Shown here: one piece after another, positions 1 through 64,000 of the stretch
Position numbering within the stretch: position 1 is the first letter of the stretch
Layout of the letters: every line of letters starts with the position of its first letter
Assembly: GCA_905220665.1 (NCBI GenBank)
Contig: CAJNAR010000146.1
Span: forward strand, 1-64,000
Direction: 5' to 3'
Source of the DNA: Albugo candida
Taxonomy: Eukaryota > Oomycota > Peronosporomycetes > Albuginales > Albuginaceae
DNA length: 64,000 nucleotides
Notes under the pieces: generated by a model
What the model saw: only the letters and a program-made list of their open reading frames with translations
Database searches by the model: none
What the model was told of the DNA's origin: nothing
Position numbers and translations under genes: made by a program

Positions 1-3000
1 AGTATTCACATTTAGTATCTCTATCATTCGTAGGCATTTATTAGCACAAATAACAACAATATTGAAAAATCCCTAAACCATGGATTCCGAAACGAGCAAG
101 TTTCCTCGATTCCTGACTGATCCAGACTCGTTCTGACATGGTATGAATCGCGTGCATGCACATGACTCTTCTTTCTAGTCCACTTTTCTAGTCACTCGGA
201 GCGTATTGGGTACTCGATAATGTCGATATACTCCACAGATAGAAAACTGTGCAGTGCCGTACAGAGGGATTTAAGTCGGATAGTTAAACAGTAAAAACTG
301 TTCTATGCTACGGCTAGCATGAATGCGGCTTTTCTCACCGAAACATGTTTCTCTAACGATTAAGTTCAGTACGTTTTCACAAATGTAGCTACAAACGTCT
401 CTACTAATTACTGTTTGCGATCTTTTCAGAAAAAAACGATCCTAGACATACAGTATTCACATTTAATATCTCTATTATTCGTAGGCATTTATCAGCACTA
501 GTAAAAAAAAATGAAAAATCCTAAGCCATGGATTCCGAAACGAGTAGGTTTCCTCAATTCCTGACTGATGCAGACTCGTCCTGAAATGGTATGAATCGCG
601 TGCATGCACATGACTCTTCTTTCTAGTCCACTTTTCCAGTCACTCAGAGCGTATTGGGTACTCGATAATGTCGATATACTCCACAGATAGAAAACTGTGC
701 AGTGCCGCACAGTGGGATTTAAGTCGATTAATGAGACAGTAAAAACTGTTCTATGCTACGGCTAGCATGAATGCGGCTTTTCTTACCGAAACATGTTTCT
801 CTAACGATTAAGTTCAGTACGTTTTCACAAATGGAGCTACAAACGTCTCTACTACTTTGTACTGTTTGGAACCATTTCAGAATAAATATTCCTAGACGAA
901 TTTACATTATTCACATATTATATCTACAGCGACAGCAACATTCGTAGGCATTTATTAGCACAAATAACAACAATATTGAAAAATCCCTAAACCATGGATT
1001 CCGAAACGAGCAAGTTTCCTCGATTCCTGACTGATCCAGACTCGTTCCTGAAATGGTATGAATCGCGTGCATGCACATGACTCTTCTTTCTAGTCCACTT
1101 TTTCTAGTCACTCGGAGCGTATTGGTACTCGATAATGTCGACATACTCCACAGATAGAAAACTGTGCAGTGCCGTACAGAGGGATTTAGGTCGGATAGTT
1201 AAACAGTAAAAACTGTTCTATGCTACGGCTAGCATGAATGCGGCTTTTCTTACCGAAACATGTTTCTCTAACGATTAAGTTCAGTACGTTTTCACAAATG
1301 GAGCTACAAACGTCTCTACTAATTACTGTTTGCGATCTTTTCAGAAAAAAACGATCCTAGACATACAGTATTCAAATTTAATATCTCTATTATTCGTAGG
1401 CATTTATCAGCACTAGTAAAAAAATTGAAAAATCCTAAGCCATGGATTCCGAAACGAGTAGGTTTCCTCAATTCCTGACTGATGCAGACTCGTCCTGAAA
1501 TGGTATGAATCGCGTGCATGCACATGACTCTTCTTTCTAGTCCACTTTTCCAGTCACTCGGAGCGTATTGGGTACTCGATAATGTCGATATACTCCACAG
1601 ATAGAAAACTGTGCAGTGCCGCACAGTGGGATTTAAGTCGATTAATGAGACAGTAAAAACTGTTCTATGCTACGGCTAGCATGAATGCGGCTTTTCTTAC
1701 CGAAACATGTTTCTCGAAATATTCAATTCACTACGTTTCCACAAATGGAGCTACAAACGTCTCTACTACTTTGTACTGTTTGGAACCATTTCGAAATAAA
1801 TATTCCTAGACGAATTTACATTATTCACATATTATATCTACAGCGACAGCAACATTCGTAGGCATTTATTAGCACAAATAACAACAATATTGAAAAATCC
1901 CTAAACCATGGATTCCGAAACGAGCAAGTTTCCTCGATTCCTGACTGATCCAGACTCGTTCTGACATGGTATGAATCGCGTACATGCACATGACTCTTCT
2001 TTCTAGTCCACTTTTCTAGTCACTCGGAGCGTATTGGTACTGGATAATGTCGACATACTCCACAGATAGAAAACTGTGCAGTGCCGTACAGAGGGATTTA
2101 GGTCGGATAGTTAAACAGTAAAAACTGTTCTATGCTACGGCTAGCATGAATGCGGCTTTTCTTGACCGAAACATGTTTCTCTAACGATTAAGTTCAGTAC
2201 GTTTTCACAAATGTAGCTACAAACGTCTCTACTAATTACTGTTTGCAATCTTTTCAGAAAAAAACGATCCTAGACATACAGTATTCACATTTAATATCTC
2301 TATTATTCGTAGGCATTTATCAGCACTAGTAAAAAAAATTGAAAAATCCTAAGCCATGGATTCCGAAACGAGTAGGTTTCCTCAATTCCTGACTGATGCA
2401 GACTCGTCCTGAAATGGTATGCACATGACTCTTCTTTCTAGTCCACTTTTCTAGTCACTCGGAGCGTATTGGGTACTCGATAATGTCGACATACTCCACA
2501 GATAGAAAACTGTGCAGTGCCGCACAGTGGGATTTAAGTCGATTAATGAGACAGTAAAAACTGTTCTATGCTACGGCTAGCATGAATGCGGCTTTTCTTA
2601 CCGAAACATGTTTCTCGAAATATTCAATTCACTACGTTTCCACAAATGGAGCTACAAACGTCTCTACTACTTTGTACTGTTTGGAACCATTTCAGAATAA
2701 ATATTCCTAGACGAATTTACATTATTCACATATTATATCTACAGCGACAGCAACATTCGTAGGCATTTATTAGCACAAATAACAACAATATTGAAAAATC
2801 CCTAAACCATGGATTCCGAAACGAGCAAGTTTCCTCGATTCCTGACTGATCCAGACTCGTTCTGACATGGTATGAATCGCGTGCATGCACATGACTCTCC
2901 TTTCTAGTCCACTTTTCTAGTCACTCGGAGCGTATTGGTACTCGATAATGTCGACATACTCCACAGATAGAAAACTGTGCAGTGCCGTACAGAGGGATTT

Positions 3001-4446
3001 AGGTCGGATAGTTAAACAGTAAAAACTGTTCTATGCTACGGCTAGCGTGAATGCGGCTTTTCTTACCGAAACATGTTTCTCTAACGATTAAGTTCAGTAC
3101 GTTTTCACAAATGGAGCTACAAACGTCTCTACTAATTACTGTTTGCGATCTTTTCAGAAAAAAACTATCCTAGACATACAGTATTCACATTTAATATCTC
3201 TATTATTCGTAGGCATTTATCCAGCACTAATAAAAAAAATTGAAAGATCCCGAAACCATGGATTCCGAAACGTGTAGGTTTCCTCGATTCCTGACTGATG
3301 CAGACTCGTCCTGAAATGGTATGAATCGCGTGCATGCACATGACTCTTCTTTCTAGTCCACTTTTCTAGTCACTCGGAGCGTATTGGGTACTCGATAATG
3401 TCGATATACTCCACAGATAGAAAACTGTGCAGTGCCGCACAGTGGGATTTAAGTCGATTAATGAGACAGTAAAAACTGTTCTATGCTACGGCTAGCATGA
3501 ATGCGGCTTTTCTTACCGAAACATGTTTCTCTAACGATTAAGTTCAGTACGTTTTCACAAATGTAGCTACAAACGTCTCTACTTATTACTGTTTGCGACC
3601 TTTTCAGAAAAAAACTATCCTAGACATACAGTATTCACATTTAATATCTCTATTATTCGTAGGCATTTATCAGCACTAGTAAAAAAAATTGAAAAATTCT
3701 AAGCCATGGATTCCGAAACGAGTAGGTTTCCTCGATTCCTGACTGATGCAGACTCGTCCTGAAATGGTATGAATCGCGTGCATGCACATGACTCTTCTTT
3801 CTAGTCCACTTTTCTAGCCACTCGGATCGTATTGGGTACTCGATAATGTCGATATACTCCACAGATAGAAAACTGTGCAGTGCCGCACAGTGGGATTTAA
3901 GTCGATTAATGAGACAGTAAAAACTGTTCTATGCTACGGCTAGCATGAATGCGGCTTTTCTTACCGAAACATGTTTCTCTAACTATTAAGTTCAGTACGT
4001 TTTCACAACTGTAGCTACAAACGTCTCTACTACTTTGTACTGTTTGGGACCATTTCAGAATAAATATTCTCAGACGAATTCACATTATTCACCTATAATA
4101 TCTACAGCGACAGCAACATTCGTAGGCATTCATTAGCACCTATGACAAAAATAATAAAAGATCCCTAAACCATGGATTCCGAAACGAGCAGGTTTCCTCG
4201 ATTCCTGACTGATCCAGACTCGTTCTGACATGGTATGAATCACGTACAAGCACATGACTCTTCTTTCTAGTCCACTTTTCTAGTCACTCGGAGCGTATTG
4301 GGTACTCGATAATGTCGATATACTCCACAGATAGAAAACTGTGCAGTGCCGCACAGTGGGATTTAGGTCGGATAATCAGACAGTCAAAACTGTTCGATAC
4401 TACGGCTAGCATGAATGCGGCTTTTCTTACCGAAACATGTTTCTCT
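1..4446. repeat. Tandem satellite-like array, ~450-bp units in alternating A/B subtypes
   Basis: About ten head-to-tail copies are anchored by the motif ccatggattccgaaacg near 78, 528, 990, 1440, 1908, 2355, 2807, 3257, 3704 and 4170, giving periods of about 447-468 bp. Two subtypes alternate. A-type units carry a caaataacaacaatattg spacer and 'gagcaagtttcctcg'. B-type units carry a 'cagcactagtaaaaaaa' spacer and 'gagtaggtttcctc'. The basic higher-order unit is therefore an AB dimer of about 910 bp; the order breaks near the right edge (A B A B A B A B' B A'). Minus-strand frames of 60-100 codons recur in each unit but are mostly interrupted by the same stop, and I recognise no protein. The array runs off the left edge and is cut on the right by the Copia-1 LTR. 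Confidence 0.93.
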
Positions 4447-4658
4447 TGTTGAAGAAAGTCGGACAAGTTCAGATAAAACCCGGATAAGATCGGAAGAGTC
4501 GGATAAGATCAGATCATTAGTAGCGCGGAAAGATGCGATAAGAAATAGGTTACTGATAGTATAGAGAAGCGATATAGAGAATGTGGTATAGGCTTAGACT
4601 ATCTTTTTTGAGAACTAAGGACCTACAAATATAGATACTTTCCAATTTGACTATAACA
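4447..4658 (+). repeat. Copia-1 5' LTR
   Basis: It starts tgttgaagaaagtcgg and ends ctataaca. It pairs with 8717-8927 over its full length with only a few substitutions and one T indel. It should carry the element's promoter and polyadenylation signals, which I did not localise. Confidence 0.92.
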
Positions 4659-4671
4659 GGTTAACAGCCAC
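4659..4671 (+). other. Copia-1 primer-binding site, complementary to tRNA-Asn anticodon arm
   Basis: Immediately after the 5' LTR the sequence reads ggttaacagccac. Its first 11 bases are the reverse complement of ggctgttaacc, the anticodon stem-loop of eukaryotic tRNA-Asn(GUU), rather than of a tRNA 3' end. Half-tRNA priming from an anticodon arm is established for Drosophila copia and yeast Ty5, where initiator Met is used. Asn as the donor here is inference from this match. Confidence 0.6.
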
Positions 4672-4710
4672 AAATCTTGTTTTTCTCAAAAGCTACCAAC
4701 TCTAATAAAA

Positions 4711-7700
4711 ATGGATATGTTGAGAGAAGACAATTATTTCAGCTGGGAATTCAGTTCTCGAATGCAGCTGATGCGTAAGGGGTTGCTGGACCATATTGAC
4801 CCGGTAAAAACCCCAAGCGATGATGACAGCAACGCTGGGATTTGGAAGATCAATGACATGAAGGCGTTTGCGATCATTTCGAGCATGATCAGCCCCAACT
4901 TACAGTCTATGGTTAGATCAGCATGCAGTGCTGCTCAAGCATGGGACATCTTGAAGAACTTCTTCTTGAGGCGCTCCTTGCACAACAGGATCCAGAAGAA
5001 GCGGGAGTTACATGAGTTCAAGATGAAGAAAGGCGGATGCGTTATGGATCATTTTTTGAGGTTCGACGAGTTGTGCATGTCAATGCAACCAATAGGAGCG
5101 TCCATCGACTTGGATGAGCAGCTGGTTGTACTACTTGGAAGCATGTCAGAAGATTTCGACCAGATTATCAAGATCATGGAGAATGTACCAGGGATGGACA
5201 TGTTTCAAGCGAAGGAAATGCTTCTTCGCGAATCAGAAAGCATCAGTGCCAAGGAAAAGCATGGCATGGCACTCAAAGCGCAGTATAAGCGGCAAAGCAA
5301 AGGTCGAGCAAATAGGTCGAGCAAATAGGCCGAACAGGAATACAGCGAAGTTCGTGGGAAAGTGTTTCCGGTGTAACAAGTATGGGCACAAACAAGCGGA
5401 TTGTTGGAGAAGTAACAAGGCCGACAGCGAGGAAGCCCATGCATTCACAATTTTTGAAGAATCTCAAGCGAATTGGATTCTGGACAGTGGCGCAAGCAGT
5501 CACATGTGTCCCAACAAAATTGAATTTACCGACTTGCAAGCAATGAAGAAAAAGATTCCGATATCTGTTGCCAATGGAAGCAAGGTTTATGCAGTAGGAG
5601 TTGGAACCATCTTTGTGCGACTCAAGAACAACAAAAATATCAAGATTGATGATGTTTTGTACGTTCCCGGTCTCGAGCAAAAGCTACTCTCCGTATCTGC
5701 GCTAACGGAAAAAGGACTCCAGGTTGTCTTTCGGAATTTTACCTGTGAAATCAAAAGTGACAATCGAAACATCGTGGATATTCAACGTATTGGAAAGCTT
5801 TTCGTTCTCGAATGTGAAACACTTGAAGTCGCACATTTTGGTGGAGAGGCAGGTCAAGATGAAGACGTTCCGGTGGACGAATCCATTTGGCACGCAAGGT
5901 TTGGTCATATTTCGATCAAGAGAATGAAAAACATAAGGAATTATGTCAGTGGACTCAATTTGAAGACAAAATCAGGAATGGATTGTGAAGAGTCCGAAAT
6001 TTGTGAAGGGTGTATGAATGGAAAGTCATCTGTTCAGCCATTTAGATCATCTGCGTATGGAAAGGTAAAGACAAAAGCCTTGTTAGAAGTGGTTCACAGT
6101 GATGTCACTGGGCCGATGCGAGTGAAGTCTCAAGGTGGCGCGAAGTTTATGGTCACATTCATCGATGATTTTTCAAGATTCCTCCATGCCTATTTTATCC
6201 AAAGCAAGGGTGAAGTTTTCAGTAAATTTACCGAATTCAAAGCACTTGTCGAGAATCAGTTCGGAAAAAGGATCAAGTGTTTGCGTTCGGATAATGGTGG
6301 TGACTAAATCAACGACAAATTTGCCAACTTATGCAAAAATTCCGCAATCATACATCAAACCACGGTTCCATATTCGCCACAACAGAACGGACTCGCAGAA
6401 CGGATGAATCGGACACTTACGGAACGTGCGAGGTGCATGTTATCGCATATGCAAGTGGAGGAAAAATGGTGGGCAGAAGCTATGAACACAGCTGTGTACG
6501 TGACAAACAGAGTACCCTGTGCAGCAAATCAATTCAAAACCCCATTTGAAGTATGTTTCGGTCGGAAGCCAAGCGTCGCTCACTTTAAAGTGTTTGGAGC
6601 TCAAGGTTATGCACATATCGACAAATCCAAGAGATCCAAATTCGACAGCAAAGCTTACAAATGTATGTTTCTGGGCTATTTCGAAAACATTAAAGGGTAT
6701 CGTGTCTGGAATTTGGAAGCTCATCGTTTGGAAACAACACGTACAGCTAAATTTCAAGAACTGCAAAACTCAAAATATGTTGAAGTCGTATGCTGCGACA
6801 AATCCACGGACCAGTTAAAATCTATGGAAAACCAACATTATGAGGAGGAAGACATGCCTCTCGAAAGAGAGCATAACATCGATGATGCAATGGAAATAGA
6901 TGAAGAGTTTGACCAACAGGATGAACATCCAGGGGAAGATGATGTCAACATGGATCTTAATTCAGCTACGGAGATTGTTCCAAGGGGGAGATTGGATGGT
7001 TTCACTGGTTCTCCGACATTCGCACCATCTGGGCCCAATCACCTTCTCGAAAGTGAGCCGTCTCATTCAATCTTGCCATACGAAATTTCGGATGCCATTA
7101 TTCCAGTGGACATCGAAGAAACTCGACCACAGAAAAGATTTCGCATAGAACAAGAACAGGCGAATGCTGTTTTGGATTTACCATCAACGTACAAAGAGGC
7201 AATGCGGTCTCCGGATTCAGATGAATGGAAAAAGGCGATTCAACTAGAGCTCGAAGCACTCAAGGAAAAGGAGACTTGGATACTGACTTCAAAGACACCA
7301 CATATGAAGGTCATTGGAACAAAATGGGTTTTTACTCTAAAGCGGAATGAATTTGGTGAAGTTGAAAAGTACAAGGCAAGACTTGTCGCTTTGGGCTACC
7401 GACAAAAATATGGAGTGGATTATATGAACACATATGCGCCAGTTGCAAATATGAATTCCATTCGGGTTTACCTGGCGGCTTGTTGTCACCAAGGATTTCA
7501 TATTCAGCAATATGATGTCGACACCGCGTTTCTCAATGGGCATCTGGAGGAAGAAGTCGACATTCATCCACCGCGAGGTGTTGAAGCTCAGGCTAACGAT
7601 GTCTGTCTTCTGAAGCGAAGCTTATATGGTCTGAAGCAATCTGCAGCAACATGGTTTAAGACAATTTCACGAGTGTTTTTGGAAATGGGTTTCCGACACT

Positions 7701-8703
7701 GCAGAACAGACTCGTGCATATTTGTTCGTCAACGAGGAAATTCGGTGGTTTATATCGCCTTATATGTGGACGACATGTTAATAGGTGCAAAGACATTTGA
7801 GGAGATAAAAGCTATTTCCGACAAATTGTCAAGTAAGTTCAAGTTAAAAGATCTCGGAAAAGTCAAATTTATGCTGGGTATTCAAGTCGATTATGACCGA
7901 GAACAACGTTCAATGAAAATCTGTCAAACTTCAAACATCAATAAAATGGTCGAAAAGTTCAATCAAGTGGACGCCAAGCTCGTTTGGAACCCAAATGTTC
8001 AAGGCCAACTTTATCGACAATCGAAAAAGAAGATGAAAGAATGAAGTTTCGGCCTTATCGCTCCTTAGTTGGCTCACTATTGTATATTTCGAATGGAACA
8101 AGGCCAGATATTGCGTATTCAGTTGGGCAACTAAGTCGACATCTGGAACGGCCTAGTGAAGAGCATTGGAAGGCAGCGATAAGGGTCCTGCGGTATTTGA
8201 AGTCAACTAGTGATATGGGGATAAATTACACCGGCAGTGACAAATGTTTATGCGTTTGTGCATATAGTGATGCAGATTGGGCGAATAACAAGGAATCCAG
8301 GAGATCTGTATCCGGAATCATGGTAATGATAAATGGTGCGACCGTTATTTTCAATCCAAAAAAGATTCAGCAAAGTGTAGCCCTGAGTACGGCTGAGGCA
8401 GAGTTTATCGCCCTATCACTCTGTATGCAAGACGTTTTATGGCTGAAAAGCTTATTATGTGAACTCAAGGCAAATATTACTCAAAAGATCAAAATATTCG
8501 AGGACAATCAAAGTGCCATCGCAATCAAAGCAGAGCAAAACATATCGACATCCGTTATCATTTCATTCGAGATCATATAAAGGATGAAAAAATTGTGATC
8601 GAGTATATCGACTCCAGAAATCAGCTTGCCGATTTCTTGACCAAGCCTATTTCGACAAAGCAATTTCAGGATTTGGTTCGTCTGGCAAATATCAAGAATT
8701 GTG
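4711..8703 (+). pseudogene. Copia-1 gag-pol polyprotein, disrupted
   Basis: Gag runs from ATG 4711 to about 5300. A 13-bp tandem duplication (aggtcgagcaaat at 5301-5313 and 5314-5326) then shifts the frame. The next frame holds a zinc knuckle (CFRCNKYGHKQADC), protease motif WILDSGASSHM, the integrase region (CEGCMNGK, HSDVTGPM, IDDFSR) and, after an in-frame TAA at 6305-6307, SPQQNGLAERMN. Reverse transcriptase follows, with ALYVDDM near 7770. A second shift near 8030-8040 leads into RNase H (AYSDADWAN, STAEAEFIAL), and a third near 8530 leads to the C-terminal ADFLTKPIST segment. Despite near-identical LTRs the coding region therefore has four lesions and cannot make an intact polyprotein. 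Confidence 0.9.
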
Positions 8704-8716
8704 TGTCGTGGGGGAG

Positions 8717-8927
8717 TGTTGAAGAAAGTCGAACAAGTTCAGATAAAAACCGGATAAGATCGGAAGAGTCGGATTAGATCAGATCATTAGTAGCGCGGAA
8801 AGATGCGATAAGAAATAGGTTACTGATAGTATAGAGAAGCGATATAGAGAATGTGGTATAGGCTTAGACTATCTTTTTGAGAACTAAGGACCTACAAATA
8901 TAGATACTTTCCAATTTGACTACAACA
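8717..8927 (+). repeat. Copia-1 3' LTR
   Basis: It starts tgttgaagaaagtcga and ends ctacaaca, following the purine tract gtgggggag. The base after the terminal CA already belongs to the coding region of Copia-2. Confidence 0.92.
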
Positions 8928-8929
8928 CA

Positions 8930-10799
8930 TACGCTGAAGTTTCAGACAACAAAAACCAAACTTTTGCAAATAATCATGACATTGAGAGCGAGGATATTTC
9001 AGATGATGAAGGTCCAGAATTTCGGTTTCCGGCTGATCGTGTGCGTTCTGTCGAAGATGTGGCAATGGATGTCGATGAAGATGATAGAAATCCAAGAGGA
9101 GCGAACGATCACTCTATTATTGAGTATGATGACAGCCGGATGGAAATTGTCGACTTCCGTGACAATGAAGCATCACACGCCGGGGGCGAAGATATATCTA
9201 CATCACAAGCTGCTAGTAGTATTGTGCTGAGGGGGAGATTCGATCCGAATAGCGAACGTTATTTATTCGGCACCAGCGAACATTCCACTTCCCGACAACG
9301 CAGAGCTTTACCCCCTTCTGATGAAATAGTTCCGTATGGGAGGATTGAAAAATATACATTCGATGAAGACCATCGAGGATCGAAACGACTTCGCATTACT
9401 CAAGAGAACGCATGTATAGCAAATGGAAATCCAGAGACGTATTCCGAAGCTATTAATAGCCACGACAGCAAGTATTGGAAGGAAGCTGTCAAGTCTGAGC
9501 TGTCATCTTTGGAGTCGAAAGAAACATGGGAATTGACGAATGCACCGCCAAATAAACGAGTTATTGGTTGCAGATGGATTTTCACAATCAAACGAGATAT
9601 GCATGGAAAAATCCAGAGGTACAAAGCTCGTCTTGTTGCACAAGGTTTTGGTCAGATTCCAGATATCGATTACAAGGAAACTTATTCACCCGTTGTCAGT
9701 ATGAATTCAATCCGAGTCTTTTTAGCGTTATGCTGTCAATTGGGGTACGAGATGAACCAATACGATGTGGACACAGCTTTCTTGAATGGATACCTCGACG
9801 AAGAAATTTACATGTGGCCACCTCAAGGTTTTGAAACAGAGCCTGGAAAGGTATGCAAATTGAAAAGAAGTCTTTATGGTTTGAAGCAAGCATCAGCCAT
9901 ATGGTACAAAACTATTTCTGCAGTATTTGTCGATCAGCTCAAGTTCAAGCAATGTCTCTCCGGTGCTTGCATTTTTGTTCGGAAAGATCAAGAAGAATAT
10001 GTTTTCATTGCACTTTATTTGGATGATATGCTGATTGCAGCCAAATCAAAGACAACAATACACGCGATCCAGCATCATCTTTCAAGACTTTTTAACCTGA
10101 AAGATCTAGGTGAAGCACGATTTATTCTTGGAATGGAATTATCGTACATACCAAACAAAGAAACTTTAGTCTTATCAAAGCAGGCTTGTTTATTGAAATT
10201 GGTTGAAAAATTCAATCAAACCACCTCATCTCCTGCATACAACCCGAGCGTTGCTGGACAGAAAATGATCAAATATAACAAAAAGGATCAGAATATGGAA
10301 AGGCGACCATATCGTTCACTCATTGGATCATTGTTATATGTGGCGATGAGTACTCGACCTGATGTAGCATTCGCAGTTTGTCAACTCAGTCGATTCTTGG
10401 AAAATCCAAGCTCAGAGCATTGGGATGCAGGAATTCGGGTTTTACGTTACTTAAAAACTACTTCAAATTTTGGACTAAAGTGCAAAAGTGAAAAATCGAC
10501 TCTAAAAATTTCAGCATACAGTGACTCCGATTGGGCGAACAATAGCGATGATCGACGTTCAACTTCCGGTATAATGGTTTTTGTAAACATGATGCCAGTA
10601 GTGTTCAAATCTAGACTACAAAAGAACGTCGCGCTCAGTACAGCTGAAGCAGAGTACATGGCATTATTAATGTGTATTCAAGAAGTACTTTGGGTAAAAT
10701 CGCTACCAACTGGCAGATTATTTGACGAAGCCTATTGCGACCAAGCAATTTCAAAATCTTGTTCAGAAGTCCTGGATTGGAAATTCTAAGTCGAGGGGG
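8930..10799 (+). pseudogene. Copia-2 pol fragment with internal RNase H deletion
   Basis: One open frame (ATG 9041, open from 8930) covers the acidic integrase-RT linker, then reverse transcriptase with CRWIFTIKRD, YKARLVAQGFG, QYDVDTAFLNG, KRSLYGLKQAS and ALYLDDM, and the start of RNase H (AYSDSDWANN, STAEAEYMAL). After LWVKSL the frame jumps: the following DNA read one base over encodes LADYLTKPIATKQF, the extreme C-terminus of Copia pol. By comparison with Copia-3, about 190-200 bp that should encode the DNQS motif and the HIDIRHHF segment are deleted. The last ~30 residues of the open frame are therefore out-of-frame. The RT itself has no stop. Confidence 0.88.
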
Positions 10800-10801
10800 A
10801 G

Positions 10802-11040
10802 TGTTACTCAAAACAATCCTGACTCTATGCAGAGGCACGACATTTAAAAGAATTCACTGAGAACATTCAGGGAAGTTCTTGCTCATAACACACCAATTTA
10901 CTAATATGACTCATGTTACGAACGTAAGTAATGTTGGTAACATTACTTCAAAGAATAGTTGGAATAAGGCTTAGATTAGCTAATAGTGAACTAAGGACCT
11001 TAATGTTAATCTTACTTTGATATTTTCTTCTTTGCACACA
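10802..11040 (+). repeat. Copia-2 3' LTR (right edge approximate)
   Basis: It begins tgttactcaaaacaatcc after the purine tract gaggggga. It contains gtgaactaaggacct, which closely resembles the corresponding part of the Copia-1 and Copia-3 LTRs. No partner LTR is in the window. Confidence 0.7.
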
Positions 11041-11103
11041 AGACTTATCAGTACTATTCGGGACCTATCCGGAACATTTAAATCCTTTATTCTTCAAGAG
11101 GAT

Positions 11104-11306
11104 GACTATTGCCCCAGTCGTTTTGACTATTGCCACAAACAAACACCTCTATTGGCATATTTGTGTGATTGATCGGTCGTTTTCGTTATTCCCATACACG
11201 TTTTCACCAAGGCCACAGACAAAACATATCTGATTGGCTAGTTTGTGTAAACAAGAATGATTGATCGAAAGGGTGACTATATTACTGCATCTACCTAAGA
11301 TACAGA
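11104..11306 (+). repeat. MULE-1 left terminal inverted repeat
   Basis: It pairs in reverse complement with 18882-19046. The left copy has an extra ~20 bp at its outer end, in which gactattgcc occurs twice (11104 and 11125). Short motifs (attgccac, attcccatac) recur inside the repeat, as is common for subterminal transposase-binding sequence. Confidence 0.75.
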
Positions 11307-11469
11307 ATACAATTTCTTATTTGATTATATCCTTGCACTTCTCAGAGTCCGAGCGGTGCCCTGCTTCACCACAAGCTCTATATAAACGTATTCTGGGTTT
11401 CTTTGGGTCCCCCATTTCAAATCCAGATAAATTGTGCCGCGTCGATCCATTTTGTTAGCGCAGCCTCCC

Positions 11470-13212
11470 TTTGAAGCGCGCAATGACTAGCTCTTGCAAA
11501 GTTTTTGGGATATGTTGCGAAAGTGTCTGAAGTTCGTCGATTGTCGTGCCTGCTGATGATCTGGTAAGGCCCCAAAGCAGGTGTTCACTTGATCAAGTAA
11601 CATCGGGGTACTTTCAGCTGGTCGCAACAGAAGAGGACTTAGTTGGTGAGGCTTAGCCAAGTTCCAATGTGGATGGATGTCGCTCATTTGCAGGTTTTGC
11701 TTTTGACGCAGGTATTGACGCAGTTTGTTCTTACAGGGTAGACTCCAGACGGTGCGGAGTACTTCATAGCATACATCTTCGTCGTTTGTTTGTGTCTGCC
11801 GGGAAACCTTCAACCATTCGTAGATTGTAATCAGTGCAAAATGAGTAATTCTCAAGTTGATATCCCGAAAAATCATTCCTTGAGGCGTTGGCTGTGCATA
11901 GTTGCAGATGCTCATTTGTTGACGCTGTCGGGACACACCGTGCTCTGCAAGACTATTATCAATAGCTAGGTATAATTCTTCGCAGAACGAAAGAAGGTTG
12001 TTCTTGCTAGTTGGAATGTAGCAACAAACATTTCTTTGTAGGGAATCCATGTTTCGACAATGTGTTCAATCATTACACTTTCTGCACGCAATTCGAAACG
12101 TTTCCAGAGTTTATCGAAGAATCCTTCTGTTTTTCCATAAATGTTTGCCCTCCATTTCTTCATGAAGGCTGTCCATTCTTCTTCTTTTGCAAGGTATGCT
12201 CTGCATTTTTTCACAATGTTTTTTTCAATATACCATACACATAAAGAATTTGGGAAGTAGTAAAGTGTTTTTCTTGAATACCTGAAATTAGCATCAGCTT
12301 GCGACCAACGACAAAACCTTTCGGAGAAGATTCGTCCCTAAAGATCGATCGAAAGAAGTTTTTCGCTGAAGTGTGTGAGGATTGACTCTCAGTAGTCATG
12401 AAAAAAAATGCGACGGAAGATGTTTTATACATTGACGTGCACCCAACGATATGCAAACACGGAGGCTTCAAAGCACTTGTCCTGTATGTGGCATCCACCA
12501 GAAAAATGCCATTGTGACTACAAGCCATCTCTGTTGATCTTGGATGGGCAAAGTACAGGTGGGACATTTTGCCCTCAACATTGCTCACTATTGTTTCAAC
12601 ATCAAATTGCAATCTGCAAAATTTCTTTACAAGGGCATCCATCGGTGTACTGCCATCTAAATTTTTAAAATTTTGACGTAGCAAATGTTGTTCAGATTTT
12701 CAGGAAAAACAAATCCACGATCATTCCGCAAACATGTTTGAATGCTTCTCGTTGGGACCCCAGCATCATACAATCCAACTATTGTTTTTTCAATTTCTGT
12801 TTTGAGTCTAAGGTGAAGAGGATGGGCGCTATTGGAGGTGGGTGGCATACGGTTATGATCCTCTTCAACCATGTGGAAAGGCCAATGCAGTTCATCCTGT
12901 AGGGTCTTTAAGCGGAATGGACGGATGGCAAGTACTGTCGAGGAATTTCGTGCTCTAGTCTCTTCCATCAGACCAAGCCGATTGCGGTAAGACCCTCCGC
13001 GGTCACATTGGTCATGGACCGTACAGTGCCCGTTACGCCGCTTGTAGGATGCTGTTGTCATTACCTCCTAGACTTGGGTGGCAGCAAATTCATTTAATGC
13101 CTTTTCCATCGCTTTGCGAGAACTATTGTCGACTCCAACAAGTTCGGTTGGTGGCTGCATCAGTTTGTTTTGAACATTGACATCAAATTCTTTCGTATAT
13201 TTCGAATTCATT
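11470..13212 (-). pseudogene. MULE-1 transposase (FAR1/MULE-type), frameshifted
   Basis: Minus-strand coding from ATG at 13212 (NSKYTKEFDVNVQNKLMQPP) is interrupted by TAG near 13071, resumes at 13061 and continues through frames ending near 12657, 12211, 11966 and 11487. Recognisable pieces in order are a FAR1-like N-terminal region with HNR and an LK-EI-KTI-LYDAGVPTRSI helix; the DDE catalytic entry LVDATYRT followed by PPCLHIVGCTSMYKTSSV; and a C-terminal segment with ETWIPYKEMFVA. The order and motifs match MULE transposases. At least four breaks make it non-functional. Copia-4 inserted ~100 bp upstream of its start. Confidence 0.78.
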
Positions 13213-13314
13213 TTCTCCTTGAAAGCCGTTATTTATTGCGCAACTCGTTGAATGTTTCTGCATGGTAGGGAGGGAAGCGAGGGAACCCGAAATCGTGGAA
13301 ACGTGTAAGGTATT

Positions 13315-13468
13315 TATTGGAAGATGTCATTTAGCGACCGTGCTGTTTGAAATAGTGCGCGATGTTGTAGATTGAATACGGACAGGTTACATAGGAAATG
13401 CATATGATAAAAGTTAATAACAGTTTCACATTTGCACGAAAAAGAAAACGGCAGTGAGGTGTTTTACA
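13315..13468 (+). repeat. Copia-4 5' LTR
   Basis: It starts tattggaagatgtcattt and ends gttttaca. It aligns end to end with 18008-18161. Confidence 0.88.
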
Positions 13469-13485
13469 GGTTATGAGCCCAAGCC
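13469..13485 (+). other. Copia-4 primer-binding site, initiator-Met anticodon arm
   Basis: The sequence ggttatgagccc is the reverse complement of gggctcataacc, the anticodon stem-loop of eukaryotic initiator tRNA-Met (seen in the yeast gene). This is the copia/Ty5 style of internal tRNA priming. Confidence 0.7.
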
Positions 13486-13549
13486 GACTATCGTTCCCAC
13501 GCGCGCCGAGAACGCTCAAACTACACCAGACAGCCTCGTACAGGTCGAC

Positions 13550-16500
13550 GCATATCCACCCACCGAGACTGCAGTGGCAGATGCTCGTGAGGGGAGAGGT
13601 GTGCCTCTAGTAATGTGAACTCAAAATACTCGAGGCACTGACGGCCATGCAAGAACGCATAAGTCTCCAGGGGATTCCACATATTAAGAGAGAAGAAGAC
13701 GAGCGAATGAGGGGCGCTCAAGAAACCGGTGTATTTCAGTCGGCGTTTGGGAGAAGTTTTGGCTCGTCGCGCATGGAGATGAGCGCGCTCCTACAGACGC
13801 CTCCACCTGTCTAAGCTCCAGTACCAAGAGTACCACATTTTCAGAGCTCGATGTACCGCCAGCATCAGGAATATGCAGCCATGAGGCAAGGTCAAACGAT
13901 TATTGATGCTCAGATGCCGCAGAAAGTACCGATACCACCCAGCACACCTCCATGTCATAACTCACCTCAAATGGCTGGAGTTAGAGTGCCCGATGCTCGG
14001 CAGAGAAATCTGTTTACTCGCCCATTTGATGGAAAGGAGCTCTACGAAGGGCTAGGTTCTAAATTTTTTGATTGGGATCATAGTTAGTTTCGACAGCTGG
14101 TGCTGGCTCAGATGGCGTGTGGTTTCGAGTGGTCAGAAGAAGTCAAGGCTGACTGACCTTCTGGGGCATTAACTGAGTGGCACTGCGGAACCGTATTACC
14201 ACAAGCAACTGGAGACCTGGGGTGGCAGCAGCAACCGACGCTGCAGTACGTCATGGAATGTTTGCACAAGACTTTTCGGACCACTTTCACTCAAGCTCAA
14301 GCAACCAAGCTACTCGCCGCGAGAAAGGACCCGAAGCGTTCTTGGCCCGAGAATTTTCTATATCTAGTCACTGTGAGTGATGCGACGGATGGGGCAGAGA
14401 CGCTAGTGCTCAAAAATATCGTTTTATAAGCATCAACTGACCTACGACACGTACTTATGGCTAAGTACGATAATTATCGCGGGGATTATTTGCAACACGC
14501 CGAGGAGATGGCGCATTTCGCGCAAGCGATTGAAACTGCTGTGCGTGATGCATAGTCTATTGGGAGGGATGTCGTTCTGCATGTAGGAGCAGCACATCCA
14601 CGAAAAGGTACCCGAACTTGTTACAATTGCAACAAAGCTGGTCACATTGATTGTCGTGGAAAGAAAAAAAGGGGTGGAAAAAAAGGACACGAACGTGGTG
14701 TTCATATGACCCTCGCTGTAGTTGATGGTCAAGAAAAGGTTCAAGATCAGTGGATTCTGGACAGCGGTTCCAGTAGACACCTTGTGAATGACGATTGCAT
14801 GCTTGAAGAACCTCGTCATGTTACCGGATGGAAGATCACTGAGTGTCACGATGGTTGGTTCAGTTCTGCTTCATGTAACTGTAGCTGGGGAACCTCGTAC
14901 AGTGCGATTAACTGATGTCCACTTGTCCCATCAATTACGAGGAACATTATATCGTATGGAAAGTTGGAGAAAAGGGGTTTCGAACTTACATATGTGGACG
15001 GTTCTCGGTCACTAGTGCATTCCAGAACTGGTGTGGTGGCGTTTGATGTACTGTAAAAATGAAAGATAATGTGCTAGTGCTTCAAGTCGAATCGAAACGC
15101 TCGAACACGACATCACGCGATGTAAATATGGCGACAATTAATGAAGAGTCGACTGCCATTGATGATAAAGATGTGCAAACTGGCAAGCTGATGCAGTTCC
15201 ATCAACGTATGGCTCATTTGTCGTATGACACTATCGAGCGTATGTGTAAAGACCCGAGATCAGTGATACAGCTGAGTGACAAAAAACGTGTGAACTTTTT
15301 AACCTGCGCGCAGGTAAAGAAAAAAAGAACGATCAGCCGAAACAAGGCACGGGAAGGAATTCACCTATCGACAGAGTTGGCGGAGTGATATGCAGTGACT
15401 TGAAGGGACCGATTACACCGAAGGATGGACTGAGTAATCGCTACCTGATAAACTTCGTTGACCACTAGTCAAACTATTGTCGCATTTTTCTCGCCAAGAC
15501 CAAGGACGCGGCAGCGAAGAAATTTGAATATTTTTTGGTCTTCTTCGAAAAAATGTTTAACTGCCGAGTTCATGTATTGCGCACTGATGGCGGTCGCGAA
15601 TATCAAAATATCGATTTATTCTGCAAGAAAGCGGGGGTTGCGGGACAAGTCTCTGAGCCTAGAAACCAGGCGTCGAATGGAAAGTCACCCCCATCGCTCG
15701 TATCGGAGGCTTCATATGCAGCGATATCAAGGGACTTAAAACACCGGTTGATAGATGTGAAAACAGGTATCTGACCAATTTTGTTGATCACAAAAGCAAC
15801 TTTATAAACTTGGCCAGATGCAAGCTTTTTGCGTGTGGCTTGCCTCGTTATTTCTGGAGAGATGCCGTGGAGTACGCAGCGTGCATACTGACTCCGAGTC
15901 GCGCTAACAAAAACAGGGCATCACATCTCGAAGTATTGACTTAAAAAGTACCAAATTCGAGTTCGATTTTGGCTTTTGGCTCAATATGTACTATGTACAG
16001 AGACGCGCGCAAGGATTCTCTACAACAGCGAGCGCAAGTTGGAATAATCATCGGCAAAATTGATTAGATGAAGGGATTTCGCGTGTATTTGAAGAAGGAA
16101 AGGTTGGTCGTTGTTACTCAGCATGTCAAGAATATCGACTTAGACTGCAGCACAAAGTTTGCATGTTCAGCGTGGAATTGAATCTAGTATCAACAATAGA
16201 GGCGAGACGTCAGAAGGAGATGATGCGAAAATTGCCTTGTCAGATAATGCTGCAGATAAATTGACTCACGACGTTGCGAAAAAGAAGAAGAAAAAGTATT
16301 GGCAAAGATCGTGACATGTGACGCGTTCGACAACAAGAACTCCCACGATTGATGGTCAGCAAAAGGAGATTGCTAAAGAAGTGGTGAATCACATTGCTGA
16401 GTGCGATCCAGCTAACTATGGCGAAGCTATGAAGAGCTCGAAGGCACAAGAATGGAATAAGGCGATGGAAGGAGAAATTTCTGCTTTGATTCGCCTAGGA

Positions 16501-17995
16501 GTATTCGAAGTCAACAAAAGACCTCGAGACAGCAATGCGTTGCACAGCAAGTGCGTTTTCAAGCCGAAGGCAATATTGAGAGATTCAAAGCTCGCCTTGT
16601 TGCATTTGGAAATGAGCAAAACTTCGGAGTAGATTTCTTTCTAACTATTGCGGCGGTCATGGACATATCAACAGTGAAAATTGTGTTGGCTCTGGCGATT
16701 ATTTGGGGAGTTCATGCTCACCATGGCGACGTACCAAACGCATATGGCCAGGCAGACAAAGAAAGTGGGCTGGACATTTTTCTGCATGTACCAGGTGGGG
16801 TAGTGTTTACACATCAAGAACTCCAAGAGTTTGGAGTTAGAAGCCGCAGTGAACTTGTGTTGAAATTGAAGACGACACCATACGGTCTTAAGAAGGCCGG
16901 TCGATTATAGAGCAAATTGCGTCATATGAAACTTACTGAAGCTGGATATGGGCGCTGTATCACGGATATGTTTCTTTATTACAACATTTTTGGCGATAAC
17001 ATCATCGTGGTTGGGATACACGTAGACATCGACAAATGCTGATTTGATTCAACATTTCTTCAAGAGTCTCGCGTCCTTGTCCATCAAGCAGCTTGGACCA
17101 GTCAGAAAATTTCCTGAAATGCGCATCAACACCATCGAGAAAAGCGAATAGGCTCTGGATCAGGAAGAGGCGATCGATGATCTTCTTCGTGATGCGGGGA
17201 TGAGCTTGGTCAAAATTCCGCGCAAGCCAATCGTCGATTATAGCGACGAGGTATCCTTGAGTAACGAAGATTTGCTGCTGGTTCATGGGAGCTATGGTCA
17301 GCCAACAGTCAAAAGTTTTCAATCTCTCGTCAGCAGTCTGCTATGGGAGTCACGTTGCACATGACCCGACATCGCTTTCGCTGTTCATAAGGCAACAAGA
17401 CAAACACATCAGCCAAGTTTTCGCGATTGAAATCTCGCAAAAAGCATCGTACGTTATCTGAAGGGGAGCAAGACGCTCAAGCTGCACATGGTAGCTGACC
17501 CAAGCACTGTTTCTCCGCTGAATTTTGCGTCATTCAGCGATGCAGATTTTGCATGGGACAAGGCGGATCGCAAGTCGCTGACCGGAGCCGTCGTGATGAT
17601 GAATGGCTTCCTTGTCAGCTGGACGTGCAAAAACCAGGGTGGTGTATCGCTGTTCACGATGTAAGCTTTGTTTGTAGCTGCTTCTGACGTGGCAAGAGAG
17701 TTTCTTGGTGTCTGCGAGCTGCTGCATGAGCTGGGATTGGTCATTGTGACCCCGATGCCAATGATGATTGTCAATCAGGCTGCGATCGAGAACCTGGAAG
17801 GTGAGTCATCACCTGCAAAAGCACAGCACATCGACATAAGTGTCAATGTCGTGTGTTATCAAGCGAGACGTGGGTTTATTGTACCACATTACATACCTTC
17901 AGACAAGATGATCGCCGACATATTGGCGAAGGCGTTCGATTCCCACAAGCTCACCAGTCTGAGCGCACTCGTGAGTTTGCAGTACCCACAACACG
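13550..17995 (+). pseudogene. Copia-4 gag-pol, extensively degraded
   Basis: Recognisable islands in pol order: zinc knuckle CYNCNKAGH (near 14610-14650), protease WILDSGSSRHLVND (near 14750), gag-pre-integrase HQRMAHLSYDTIERM (near 15200), integrase GPITPKDG / RTDGGREYQN (15400-15610), RT FGNEQNFGVDF and VPNAYGQADKE (16600-16770), TPYGLKKAG (16880), and RNase H FSDADFAWDKADRKS (17535-17570) with PSDKMIADILAKAF (17890-17940). Frameshifts and stops separate nearly all of them. Part of the integrase N-terminal motif (FVDHKSN) appears twice, at ~15455 and ~15780, so the copy is also internally rearranged. Confidence 0.82.
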
Positions 17996-18007
17996 GCCGA
18001 GAAGGAG

Positions 18008-18161
18008 TGTTGGAAGATGTCATTTACCGACCGGTTTGTTTGAAATAGTGTGCGATGGTGTAGGTTGATTGCGGACAGGTTACATAGGAATTGCATATGA
18101 TAATAGTTAATAACAGTTTCACATTTGCACGAAAAAGAAAGGTGCACGGAGGTCTTTTATA
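18008..18161 (+). repeat. Copia-4 3' LTR
   Basis: It starts tgttggaagatgtcattt and ends cttttata. The SINE target duplication begins at its last base. Confidence 0.87.
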
Positions 18162-18181
18162 GTAGTATGTAGACGCAGGGG

Positions 18182-18201
18182 TCCGTACCCAGCTCAGTTG
18201 A
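18182..18201 (+). repeat. Left target-site duplication of the U6-SINE insertion
   Basis: The 20-bp sequence tccgtacccagctcagttga is identical to 18625-18644. It is the A-box region of the host SINE, so the duplication arose when the 423-bp element inserted there. Confidence 0.92.
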
Positions 18202-18624
18202 GGGTGTACGCCCGTAGTACTTGTATGTAGACACCGTTCTGTTACTACAGTTTGGTGGTTATCTACTCTATTCTAATCACTAGTATGTAACGCTCTGAAG
18301 AGCCCGGTCCAACTCCTGTACAGTTATTTTCTGGTGTCGTTGCCAGCGGTCTTGACACGTCCATATCTTCATTGAGTAGGTTGATATTTACGTGGAAGAA
18401 TCTTTGCATCCGCCGAGGGGCCCCACCGCAGCCCTTTTGCCACCGCCGGGATTCGAACCGGTGCACATATGGTCGGAGCACATGTGAACTAACCGCTAAG
18501 CCCCACGACGGGGTCGAAAATAAAGTGCGATACTTCTCTATTGATGCGTGGCATCCTTGCGCAGGGGCCATGCTAATCTTTTCTGTATCGTTCCAATTTT
18601 TTCGGATGACCACAGAGTGGTTCC
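18202..18624 (-). mobile_element. Chimeric U6 snRNA-SINE retrotransposed insertion (423 bp)
   Basis: Read on the minus strand, the insertion begins exactly with a U6 snRNA (18624 down to ~18517), passes through the U6 oligo-T end (ctttatttt) into a tRNA-like block (~18516-18440) with an A-box-like gggcttagcggttag and a perfect B box ggttcgaatcc, then a ~235-bp unique body and tail ending at 18202. A perfect 20-bp duplication flanks it. The structure fits a LINE-type machinery making a cDNA from SINE RNA and then jumping onto U6 RNA. This mechanism is established for U6-L1 chimeras in mammals; its application here is inference. Confidence 0.87.
18517..18624 (-). ncRNA. U6 snRNA retrocopy (5' half of the chimera)
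   Basis: The minus strand reads ggaaccactctgtgg (5' stem-loop) ... attggaacgatacag ... gattagcatggcccctgcg / caaggatgccacgc, followed by a T-rich end. It contains the core conserved in U6 of all eukaryotes: the AGC triad and the internal stem-loop region. The catalytic ACAGAGA box reads acagaaa, one substitution. At ~108 nt it is full length. Being inside a retrotransposed block, it is a pseudogene rather than a functional snRNA gene, though it shows what the host U6 looks like. Confidence 0.88.
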
Positions 18625-18644
18625 TCCGTACCCAGCTCAGTTGA
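18625..18644 (+). repeat. Right target-site duplication of the U6-SINE insertion
   Basis: A second identical copy of the 20-bp sequence at 18182-18201, after which the host SINE resumes with ttacgcacttgag. Confidence 0.92.
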
Positions 18645-18881
18645 TTACGCACTTGAGAGCACGGACCCCCTGCCGGAGGTCGTTAGTTCGATCCCCGGCA
18701 GTGTGGGCAGCGGTTTGAACCCACCTAAGTAATAAGCTTGGAAATATCTGCCTCCCTAGGTTTGAAGTCAGACTTAAGTGATACTCACACGGTCAGGGGC
18801 TCATGATAGGATAAGGAAGGCAGTTGAAAAATCAGATAAACAGTGTAATGAAATCCTTGACAAAGTAGTATCTAGACGCAG

Positions 18882-19046
18882 TAATGTAGTCACCCTGTCG
18901 ATGAATCATGTTGGTTTACAAAAACTAGCCAATCAGATATGTTTTGTCTGTGGCAATAGTGAAAACGTGTATGGGAATAGCGAAAACGGTCGCTGAATCA
19001 CACAAATTAGCCCAATCGGAGGTGTTTTGTGTGTGGCAATAGTCAT
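18882..19046 (+). repeat. MULE-1 right terminal inverted repeat
   Basis: Reverse complement of 11125-11300, about 85% alike by eye, with the outer end ggcaatagtc at 19035-19044. Its inner end was hit by the SINE, so part of it lies in the target duplication at 18161-18178. Confidence 0.75.
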
Positions 19047-20759
19047 ACTCTTATAGAAAAGGTGGGGGCTAAATAACGACTCCGTTACTAACTATGTGTG
19101 TTTTTGCTGGTCTTGTTGGTCATAACAACATTACAGATACATAGTAGCTGGATATGCTTAGTTTGAAAAGGCTTGAATAGCGCAGGTGAGAGAGAAGTTA
19201 GGACTCAAATAAAGGCGCTTTTCAGTTTTTTTCGAACGTCAGGAACAATAGATTATGGGTTCAAGCTCATGAAGAATGGCAGAGGAGGTGCTACAACAGA
19301 TCATTTACTTAACGTGGAGTTCAGCACGCAATGAATCTGATGAAAGTTTTGCTAAATCACCTCGATATACTTGAAATCCAACATCGAATGTTCAACTGCT
19401 AAGCTGCGGAAATCCAACGATATGGAGGATTCGAAAGATGTTCTTTTCGTCGCGTCGTCGCTCAATCTTTCAGTCAATTCTTCGAGGTGCACACAAGACT
19501 GCTGAAGTTGAGATAATTTTCTAGAGCTTTTTTTCTCGAAAACAGCTTGCACAACCGGATACAAAATATCTGGAAACGCACGAGTTCAAATGCGAATGTA
19601 TGGCGACCAATGGATCGTTTCTGTGAATTACATGCGTTGTTCATAACGATGCAAGCTTCTGGATCGTAAATCAGCTTGGATGGCCATTTCGTGATAAGTC
19701 TAAGACGCCTTCCAGGCGATTACCACAATATCGTGACGATCATCGAGAATATCCAAGGGATGGATTCACTTCGTACAAAATAAATATTACGTAGTTATTG
19801 GAAATATTGATTCGTGTAGAGAAAAGCGGAGTGCATTGATAGCGCAAGAAACATGGGAACCTTGTCTGCGTATAGACTGATCATAAAACGTATATTGTTC
19901 AGTGGTAGCATACCATGTGGGTATGTTTAAAGATGAATTTCCGTAATTCATTCCTTGCGAAAACTGATACTTATTTCGGTAGCACAACGAGTACAAGTGC
20001 AAGCAAAGGAAAATAGAAGTATGCGAGTAAAGTTGCCAAATTCGAGACCTATCTGTATCGAGATGTGTTGTATGTACCGTACTGGATCGAAAATTGATGC
20101 TACATTTGGCTCCATCGGAACGCTTCTACTTGTCGTACTTGTGCTAGTCTTCGAAACAAACGCATAACAAATTGTATAAATTCTGCTGATATCTCACCTT
20201 TTGCATGGATCAAAAGAGAAGCTCTAGTGCTGTGGATGTTCATCATGGCTACCAAATGGTCTGATTGAGAAAGTTGCAGTATCGGATATAAAGAAGGTTT
20301 ATCATCCTTAAATGCAAGCTCCTTGAATGCAAGTCTTTCGAGAATCCAGCATTACAGGGCACTTAAAAGAACAATTATATGCAGGGAACGCCGATGTATG
20401 GCATCTTCATATGTATCTATGAGCGATATAAAGGTTGGCAATTTGAGTGGATGGGCTGATACTGAATAAGATATCAAATAATGATGATGAAGACAACATC
20501 TGGGAATGGTTTTCGTATGGAGAATCATCCCTGAAGCTTTTCTGAATTCCGTTATGTAACAGCCAAGAGTCAATTGTTGCTGGAAGTGATAAACAGCGAA
20601 GTTATGGGACCTATGCACACCGTATTTCAGTGTGGTGCACGGCATATAGTCACTTTATTGACGACTATTGCAGATATGTAGTAACTATCCATGCCACACA
20701 AAAATCCCATTTTAGCGACGATTTCCTCAAATCAAGTCTTCGCTGGAGTTATATTTGTA

Positions 20760-22108
20760 CAGTAGCCGACAAAAAGTATACGTTATTTTTCTATAATCCA
20801 CACCACAAAAAAAAGTGAGAGGACTATCCAGACCTATTACTTTGTGTTTCCGACATCAAACCATTTGTGAAATATGCAGACACGTTGTTTAATAACTGAG
20901 GAGAAAGCTGACATTGTCGGATTTTATTAGGCAGGCTTGAAACAGCGGGAAATCACTGCCCAAACGGGGTTCACCCAGTCAACCATTTCGACAGTGCTAC
21001 AGAACTGGCATAGAAGGGGTACGGTGTAGGGTACCAAGTCAAGAGGAAGACCACCAAAGCTCTCAGGAAGAGACGCAGGTCTATTGGGCGCACTGTGATG
21101 CAGAACTGGCGGGCGCGACTAGCAAAAATCGCGAACAATGCGAACACTCCGGCATCGCCAGGCACAGTCCGTAGCGCCCTCCATGAAATGGAATTCAAAA
21201 GAGCCGCATTGCCGCCAAGAAGCCTTTTTTGACGGATAAGCAACAGGTTAAGATACTGGAGTTTGCTAGGAAATACAAAAGTTGGACATTAGAGAATTGG
21301 AAGAAGGCCATTTGGACCGACGAGCCCACCTTTGAGATTGGCAAGAATACTCGTCAGGTTGTTGTGTGGCGTCGCGTGGATGAAAAGTTCAATTTTGAGT
21401 GCTTGGTCCCAACATTTAGGAGTGGACGGTCCTCGGTGATGATCTGGGGTGCTGTTTTTGGTGAAAGGATTCTACAGATGGTCATCATGCCACCCCGACA
21501 TCGCACTGCCACCGACTTTGTCAATCTGATCTATAATGCTGCACTTGGACCATGGTTGGACGACCAGGATGACAAGAAAGACCTAATTCTTATGGAGGAT
21601 GGCTCGCCAGCCCACCGTAGTAGTGGAGCAAAGACCTGGCGTGAAATGCGGGCGCTTGCAAAGCTAGAATGGCCTGCCCAAAGTCCTGATCTCAACCCCA
21701 TCGAGAATCTGTGGAAGAATCTCAAAGATGCCGTCCAGAACCGTGACAGGCTAAAAAGCGTAGAAGAAATAGCTACCATACTTAGTGAGGAATACCGCAG
21801 GGTATCCCTCGAGATGCTTCGATGCCTAGTAGAGTCAATGCCAAGGCGAATTGCTGCTGTTCTTGCTGCCAATGGTGGATAAAGTCGCTGGGGAACGCTC
21901 CCCAATGGCACGCACAATTTTGACAAACACTGCAATTCCTAAATATAAATACTGTAGCAACGACTTCTAATAGACTTCATTGTCAGCCTTGAGCATTTTT
22001 TAGAATTGTTGTGGCTGTTTGATCATCAAAAAATTGATTCTTTCTCAAGGTTGAAGCGATAATTTGACCGTCATATCAAAAATAACGTAAACTTTTTGTA
22101 GGCTACTG
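20760..22108 (+). mobile_element. Tc1/mariner transposon inserted in Copia-5
   Basis: A 1349-bp element has ~33-bp imperfect terminal inverted repeats (cagtagccgacaaaaagt on the left; the right end is the reverse complement with one or two changes). It is flanked by TA on both sides (20758-20759, 22109-22110), the Tc1/mariner target. It encodes a D,D34E transposase. Copia-5 integrase sequence resumes directly after the right TA. Confidence 0.9.
20874..21882 (+). pseudogene. Tc1-type transposase, N-terminal half broken
   Basis: The C-terminal 217 residues are open (21229-21882) and hold the catalytic triad in TDEPTFEIG, LMEDGSPAHRS and SPDLNPIENLW; the second Asp to Glu spacing fits D,D34E. 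Upstream, helix-turn-helix coding (EKADIVGFY, QREITAQTGFTQSTIS, GTKSRGRPPKLSG) carries two stop codons (near 20928 and 21028) and at least one frameshift. The intact catalytic half with a damaged DNA-binding half suggests an inactive copy. Confidence 0.86.
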
Positions 22109-24300
22109 TACGGACAACCGTCGTATCAATCAAGGTTACGCAAATATTTGCAAAGAAACTGGAATACGACATCAAACAACCCTTTCATGTTCTCATCGTA
22201 AGACGGCTTTTCTGAAACAATAACCAAGACAGTAATAGAACGGGAAGGGTCCATTTTTTACCCTATACATTTCGAAAAAATATGGTGGGGCGAAGCTATA
22301 AATACAGCAGTCTATATCACGAATCATTTACCAAATGATGCAAATCCGGAGAAGACCCCATTTCTTATATGTTTTGGACCACCACCAATTGTTACAGGAT
22401 GAGAAAGCTGGTGACACTGGATACGCTCATCTATAAAGAGTAAGGTGCAAGAAGCCGGAGAAGAAGCGTTTTGATACATATTTTGTTGTAGAAGGGTATA
22501 TGTGTGTAGAATATGGATTTCAACGTGTGAAGATAAAGTCGCCCTTTATTTAAATAAACATCAAAGATACAATATCTGTACGTGAAATTAACTACGGAAA
22601 CGACATTCTATCACAGTATGTGAATATCGACGATGATCAAGAAAGAGTAATCATGATGCAACCCGTCGAATACGTCGTGGAGCCGATTGATGTTGACGCT
22701 GATGGGTTTTATCCTCCCACCATAAAGAGGGGGAGTATACTGGATCAAATAGATGTACGATATTCGTTCAATTGGCCACGACATCCTTCCTTGCGGTGCA
22801 AAATTTACATTGTCTACTTTCCCATGAGACTACGGAAGCAATCGTACCGCTTACAATTGAAACAACTAAGAGATACCGAATAAAGTATGATCAAGTGAAT
22901 GCAGCCATTTAAATCCTGAGACGTACGAGGAAGCTTTGCAAATTGGTGAAGCTTCACGTGTAAAGACGCAATAGCATCAGAGTTATATTAGTTTGTTGAG
23001 AACGAGACATGAGAAACAGAAGCTCGTCCGAACGATCAAAAAATGATCGGGTGCAAATGGGTTTCTGCAATCAAGCGAGACGAACACCGTTTAATTCGGC
23101 GATATAAGGCACTGCTTGTTGCGCAAGAATTATGACAAACAGCTGGTCGAATATTAGGAAACATGCGCTATACTTACATGCAATAATCTGATTTTTCATT
23201 AATTCCATATTATGTGTGTTCAGCTTGGGTACGAGATTCAACAGTATGATTTGGATACTGCATTTAACAATGAAGATTTGGTAGAATATGTTTACATGTC
23301 GCCACCGATTGCAAAATCAAATCAGTTCAATTATGCAAACTGCAATGAAGTTTGGATAGAAACAAGCATCATCAGTATGGTACAGGCCATCTCCAGAGTT
23401 TTCTTACCGCTGAAGTTCAAGCACTTTACATATTCGACGCGTACGTATTTGTTCACCGTGGAAAGGCAAATGTTTTGTAGATCGCCCTCTGTTTGGATGA
23501 GATATTGGTGGCAGCAAAACCAATTGATATGATTGAAGGTGTTAGCAAATAGCTAGTCCAAAATTCACAATGAGGAGACTGGGCGTGGCGAAGTTCATTT
23601 CGGTTATGGGATTACCGTACGACATCAAAATAAAAGTGATGCACTTGTCACAGGAAGATGATTTTAAACAAATGGTTGATAATATTGGCCAAGAAAAGTC
23701 ATCCCCTGTTCACAACCCAACTAGACTAATGCAGGGATTCGAGTCGTTAGATATCTGAAGACAATTGTGGAACCTGACTTGATATTTAGCGGTCGCAATT
23801 GATAACTTATGGTCGAAATCTAGAGCGATTCAGACTGAGAAGGCTGTCGAGATGAAGAACGTGCAACATCAGGCATTAAATTTATGATAAATAGCACTTT
23901 GTGGGTAAATCAGTCCCCATGACATGAAAGACTTGCGCTTAGAAGCTTAATGCATGGCTACGTCCATGAGTTTAGGAGACCTATCCAATTGATTGTGGAT
24001 ATTTGAAGCTCAATCGCTCTTGCAACGAACGATGTTTATCAGAGTAGAGTCGAGCGAAGGCACCATTTCATTTGCCATCACATCAAATTTGGAATTATCA
24101 AATTTAACTGTACCTCAACAAACCTCTCACTAGCCGAATTCCGACAGAGTTAATATCGACCTAACACTTGGAACATTTCTCATTACGTAAAGGCGAATCC
24201 GGTAAAATTTGTGTCGGGGTGCTGGAAATCAAGAGCATACCGATAAACAGTGTGTTAGGTTGTAAAGGCCTAGTGAAACCTACCTTTTAAACATGCTTTC

Positions 24301-25813
24301 CATATTTCCCGAATGCCAAAAAAAATGGGGTTTAGTCGCGCAAAGAGATTCTCCTAGAGGTCTTTCAACTAGCTTTGGATCGCTACTCTAGCGATGTGAG
24401 GCCCCATTTTGCGGTATATTAACCTTCTATTTTATTTTGTTCTGGCCCTTACCATTCCATCGTCTACTTTGGGGGTTCAATTCCGCAATTTATGCATACG
24501 ATTACTCATTATATGCATAAATTCCGCTCCTGCTAATATCTAAATGCTCCTTGTTTCCCATTTCAGCCACAAAGCATCCTCCCTTTACAACGCTGCGGTT
24601 CTTTGTATCAAAACTTATTTTTGAATGTCGTGGATCTTAGTTGGAGTCAGCCATTAAAACCTTCATTGACTAATGGTTACAGGATTATCTCGAGCTGTGC
24701 AAGGGTACATATTCAGGATCTTGAGCATCGAAACGGAATAGCAACTTTGCTTAGACTTTCTCCGCACAAGTAATAAAATTTCAGCGAAATTTGAACTCCA
24801 CTAGATAATATCCTAGAGCTTTGATTTACAATGGTGTAATCGTTCGGTGTTGCGGAACTACTTAAGTGGATCGGATCTGAATTTGAGGTTGCGATGATCC
24901 GTCTACAAATCATGACTCTAACACCTGTGTAGGAGGTAAACAGCAGAATATTGAGTCACCACAGCCAAATAACGATGGACAAATGTCTTTGTGATCCGTG
25001 GAAGTCCGCGAGAAGCGATCCAAATGGCGAATTAGCCGATGTGTGATACGTGCGTCTACATAGATTCCCCAAGCGTTAGTGCACACGCAGAAAATCGTGT
25101 CACGCGGGTGTCTCTGCAGCAATGATATACTTATCACATTATTGCAGATCCTAAAATCCAAAGAGGTTTCAGATCAGCCCACCTTTATTTCCGACGATTC
25201 AGTCAATGGTCTTTGTGTAACCATCACCCTACTATTGCAATTTTCTACATACACCTCACCAATGTATGAACTATGGCACCATATCGAGGTATAAACGTTA
25301 GCATCTAGCTCGAAGCGCAAATCAATTGCTTCAGTCCATGTACATACCCGATCTCTGTATTGGGAAGAAGAATCAAAGCATTTATTCGTTCCGATTTGCG
25401 CCAAACGCCGTTTTCGGACACACTTTTGTTACATCAGAGCATGTTCCTCTTCCAGAAATTCTACGCTGGTGGACTAAATTCTAGGGTGCTTTTACTTCAT
25501 CTATCTTCATATACCCTCCGAATTTGTTAATCAAGACTACTTCTGTACGGTATAAGATTCGCTTAAATCTGGTATGTACAGACATTTTTCAATAAGCGAA
25601 ACTGTAACTTCTGTCCACCAGCACGCTGGTATGATTTTATATTCCTTCATTGTGAAACAGAGAAGCTCTTCTGAGTAAATCACTAAAACAAATCGCCAGC
25701 AAACTTTGAACAACTCGAGCAAGAAAATTACACGCGAAATTCTGCATGTGCTCTATTACGAATTCCAGCAACTACATTATCCACATTGCACTCTTGGTAG
25801 GCTCTGTACGCTA
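24301..25813 (-). other. Unresolved stretch with weak minus-strand coding signs
   Basis: No element or gene is recognised. Minus-strand frames at 25404-25174 (cysteine-containing, ...CTWTEAIDLRFELDAN..., VEVYVENCNSR-like), 25161-24910 (DTIFCVCTNAWGIYVDAR) and 24913-24713 read like pieces of one cysteine-rich protein with lost splice sites or decay. A 15-bp imperfect inverted repeat (cgcaatttatgcata at 24484 with tatgcataaattccg at 24512) lies within it. It could be a degenerate host gene between two Copia elements. Confidence 0.3.
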
Positions 25814-25818
25814 GGTTC

Positions 25819-25967
25819 TGTTGGATATTCAACATAAGGGATGTGCAGATAAGATTCGGTAGTTTGATAAGGCTTAAAAAAGTTTAACTTTTAAGTGAAC
25901 TAAGGACCTAATCTATGTACTTTCGAATTGAAGCTCCTTGGGTGTCGTTGTTTACGGATCATCTACA
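25819..25967 (+). repeat. Copia-3 5' LTR
   Basis: 149 bp, TG...CA, aligning with 30132-30275. The shared LTR core agtgaactaaggacctaat also occurs in the Copia-1 and Copia-2 LTRs, pointing to one superfamily branch. Confidence 0.92.
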
Positions 25968-25983
25968 GGTTATGAGCCCAAGC
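25968..25983 (+). other. Copia-3 primer-binding site, initiator-Met anticodon arm
   Basis: ggttatgagcccaag directly follows the LTR and is complementary to the initiator tRNA-Met anticodon stem-loop. It is the same site as in Copia-4 but different from Copia-1. Confidence 0.72.
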
Positions 25984-28900
25984 GCAGCAGCAGTTCGAGC
26001 AATGACGTTCTCAGGGACGACAACTACTTTTACTGGAAGTTCAACGCGTGCATGAGACTGGCAAGAAAGGGGATGCTGGACCATATCGACGGACCTGTAA
26101 ACGTCAAGAGCGAGGACGATACAGCGGTGGTAGTCTGGAGAGCGAACGACTTAAAGGCCTTTTCCACCTTGTCGATGACGCTCAGCACTCAATATCAGTC
26201 AATGATCCGAAATACGACATCGACGAGGCAGCTTTGGGATACATTAAAGGAGTTTTTTGTTTGGAAAAGTTTACACAATCGAGTGCAAGTTCGACGTCAG
26301 CTGCACGACTTCAAGATGGGAAGAGGGAGCAGCTTGATGGAACATATGATGAAGTTCGATGAACTAGCGATGAGCATGTCGTCTATCGGAGACGTGATGG
26401 ATGAGCAGGAAATGCTCGTGGTGCTTTTGGGTAGTCTGTCTGAAGACTATAAACACATCACACGAATCCTGGAAAAAATGCCTGAAATCGACTTGATGAG
26501 TGCGCGTGAAATTCTTCGCCGAGAGTGGGACAATATGCAGAAAAGGAATCAAATGAGCTTACACTGAAGGCAACAAGAGACGTGTTTTCGAAGATAAGAC
26601 CCAACAATGCTCGAATCAACAGGAGCGCGTTTCATGGGAAATGTTCAACTGTGGAAAGCGTGGACACAGACAAGCCGAATGTTTTCAACGAAGCAAAGAA
26701 AAAAGGACTTTCAAGCCGAAACGATCATGCGTTTATGGCAATTACTGCCCAAAAGAAGAATGACTGGTTTTTGGACAGCGTTGCGAGCAGTCATATGAGC
26801 TATGACAAGTCAGAATTTGTAGCACTGATGGATCTGGAAAGTCCAATCATAATATCAATCGCGAATGGAGCTACAGTCGACGCTGTTAGTACTGGTTCAA
26901 TACCGGTTAGTCTCAGCAATGGTGAACATGTCACCATTCATGACGTGTTGTACGTTCCAAAATTGGACCCACGGCTACTATCAATCCCCGCATTAGTGGC
27001 CCGTGGACTTAATGTTTCTTTCGACAACAACTGGTGCGAGATTAAGTCAGAGACCGAGACCATCATACGTATAAAGCGGAGTGGGAAGATGTACAAGCTG
27101 CATACACTCCCAAGGACACCAACCAAAACGGCATCGCCAGCATCTTACAGCGATGACAGTCAAGACTGGGAAAGATGGCATGCTCGTTTGGGTCATCTTC
27201 CATTGGATTAACTTGAACAAACGCAAAAATGTTCCACCGGAGTCCGAGTGAAAGAACATTCGATTCACGATGCCGATGACAAAGATGAGGTTTGCGCGGG
27301 TTGTGCAAAGGTAAAATCATCGGTGAGACCATTTCTCAAGGCAAAGGGCAATGATTTGAAGACAACGGAAGTGTTACAAATAGTTCACAGTGATCTCATG
27401 GGACCGATGAAAACAACATCAGCAGGTGGTTCTCGATATACATTGACGTTTATCGACGATTACTCACGATTGGTCAAAGTTTACTCTCTGCGGACAAAAT
27501 CGAAAGTGTTCGATTATTTCATACAATACAAAGCCATGATGGAACGCCAAACCAACAACAGGATCAATTGTAGCCGTACGGAATGCGGTACAGAGTTTGT
27601 GAACAGGCAGTTCGAGAAAGATTGTAGACGAAACGGGATAGTCCATCAGACAGCTGCCCCGTTCTCGCCGCAACAGAATGGTTTGGCGGAACGAATGAAC
27701 CGCACACTCATGGAAAGAGCTCGTGCAATGATGGAGCACAAGAATGTGGCAAAGGAGTGGTCGGCAGAAGCTTTCAATACCGCAGCATACATCACAAATC
27801 GCGTTGCAAACAGTCTTCGACCATACTCCACACCAATGGAAACTTGTTTCAAAGAAAAGCCAGTTTTCAGTCACCTCCGCGTTTTTGGATCTACTGGCTT
27901 TGCACATATCGACGAGCCGAAGCGATCTAAAGTAGACGCGAAGGCCTACTCATGCTTATTCTTGGGATGTGCCGACGACTCGAAAGCGTACCGGGTATTC
28001 AGCATATCGAACAAGCGAGTGGAGAGATCCCTAAGTATTCTCCTAACAGAAGTAAATCAGACCAAGTAGGTTCAAGTCGTTATCCAAAACCTTAAAATGA
28101 TTCCAAGACGGAACTCATTTGATGATGATCATCGTACTCCATGTGTGCGCATCGAGTCTCAGGAACCTCAATTTATGGAGACTGATCAAGCTGGCCAGCC
28201 ATACCAAAATCACCAACTTACAGTACCTGGACGATCCGACACACACTTGGTACCTCTGGATTACGACGCTCCCGGCCCTTCCTCCATGAAGGTGGATGAA
28301 GGTTATGGTCGAGAACATATCCCAGTACCTCCTAGCCAGGTTACTACTCAATGCCAACATCCAGAAAACGATATTGTGTCGAGAGGGAGAATCGAGATGG
28401 ATGACTTTTCACACAATCACGACACTTGTATCGCCCCCGACGTCACCGAGCATTACCAGCAAGTGGGTTCAGCGACGCTATTAGTGCATGTGCAGATGAA
28501 AATTAGCTCGATCATGATGAAGTCAATCGAGAGTCAAAGTGAGTTCGGCTTATGTCTGAGTAAGCAAACGCAGCCATTAAAAGCCCTACAACATATCAGG
28601 AAGCTTTGCAAAGCGGTGAAGCTGTCCAGTGGAAAGATGCGATGGCATCAGAGTTCAAGTCATTGGATGGAAGGAAGACATGGAAAAGAGTAGATCGTCC
28701 AAACGACCAAAAGGTGATCAGGTGTAAATGGGTGTTTGCAATCAAGCGAGACGAATATGGTGCAATTCAGAGGTATAAGGCCCTACTGGTTGCGCATGGA
28801 TTTCAACAAACAGCTAGAGTCGACTAAAAGGACACGTACGCTCCGGTTGCAAGCACTGATTCGATCAGAGTATCCTCAGTGTGTGTACAACTTGGTTACG

Positions 28901-30129
28901 ACATTCACCAGTATGATGTGGACACAGTATTTCTTAATGGATATTTGGAAGAAGATGTGTACATGTGGCCACCACTAGGATTGATAATAAAGCCGGTTCA
29001 AGTGTGCAAACTGCAACAAAGTTTATATGGATTGAAGAAGGCATCATCAGTATGGTACAGGACCATCTCTAAATTTTTCTTGGAGCTTGGGTTCAAGCAA
29101 TGCACATCCGACTCATGTATTTTCGTTCTCCCTGAACAAATTTCGTGTATATCGCACTCTATGGGGATAAAAACATGTTGATTTCAGCAACATGAATTGA
29201 TCTGATAGAAGTCATCAGCAAGTTACTTTCCCGAATATTCACAATGAAGAGATTGGGTGTGGCAAAGTACATTTTGGGTATGTAATTATCGTACGACAAC
29301 AAAATGAAAGTGATGCACTTGTCACAGAAGGCTGGTATGAAACGAATGGTTGAGGAATTCGGCCAAGAAAAGTCAGCTCCTGTCAACAATCCAACTTGCA
29401 CAAGTCAAAAAATGACAAAGACAGGGAGTGAAGATGAACACCTGAAGAACAGGCCATATCGTTCGTTTATTGGATATCCACTATATATCGCAATGAGCAC
29501 CAGACCAGACGTAGCATTTGCATTATGTGAATCAAGTCGATTCTTGGAGAATCCGTGTATGGCCCATTGGAATGCAGAGATTCGAGTCCTCAGATACTTG
29601 AAGACAGCTCCGGAACTTGGTTTGATATTTACCGGTGAAATGGAGAATTGATGGTCAAAGCCTACAGCGATTCAGATTAGTAAGGCAGTTGCGATGATCG
29701 ACGTTGAAATCAGGCATTATGGCCATGATAAATGGATCTCCAGTTGCATACTTATCCCGACTGCAAAAGAGCATTGCGCTTAGCTCAGCTGAAGCTAAAT
29801 ACATGGCAATGTCCGTGTGCGTGCAAGAAATTATATGGGTGAAGCAGCTATTGCGAGAAATGGAACAACAGTTCGACACGCCTATCCAACGTTTTGTGGA
29901 TAATCAGAGCGTAATCGCAATTGCAACAAACGATGGTTATCAGAGTCGAGCGAAACATATCGACATCAGGCATCATTTCATTCGNCAGCACATCAAATCC
30001 GGAATTATCCGATTGGACTACATNCCNACGAAACTGCAACTAGCTGACTTCTTGACAAAGTCAATATCGACAAAACATTTCGAACACCTCAGTAAGTCAA
30101 GTGGAATCCGTTTAAGTATGTTGAGGGGG
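25984..30129 (+). pseudogene. Copia-3 gag-pol, multiple breaks
   Basis: Gag (25984-26567: DNYFYWKFNACM, MLDHIDGPV), zinc knuckle (NCGKRGHRQAEC near 26650), protease (WFLDSVASSHMSY, in which the usual DSG reads DSV), integrase (27175-28069: CAGCAKVKSS, HSDLMGPM, FIDDYSRLV, RTECGTEF, SPQQNGLAERMN), the acidic linker, RT (28606-29280: KWVFAIKRDEYG, QYDVDTVFLNGYLEED) and RNase H (29440-30110: LSSAEAKYMAMS, VDNQSVIAIA, HIDIRHHF). Stops or shifts occur near 26567, 27211, 28069, 28690, 28827, 29181 and 29651. The protease aspartate-glycine change alone would inactivate it. Confidence 0.88.
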
Positions 30130-30131
30130 AG

Positions 30132-30275
30132 TGTTGGATATTCAACATAACGGATGTGCAGATAAGATGCGGTAGCTTGTAAAGGCTTAGATTAACTATC
30201 AAGTGAACTAAGAACCTAATATATGTAATTCCGAATTTAAGCTCCCTGGGTATTGTTGGTTACAGATCATCTACA
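30132..30275 (+). repeat. Copia-3 3' LTR
   Basis: 144 bp, starting tgttggatattcaacata after gaggggga and ending atctaca; followed by the ggttc duplication. Confidence 0.92.
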
Positions 30276-30280
30276 GGTTC

Positions 30281-31860
30281 TCATGTTAATTTTTTTTCGT
30301 GCATCGACATTCCTTCTATATTGTTTCGCAGCAGGCTCTGGTGATCTCTTGTATATCAAACGTAACGCTTGCTACTTTTTTTATTCAAATATATGCGTGC
30401 TTTGCGCTTCACTTTTAACACATTGTTCTTCAATCGGAATTCAATATCGGTTAAGTTTCAACGAATATGCTGAAAGTATCATCAAATCCTTCTGCTTTCG
30501 CGTCAAGACCGTAAGCGAATCGTGAAATTGTCAATTTCTCACGCGACCACCAATACTTAGCAGTGTCGGAAAGAATTTTCATCACGCTGTGATGTAAGCA
30601 TTAGTTCCCAAAAAAAACCATCGACAAGGATCACATCTCTTTTTCACTAGCCTGGCAGCCTCTCCCCTCACAACTTCACGCTTCAGTTCGTCTTCATGCT
30701 CACTGTCTTACTTCTGACTTCTTATATCACCATCGCTTGTTCACCCGAGCGGGAAAAGTTTTAATTTACCTTTCAAGCTTGGACAATCACATTTGTATTT
30801 ATCTCCACAGCAATAAAGAAAGCCATCATTACAATTCTTCCATCTGTCTTCCTGGTAGCATGATTGTATGCTTTCTTGCCGTACTCAGTACCCCCTTTAG
30901 TCCTCTGGATCTTCTTGAGCTTCTTCTCACCAAAGACGTGATTTCCCCTCTTTCGTTTCTTGATTATATGGTAATAATCCTCTACCAGAAAAGTTCAGGC
31001 GTGTAGTTTGTCATGTTATTGGTGAAAATAACTTTCCACCGTAATACATCATAGAACGTCTGCGCCGGGAGATATCGCAACATACGATCCACCATTCACA
31101 AGTCATGCACGTGAGCTTAAATCTGCAAGTTGGTTCTTGATGTCAAAAAGCTCATAAATCTCGCTTCTTATGCTTACCTTCTCTGCGCAGGTGACTCCAG
31201 CGTAGCTCTCCCTGCAAACTATACATCTTCTGTGAGGTCATTGCAGGATTTGCCTTGCCTCCATAGATCGCTACGAGTTCAGCCCACATCTCACTTTTCA
31301 TCATAAGTCGCTTCACAAGTTGTATTGGCACTTTTATCCTTTCCTGTTTCTTCGTGAGTTTTTTCCTTCCTTTCGTCGTTCTAGCAATGACCTTTCCTTC
31401 AACCCATTCATCATAGCATACTTGTAAAAGGTCAAGTCGTCTCTGTTCCAGCGCATCATAGCTCCTGCGGATTCGATCTTAAGTTCTTACGCTTGCCTGT
31501 TTCGCTAGCGGATTCTGACGATGACGACTTGTTCTATATTATGCGTCGATGTCGTCGCGTAGCACCGCGTATTCTGTGGGTAGTTGGTCCCATAATAGTA
31601 ATGTGTAACCGCACAAAAGATAACACTTACAAAAATGCATTCACTTGAGGTATATTCGGGACTCTTATTATCCGTCTATCTTATGGTTAAGTCATTCTCA
31701 TTCTGCGAATCTTCCCAACTGCGACCTTTCATCAATAGATGCCTTCAGTATTCCTTCCAATGCATATATATAGCTAAAGTTGATGCGGATTTCAGAAGTT
31801 CCTGCACATTGGACAGCTACTTCGATGGATTCATTGCAGCTAATTTAGCCATTCCTTGAG
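30281..31860. other. Mostly unrecognised sequence
   Basis: From 30281 to about 31150 I see no coding or repeat signature. One short coding-like block on the minus strand (31155-31475) is listed separately. The stretch separates Copia-3 from the LINE-derived region. Confidence 0.4.
31155..31475 (-). pseudogene. Orphan coding-like block, basic and helical
   Basis: A minus-strand frame of ~105 codons, closed by stops on both sides, reads RRSYDALEQRRLDLLQVCYD, EWVEGKVIAR, KKLTKKQERIKVPIQLVKRL, MKSEMWAELVAIYGG and SLQGELRWSHLRREG. Its codon-level composition looks like real protein (helical, charged, no low complexity), and EG is followed by a donor-like gtaagc. I do not recognise the family. It could be an exon of a lost gene or part of a transposon ORF. 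Confidence 0.35.
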
Positions 31861-33240
31861 CCACACATGCCGATGAACATGTTCACTATCATACAACGTC
31901 TACATGGGTAAATGGTACAATAGATGAGTACATCTCCTTTGTGGAAATAAGCATCCAGAATCTTGCATCAGACGGAGTGGAGTCATAGAACTTTTGGCTT
32001 TTCTACAGCCCTGCCAATACTACGCCAGTATGTACTGACTTCGACAAGTGCTACATTATGAATCTGCTACAGGTAATCTGAGTACGCAATTGACTGGTAG
32101 AATCTTGGCGTGGTGGACGAGCCACACCGAACATTCGGGTCGCGTTTAGAATGAGCCAATCCAGCTACTGCAGCGTAGGCAACCGAGATTTCGTCTCCTC
32201 ACTTGACCCAGAATATCACACCGTTAGATTGGGAGTACGAAGGTAAAATTAGGAAACCTTTTTTCCGGCTATTTTGCTCTAAGATCTCACGAATCGTCTG
32301 ATAAGCAGCCGAAGTAACCAAGACTATTCTGATGGTTACAAATTGATCATCGTGGGAGAGATAGGACGCATCATATACAGAACGACTTCAAACGTTTCTG
32401 GCTTCATTAAGGCATCTTCGAAAACTTATGTACCGATTTTCGAGGATGTTCAGTTTCTTTTGGTCTTTAGGATGCTGCCCGTTCGTTCTTGGTTCTGAAT
32501 TTCAAAGATATTCAACCCGATATTGTATTTTGCACTCGGCTTTCGAAAGATCTCTTTCTATAGTGCAAATAAACGTCACAGTTATGGCTGGACCCAATCC
32601 TAATATGGCATCCGATTCTACATCCCTACCACGCTATCAACATATTGCATGTGTTATTCAGCTGCCGCTACGGAGGGACTGGAAAAACTGCCGATTAATT
32701 TTATCCGACTATGTCTTTCATTTTCGAAATTGATGATGCACTACGTCTGGTCTACTGGAATCATCGTTTGTTCGACAAGCAATCAGCCCCCTTCCCCGAC
32801 AGTTCCAGCGTTTTCCACTTCATACACCACGTTAAGTGCGCATGTACGGTACTTTTGACTGATGTATTACGCTCAAGACGAGCGCATTCGGCTTGCAAAG
32901 GTGCTGGATCAGCTCACAAAGCAAGGATCATTTGGTGGCTTATTCAGGACTCTTAAGAAAACTGCTGGGGGTACAGCACCGAAAAGTAGAAATGCAAGTG
33001 CAACTCCAATCCTAATTCTAGTTGGATGGCGATGTACATGCCAGTGTCGCGGGCACCAATTAGGAAAACGCAGTCTTTCGGGCATTTCCAAGCTGGATAC
33101 ATTCTCGTATTGTGGGGGTTTGTGTGCAACCACAATACAGCGACAAGACATATTTATCATATCTTACAGGTAGTTCATAAGATAGCCGAGCTATCGTGCA
33201 GACTACACGCGCGTCAAGAGTCATCAATACCCACCAAATA
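31860..33240 (+). mobile_element. LINE relic, 3' part, plus strand
   Basis: Degenerate coding and 3' UTR match the LINE at the right edge of the window. Signals are the zinc-binding RT tail region (FRMLPVRSW at ~32465, RYQHIACV at ~32635), TVPAFSTSYTTLSAHVRYF (32800-32858), the YYAQDERIRLAKVLDQLTKQG stretch (32862-32930, here given in parts) and the 3' UTR-like gcaagtgcaactcc...ctagttggatgg. The left limit is uncertain. Confidence 0.65.
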
Positions 33241-33309
33241 AATGGGAATTTTTTAATGCAGTTGGAAGCTCTAACCAACAGGATACTAGGGGAACTCACA
33301 TGCGGAAGT

Positions 33310-33402
33310 GAATTATCCTTAGTTCCTTCGTACGCTTAACAATTAATCTAAGTCGTCACATCCTATCCGCATCTTACCTGCATATCTGTCATGTTATAAA
33401 CA
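33310..33402 (-). repeat. Solo Copia LTR-like fragment, minus strand
   Basis: Read on the minus strand it starts tgtttataacatgacagat, continues gcaggtaagatgcgg and ttagattaattgttaag, and ends near gaactaagg, the same order of blocks as the Copia-3 LTR (gcagataagatgcgg, ttagattaactat, gaactaaga). No internal Copia sequence adjoins it. The other edge is not defined. Confidence 0.5.
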
Positions 33403-33412
33403 TGACAGATAT
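33382..33412. repeat. Perfect 14-bp inverted repeat with 3-nt loop
   Basis: atatctgtcatgtt, loop ata, aacatgacagatat. It straddles the LTR-like edge at 33402. Confidence 0.8.
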
Positions 33413-33420
33413 AGCTTGTG

Positions 33421-36300
33421 CAAGATGATGATATGTCTTCTCGCTTATAGTTTTCCATTACGGCTGTCTCAGACCATCACAATAGTAGACTGTGTCCTGC
33501 GTGTAAAATTGTCCAAAAGCACCGTGTTTTCCAAATTGGTGTCCATCACACTAGGCTGAACATAGTCACCCAGGACTAGGGTCGGAGTTGCACTTGCTTT
33601 TCTACTTGCTGCTTTTGCCGTACCCGCTCAATGATCTTCGAGTCCTGAAAACCAGCCTAATGACCATTGCGATGCATGCTGGTCGCAAGCGGAATGCGCT
33701 CGTCATACCACTGTCTTAGTAAATACCGAACATATGCACTCAACTTGGTTATATCACGAAAAAGGCTATAATTGTCGGAGTTGCTTATCGATGATCAAAC
33801 AAACGACAATTTTATGGGTCACAGAAAGTGCCGCATTGCCACTTGCACTGCAAGCCACAATCAGATATCAACTTCTAATATTGCTTCCATTCCGACCGTA
33901 TCGTAAGCACAATTGCACATGCAATATACCTGCAATTGGACGAGATAAGAAAACCTTAACTCAAGGAGGAGTAGTCCAGTCACAGTTGTGCCTTGTGGTC
34001 GTGCCTTGCGGTCGTGCTTTGGAAAGAGATGTTGATCGGATCCCACTGCTTCACACGAAGGCTGAGCGCATAAATATAAATCGATCAGCATATTCTTTAA
34101 AAGCAGAAACCAGATGGAATTGGCAACATCCGAATGGCTAGACGAAACTGCACATCTTCGAAAGTTGGTATAAAGTCTTTGAAGATTCGGTGATGTAGCC
34201 ATGAACGTTACCCGTTCTTTATCTGTAGCGTTCGAACTCTCCTGCGATGACCAATGTGTCAACATGAAATAAATCTTGGTTCTTCGGGATATTTCCAGAC
34301 GATTCGTGAGAGCTGAGAGCGCGTGAAAGATGGGAGGAATTTTTTCCTCTCCTTGCTTTGTACTTTTTACATAAACCTATCTTCAACTTGAGCTTGGTTG
34401 AATTCAAATTATGAGACCAATCGTCAAGTGGATACGCTGTACCATTCAACTGACTTCATTTTAAAGTCGAGTCAGCAAAACATTTTCCAGACATATCCAA
34501 TGTATTAAGCTCATCGTCGTTGTAATACTGGCCGAGTCTTAAATTCTTCGGATCTCGAAAGCTGAGGCGGAGGATTTCCGAAATATGCGACATGATTCGT
34601 ACATAATGCCAAGATTGTGCCAAACCTTTGTACTTTGAAATACGAGTAGCATCTTTATAATTTAGCTCTTGGTCGCAGTGGAACCCAACGCTTGTTTCAT
34701 GAAGGTTTGATGGTGATCGAGAATCTTTAAATTCAAAATTGAAATGATCCACTCCACCTCATGCCACAATCCAAATGCTTTTTCCGACAAAAAAGATCTG
34801 CTTTCCCATTGACATTTTTTCCATGGCGATGTGGTACGATGCTGGATATCTCCATCGGCTTGTGCGGGCCAAAGAGAGCTGGATAATGCACGATAATCCT
34901 GTCAAACCAGATCCCCAATGCGAAGAAATTAATGAGACGCATCAGACGTGAGATGCTCTAGGATTTGAATGCGCTGTAGTTTCAGCCCTCCCGTCAAGTT
35001 GAAATATGTAGTCCGCCATCCTGTCGACGAAGATATAAAATGTCTTTGCTGATCAGGTGAGCGTGTTTGAAATCTGAAATCTATTTAGCATCGACTGCCA
35101 GTATCAAATAGTCTCCACTGCTATGTCCACTGCATAGTGTAACGCCACAGCCGTGATAAAATAATCTTCTTCGCAAAATAGTAGTCGACTACGGATAGTA
35201 CGTGCACGTAGGGATTTTACACCAGACTCATCATAAAAGGGCTTGTTAAGAGTTTAAAGAACCATCGTCTGATTCGATGTGTTTGGCCGAACGGAATGCT
35301 CAAATTCTTGGCCGGATTCTCAAAAAACCGCTATGATCAAATTGGGATACGTGGATACACCATGGTCCAATTCAACAAGTCTGCATCAAAAACCATTTGG
35401 TGCTACTGAAAGCAATGTCGATTTGTCCGCAAAAAAATCCACTTGCAAACGCCTGGCCATTAATCCAGATGCCATGTTTTTCATGGTTCATTCTTCATCA
35501 TAAAAACAAATGCTGGGAAAGGATCCCTTTTTTACTCCACGTTATGGCGTAATGGACGGATTGATAATGCCATTTGTCATCAACCGTGGCTTTGTCTCGG
35601 TGTACAACAGGCGAACTAATTGAATTAAACTTCCCGGCGCCCATCTTTATCAAAGCACGAAATATGTACGTCCAATCCACTGTCATATATTTTCTCAAAC
35701 CGGAAAAAGTCGCATACGCTTCTTATTTTCACGATGAGTGACCAAACCTGTATGTCGGCAAGATGCCGAATGTGTCAATGCATTGACCTTCCTCGCACGA
35801 AGATTTTTTTTGTTGGAACAATTTTGACAAAAGCGTTGCAATCGATGCGCCGATACTTTGTAAGTACTTTCACATCAGCATAAAGCAGTGCGCATTGGTC
35901 TATAATTGCCAGGATCATATTGTGGTCCTTACCTGTATAACAAGGTGATTGCCGGAATGACGTTGTGATGGAAGTAGGTTGCCTCTATTCATTGAACACG
36001 ATCGTCAAGCAGTCGCCAAACATTTTCGTGTAAAGCTGATAAAATGCAGCTTTTATTCCATACATACCTTGAGAGGAACTACTTCACACGTTCTTGATCT
36101 CTTTCGCCATCTCGGTCGTACTTGAGCAAGTTAAGAGACTGTATTGCGTTTTGACTCAAGGAAAACTTGAATTGAATCCAGTAGCTTTTTTATTTGTTGT
36201 CCACGGATCAGCTGAGTCGGTTTCGGTGCTGTATAGATATTCCATTATACCCCCCCCCAATGCTCCGTGAATCCGTCAGCGATGTCCCTCGCGCTAAATG
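33421..36300 (-). mobile_element. LINE relic, reverse transcriptase to 3' end, minus strand
   Basis: The 3' UTR (33421-33620) aligns with 62880-63080 (gatgtcttctcg; gtccaaaagyaccgtg). Going upstream on the minus strand are the zinc-binding tail (CAQPSCEAVGSDQHLF at ~34040; THWSSQESSNATDKERV at ~34230), RT thumb pieces, and RT core pieces: VDWTYIFRALIKMGAG (~35660), PTKKIFVRGRSMH (~35800) and DPGNYRPM-like (~35890). Frameshifts are frequent. The RT motif order is that of an L1-like ORF2. The 5' limit is uncertain. Confidence 0.7.
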
Positions 36301-37813
36301 TCAGGATGCCACATGCTCGGTAGACGATTTGATCGAAACGTGACGATAGGTATTATCCGTATGGCAAAACATTCTGAAGGAGTATGGGACTCAATCAAGC
36401 TGCCTATGATGTTCCATACAATCTTAAGTGGCAATAATAAAACGCATAATGAAAACTCAAGTTTCTATGAGCTCGGGTGGTGCCTCAAGAATAAATTATG
36501 AAAAGAGGACTTGGCTTTGAGACGAGGGTCCAGGTAGCCGTGGCCGCAGAAACATGAGTGAGGAGCAGAGATTTTTAACGCAATCACTGCAATCAAACGT
36601 ACTTGTTATAAAGCTTTGATAGGTGTCCAGTTCAGTGACTATCGATTTTGATGAGTAATCTTTAGTAATGAGACGAAAGAGTCAGGCTTTTTAGGAGCTG
36701 AGTAGCATATCATATATAATGGGTCTAGAAACTTTAACGTTATCTCCAAGGAGGAGTCCTGGCCTTGTCCTGCATTGGAATATTGAGTGAAGCATGGCGA
36801 CTGTTTATGCATTCACTGTATCGGCAGATTTTTTTCTGCATCAAAATCGATACAATGAATGAAAACTACCTTTCACGAGTACGATGAACACATACAACCA
36901 AACGAATAATCAGTACAATGTCGGACTTTAGCTGATTGAGTCTCGATTTACTCCAGCTAATGTAGCCGTTGAGCATGTCAAATCTTTGAACGCAGACTAG
37001 AAACACTTCCATATGATTGATGTTCCCTTGGTATCCGTCTATGTGATGAGATATGATTTTTCTGATAATTAAGTCTTGATCGGCTTGACACGTCGTAATA
37101 TTCTCATCAGAACCAACTTGGTATCCCACTTGCAATTTGCCCAAATTACTCATCATTATCTTTCTTCACACATCACGGAGGCAATAACCTGAATCGCAAG
37201 ATATGGGTACTTTCAATAAGCATTTGGCAGTATGGTGACATATTTTGTGTCGGATACTCCATGGCGTTCGATAAAGAAGTAACTTGTATCCATTCGACTC
37301 CTTTACGTATAGGAGATCAATGCTAGTCGAGAAGCGACCGTTTATCGAACACGCAGGTGATTATTGCATACATATATAACAAGCAACATTTACAGTCTTA
37401 GGGCATCGCTCTATTCTTGCAATAAGTCACAATTTGTTATAAAAGCTGCATGGCACAAGCATGCCCTTGAAGTCTTACTCCGTCAATTACCAGGATATCT
37501 TGCAGACATTGATCCATCATGATTTTCTCAAACTTATTCAATCTGGCACAAGTCATAATTTCGTGCCAATCTCGGAAATTATAATTAACTAAAGGAACAT
37601 GAGGATTTTCTATCACTTTTTTCAAAAAATATGATAGGCATACCAAGAGTTTGAAAACAGTGGAAAATATACTACTTCGCTAATTTTGCCAAATCTAAAT
37701 AAGAAGATTATACCAAAGCGAATATTTCACAGGTGAAATTATGAAACTATGAAAAAGATACCAGCCAAATCGTAGAGACATGCAAAATATATTGAGAGAT
37801 CACAAGGAAGAGG
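36301..37813. other. Unresolved, possibly LINE 5' half
   Basis: Minus-strand pieces at 37646-37437 (NYNFRDWHEIMTCARLNKFE) and 37156-36866 could be a worn endonuclease domain of the LINE at 33.4-36.3 kb, but no catalytic motif is clear. Otherwise I see nothing recognisable. Confidence 0.3.
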
Positions 37814-39150
37814 TTAGCCCTTGCATGTGCGCTTGTTGTGGCCATAGTTACCGCATGTAATGCACTTGTTGGTGCGCTTCTTCGAAACTTCTGTGGCAGC
37901 CTGAGACTCGATTCACTCGACTTCTTCGGCCGGTCACGCTTATTTGGGACTGTGTGTGGATGGTGCATTTCGAAACGCGTAAGTTCATACGCGACGAACT
38001 CAGCCCACTTGATCCCTATGTACTTTTACACCATCATGAGACAGTCCAGAAGCGGCTTCTCTCTAGTTCAAGCAAGATTTTATTCACAGCCTCTACGTTT
38101 TTGCTCTTCATGCTCCCAAAGCGTGGACTATACGCGGCAGCCAATTTGAGCTTGTCTGCATCGAGTAGCCATTGCAGCGCCTTTTCATTGTTTTTCTTCA
38201 ACTCGCTGGCGCCGTTCGAAGGTGGCATCCGTCAAAGACTTCGCCAGCTTCCACGCCTGATTCTTCAGTGTCGCATTGCGAAACTTGGCGCTAAAGTTTT
38301 CGAGAACTTGACGAACACAAGCTAATTAAGGAATCTCACCTACTCCATCTTTCATCGATGGAATGAGACCCTGTGACGGTCGCAGATAATGAATTCTGCC
38401 GCTTCTATAGAGCGTAGCAGAAATTCCAGGAACCATGGCGAATCTTCCTTAGTATCGCCTGACTTGCAAGCGACCGCTACAATCTAAATCTCATTGTTGC
38501 TCTTCTTGACGCTTGCCTCAAGAAGAACTCCACCATACTTGTGCTTCATAAACGTGCCATTTAGACTGATATTGCGATCTGCAAACGCGCGAAGCACTTG
38601 AATGGACGGATTGTATACGATTTTGACCCACCAAATGTTTTTCTCACGCAACACGACATGTGCCTTGTATTCGTGCATGTTCATTTCGTGTACCTGTAAC
38701 AAGATGAACTGATAACGCGTGCGATCTTCATCGAAGAGTGGCGCTTTGAGCTGGACGTACGCGTCGACACAATCTGGTACGTGAATAGACGCCCAACAGC
38801 AGCCAGCTTCTTCTGCAGCTCAGCTGGACAGGCTTCACGACCTTTATCAACGACGAACTGGAAGTCTGAATAAAGGATAGCGACGTATAAAGAATTGTTC
38901 CGACAAATCACTTCGTATGAAGCCAACTCACCCTCGTTGCGTGCATGTGCGTGGCACGAACGTATGCGTGGTCTAATCCCCTTCTACACGCAAAACGCGA
39001 CTGCAAAGCTGCACTCTGGATCAACACACAACACCTTGTAGCGTCTGTGGTCGCTAGATATGACACGAAACGCCCGCCCGAGTTTTCGTTGTATTCAATT
39101 ACCGCACTTGGTATGTCGTCGTGGCTGGCGTAGTCACGTCAGTAGAAATG
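37814..39150 (-). pseudogene. Second MULE transposase relic (MULE-2)
   Basis: Minus-strand pieces in MULE order: a DNA-binding N-terminus RRYKVLCVDPECSFAVAF (~39040), ELASYEVICRNNS (~38920), the DDE core LNGTFMKHKYGGVLLEASVK (~38560) and GDTKEDSPWFLEFLLRSIEA (~38440), and a C-terminal zinc knuckle CITCGNYGHNKRTC ending at TAA 37814-37816. Several frame changes separate them. It differs from MULE-1: plant-MuDR-like core and CCHC knuckle versus FAR1-like. It lies just upstream of the deaminase gene. Confidence 0.75.
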
Positions 39151-39469
39151 TGCCCGCCCGTCTGACCAGCTCCCTGGCGAACAGTCGTCACTTTACTCTT
39201 ATGTCTCGCTAACGTAGCCGTTGTTGTCGATAGTCGTCATAGTCGCCAGATGTGAATGTATCAACGATGAGGCACATAAGAATGTGTAAACTTCAGACTT
39301 TTTGCTATAGTTTCCATAATTTCCAAAATATAGCGGTACACAAAGCAAACTTTTTTTAATGTTGGAATTGTGCGAAGAGGTATACTTTCCACTGTTACAA
39401 ACTTTTGGTATACAATTCAGATTTTTGAGAAAAGTGATAGAAACATCTAAGTTACAACACAACGTTATA

Positions 39470-40555
39470 ATGGATTTAAGTGTGTGGTGTCACCGAATGC
39501 CCAAAGTAGAACTGCACGCACATCTTCATGGATGCATACGCCATGATACTTTGAGGGAGCTAATGGCAGATAAGATGCATATTGACTGGGAAGTTACATC
39601 GATCGACGGCTGCTTCCAAATGTTTGAAGCAATACATGAAATCATCACTTCACGCGATCATCTCGTTCGCATTGTCTCTGAGATAATCGAGGACTTTAGT
39701 AACGAGAATGTAAGATACCTTGAATTACGAACGACTCCCAGAAAGCTTGATTTGGTCTGTTCGTACCATGAATACATTGCTACAATCATATCAGTAATCG
39801 AGCAGCATCAGGCACAAATCAAAGTACGCTTGCTCCTCAGCATAAATAGAAATAAATCTGTACCCGATGCAATGGATATCGTGCGATTAGCACTTGATTG
39901 GATGGCGATGTCGAAATATATCGTCGGAGTGGATTTCTCTGGAAATGCGCTCAGCTATGATTCGAAATTCATCAAATTTCTACCGGTGCTTTATCTGGCA
40001 AGGGAGGGAGGTCTGAAAGTCACAATTCATTTCGCAGAGCATCCTGATGAGATAGAAGCACAACAGATTCTTTCATTCCGACCTGATCGTGTTGGCCACG
40101 CATGCTGTCTATCCGAGGAATTATATCGTGAGATGACTGAGGCTCGTGTACCAATTGAAGTGTGCTTGACATCAAATGCTGTAACTATGGGAAGTTTTGA
40201 ATACAAATCATTTGGCTACAAAAAATTGAACAAGCACCCACACAGAGAGCTCATTCTCAACATGCATACAACCAAATACCCAATATGCATCTGCACGGAC
40301 GATCCAGGTATTTTGGAAACATCACCTACAAAAGAATACATACGTGCATCTATTGCCTTTGGTCTGACATTCGAGCAGCTTTTGACAATAGCTCGAAATG
40401 CAATCAGCATTATATTTGACAAATCGGAATTGCAGGATCTAGAGCAAGCCTTTGACGAGTTCAGCGAGGCGCAATTACCGGACAGTCATGTGCGAATTTG
40501 TAAACTACAGTGCGGAACAGCTGTCGAGAAGCATTCCATCTTAGCAGGGCGGTAG
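39470..40555 (+). CDS. Adenosine deaminase-like protein (ADAL/MAPDA type)
   Basis: A metal-dependent deaminase of the adenosine/AMP deaminase superfamily, 361 residues from ATG 39470. I chose this start because PKVELHAHLHG, the first zinc ligand pair (His16, His18), sits right after it, as in the family; an upstream in-frame ATG (39359) adds 37 unconserved residues. Further motifs are VRYLELRTTP, HFAEHPDE, DRVGHACCL (third zinc His), CLTSNAVT and the catalytic CTDDPG. The family's known role is deamination of N6-methyl-AMP or adenosine in the cytosol, an RNA-modification salvage step. The 'HFAEH' and 'GHACCL' contexts fit ADAL better than classical ADA. It is intronless and convergent with the aminotransferase, 155 bp apart. 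Its promoter region abuts MULE-2. Confidence 0.9.
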   Translation: MDLSVWCHRMPKVELHAHLHGCIRHDTLRELMADKMHIDWEVTSIDGCFQMFEAIHEIITSRDHLVRIVSEIIEDFSNENVRYLELRTTPRKLDLVCSYHEYIATIISVIEQHQAQIKVRLLLSINRNKSVPDAMDIVRLALDWMAMSKYIVGVDFSGNALSYDSKFIKFLPVLYLAREGGLKVTIHFAEHPDEIEAQQILSFRPDRVGHACCLSEELYREMTEARVPIEVCLTSNAVTMGSFEYKSFGYKKLNKHPHRELILNMHTTKYPICICTDDPGILETSPTKEYIRASIAFGLTFEQLLTIARNAISIIFDKSELQDLEQAFDEFSEAQLPDSHVRICKLQCGTAVEKHSILAGR

Positions 40556-40710
40556 TGTTACTGATGAAGCGCTTTCATTCATCGTTTCTTATGCGTTTCC
40601 ATGTGCAGCCCAAGGCACTCTGATGGTCATACATGAACTATTAAATCTTACTTTAAGTAATGTGGTATTAGGTATGAATTTAATAAGACCTGCAACAATA
40701 AGAAGCGGGT

Positions 40711-42237
40711 CTATCTGTGTGCGTTCATGAAATTCAGGTGAAAGTCCGACATTTTTGTTATCACTTCGTTGACTTCGTCTTCAGGTGGTAGTATCGTCGA
40801 ACGAAAGTGAAATGTTCCATCTTTTTGTCCAAAACCCGATCCTGGGACAACAACAATTCCTGTCTTCTCCAGCATTTGAATACAATAGTAAGTATCTGGA
40901 GCCATGTTACATCCACTGGCGGCCTGAACCGCTTTTTCGGAAAGACGAATTCGAGGAAAAGTATATAAAGCCCCTTCAGTTGCATTGCAAGTGACGCCCT
41001 CGAGCTTGTTAAATGCAGCGACAAGTTTCAGTGCACGCCGCTTTAACGAAGCAAGAATTGAGTCTCGTTGATGGCAATATCTCTGATAGGAGGCGTCTCC
41101 TTTTTTTGGAGGATTAACCATTAAACCCACCATAAGTTGTCCCTCGATATTAGAACAAAGGTTGATCGACATCAACTTGTACAATTGCTCGCGAGCACAT
41201 TCACTGATGTTGACTAGTTCCATGTAGCCTCCTCGTCGCCCGCATTCTCCAGTGAACCCTTTTGACGTGGAATGAAAGGAGATCAGCTCAACATTGTTGT
41301 AAGCTGCACCAAGATCCCTTAGAACTTTCTTGAAAGAAAGAAATTTTTTATCCGCTGCATAAACATTCTCTTGATAGACTTCGTCGGCAAGAATAAGGAG
41401 GTTGTGTTTTTGACAGAATTGTATCACCTCTTCAATATTTTTCTTTGAAAGACATTGGCCAGTAGGATTGCCAGGGTTGATGATGGCAACTGCTCGTACA
41501 ACTTTTCCATTCTTGCGTGCTTCATTATGTGCTCGTTCGATCTCGTGTATACTAAGCCCCCAGTTTTCCTCTTCATCCAGGTAATAACCAGCAAGTGTAC
41601 CACCATTGATCGCTATCGCAGCTGAATAAAGCGGATACTGAGGTATAGGTGCCATTATGACATCATTATTATCTCTGATAAGTGCTAAGAGCGCATTCTG
41701 AACCGCTTGACTAGCTCCATCGGTAAGAAAGATGGTATTGGGATCAGCTGAATGACCATCACGTTCTTCGAGGAAACGAGCAACTTCCTCTCTGACTATA
41801 TCAGCACCAAGGCTGTGACCGTAAGCTCCAGTACCACCTGGAATGTTGCGCAAGTAATTTCTGGCCCTTTGAATCGCATCGACTTGAAACAAACTTTGTG
41901 CTTCCTGAGTATCCACAAATCCTGGTACATTCACTAGAGCAAGCACTTGACGATGAAATTCAATCGGTTCTTGCTTTAATATTTGTGGGTTGCCAATATT
42001 GCATGGAATTATTTTGTCGAAGGGGAACGAGCGATCACCTTGTTGTAATCTTTGTTCATACTCAACCGAGCGCTGAACAATAGGACCACGTACAGCGTAC
42101 TCTGCCCGAACAATACGTTGGTTGATTAACTCTTTTGTGAGCACTGTCATAGTACGATTATGTTCTAACTGAACACGAGGAAGCGAACAAGCGATGAAAC
42201 GCACCCTCTTTTCAAAATGCCTCATTATGCTTCTCAA
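40711..42237 (-). CDS. Alanine aminotransferase
   Basis: A 508-residue PLP enzyme that interconverts alanine and 2-oxoglutarate with pyruvate and glutamate. Seen: PCNIGNPQ, GAYGHSLGADIVREEVA, FLTDGASQAVQ, INPGNPTGQCLS, LADEVYQENVY, and the PLP lysine in FHSTSKGFTGECGRRGGYME (Lys about 326), which is diagnostic of alanine aminotransferases. Length matches the family. The first ~35 residues are basic and lack acids (MRSIMRHFEKRVRFIACSLP), consistent with a mitochondrial presequence; an internal Met at residue 30 could give a cytosolic form (inference). It is intronless. Its start is 95 bp from the PP5 start on the other strand, so the two genes probably share a bidirectional promoter. Confidence 0.95.
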   Translation of the reverse strand: MRSIMRHFEKRVRFIACSLPRVQLEHNRTMTVLTKELINQRIVRAEYAVRGPIVQRSVEYEQRLQQGDRSFPFDKIIPCNIGNPQILKQEPIEFHRQVLALVNVPGFVDTQEAQSLFQVDAIQRARNYLRNIPGGTGAYGHSLGADIVREEVARFLEERDGHSADPNTIFLTDGASQAVQNALLALIRDNNDVIMAPIPQYPLYSAAIAINGGTLAGYYLDEEENWGLSIHEIERAHNEARKNGKVVRAVAIINPGNPTGQCLSKKNIEEVIQFCQKHNLLILADEVYQENVYAADKKFLSFKKVLRDLGAAYNNVELISFHSTSKGFTGECGRRGGYMELVNISECAREQLYKLMSINLCSNIEGQLMVGLMVNPPKKGDASYQRYCHQRDSILASLKRRALKLVAAFNKLEGVTCNATEGALYTFPRIRLSEKAVQAASGCNMAPDTYYCIQMLEKTGIVVVPGSGFGQKDGTFHFRSTILPPEDEVNEVITKMSDFHLNFMNAHR

Positions 42238-42332
42238 ATTAGACGGGTATTTACAAACAGATTAACAACGGTACATCGTCGATCCATCATCATCAACCAA
42301 TCAAGATATACGATAGGAATCCGACCGAACCG
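42238..42332. promoter_or_regulatory. Putative shared divergent promoter (ALT / PP5)
   Basis: Only 95 bp separate two divergent start codons. I see no TATA box. The segment contains catcgtcgatccatcatcatc and aaccaatcaagatat (a CCAAT-type motif). Promoter function is inferred from position. Confidence 0.5.
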
Positions 42333-44060
42333 ATGTCGTCCGTCGCTGTTGGGAATGCTGAACATGTTTCAGAGGATTCAAGAAAACAAGCAGAATTGCT
42401 CAAGCATGAAGGCAATCAATCTCTTCAAGAATACAAATATCGAAACGCTGTCGAATTATACACAGCTGCAATAGAAGTCTATCCAACTGCGATATATTAT
42501 GCTAACCGTGCAGCAGCTCATATGAAAACAGAGAGCTATGGTCTTGCCATAAAGGATGCTACCGATGCGATAACTATGGATCCAAACTACGTGAAAGGTT
42601 AGCAACACTGTTGGATAATACTGCGAAAGTGTAAAATTTATTCTGTCCAAAACGCTTTCTAGCTTATTATCGTCGCGGATCAGCTGAACTAGCCCTGGGG
42701 CACTACAAGGCCGCTTTGAAAAACTTTCGACTTGTTGTGAAGATGAAGCCTCAAGATAAAGATGCCAGAATGAAGTATAAGTTATGCGACAAATTGGTTA
42801 AAGAAGCCGCCTTTGCAGCAGCCATTCAGTCAGAGCGTAATTTACCTATATCAGAAACTGTTGATGTGGACTCAATCGGTGATTTTTCTTTTCTTGAAAA
42901 CTGATAGTTAATGATCCTTGTCTGATTCCTATTTTACTAACAGTGATCGACTCTTCTTACGATGGTCCCAGGCTTTCTGATGACGTTAAATCGACTTCGC
43001 CTGATTTTATATCCGAACTGATGGATCGCTTCAAACGTGGAAAACTCCTCCATCGAAAATATGTCATCCTTATTTTGCTAGAAATGAAAAAATTGTTTTC
43101 AAGTCTTCCATCGTTATTAAGAATCACACTCCCCGACGCAAATGATGCACATATCACCGTGTGTGGTGACACGCATGGACAATTTTACGATGTCTGCAAT
43201 ATTTTTCACCTGAATGGAATGCCGAGCGGAGATAATCCATATTTATTCAATGGAGATTTCGTTGACCGTGGTTCTTTCTCGTTTGAGGTGGTCATGACAC
43301 TATTCGCAATGAAATTAATATATCCTAAACACGTCCACTTATTGCGTGGTAATCATGAGTCAAAGAATATGAACAAAATCTATGGGTTCGAAGGTGAAAT
43401 CAAGCACAAATACGATGAAACAGTCATGCTATTATTCACCGAAGTTTTTAATTGGCTTCCACTTGCGGCAGTACTGGATAATCGTGTGCTGGTTGTGCAT
43501 GGGGGATTATTTGGCGAAGATGATGTTTCACTAGAAGACATTGAAAAAATTGAGCGTAATCGCGAGCCGCCAGAAAGTGGGTACATGAGTGACCTTATGT
43601 GGAGTGATCCGCAACCTTTTGCCGGACGTGGACCAAGCAAGCGTGGTATCGGGCTCTCTTTTGGTCCGGACATTACCCACGCTTTTTTAGAGTACAATGA
43701 TCTCGGTATGTTTTCGTGATGCGCGGTAGATGACGTTGGAGTTTACTCATCCCGTGCTGTGCTTCCAGATTTACTTGTAAGATCCCATGAGGTCAAAGAC
43801 GAAGGTTATCTCGTAGAACATGATGGTAAATGTATCACGGTGTTTAGTGCTCCCAATTATTGCGATCAGATGGGTAACAAAGGCGCATTTATTCGCTTTG
43901 AGAAGAACATGGTGCCAATTTTCACACAATTCACCGCCGTTGTACGTCCCATTTCCTACTAATGGTTGCTACTTTGTCCTTGACATACTTTCTGTGTCAG
44001 GAACATCCCCCTATACGGCCAATGGCTTATGCCGCCAATATGGGTGGCATGTTTGGATAG
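42333..44060 (+). CDS. PPP5C: TPR-containing Ser/Thr protein phosphatase 5 (PP5)
   Basis: Five exons: 42333-42597, 42663-42878, 42944-43705, 43769-43941 and 44001-44060, giving 491 residues (human PP5 has 499). Introns are 65, 65, 63 and 59 bp, all GT-AG, several with ctaac/ctaat branch sites. TPR repeats occupy about residues 15-120 ([32 protein letters not shown]). The PPP catalytic domain has [43 protein letters not shown] and [12 protein letters not shown]. The end GGMFG followed by TAG matches the family's short C-terminal tail. PP5 dephosphorylates Hsp90 clients and kinases, with the TPR domain autoinhibiting until Hsp90 binds. Divergent from the aminotransferase. Confidence 0.95.
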
Positions 44061-45601
44061 TAGCTCTGTACACAGGTTGACAGTAGACTAATTATACAAT
44101 GCAATAGGACTCGTGCATCGCAGAAGTCTTAGTGAGGTTGTCTCCTCTATTTGAGGCAGTACGTTACCTGCCGTTGAACATCTCATTCAGCCACTCATGC
44201 AAACTAGTGTGTGCGATAATCAGGAACCTCTTTCGCGTTCGACACTTCGAGCATGTGTCAGTGACCGCACCAGCTCGATGTATGAGCTGGTTTGCTTGGT
44301 TATAAGATTGAAGCAGCGTAGCTGCGCATCTGATGCTTCTGATGGCCGCAAATTTGGTGTGCGACAACAAATATTATAGCTTTCCGTTGTTCTGTCAAAG
44401 CATCCTGTATGACCAGTGTAAAAGGCATGGTAAGACACGCACACAAATCCGACGACGCTTTTATTGCTACTCAGATGACGAGACAGCTTATTTTTCCTTA
44501 ATCGAGCAATTGCATCAACCGACGCGCTCAATTTATCAACACACCTGCCTTCAAGTCCCATTGTCAGCGTTGCATGCCCTCTGACCGCAGTTTGATGAAT
44601 TGCGTGCAGTCATTGCATGACGTAGAGGATGATTATCAGCTTACTGTGATTGGTTATGAGCACGGTTGCGGTCCATCCGGAATAATGAGAGTGAATCGAC
44701 ATAGTACGACACTAACTATTGGAGACCCATTACTTCTTCACATGCGACGTTGTATAAGATTGCATCTTATTAAGAACACAAGCACCATCACTGCATACTA
44801 CTGAACTTCTATGCAATTGAGATAGGCCGACGAAACTTACAAAAAGAAGAAACTGATGTATTTCGTCCAGATGTTTAATCATTTTGGTAATTTAGATTGT
44901 TTGTACCCGTCCGAAGAACTTTTGATGATTCTTCAAGGGTACAGATGAGCAAAAAACCGGCAAAGTGGCGTGTGTCGGCCTTGAAGAAGATCCATATAGG
45001 GTTGCAGTGGCAATTGTACCTGCTACAAATTTTATACTCATGGTCAAGGCAGCTTGATCGAGATATATTTCGTACAGGTCTGCGAAATCTCTCTTCTAGA
45101 AGTGCGAAAAAAAGCGGCTTGACAAATGACAGATATGTAGAATCTTGTAGAATCCTTTACTTGACGCGTCTTGATAGCAGTGAATCATGTAACAGCTTCG
45201 ATCGCGCAGACATGCGGAATAATCATTTGCAAGGTCAATGGCCGATACTAAATGGTAGTTTAGCATTGTTGACGTCAAAGGAACCTTTCAAGTTGTTATA
45301 TAGTCTAATTAGTTCTTGAAAACTCATTCAACACGGGAAATGAAAAGTGTTGTCTTGCAAGTTGGATTTACAAGATTGATATGAAATATGCCGCAATCAA
45401 AGTCGGAGGCGCAGTTGAAGAAGAGATACCAATGCTCCCCTTCAAATAACTGAGCGATGATCTCCCGTTGATGCTAGCGTCGAGAATTTCTTTTGTATTT
45501 ATCTGGCACCAAAAACGTAAGCGAAAGACGTTCATTCTTGAGACATCTAGTTCAGTATGTCTCGAAAATAACCGGTACATAAGTGTGGTCTCCAAGATAG
45601 G
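44061..45601. other. Unresolved 1.5 kb between PP5 and the next gene
   Basis: No product recognised. Coding-like pieces occur on both strands. On the minus strand 44561-44220 gives a helical frame ending LITKQTSSYIELVRSLTHAR, with a plausible 64-bp intron (gtagcaat...catacag). Further minus pieces lie at 45278-45096 and 45536-45370 (NVFRLRFWCQINTKEILDAS). On the plus strand are frames at 44574-44804 and 44897-45319. One or two small spliced genes are likely here, probably at least one on the minus strand, but splice choices are not decisive. Confidence 0.35.
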
Positions 45602-46330
45602 ATGGCACTAGATTGGCACCCCGCACACATATTGCTCCAGCTGAAGGAAATCCCTGACGTTCCTGATGCCGTGGATTGTGCGTACGATGAAGAAGCTGTC
45701 GCATTATATAGTAATGTGATGAAAGCGGTGCGAAGATTCTTCTCAAAAGATATACTCAAGTACGAAGATTTTAAAATCAATTCACGTCTGGTCGGAAATA
45801 ATTTCATGGAAGCTCACGAATATGTTGACTATCTTGCAAAGGCATTTGGAGGATTGCGTATGCTACTGCTGATACCTTGCTTGATAATGATACAACCAGA
45901 TCCCATCAAGAGAACTCTTCTTTTAACCGCAGCCCGCTTGTATCGCACACGTAATTTGGCAAGTTTGAAACAGCGCTGCCATGCGGAATCTCAATCAGAA
46001 AAGCAGAATTTGAGCGCCGTGGAAAATAATCTACGAAGTCAGCATTCTTTCGCATTGGAGAATGAGCAATCGAATGCTACACCTACAGACATAACACTGG
46101 TTCTATCTCAGTCAGATGCGAGAAATGTTTCGAATAAGTCAGTAGCATGTGATGTCGAGTCGCATAAAAAAGTGCAAATGGAAGACCAATTGATGAGTAA
46201 ACATGTGAAAATGAACACAGTTCCGACTTCAATTATAGAGCGTCAAGCTAACCCTCCACCGCCGAGAAATTTGTTCCAACTGGCTTCTGACTCCAACTCA
46301 GACTCAGACTCAGACTTTGGATCACCGTGA
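45602..46330 (+). CDS. Protein with ZNF598/Hel2-like C-terminal segment (tentative)
   Basis: A 242-residue open frame. Residues 25-105 (YSNVMKAVRRFFSKDILKYE, MEAHEYVDYLAKAFGG, IPCLIMIQPDPIKRTLLLTA) resemble the C-terminal helical module of RING-type ZNF598/Hel2 proteins, which sense collided ribosomes. The rest is polar and ends with a Ser-Asp run from a tcagac microsatellite (46290-46315). No RING or zinc fingers are seen in this frame; they might lie in upstream exons in the unresolved 44.1-45.6 kb stretch, so this may be only the last exon. The family call is weak. The stop lies 13 bp before the next gene's ATG. Confidence 0.45.
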   Translation: MALDWHPAHILLQLKEIPDVPDAVDCAYDEEAVALYSNVMKAVRRFFSKDILKYEDFKINSRLVGNNFMEAHEYVDYLAKAFGGLRMLLLIPCLIMIQPDPIKRTLLLTAARLYRTRNLASLKQRCHAESQSEKQNLSAVENNLRSQHSFALENEQSNATPTDITLVLSQSDARNVSNKSVACDVESHKKVQMEDQLMSKHVKMNTVPTSIIERQANPPPPRNLFQLASDSNSDSDSDFGSP

Positions 46331-46343
46331 GATCGCATCCAGG

Positions 46344-47062
46344 ATGACTTCCGTATATTCCGTTGATGAAGCGCTTGTCCAAGGCTTCCTTACTGTAGAA
46401 ATAAAAAATAATAAAGAAGTCATTGAACCAGAGAACGGGAAATTTCATACGGTAGGACGTGTTATCCTTTTTCTATCTCGTAAATACCTATTTTGACGAT
46501 TACATCACAGGAATACATAGTGCACAGCACATGGAAACAGCAGAATGGTTACACAGTAGTAAGACATATGTAATCGGAAAAAATTTGGTCGACTATATGA
46601 GCGTCTATTTAGGATTGGGAAGTCAGTCGCCGTTATCGTGAATTCTGCGCTATCGATATTTTAGTACCGTGACCGTCAAATACACTCCTGGATATATCTA
46701 ATCAGCTACACTTCCATCTAGCTGCGTGAAAAGCATCCATCACATGCGCCACTGTTTCCAATTCTCCCGAGTAAAACATTATTTGGGTCATCTCTATCGA
46801 CGGATTTGATCGACAAGCGACAACGCGATCTCGGTATCTATATTGTATCCATGCTGAAAAGCACACCGCTAGTGAGTTTTCTCGAATGTCCCTTTCATGT
46901 TTAAGGTTTTGCTAACACGCATTCAAGCTTGTACAAGATGAGATAATCGATTCATTTTTGGAGATTCGAAGACATATACTTCAAGATGCGCGACAAAGGC
47001 AGCTAATAAAGCCAATCAAAACGGGTGTTAATGAAGTAAACACTGGATTATTTGGGGTGTGA
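46344..47062 (+). CDS. Small PX-domain (sorting-nexin-like) protein, five exons
   Basis: Joining five phase-0 exons (46344-46451, 46511-46558, 46613-46663, 46722-46871, 46928-47062) across introns of 59, 54, 58 and 56 bp gives 163 residues. The product is a stand-alone PX domain: EYIVHSTWKQQNGYTV, then WEVSRRYREFCA (the RRYxEF lipid-binding motif), then PLFPILPSKTLFGSSLS (the proline/lysine loop), TDLIDKRQRDLGIYIVSML and a C-terminal helix. PX domains bind phosphatidylinositol 3-phosphate on endosomes. Every splice keeps the frame and restores family motifs, so the model is strong although no single frame exceeds ~60 codons. It starts 13 bp after the previous stop, so it may be transcribed from within or just after its neighbour. 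Confidence 0.87.
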
Positions 47063-47131
47063 CGGTGTGTATAAAATGACAACAGCGCTCAGTAAAATCA
47101 TGTATTTTACGAACAGCTCAAATAATTCTAA

Positions 47132-47515
47132 ATGAATCAAAATTTCACGTGCATACGGCATCAATCAGTCAAGAGTGAACACGACGAACCGGCGAACGTT
47201 CACAAGTGCTCATCTTCGGCTCATGTAAAGCGCAAAAGTATAAAAATAATTGAATACATAGGACCTGAGGTGGTCCACATTGGCGGCAATTATCTGCAAG
47301 TTCAAATCAGACAGGGATACTAAGCAGTGCCATGATTTAGCCTTACACCATTGTTGACTGCACAGCAGAAAATACATACGGCCGAAGAAATCAGATCTCG
47401 GAAGGGTGCTCGATTTATCAGCTATCGAAGTCGTTTGTATGTTCCGTACTCGTGTCAGTGTAATGAGCAAGCACGTCTAGTAACAGAAAAAAGACTTGTA
47501 CACTCATTGCATTAA
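47132..47515 (+). CDS. Small basic hypothetical protein, two exons
   Basis: Exons 47132-47299 and 47366-47515 join over a 66-bp GT-AG intron (branch-like ccttacac) to 105 residues, basic and Ser/Arg/Lys-rich. Features are KRKSIKIIEYIGPEVVHIGG and, after the splice, KIHTAEEIRSRKGARFISYR and YVPYSCQCNEQARL. A CxC pair near the C-terminus stands out. I recognise no family. Support is the long open second exon and in-frame splice; unspliced reading stops within the intron after three further codons. Confidence 0.55.
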
Positions 47516-47654
47516 ACATTCGTGTCAATCATCAAAGCAGATACGCCTTCTTATTGTGACGTTTGAATAAGTGCTTCTTACGATATGTACGAAAAAGTAT
47601 GAATTTATCTATACAATATGCTAGTTCTATTTACTTGCAACAGAGCAAACATTG

Positions 47655-50600
47655 TTACTGAAAAAGCTCAGCGGGATACAAACTCGGTTCTAGCTCTTCT
47701 TCAGCAAGAAAGCGTAGTGGGAACTGCACAATGTTACCCTGTATATGTGATAACTGATTCAAAGTCTTCTTAATGTCGATTGAGTGCGCCTTATCAGCAC
47801 CGACTTGACCAATTCGCGGTGATGTGTGCTCAATATCTGAGCTTGACGTTGACACTAAAGGAATAATCGGAACATCGTGTTGACTCGTGCTGAGATTTTT
47901 CGGCACTTTGATATTGCTTCCCGAAACTTCAACCACTCTAGCTGTTATCGTATCAGACTGGATAACTTCATCTTTTCCCACGGACGAACTTATTTGAGAT
48001 GAATCCATTTGATTCGAATTCGTCCCTTCTTGTTTTGCAGATTTGATTTGGCTGGATTTCGATATATTTTCGGTAGGAATACACGCGAAAACGCTCTCGT
48101 AGATCTGCGAATTCATCTTTGCGTGTTTCTGTATTCTGATCCAAGTTTGTTTCCGTACTGGATCCATGTAGTCTTCATAATGCCGTGTCCCAGCGACAAT
48201 TCCAAAATGTTCTTCGAAAAGCTTCATACGAAAAGAATGGCAGAACTTACCCACGGATATAGTGCCATCCGCTATTTTGATATTCTCATCATATTCCGTG
48301 TCCTCAATCGTTACTGCAATCTCAGAGTCACGGTCACCACGCAAGCTTCGTTCATTGATATTTGCCGATCCAATTATACATTGACGATCATCCACGATCA
48401 TCATCTTGTTATGAATATATATTTGTTCAGTGTGTAGCCGCTCCTGTTGACAATGATATTTTCGAAGTCCATAGAAGGTGATGTACTCGAACGGATCGTC
48501 TAGTTCTTGTGACAAAATATGATAAATTGAATTCTTCCCTCGGCTGATACTACGATATTGCCAATACATAACGCCCCGCAAACTATAAGCTTCTTTTTCT
48601 TGCGGCTGACCTGGAAATGCAGGAAGAAGTGGCATGAGTATCATCACACAAAACTTCTCGCGATTGGCCGCCGCACGCCGAATGCGCTCAACCAGAGCAC
48701 CGGCAATTCGATTGGAGCAGGACGGATCACCTTCGACCCCCGACACAAAAAACTGATTCTCAATATAAATGAAATGTCTGGCTGATGAGATAAGACGAAT
48801 GTAAGCGTTTTGTATGCTTTTCTCGGTTGCACAGCCACCAGACCAAAATGATAAGCTCCGTACAATTTGACACACGCATGGGTAACCCTTTTGATTGATC
48901 ATTTCGTCGTGGCTGATTGTGTGTGCACCGGTGGTGTTGTCTACAAGATCAGACGATGTCTTCTTTGTCACTTGTATTTCTTTGCATCTTTCTTCCAACT
49001 TTTGACCATCTATAGCTTCATTTATCGAGCAATATGCACTTCTCTGATGTTTCGTAGACTCCAGGTCTTTTCTCGGGACTAGGTGGTTCAACTTCTCTGT
49101 CTTGTGTCTTGTTGTCACCGCAAAGTTCCACCGGAGTATGAAATGACGAGCTACATCACGTGCTGGATGACCCTCAAGACGACAATGGCAGTCATGCCAA
49201 GGCATTCTTGGATACAATGAACGATCCATTAGATCCACATCTGGCTGATCAACATAAACGAAGTCTTTGATACGTGGGTTGGAATAATCCTTTCCATCAA
49301 AGTTGGTCTCGCTCGATTTCTCGTCAAACAATCTGTGTTCAGTAGTATCCCATCTTCCAAAACACAAGTCCAGTCCACCAACGAAAGCCACATTTTGATC
49401 GATACAGACGATTTTTTCATGATGCGACCAAAGCCCGAACTCTTTCATTGAGAAATCGGGGTCTCTCAAGACTTGCACATTTGGATGCAAGCAGCTGAAT
49501 ATACCTTTTGAGTACAAACTATTGAGAGGTAAGGCCATTGCGACTTCTTTATACATGAGGATATACACCTACAGATAGAGTGATTCACAAACAAAAGAGT
49601 TTCATTACAACAATGCTGACCTTGACACCTTCTTCGGCCTTTCGTTTAAGTATCAAGTCTAATCTTGTGTGTGGATATTTCACACTCGGACGCAGTAAAT
49701 GGATGCTGGGACATATCCACCATCCGTGGATAAATATTTCCTCCGTCGCGGAACACACACCGTGGTAGATCGCTGCATATGTATCCTCTCCATCGATGTA
49801 CCACTTGGCAAATGAATTTCCATTTCGTGGATAACGAGTAATCGCAAACGAATCATCACGATGAAACTGTGTCCAGGGACTTTGAGTCGTAACATCTCGT
49901 ATCTTTGCGGCCCAATCGAAGATTACTCGATTTGATTTTGCTTCAAGTTCCAAGCGATACGATGAATTGAATATGAGTATTTCGTTGTCTTCATCCAGGG
50001 ATTTGTGATTATTTCCGAAGTGGAAATGGGGATCAAATAAAAATGTTCCATGCGCGGATTCGTCCTATTCAGATGATGATAAGTTGGATGTGAAGCTGCT
50101 TTTATGATCATTCAGAGAATCATACCTCTGGTGACAAATAAATTGCGATGGAAGATTGTCTTAATACTACCCAGCACCGCTTTTTGGCGATCATATTGTG
50201 AAGTGGTTTCAAAACACACAAGCAACTCAAAAGTGAGTTATCCACGTTAGTGAGGGTATGATGTTTGGAAAAGAAATTCTGACAAAGTATCAAACGAACA
50301 CGTAGCCAGCCTTCTTTTATGGAAGTTTTTCCATCAACCTTATGAAAGGTAGTTTTGCTTACTTGTAGGAATTTGTTTACAACGGGAGAATGCAGAAATG
50401 TAGGAACTCGTACAACTGAATTGAGGTACACTTCGATGAACTTTGTGCTGGCAGATTCCACCCACGTGCTTGAATTAGAAATCAAAAGCTTCCCGAGTTG
50501 CGGAAAACGCTTGGTTATATCATCTCGATAGCTGTCAGAATCGTTTGATTGGTTGCTGAGCGTGGAAATCGACCGAATGTAATGTGGTTTTCGTTTGCTT

Positions 50601-50902
50601 TGGAACCATAGACTGTAGATAGCTGCTTTAGAAATCTGGATCTGCCATTCATAGTCCTTGTATTGTATCAATAACGTGTATTCGACATGACTATGGGACC
50701 AGGACCGCATGATGCGGGCATTGATCACTTTGATGGTTGGAGCTTCTTCAAAGACTTGCATCTCAAATTTATCATTAGCGTGAGCAAACGAAAGAGAAAA
50801 TGATAGATTGGATATCAACGAGTTTTTTCGTGATACAATATCATTTGTTCTTGATTGCAATTTATCTAAACATCGCGGTGCAGAGTTTCGTGCTTCTTCC
50901 AT
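47655..50902 (-). CDS. PX-PH-type phospholipase D
   Basis: Three exons on the minus strand (50902-50126, 50064-49621, 49568-47655; introns 61 and 52 bp) give 1044 residues. The start is fixed by a TGA immediately upstream. A PX-like region (~90-190) and a PH-like region (~200-300, VVLRQSSIAIYLSPE) precede two HKD catalytic motifs: HHEKIVCIDQNVAFVGGLD (about residue 456) and IYIHNKMMIVDDRQCIIGSA. Also seen are IENQFF and GLWSHHEK. PLD hydrolyses phosphatidylcholine to phosphatidic acid; PX-PH-PLDs are PIP2-regulated membrane enzymes. The last ~150 residues are Ser/Thr-rich and unconserved. Exon 1 overlaps an antisense open frame that I consider spurious. Confidence 0.93.
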
Positions 50903-51010
50903 TCAGTCCGAATTATCGTCTGACTCTATTAGACTTGGTCAATGTATGCTCTATACATCATTGTGGCTTGATGGTACATTGTACCAGTTTTTGACATCAT
51001 TGCATGAAAA

Positions 51011-51461
51011 ATGTATCATGATATAAAGCCCAAATGGCGAGGGATATATGCTTTTGATGATGAAGAAACACCAGAATGGAGAAAAGCTCTGTTTTTGGGC
51101 TTTGGTAATGAGAGTGATGGATCGATACCGAAATTTGCGACCAAATTAGAATGCAAGAAATTCGTCAGAACAGTTTGTTGGCGCGGCTCAAATCCTGATT
51201 ATCCCGATTTGCAGCATATCGTTTCTACTCTTGTAGATTGGAATCAGGTGTGATCTCTGTTTTATTTTTATTCGTTATGTTTTCATTATTTTCTTTTAGA
51301 TAGAGTCCATTTTGATCAGTAAAATGGAAGAATATGATCGATTGTACCCATTTCTCCCTCCGCGAGCTAATCAGAATTCAGAAAAACTCAACACAAAAGA
51401 CCAAATCATCAAACGACTTGATTTGCCATTCCACAAATTGGTATTAAAATCAGCTGCTTAA
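51011..51461 (+). CDS. Hypothetical protein, two exons
   Basis: Exons 51011-51247 and 51300-51461 (52-bp intron, pyrimidine-rich end) encode 132 residues: YHDIKPKWRGIYAFDDEETP, WRKALFLGFGNESDG, CKKFVRTVCWRGSNPDYPDL, then ISKMEEYDRLYPFLPPRA and a short tail. Family not recognised; the mix of W/Y/F and acidic residues is typical of a folded domain. The true N-terminus may lie further upstream, since there is room only back to the PLD start at 50902. If complete, it would be divergently transcribed from PLD across ~108 bp. Confidence 0.6.
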
Positions 51462-51563
51462 TGTCTATATGATGTAAAGTAAAAGAGTGTCTAGATAACT
51501 CGAGAGTCAAGCATTAACACTCTCAAGCACGCATATGAACATACCCGATATGGTATATTCGTC

Positions 51564-53409
51564 ATGATTCGACGAAGCAAAGTCGTTCTGTTTGTACCTT
51601 TCACCAACAAAGCAAGTGTTGTTGTCATGTTGGTTGGTTTGCTCATTACTCATAGCACTCGTTTATCATAGAATCGTGGTCACTACAAAGAGACGAGTAA
51701 ACATAGCGCTACTACCAACCACAGCCAGGGTACTAAACAAGAATCTCGTATCGAAGATCCTGATTAACACTTTTTTGTAGCTTCAAAATACCAGCAAAAG
51801 CAAAATAGCACGGATGAAGAACAGTTTGTACATGATCGGTGCATTATTCAATTACGCGACATGTACTCGGTCACACTTCTGCTACTGCTGTTTCTCATGA
51901 ATTCGTCGTCAGGCTTGAGGATAGCTGCAAGCATCGCGATATTCCAGATTGCGAATTTTTGATCAATAAAGAAGATGCTCCAATTCTAAAGGTTTGATTG
52001 TTCTTATAATATCTGAATGGTCAGTAAACAATCGATCGCAGGTTGATCCAGAGGAGTCAATAGTCAATGATAAGCAACCTGAACTGAACATTCGGTCATC
52101 GACACGACTTCAATATCAAAGCTATGCTCCAGTAATGAGTGTCCGTACATCTGAGAGGTTGATTCATTTCATAAACTGTCTTTCCTGATTCATACTGATG
52201 TTTCATACTATGCAGCCATGCAGATATTCCATTTCCAAGCTCACTTGATTGGGAAAGCGCAACTGGACTGTACTTTCCTCAAACATTCTTCCATTCTCAC
52301 TGTGATGCTTGTGCATGTGGAAAGAGTAATATTTGCGAGAGCAATTGGGAATGTTATTGCTCTGGAGACACAATAAGTAAAAAACATGGACTTCAGGTGT
52401 GATATTCTCTTCAAATCAGACCTTCTCTGATCAATTTATCGTTCAGGGAAATTATGACGAATCAAGTCATTATGGTTTTGCAGAAAATTTGGTGTCGTGG
52501 GATGTGAAACAAAATACGACTCTCTTTTTAGGTGAAGTTCTGATGAGCGACACCAATGCGGAGACAAATCCTTGTTCACAAATATTAAATCTCAGGGATC
52601 ATTGGAAGGAAATACCAGATTATAACGGTCAAGTGTCCGGAGATGGTGTCCCATTTCTTGATGCACAATTATTATCTCACAGTGGCACAGAAACGTTAGA
52701 GTCAAACTTTAAGATTCAGAAATTCAAGTACATTCTCCATGTTGAAGGTTACTCGGCTATAAGCTATGCAACTCTACTGCAATCGGATTGTGTGATTCTG
52801 AAAGCCGCGTCATCTTTTATCGTCAGAGAACTATGGTATTTTCCATTACTGCATCCATTTGAAGACCATGTTCCCATCCGATCTGATTTATCAGATCTCG
52901 CGGAGAAGATACACTGGTGTCGAGACAATGATGAAAAATGCCGCGATATTGCAGCATGTGCCCGCCAAGCGTACAAAAATTGTATCTCAAAAAGCACTAT
53001 TCATGATTATCTTGAGCTAACATGCACAGCTATTGCCAAGCGATTTACACCAGCTCCAAAATGGTATAATCGGCCACAAAAATTCATTTCGAAGCCTCAG
53101 TATGCACCTCACGGCACATTTTGCGTGGTAGGACAAAATCCAAAATACTGCAAACGTTGCTTGGAGCTCAAGGAAGAAGGAACAAGTCGACATGCAGCAG
53201 AGTTGCGAAAGGATATGACGAAGGGGAGTTACCACGTCAGGGACAAGCGAAAGCACAAGAGAGGAAATACAAATCATCAGAATAAAATGAAACAGAGTCT
53301 CGACCGTGGACATTCGATAGAGCACGCAAATTCTGAACATAACCAAATACAACAATGTCGTCGCTGTCGACGCTTAAAGACAGTTTGCAGCTGCAGAGAT
53401 CGACGTTAA
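51564..53409 (+). CDS. GT90/CAP10-like glycosyltransferase, multi-exon
   Basis: Exons after the 5' end: ...-51729, 51781-51862, 51913-51991, 52042-52157, 52216-52396, 52447-53409, with introns of 50-58 bp. The spliced product contains KHRDIPDCEFLINKEDAPIL and SYAPVMSV with HADIPFPS, then KYILHVEGYSAISYATLLQ, SDCVILKA, ELWYFPLL, HVPIRSDLSDLAEKIHWCRD and ND-KCRDIA, which are hallmarks of CAP10/POGLUT (GT90) enzymes that act on secreted proteins or capsule glycans in the secretory pathway. A hydrophobic N-terminal stretch near 51620-51670 could be a signal anchor. The first exon is uncertain: starting at ATG 51564 needs a 39-bp intron (51633-51671). The C-terminal ~100 residues are basic and Cys-containing (CRRCRRLKTVCSC), unlike the family. 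Confidence 0.82.
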
Positions 53410-53635
53410 AGATACAAAGAATGGATACAAATGATATTGTTGATGTGTTGCTGTTCAAAACGTATACAAAAGGTGTCCGTCAAAGCTTGATGGATAGATA
53501 AAAGCAAGATACCCAATTATCTGATGTATGATGCACAACCATTCTAGTACCCATCCGCATCATCACTTGAATGCACCAGTCTCATTAAAGTGATAGAAGA
53601 CCCCTCCTCCACATCCTGTATTATTGGAGCAGTAC

Positions 53636-55612
53636 TCAGACCTCGATGGTTGAGTTACTTTGCAGACTGCATCGTGATGTATCTTCCATGCTGACTTCAA
53701 GCAACTTTTCAAGCTGTAAATTTTTGCTGTGTCCTTGAGTAATTCCTTGTGAAGAGATTCGTATGCTGCAGTATATGATACTTGCCCACTCCATACACTC
53801 TTCTTGATTTGATGCCTGTAGCACCAACTTATCATTTGGAGATCGGACAATCACAATACAATGCTGACGATCCGGTACATTGATCAGATTCATGTAGCAT
53901 CCATACAATGTAAAAGCCTTGCGTGGTTTAAGAGCGCTGACATCCATGCTCGAATCGCGATTAGCTTTCTGAGTTTTCTTGTAGTATCGAATTTCCCCAT
54001 TTGAGACCACGATCACACGCTCTTTCCAATTCTCCAATCCTGAGCGCGATTTCTTGATCATTGATCCCATCTTGAATGGAGGGGCTATGAAGTACAGCGT
54101 CAATGGGAAGTGAGAGGTCTGCAGTAAATCCCTGGATTCTACATACGTAAATGATAAAATATTTTTGTCATTCACACCCACTAGTTGACTACCGATTGGT
54201 ATACTTTTTCCAGGACAAGCTGTTACCACTACTGCTTCTGTTTTCCGTTCCATGACTATATCGATCTCACTTGATTTGCTGTATGTGGCATAAAAACTAA
54301 TCATTGGAATCTCTTCTGCACGTTTGACCACTAGAGCAAATCCTGTTGGTTCTTCAATAGTTTTTTGCCTTCCAAACCCACATTGTGCTCGTTGCAACGC
54401 TTCTATCCATTCATGCATTTCAGTCTCCGTTTCAGCATTCAAATGCAATTCTTTTGTGTGGCTCATATTACTTATCACAAAATAATTCTTTCTTCCATCT
54501 GGACAGCATGTCATACCAGGACTCACAACAGTTCCATTTAAAGCTATAGCACCTCTCATAAGCTTTCTGTTTTCTGTAAAATACTGCAGTTGGCCATTTT
54601 CAACCCGAAAAAAGCGTTTCTTCCAATTCTTTTTCAGATGACCGCGTTTCCATAAGAAACCATCTCTTCGTATCAATTCATCAGATTGGTGGAGGTTTTG
54701 CCAATGATGGGGAGTGTCTTTATCTCGGATAAGATAAGGAACTGTATTTCGTGATAGGTCGATTTGTTCCAGTGTACCAACACCAACGGATTTTAAGCCC
54801 GCAATCCATTGATTCATTACCTTTCTCGACGGAGTAGAGAACAAGGTTGCTCGAACTGAGGTCGAAAGTAAAAACACATGTCTTTTTTCAGTCAAATTCA
54901 ATTGAACAGAGACTTGTGCACCTGAATCATGGCCAACATTGAGCGTTCCTTTGAGCTTCTTCATCCCTTCATCAACGTAGAAAGACAAAACTCCATCATC
55001 TCGGAGTACAAAATATTGCCAATTCCATGCTTTCAACTGTTGACCGCATTTTTCCATCCAACCTTTCATGACAGTACACATATCATATTCGCGAGCTGTA
55101 TGTATCTGTGCAATAACAGAATCCGACATTGAGGATCTCAGATCATCTAAAGAAAGATTATCATCTGCACTAGAGGTATTTAAAGTGTCTTGTGATATAT
55201 GGGGAGGTAATTTTCCATGATCAATGAGTGATTTGACAGTCAAATTACTGCATTCTTCATCGGTTTGATAACGTGAACGTCGTACAGAATCGGAATCTAT
55301 TATATCCTGGTGGTGTAGCCATTGAACCCTTTCTATACTGTCGATATATCTCTTTCGTTGCTTCTTCTTCATCTCATCTGCGTTTACACTCGTAGAGGTG
55401 GTATTGGATGGATCACTTACAGTTGAATGAAAATCATCAAGATCTATGTCATCCCTCGATACAAAAGAGCTACTGATAATCGAAGAATTACATCTTCTTC
55501 TAGTATTTGTGCTTGTTGAAGGCTGTACTTGTCGTTGAATGCCCGTGTTTTGCTGTGTATTCGCAGTCGAACGAAACCAGCTTTTAATCGTCATCAATAC
55601 GTATTCAGACAC
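53636..55612 (-). CDS. Triple PH-domain protein with central PDZ-like segment
   Basis: 658 residues, single exon. PH1 is ~181-277 (MKGWMEKCGQQLKAWNWQYF ... NQWIAGL), PH2 ~316-408 (RDGFLWKRGHLKKNWKKRFF ... MHEWIEALQ), a PDZ-like fold ~440-510 (GKSIPIGSQLVGVNDKNI) and PH3 ~514-625 (ENWKERVIVV ... MEWASII). The basic K/R cluster in PH2 is of the phosphoinositide-binding type. The N-terminal 170 residues are Ser/Asp-rich and probably disordered. Proteins with several PH domains separated by PDZ-like inserts are common in oomycetes (family knowledge, not specific). Likely a membrane adaptor; no catalytic domain is visible. Its start is 69 bp from the downstream end of the acid phosphatase gene on the same strand. 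Confidence 0.88.
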   Translation of the reverse strand: MSEYVLMTIKSWFRSTANTQQNTGIQRQVQPSTSTNTRRRCNSSIISSSFVSRDDIDLDDFHSTVSDPSNTTSTSVNADEMKKKQRKRYIDSIERVQWLHHQDIIDSDSVRRSRYQTDEECSNLTVKSLIDHGKLPPHISQDTLNTSSADDNLSLDDLRSSMSDSVIAQIHTAREYDMCTVMKGWMEKCGQQLKAWNWQYFVLRDDGVLSFYVDEGMKKLKGTLNVGHDSGAQVSVQLNLTEKRHVFLLSTSVRATLFSTPSRKVMNQWIAGLKSVGVGTLEQIDLSRNTVPYLIRDKDTPHHWQNLHQSDELIRRDGFLWKRGHLKKNWKKRFFRVENGQLQYFTENRKLMRGAIALNGTVVSPGMTCCPDGRKNYFVISNMSHTKELHLNAETETEMHEWIEALQRAQCGFGRQKTIEEPTGFALVVKRAEEIPMISFYATYSKSSEIDIVMERKTEAVVVTACPGKSIPIGSQLVGVNDKNILSFTYVESRDLLQTSHFPLTLYFIAPPFKMGSMIKKSRSGLENWKERVIVVSNGEIRYYKKTQKANRDSSMDVSALKPRKAFTLYGCYMNLINVPDRQHCIVIVRSPNDKLVLQASNQEECMEWASIIYCSIRISSQGITQGHSKNLQLEKLLEVSMEDTSRCSLQSNSTIEV

Positions 55613-55680
55613 CAGCTTATTACAAACTGATAGAAATTCATCTGCATTACGCCTGACAAGATATTAATACATACAGGATC

Positions 55681-57075
55681 TCATCCAATGGAGCTATAAA
55701 GCCGACGGCTATGTAAGCGGTATATCTTCAAGCCGAAATATACAAAGAAAATAACAATGCACGAAAACCCTATCCATCCAGCAATATTACCGTTTTCTAG
55801 AGATTCCGATTCTCTGTTTCGCTGAGTATTTGACATACCCGTGAACGTCGGAAGATACCTTCGGACTTCGGATGACATGATGGCCACATCGAGTACCTGT
55901 GGGTGATAATGACAAATATCTTCCCAAGTACCAGTTGACACAATGAAACTGGTTATCAAAGTTGTGAAATTAGACAGCGGACATTCGTGAGGACATTGAT
56001 GCAATTTCAAAAGTGTGCGCTTTGTTTCTGGAGTCCAGACATACAGTTTGACGAAATAGGGATCTGTTTTGTGCTCTTGTTTCGTGTGCAGCTCGATAAA
56101 CAATGTAGTGCCCGGAATGAGTGGAGTAGAACCATTGTACGAGAGAAGTCCATCAAAATTGAATTTTAGACCCATCATAAAGCCCAGTCCATGCAGCAGC
56201 TCACGATGTCCATGATAAGAATGATACTTGAACGACATTGCAGTATTTCGATTCTCACTGGATAATTTGGCAGCGTGTTGCAAATCTCTCAGCATAACGA
56301 GCGGAAATCCACCGCATGCGTATGTAATCTCTCGAGGTGTTGTGTACAGTCTCTCGATCATATGCTGGAAAGAAAGGCTATTGAGCTCAACCAGTAGGTC
56401 TTCATTCATACCTGGAAGCAAGGGCAGGCCTTGATTTAGATCGAACAAAAACATGTCGGCTACATCTTTGATCGCTAAAATTGGATCCTTGGAAATGTAG
56501 AAATCTGCCCCACATATCAAAGCAACTTGTTGCAACATCATTTGATGTTTTAGTATCAAATCGTGCCCTCTTGTACGAGCATACTTGGCCAAGTGCTGAT
56601 TCGAAACTTGCCAGCAAGGACCCCCAGCTCCAAAATCATGCTCATTCTCTGGTAGCTGCATGAATATTGGAAGCGGCTGTTTCTTGAATTCGCCAGGACC
56701 ACTTCCATCAGGATATAATCCATATCCCAAAGCAGCAGCACTTTGCCCACAGCGTGTGGCTGCATCAGCTCTAAAATAGGTTTCGAAGTGTTGATGGTGT
56801 GGTCCATTAAATGAAACATTCAAAAAGCGCTTCTGATTGACATAAACTTCACGAATGTGTTCTCCCGCTTGTTGTAGTTGCTTCATTCCTCGTTCTGTCA
56901 ATTGTTCTGGTGGAGTATGGTATGCCTGATAATTTTGCATATTATTCGGACACAAATGTTGTACTATTGGGTTTGGTGCTCGATTTCCGTGACGGGAAAG
57001 TGATACGAGATGAATCAGATCCGAAGAAGTGGGATACATCAGCCATGATTGCATAACTAGTGATAGGAAAAGCAT
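55681..57075 (-). CDS. Membrane-anchored histidine acid phosphatase, altered HD motif
   Basis: 464 residues. An N-terminal hydrophobic stretch (MLFLSLVMQSWLM) acts as a likely signal peptide, followed by the histidine phosphatase signature SLSRHGNRAP and HTPPEQLTERGMKQLQQAG. The luminal domain has paired cysteines and N-glycosylation sites. A transmembrane helix (WIGFSCIVIFFVYFGLKIY) lies near the C-terminus with a short basic tail, so it is type I. The family's second catalytic motif, usually His-Asp, reads SYHGHRELLHGLG, with Gly in the Asp (proton donor) position. Substrates in the family include phosphomonoesters and phytate. Loss of the Asp would impair normal catalysis unless another acid substitutes. 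Its ATG (57075) lies 15 bp inside the longest form of the divergent ESS2 gene. Confidence 0.88.
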   Translation of the reverse strand: MLFLSLVMQSWLMYPTSSDLIHLVSLSRHGNRAPNPIVQHLCPNNMQNYQAYHTPPEQLTERGMKQLQQAGEHIREVYVNQKRFLNVSFNGPHHQHFETYFRADAATRCGQSAAALGYGLYPDGSGPGEFKKQPLPIFMQLPENEHDFGAGGPCWQVSNQHLAKYARTRGHDLILKHQMMLQQVALICGADFYISKDPILAIKDVADMFLFDLNQGLPLLPGMNEDLLVELNSLSFQHMIERLYTTPREITYACGGFPLVMLRDLQHAAKLSSENRNTAMSFKYHSYHGHRELLHGLGFMMGLKFNFDGLLSYNGSTPLIPGTTLFIELHTKQEHKTDPYFVKLYVWTPETKRTLLKLHQCPHECPLSNFTTLITSFIVSTGTWEDICHYHPQVLDVAIMSSEVRRYLPTFTGMSNTQRNRESESLENGNIAGWIGFSCIVIFFVYFGLKIYRLHSRRLYSSIG

Positions 57076-58800
57076 TTTCTCAATTCGATGATAATGCGAT
57101 TATGACGTGCGAAGGATCGTCAAATGTACATCCGTTACATCTGAAAACTTTGCAATATTATTCACTCAGTAACAGTGATGTGACCACATCAACAATGCCA
57201 ACAAGCCTGATTGGAAAAGTAGCACTCGAAGAAGACAAATATGTTGAGATGTTAGAAACCATTATAGAGCGTGATTTTTTCCCTGAAAGCAATATTTTGA
57301 AAAAATCGTTGCAATCAGAAAGCGATGTAATTATTAATTTCCCAAGCATTGTTGTTTCATGGCTGTAATGTAGAGTTCATTTCAGATCGATGAAGAAAAT
57401 GGATCGACTTGTATTGCACCAAATTGTTTGGAGAATGAAAGAGCGGCACGAAATCATATGGATGAGATTGACGAAAGTCATCGGACGCGAAGATTTGGAT
57501 CGGATGGCATCACATCCATGACATTGGATAAGTTCACGGTATGTTATCAGAATATATACAGGTGACGTCAAAACCAATGCTTTATCAAAGGCGACACATA
57601 CGTCGGAGGATAACTCGGCTTTCAATGAGCTACAAATAAAAGCGATACAAGAACATCGTTCGCGCTATCATTGGGCCTATGACTCAGAGAATCAGAATAC
57701 CTGCAAAATGTTTTTACTTACTGATGGGACCTGGATCAAGGCTGAGGAAAGAAAAAGAATCATGGAAGCATGTGCACCAAAAGGAGGTAAGTCTTGTATG
57801 TGTTTGGTCTTGGTTCTCTTCCAACAATCCACAAAGATGCATTGGATAAAAGGCCAAAGGCACCTGACACGTGGCAATATCGGGCACAGAACCCTTTGAT
57901 ATTTCCTCCACTTCTTGATGTGACAAAGAGCATATGCAGAGTTTGCTAACAAATCGGTCCGTATGCTTGGCAGAATATTTACATTTGGGATTTGCAGGTC
58001 GGGGAAATTCAGCCAAACAATGAAGGATTGCTCAAACTTGAAGATAAATTCAGCAACCGATCGAAACAACGTCTCGGGTCGAAGAAGAAAATTGTTTACG
58101 CGAATTCACGGTTTCCGCCCGAGAATAAATCATTTGTATGTTCATAACTCGATTAACCTTCCTACCGCTTGTTCACTGATTCTCTGAAAGTACACGAGCA
58201 CTAAATCTGAAAAGAACGACATGAAAGAATACGATTTAGTTGAAATGACACCGATAATAGCCCCAGGTGTCGATGCAAGTCCATTTATGACATGGGGTAG
58301 CATTGAGGGAACACCGATTAATCTGGATGCACAGGGACACGGTAACGATACGGAAAAATTTGTTGACGAATTTCACAGACACCATTTTGCCGTTATATGA
58401 AAACGGGCGTCTAGGAGGACCAACTTTTAAAATGAAAGAAATCTCAGGTCGAGAACGAATTGCTGATACAATCGAATTAAAAAAGGTGAATTAAATTCCA
58501 CAGCAATCTTACAGCAAGCCAACCAAATTTTTTTTGTGATAGAGAAAGCGAAAATTATTGAGTCGTTACCTTATTCCGATTCATACGTCTCGAACAAGCT
58601 CAATTCCAGCTACTCCCATGTCAATCAGAGAAAGAATTGCATTGAATCGGAGAGCTCTGACACCACAGCGTAGCCGCCAGCAGCGATTATCTGACCTACG
58701 GTCGAAGAAAACTCAAGGCGGCCGGGACCTTCACTCCGAGTTACGTGCCTCGTATTCAACCCCGCTGGTACCACCAAAACAAAAACTACCGAGACTGTAG
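57060..58800 (+). CDS. ESS2: ESS2/DGCR14 spliceosome-associated protein
   Basis: Eight exons: 57060-57326, 57386-57538, 57591-57786, 57837-57919, 57998-58135, 58191-58341, 58379-58485, 58543-58800. Introns are 59, 52, 50, 78, 55, 37 and 57 bp, giving 450 residues (human 476). Family motifs in order: LEEDKYVEMLETIIERDFFP, TSEDNSAFNELQ, the TWQYRAQNPLIFPP stretch, RLGSKKKIVYANSRFPPENK, EYDLVEMTPIIAPG, FMTWGSIEGTPINLD and C-terminal SELRASYSTPL. ESS2 is a nuclear protein of the late (C-complex) spliceosome. The start may instead be ATG 57102, which would remove the overlap with the acid phosphatase. The 37-bp intron 6 is unusually short but required, since reading through gives a TGA. Confidence 0.92.
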
Positions 58801-58995
58801 ATGGCATTTGTAATTGATAACATGAAAGAGTTTTTTTCTCAGCCAATATGCAGATTGGTAATACTTATTTCAGGCTGATCTGGACTATTAATAGAAGGCC
58901 TCCACATCAACTTGATCTAAGCTAGTCTGCAGTTCCTCAACAATGAACCCACAATTACATCTTTCTCATTGAGTTCTTGATAAAAAAATTCCAGT

Positions 58996-61155
58996 ATGGT
59001 GATCATAAAACGAAAAGAAGAAATCGAGACCACAAAGAATGGCATTTACAAGCTTGTGGTGATCGGAGGAGGACCGGCTGGCGTTGGATTGTTTGTGAGA
59101 GCCGCTCGTATTGGACTTTTATCTCGATTGCTGAACCCCACTGTTTTTGGAACAAGCGAGGATCTCGAACTATCACAAGAACTGAACAAAAACCAGCTTG
59201 GAGTAGCAGTCGTGCATGACGGTGATGAAGGCTCGTTTGGCGCAGGAAATCTCGGTGCTTTCAAGATAAATTCAAACACATTTGCAAAAAGTTTCGTCAG
59301 TAGCATTCTAGACACAAGATCGGACCTCTGTCCCCCAGAAACGATTGAAGGGACTTTTTTGCAAAATATTGTATCACACGCTGCAACCAAGAAGCTTCAA
59401 AAGGTGGGTATGGCACCGTGTCTGCTGGAAGATCTCGGATGCTTTCTGAATGTCGTCGGCAGCCAATTATCAAAGGAGATTGCCAAACCAGTGTATCGTG
59501 ATACCTCACATTGTCTATTTGATTCTCGAGCATTTCAACTCCATTTATTGAAGGATACAAAAGGCCGAAACTATGTTAGGGTGGATATTGTGAGTCAAAT
59601 TACCAACACGACGATCTCAATTTTTGCAGAAAATATAGTGCTAGCCGTTGGCGGAAAACAACTGCGTCCTAAGCTCCCGCATCCAAGCTTGGATCAGAAG
59701 CTCTTCCTGTCAGATTTTTGTCTTAGAGAAGAAGGAATGGAAACATTGAGGCAGCATTTGCTACGTGCCAAATCTTCTTCAGTTTGTATCGTAGGTGGTT
59801 CCCACAGCGCATTCAGCGTAGCTTGGTTATTGCTGCATCGTCTGACAAAAAAGACGCAACCGGTTGCTGTCCAAAAGCTCCTGTCAGCTTCAAAAAACGC
59901 AAATTCTGTACGAGCATTGAATCACACCTCAGAGATTTTAGCTATTCACAACTCAAATTATCCTGCTGATGATAAAAACGGTACTGATTGTACTAGTCAG
60001 ATTGAATTTGGAAGGAAGGATATCACAATACTACATCGTAGCGCTATTAAATGCTTTTATATGAACCGGAAAGAAGCAGAAGCGAATTGTGCCGACGCGA
60101 CTTTCGTCGATCGGTGTGGCAGTGTGAATACTTTTACAGGACTTCGTGAAGACTCCAAGCGATTATATAAAGATATCTTGAATAAAAAAGAACGTCGAGT
60201 TCGGCTATTCCAGGTACAAGAGAAGGGTAATCAGAGCTTGAGCTTGAAGGCATATGAATCAGCGGCTGCAATAATATGGTGCTGCGGATACGCCACAAAT
60301 CTTATTCCAGCCTTCAATATAAATCACGAATCCATCCAATTTTCTCTAGAGCATGGGGTTGTAAAGTTGAACTCAAAAGCTCAGGTGCTGATTCATAGGG
60401 AGAGCTTGATCCGGAAGGCGACATTGATAAATAAATGCACTCCGACATACCAGGAGCTACCCAATATCTTTGGTATCGGAATTGGATTCCATCTTAGAGC
60501 TTCGGTTGATGAATCAGGTGGAGAAACTCGAGCGGATGGAGTGACAGTGTATCATCGACGTGGTGCGACACTTATATTGGCTACCCTTTTTGGGCATTCT
60601 GTATTCGGAGGAGAGAATAAGTCGTATGACGAGATGGTGGAAAATGTAGGTTACTTTTTGCAGATTATTTCTGGCAGACGAACTCATGCCACTTTTTTGA
60701 CTAAGAACGACAAGATACGAAAAGAGGGGGCGTTTTCAGTACTTGAAACAACAGAAAAACGTACATTTCTCGAGCAGATTGCCTCTAGGTATGAGAACAG
60801 ATCAAATGAAAGACACTCGGGGTCATCATCATGTTCTAGGAATTTGACGCCCCGGCTACGCGACAGTAGTATTGAGAAACAGATTACACAAGGTTCTTCT
60901 GTATCTGATCATCACGCTGTGAAGCCACGTGANGCAATCACGAAGTATTGGGTGCGTATCTCTTTTTTCAGCGCAATGTCTTGTGTTAATCATCGTTTCT
61001 ACTGTCTGTAGAAAAGGAATGCTCTTCTACATTCCGCACCTGGGGGATCGCGCTTGTTAAACGCGCAATCTAAGCCACAAGATTCTCAAGCATTAGTTTT
61101 GGATCGCCGAGTGAATATTCGGCTACAACAACTTTCGCAGCGTCATCAGACGTAG
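58996..61155 (+). CDS. FAD/NAD(P)-dependent oxidoreductase (SidA/lysine-hydroxylase-like)
   Basis: Exons 58996-60951 and 61012-61155 (60-bp intron, polypyrimidine ending ctgtctgtag) give 699 residues. The N-terminal Rossmann motif LVVIGGGPAGVGLF binds FAD. A second dinucleotide motif, SVCIVGGSHSAFSVAWLL (~260-280), is of the NAD(P) type. IIWCCGYATNLIPAF is the FATGY-like motif of N-hydroxylating/class B monooxygenases. The C-terminal ~100 residues are Ser/Arg-rich and disordered. The family includes ornithine/lysine N-monooxygenases and related regulators; substrate unknown. An N at 60933 leaves one codon ambiguous. The unspliced frame would end in the intron, whereas splicing adds 47 well-formed residues. 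Confidence 0.82.
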
Positions 61156-61533
61156 TTCGGCACAACTTTCCTTTTATCCGTTGTGTTGGCAGTCGTGAGT
61201 ACCAATTTGAGAAACTTTTCAGACCATTGCTATAAAATGCAAAATAACTGTGTAAGCGAGCGCAAAAGCGATGCCAAGCAGTTAGTAGTTCCAACAATGA
61301 AATATATTAAAAACGTTCAACACTGATAAATAACCTGTGTGGCTATTGGTACTGAGCTTCATGTTCAGTGACTTCACTTTATGTAGTTGGTAACTTTGAG
61401 AGATACTTTCTTGCCCGGCTACTAAGTATTCCGTCAATTCAGAAGGCAACCTTGACGAAAAGCCATATCCAACTCCTTTCTCTCTTTTTTTTTGCCGTGG
61501 CAACCCTGTTGAAACACCTCAACGAGTGGTTGC

Positions 61534-61854
61534 ATGATTGTTGATGAATTATCAACCAGTGCGTTCCATGATATGGCACAGAGTGGTACATTTTGTCATA
61601 CCGCGACCTCGTCACTGAGGAGTAGAAAAGTAATTCCAAGTGTGGACGAAACCAGTAGCCCCACTTTGGCTGACTTAATCAGGTCGCAAAAGTCCATGCA
61701 TAAGAAAAAGTCTCGAGCGGAAGCGCATAATCGTTTGGAGATACGAAAGCCACGAGCAGCGTATATTGAGAGAATGTTTGTGAATGATAGGCACCCGGAG
61801 GGGCCGATCTTGGCTGCAAAGTTGAAGGCAAGGAAACCTTTCAAGAGAAAATAA
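61534..61854 (+). CDS. Small basic hypothetical protein
   Basis: 106 residues, strongly basic in its second half (SQKSMHKKKSRAEAHNRLEI, then ERMFVNDRHPEGPILAAKLK and a KARKPFKRK tail). The lysine/arginine tail suggests a nuclear or nucleolar protein, but I recognise no family. An antisense frame of similar length exists; I prefer this strand because its composition looks protein-like and it ends cleanly before the repeat region. No introns are visible, but upstream exons are possible in 61156-61533, where I see nothing else. Confidence 0.5.
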   Translation: MIVDELSTSAFHDMAQSGTFCHTATSSLRSRKVIPSVDETSSPTLADLIRSQKSMHKKKSRAEAHNRLEIRKPRAAYIERMFVNDRHPEGPILAAKLKARKPFKRK

Positions 61855-61869
61855 CCCGGTCTTTACATG

Positions 61870-62400
61870 ATTATAGATATGGGTCAACCATCGGCCCGTA
61901 ACACGAGATCGAGTCGGTGCTAAAAGAGAATTGAGCCACTGCGGGACAATTGGACATTTCAGAAAGAATGCGGAAAAAGAAACGCCAAAGACCCTGTAGC
62001 ATCGTTCTAGGAGCTGGAAGTCGCGATTCCGAATCACAGAGGTCGGAAAAATGATGGATCTCAGACAGTTTGGTTATCTCGTAACGGATGCGAATGGTTG
62101 AGATACGGGAGCAACGCAACGATTCATTTCTACACCACAATGGAGAAATAGTGAAAATGACGGGGAAGGAAAAGCAAAAGACCGTGAAAGTCAACGGTTC
62201 ATGAAAGTATCACGCTTCTCGACGTGCAATTTGCGAATGAATTACAGTGTGATATCTTATTATACGGGAATTTGGAGGCGAAAGGATGCCAAACCAAGTA
62301 TCTTGAAGATGGATCAAGAGTAGTATAACGTATATCTGACAAGACAACCATCTTTCACATAAAGAAAAAAAAGGAAGTACTTACTATGGAAACGGAAAGT
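61870..62400 (+). mobile_element. Copia gag-pol scrap (zinc knuckle to protease)
   Basis: Degraded frames show a knuckle-like HCGTIGHFRKN, a protease-like DTGATQRFIST (near 62105-62140) and ESITLLDVQFANELQCDILL with YGNLEAKGCQTKYLEDGSR (62200-62320), which is the region before the integrase in Copia pol. No LTRs adjoin it. It resembles Copia-4 more than Copia-1/3. Confidence 0.65.
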
Positions 62401-62448
62401 TGAAGAGGCTCAAAGTGGTACGGAAATCCTGGCTTAAATAGAATCGGT

Positions 62449-62468
62449 CAAAGAACCCAAAGTACAGA
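62449..62468 (+). repeat. Left target-site duplication of SINE copy 2
   Basis: caaagaacccaaagtacaga, identical to 62709-62728. Confidence 0.92.
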
Positions 62469-62708
62469 GGGTCCGTGACCAGCTCAGTCGGTCAAGCACT
62501 TGAGCGCACGGACCCCCTGCCGGAGGTTGTTAGTTCGATCCCCGGCAGTGTGGGCAGCGGTTTGAGCCCACCCAAGCAATAAGCTTGGAAAATATCTGCC
62601 TCCCTAGGTTTGTAGTCAGACTTAAGTGATATTCACACGGTCAGGGGCTCATGACAGGATAAGTAAGGTAGTTAAAGAACCAGATTAACAGTGTAATGAA
62701 GTCCTTGA
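62469..62708 (+). mobile_element. tRNA-derived SINE copy 2, intact (240 bp)
   Basis: It starts gggtccgtgaccagctcag (A-box part agctcagtcggtc), carries the B-box region gttagttcgatcccc within a ccggcag-closed T-arm-like stem, then the body shared with copy 1 and a 3' end gaagtccttga without a long A tail. A perfect 20-bp duplication flanks it. It is a pol III-type SINE that would need a LINE for mobility. Confidence 0.93.
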
Positions 62709-62728
62709 CAAAGAACCCAAAGTACAGA
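62709..62728 (+). repeat. Right target-site duplication of SINE copy 2
   Basis: Second copy of caaagaacccaaagtacaga, directly following the SINE 3' end. Confidence 0.92.
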
Positions 62729-62879
62729 TCGGAAGCCTGTATCATGTTCATCATCTCTGTGGTCATCTCAGTTGAAGGTGTCTATATTACTAGAGTTAGA
62801 TTAACTGACTTCTTTAGTTGCCTAGGCTATCTTAAATAACATATATACATATGAAAAACGTTTCGTGAAATACCTGTGA

Positions 62880-64000
62880 GAGATGATAAGATGTCTTCTC
62901 GTTGATAAGCTCGTATGGCAGTAGCATCAGCACCCTTGATACGAGACTGTGTCCAGCCTGTAAATGCTGTAAAGCTGTAAAGTTGTAAAGTTGTAAAAAT
63001 GGTCCAAAAGTACCGTGGTTTGCAAATTGGTGTGCGCCACACTACGGTGAGCATAACCAGCCAACTAGGACTAGGATCTGAGTTGCACTAGCATTTCCAC
63101 TCGTCTGTGCCGTACCCGCAGTAATGATCTTCGGCTTCTGAAAAATACACCAAATGATCCTTGCTTTACGAGTTGATCCAGCACCTTTGCAAACCGACTG
63201 CGTTCCTCTTGGTCGTAACACTGTCGTCGAAAGTACCGAACGTGCGCACTAAACGTGGTGTAAATGACGGAAAGTGCTGGAACTGTCGGAGTTGCTGATC
63301 GCTGATCGAACAAACGACGATTCCGATCTGTTCATATGAAGTGCAGTGTCACCACTTGCAATGCAAGCCATAAATCTGAGATAATGTCGAAATAGTCTTT
63401 CCAATCCGACCGTAGTGTTGGTACGATTGCACATGCAATATGCGTCCAACGTGGTCGAGAGGAGAAAAACTGATCCCAACTAGGGAGTAACTCCCTCCAT
63501 AATTGTGCCGTGTGATCGCACTCTAAAAAGAGATGTTGATCGGATTCCACTTCCCCACACGAAGGCTGCGTGCACAATATGATGTCGGGCTGAATATCCT
63601 TCAGGAACCAGAAACGAGATCGAACTGACAGCATTCGGAAGGCTAGACGAAACTGTAAATCCTCGAAAATTGGTAATAGACGTTTTCGAAGATGCCGTGA
63701 TGTAGCCATAAAAGTTTGAACTCGTTCTGAATCCAGTGCGTCCGATCTCTCCCGTGATGACCAATGTGTCGACATCGGATGACTCTTGGTTGGTTCGGGA
63801 GGTTTCCAGACGATTCGTGAGGGTTGTGAGCGTGGAATAGATGGAAAATAATGTTGTCTTTTTTCCTTGCTTTTTACTCCCACATAAAATGATCTGCCAC
63901 TTGTGGTTGGTGTAATCCAAGTGATGAGACCAATCGTCGAGGGGATACGCTGGAGAATTTGATTGACTTCCTTGTAAAGTCGACTCAGCAACTTTTCGTC
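62880..64000 (-). mobile_element. LINE 3' part (RT C-terminus and 3' UTR), runs off window
   Basis: Minus-strand coding from the right edge: RLYKEVNQILQRIPSTIGLI, THWSSRERSDALDSERVQTF, RLAFRMLSVRSRFWFLKDI, then a zinc-binding tail CTQPSCGEVESDQHLFLECD, and, after frameshifts, TVPALSVIYTTFSAHVRYFR and EERSRFAKVLDQLVKQGSFG. The zf-RVT tail after an RT is typical of L1-like ORF2. The 3' UTR (63100 down to 62880) aligns with the copy at 33421-33620. A short repeat of gtaaagttgtaaag units occurs at 62970-63000. The RT core must lie beyond the window. Confidence 0.85.

What the first reader, a model, noticed from the sequence alone, without database searches (positions are those of the whole stretch)
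18182..18644. Full-length U6 snRNA fused to a tRNA-type SINE, inserted with a perfect 20-bp duplication inside another SINE
The minus strand of 18202-18624 begins exactly at a U6 5' end (ggaaccactctgtgg) and carries the conserved U6 core (gattagcatggcccctgcg, caaggatg). It passes through a T-run at the U6 3' end into a tRNA-like block with a perfect B box (ggttcgaatcc), then a unique tail. Both sides carry tccgtacccagctcagttga. This is a chimeric retrotransposition product or a U6-headed SINE family. U6-L1 chimeras are known in mammals; I know of no described U6-SINE chimera in an oomycete-like genome (inference, not searched). If multicopy with the same junction, it would be a new composite SINE class.
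Basis: partly seen in the sequence, partly recalled or inferred. Interest (0 to 1): 0.92.

Follow-up and report, generated by a model that had tools for sequence, protein, structure and literature searches.

The report
U6-SINE chimera made by template jumping
In this oomycete genome a jumping-gene copying enzyme appears twice to have run off the end of a short mobile element and gone straight on to copy cellular RNAs (U6, and once a mature tRNA as well) before the DNA was inserted; such fusions are known in other organisms, but these carry unusually clear traces of how they form.

Summary
Minus strand 18202-18624 is a full-length U6 copy (103 nt; Rfam 90.1 bits), a 6-nt linker and a complete 314-bp tRNA-type SINE, flanked by a perfect 20-bp duplication inside another SINE with its own duplication. 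It is not a U6-headed SINE family. Searches found three U6 loci in the genome (Albugo sp., inferred): one gene-like locus without the SINE, this chimera, and a second chimera at C143:164052 with a different junction. Of 76 SINE 5' ends examined, only these two carry a recognised RNA head. Their SINE bodies share no private change, so they arose independently. The second is tripartite: U6 + tRNA-Leu(CAA) + SINE. Its tRNA part ends in CCA, which neither matching gene encodes, begins at nt 27, next to G26 (m2,2G26 in fission-yeast tRNA-LeuCAA), and is preceded by a 7-nt snapback palindrome. [quoted passage not shown] The SINE, and an L1-group LINE in tandem arrays, insert at the A box of tRNA genes and tRNA-like SINE heads; several tRNA genes stay intact. 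U6-SINE and tripartite chimeras are published in vertebrates and fungi: a new variant of a known kind.

The parts
18161..18178 (+). 5' target-site duplication of the host element (SINE-B)
   Evidence: 17 of 18 identical to 18864-18881
18179..18863 (+). host SINE-B with tRNA-like head, interrupted at its A-box region by the chimera
   Evidence: begins gggtccgtacccagctcag..., ends ...ccttgacaa before its duplication; similar sequence flanks other SINE-A copies (24 of 62 by text rule)
18182..18201 (+). 20-bp target-site duplication, copy at the SINE-A 3' end
   Evidence: exact match to 18625-18644
18202..18515 (-). SINE-A, complete, 314 bp, 5.4% from the family consensus
18439..18511 (-). tRNA-like head of SINE-A (called tRNA-Arg CCG by ARAGORN), includes B box ggttcgaatcc
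18516..18521 (-). 6-nt linker ATTTTC between U6 and SINE-A (untemplated, or altered U6 oligo-U tail)
   Evidence: SINE 5' end fixed by the other copies
18522..18624 (-). U6 snRNA retrocopy, full-length, 4 substitutions in 103 nt from the gene-like U6 at C145, including ACAGAGA to ACAGAAA
18625..18644 (+). 20-bp target-site duplication, copy at the U6 5' end
18864..18881 (+). 3' target-site duplication of the host SINE-B

Best explanation
One retrotransposition event. A LINE-encoded reverse transcriptase primed on the nicked A-box region of a tRNA-like sequence (the head of SINE-B) and copied SINE-A RNA to its exact 5' end. It then jumped to the 3' oligo-U end of a U6 snRNA, copied it to its exact 5' end and completed integration, leaving a 20-bp duplication. 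The likely enzyme comes from the L1-group LINE family found at the same sites. The second chimera shows a longer chain: SINE-A, then a mature tRNA-Leu from its CCA to nt 27 (stopped at G26, probably m2,2G26), then a cDNA snapback of 7 nt, then U6. Shown: structure, duplications, independence, CCA absent from the two matching genes, truncation point, palindrome. Inferred: which enzyme did it, the modification, jumping rather than ligation.
For: A perfect 20-bp duplication flanks the whole U6+SINE unit; the second chimera has a similar flanking repeat with mismatches. In 46 of 62 distinct SINE copies the duplication lies 0-5 nt from the SINE 5' end; in the two U6 copies it lies 109 and 174 nt away, beyond U6. 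Both jumps leave at SINE nt 1 and both U6 copies begin at the same nt. The tRNA-Leu(CAA) genes at C166 and C145 match the chimera over 53 of 55 and 51 of 55 nt and the match ends exactly before CCA. The copy starts at gene nt 28 = position 27 by my numbering. The palindrome GAACACAGTAGA/TCTACTGTGTTC extends the 5-bp anticodon stem by 7 nt that the gene lacks. Published data: tRNALeuCAA of S. pombe carries m2,2G26 (PMC4697793, passages) and m2,2G interferes with reverse transcription (PMC12140624, passages). LINE: APE endonuclease plus RT, its first 803 residues aligned to human L1 ORF2p at E 4.4e-59; its 3' end abuts the same target upstream of 18 of 62 SINE copies by text rule.
Against: No reads, no empty site in another isolate and no enzyme assay. 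SINE-A and the LINE share only about 17 similar terminal nt (compared by eye; the BLAST found no body similarity), so the LINE-SINE partnership rests mainly on shared target and shared arrays. The 6-nt linker ATTTTC is not explained. Of the two tRNA differences, A58 to G lies on the usual m1A site, but at this copy's divergence it may be an ordinary later mutation; the other, T60 to A, has no such reading. m2,2G26 has not been shown in Albugo. The chimera in the window itself has no mark that separates jumping from ligation; that evidence comes from the second one.
Confidence: 0.85

Rival explanations
1. RNA ligation before retrotransposition: U6, whose 3' end can carry a cyclic phosphate, is ligated by an RtcB-like enzyme to the SINE (or tRNA fragment) 5' end, and the chimeric RNA is then reverse transcribed.
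For: RNA ligation via RtcB is listed as one route for LINE-1 chimeras in PMC13174262 (passages). It would give the same sense-orientation structure for the chimera in the window.
Against: In the second chimera the upstream partner of the SINE is a tRNA ending in CCA, normally 3'-OH and not an RtcB substrate (recalled). The snapback palindrome is simplest from a free cDNA 3' end. Both SINE copies start at the native 5' nt, expected to be a triphosphate, not 5'-OH (recalled).
Confidence: 0.12
2. A propagating U6-headed SINE family with the U6-SINE junction as a stable composite.
For: Two U6-SINE loci exist.
Against: The two junctions differ (6-nt linker versus a 70-nt insert containing tRNA-Leu). 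The SINE bodies are 8.0% apart, about the sum of their 5.4% and 3.2% divergence from consensus, and share 1 change that 14 of 51 aligned copies carry. The U6 copies share no mutation.
Confidence: 0.01
3. Two successive insertions: U6 pseudogene and SINE landed separately at the same A box.
For: The target is hit repeatedly; tandem SINE insertions exist (C136) and each regenerates the target.
Against: Stacked insertions leave the 20-bp target between elements (C136: 127 bp + 20 bp repeats). No target copy lies between U6 and SINE in either chimera.
Confidence: 0.03
4. Assembly or cloning artefact.
For: Only one assembly is available.
Against: The same duplication rule holds at 46 of 62 copies on many contigs. 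U6 and SINE parts both carry copy-specific mutations. A second chimera lies on another contig.
Confidence: 0.02

Closest known systems
snRNA pseudogenes of group IV (U6/retrotransposon chimeras) of PMC4476161: U6/L1, U6/Mon-1, U6/AnolisSINE2, U6/Alu
   Same: U6 in sense orientation 5' of a non-LTR-type element, target duplications round the whole, template switching as the proposed mechanism
   Different: Oomycete host; the element is a SINE specific for tRNA-type targets; both jumps leave at the exact SINE 5' end
Tripartite chimeras WEIRD-MgSINE-MGL of Magnaporthe and B2-U6-L1 of mouse (PMC2104539)
   Same: Two successive template switches in one insertion flanked by direct repeats
   Different: The second Albugo chimera includes a mature tRNA copied from its CCA to nt 27 plus a snapback palindrome; the Magnaporthe one has 5'-truncated SINE and LINE parts
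tRNA/LINE-1 chimeras of human (PMC13174262, n = 21)
   Same: Part of a tRNA joined to a retroelement
   Different: Those are mostly half-length (about nt 1-37), predominantly antisense and ascribed to twin priming; here the tRNA is sense, 3' part, ending in CCA
Target-specific elements of multicopy RNA genes: Keno and Utopia (U2), Mutsu (5S), Dewa (tRNA-Leu spacer), Dada DNA transposons (tRNA and snRNA genes, some at the A box), TRE5-A (near tRNA genes) (PMC3706591, PMC4640811, passages)
   Same: Insertion into or by multicopy RNA genes; two papers name tRNA genes among the targets of non-LTR retrotransposons (PMC4640811, PMC8869645, passages)
   Different: Here an L1-group LINE and a SINE insert antisense at the A box of several tRNA types; the duplication covers the tRNA 5' end so the gene stays intact. 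Whether one of the cited tRNA-targeting elements does the same was not checked

Membership tests
U6/retroelement chimera by template switching | U6 copy joined in sense to a non-LTR-type element | tested here: met
U6/retroelement chimera by template switching | one target duplication flanks the whole, none at the internal junction | tested here: met
   perfect 20 bp in the window; with mismatches in the second
U6/retroelement chimera by template switching | U6 copied from its 3' end, not internally | tested here: met
   full-length to ...CACTTT in both
U6/retroelement chimera by template switching | formation by the reverse transcriptase itself | not testable with these tools
   needs an enzyme assay
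propagating U6-headed SINE family | several copies sharing the same U6-SINE junction | tested here: not met
tRNA-type SINE | multicopy, Pol III-type head with B box, target duplications | tested here: met
   transcription itself not tested
L1-group LINE as mobiliser | N-terminal APE endonuclease and RT in one open frame, similar to L1 ORF2p | tested here: met
L1-group LINE as mobiliser | mobilises SINE-A through a shared 3' tail | tested here: inconclusive
   about 17 terminal nt alike by eye, no body similarity; shared target and arrays
Tx1 clade of target-specific LINEs | placement in the RT tree | not tested
   no reference set built

The most novel reading that the evidence does not exclude
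The reverse transcriptase of a tRNA-gene-targeting L1-group LINE often finishes a short SINE template and relays end to end onto mature small RNAs with free 3' ends (CCA of tRNA, oligo-U of U6), about 2 of 76 SINE 5' ends here. It is a natural counterpart of the two-template relay used in tRNA sequencing, and the insertions preserve footprints of RNA modification (stop at m2,2G26, possible misreading at m1A58). This would be the entry route by which new RNA heads are offered to SINEs.
Probability: 0.45. Interest if true: 0.7.

Novelty: new variant of a known kind. Interest (0 to 1): 0.5.

Why it matters
How SINEs gain new RNA heads is an old question with little direct evidence (my view). Here two independent events are caught with the RNA ends that took part intact. 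The tRNA one carries marks (CCA, stop next to G26, snapback) that point to mature modified RNA and to jumping during cDNA synthesis. The tRNA-targeting, tRNA-sparing LINE/SINE pair also gives a tractable system to test this, and shows how SINE heads come to be called tRNA genes.

Tried and rejected
U6-headed SINE family: rejected. Gene-like U6 running into the SINE: rejected. Separate insertions: rejected, no target copy at the junction. More chimeras: 62 distinct SINE copies plus 14 further 5' ends of 75 bases each gave only the two. A recheck (places) found no copy counted twice; two pairs among the 62 (L037/L053, L067/L068) lie at different places with near-identical flanks, one further copy (L094) had been merged with its twin L092, and of the 14 extra ends L117 has the same 75 bases as the flank of L013 and L123 lies inside the stretch of L050. 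So 76 ends are not 76 independent insertions. The 14 were judged by eye from the upstream flank only. Not examined: 3'-tail matches for which no upstream sequence was fetched.

Of the 62, 14 besides the two chimeras failed the near-duplication test. They are old, truncated or rearranged copies by my reading, four abutting an inverted LINE-like end (L045, L095, L104, L107) and one (L050) beside an inverted LINE 3' stretch. For L089 and L105 the alignment stopped early, so the test looked at the wrong bases and 46 is a lower bound. None of the 14 showed a recognised RNA head; L104 (score 12 at 81 nt) and L050 (score 13 at 774 nt) gave partial matches further away and were not resolved. The heads were judged by eye and by the U6 search only; no Rfam search was run on these flanks.

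BLAST of SINE-A against the LINE 3' region showed no shared body. The SINE-snRNA-head paper PMC4494074 is not held and was not read; that SINEs with U1/U2 heads exist is taken from PMC13174262 (passage). A literature search on mature-tRNA/CCA chimeras failed on its terms and was not repeated.

Full report
What is there. Reading the minus strand from 18624, the window holds a U6 copy of 103 nt (18624-18522), six bases ATTTTC (18521-18516) and a 314-bp SINE (18515-18202), bounded by TCCGTACCCAGCTCAGTTGA on both sides. Rfam scores the U6 at 90.1 bits over the full model. The surrounding SINE-B has its own 18-bp duplication, 17 of 18 identical. SINE-B was not searched on its own; I know it from flanks of other copies.

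The organism. The alanine aminotransferase encoded at 40711-42237 is 88% identical to an Albugo laibachii protein and 65-74% to the other named oomycete proteins down to row P0027 of the list, so this is an Albugo species by inference; A. candida is my guess, not shown. The assembly has 38.9 Mb in 196 contigs.

U6 in this genome. DNA and Rfam searches give the same three loci. C145:455690 has TATA-like sequence upstream and TTTTT at its end, with no SINE, so it is the gene-like copy. The other two are this chimera and C143:164052 on the minus strand. Both chimeric copies are altered in core motifs: ACAGAGA to ACAGAAA here, the AGC triad to AGA in C143 (the roles of these motifs are recalled). 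They look like pseudogenes.

The SINE. The family (SINE-A) has 52 5'-end and 81 3'-tail pattern matches (L101 among the latter has another body). I analysed 62 distinct copies: 46 have the target duplication within 0-5 nt of the 5' end. Of 51 aligned long copies, 2 equal the consensus and 9 are within 0.6%, so activity was recent. Copies usually end in ...CCCTTAACTGAG and lie antisense at the A box of tRNA genes or tRNA-like heads. By upstream flank the 62 fall into 24 SINE-B, 18 LINE 3' end, 5 tRNA-gene-like, 3 tandem SINE-A, 4 inverted LINE-like end, 2 U6 and 6 other (by simple text rules). Intact tRNA-Asn, -Ile, -Cys and -Pro genes lie within 0-2 nt of a SINE 5' end: the duplication restores the tRNA 5' end, so the gene survives.

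The LINE. RT hits stand in tandem about 7.1 kb apart, for example four on C91 (which scored 150 of 694 candidates). One copy has a 1399-codon open frame with APE endonuclease and RT; its first 803 residues align to human L1 ORF2p (E 4.4e-59). Relatives at 47-54% identity over much of the protein occur in named oomycete sources such as Globisporangium splendens and Peronospora matthiolae (which listed 64 proteins). Its 3' end...GACACCTTCAACTGAG, meets the same target. That it moves SINE-A is inferred.

Independence. The two chimeric SINE bodies are 5.4% and 3.2% from consensus and 8.0% from each other. They share one difference, which 14 of 51 copies carry. The junctions differ. No RNA head was seen in 14 more 5' ends. 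So these are two separate events in 76 ends examined (not all independent), not a family.

The second chimera. Between its U6 (ending CACTTTT) and its SINE lie 70 nt: A + GAACACA + 55 nt of tRNA-Leu(CAA) + CCA + AAAA. The two matching genes (53 of 55 and 51 of 55 nt) end before CCA and continue with TTA and AAA. The copy starts at gene nt 28, which is position 27 by my numbering, so it stops next to G26. The 7 nt GAACACA are the reverse complement of the bases beyond the anticodon stem, giving a 12-bp perfect hairpin. The simplest reading is that the cDNA stopped at a modified G26, folded back on the stem, was extended 7 nt and then moved to U6. Fission-yeast tRNALeuCAA carries m2,2G26 (PMC4697793, passages) and m2,2G impedes reverse transcription (PMC12140624, passages). 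One of two substitutions falls at A58, a usual m1A position; the other at T60 does not; this is weak evidence.

Against what is known. [quoted passage not shown] PMC2104539 (passages) shows tripartite chimeras in Magnaporthe and mouse. PMC13174262 (abstract and passages) lists 21 tRNA/LINE-1 chimeras, mostly half-length and antisense. So the finding in the window is ordinary in kind. I did not see in print the oomycete case, the mature-tRNA link with CCA, stop and snapback, or an L1-group LINE/SINE pair inserting at the A box of several tRNA types. That rests on searches, which cover open-licence papers only and whose longer lists I saw in part (25 of 57, 20 of 52 and 10 of 174 papers). Against my novelty: PMC4640811 and PMC8869645 (passages) state that some non-LTR retrotransposons target tRNA genes, and PMC3706591 (passages) names Dewa, TRE5-A and A-box-targeting Dada transposons. 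I did not follow the references behind the first statement.

Verdict. Observation confirmed, family reading rejected, single-event chimera strongly supported, template jumping likely.

Noticed in passing
L028 (C143:161500-166500), U6 start at C143:164052 minus: Second, tripartite chimera U6 + tRNA-Leu(CAA) with CCA + SINE-A, with snapback palindrome and a flanking duplication with some mismatches.
   Followed up: yes
L007/L081, L009/L066, L010/L065, L046/L080: Intact tRNA-Cys, -Ile, -Asn and -Pro genes lie within 0-2 nt of SINE-A 5' ends: tRNA-targeting, tRNA-sparing insertion.
   Followed up: partly
C91, C77, C150, C193 and others: Tandem arrays of L1-group LINE copies about 7.1 kb apart, at the same kind of target where seen.
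   Followed up: partly
C136:5785-6392 (L070): Two identically 5'-truncated SINE-A copies stacked next to a full copy at 147-bp spacing, each with the 20-bp target.
   Followed up: partly
L045, L095, L104, L107: SINE-A copies starting at nt 5 whose upstream side is an inverted LINE-like end, without a clear duplication.
   Followed up: no
L101 (C162:211700-212380): SINE-A-like 3' tail on an unrelated body; possibly another element sharing the tail.
   Followed up: no
window 18439-18511: ARAGORN calls the SINE head a tRNA-Arg(CCG) gene; tRNA counts in this genome may be inflated by SINE heads.
   Followed up: no
window 5114-10789 and 27248-28069: Open frames that look like Copia-type retrotransposon pieces (by eye).
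   Followed up: no
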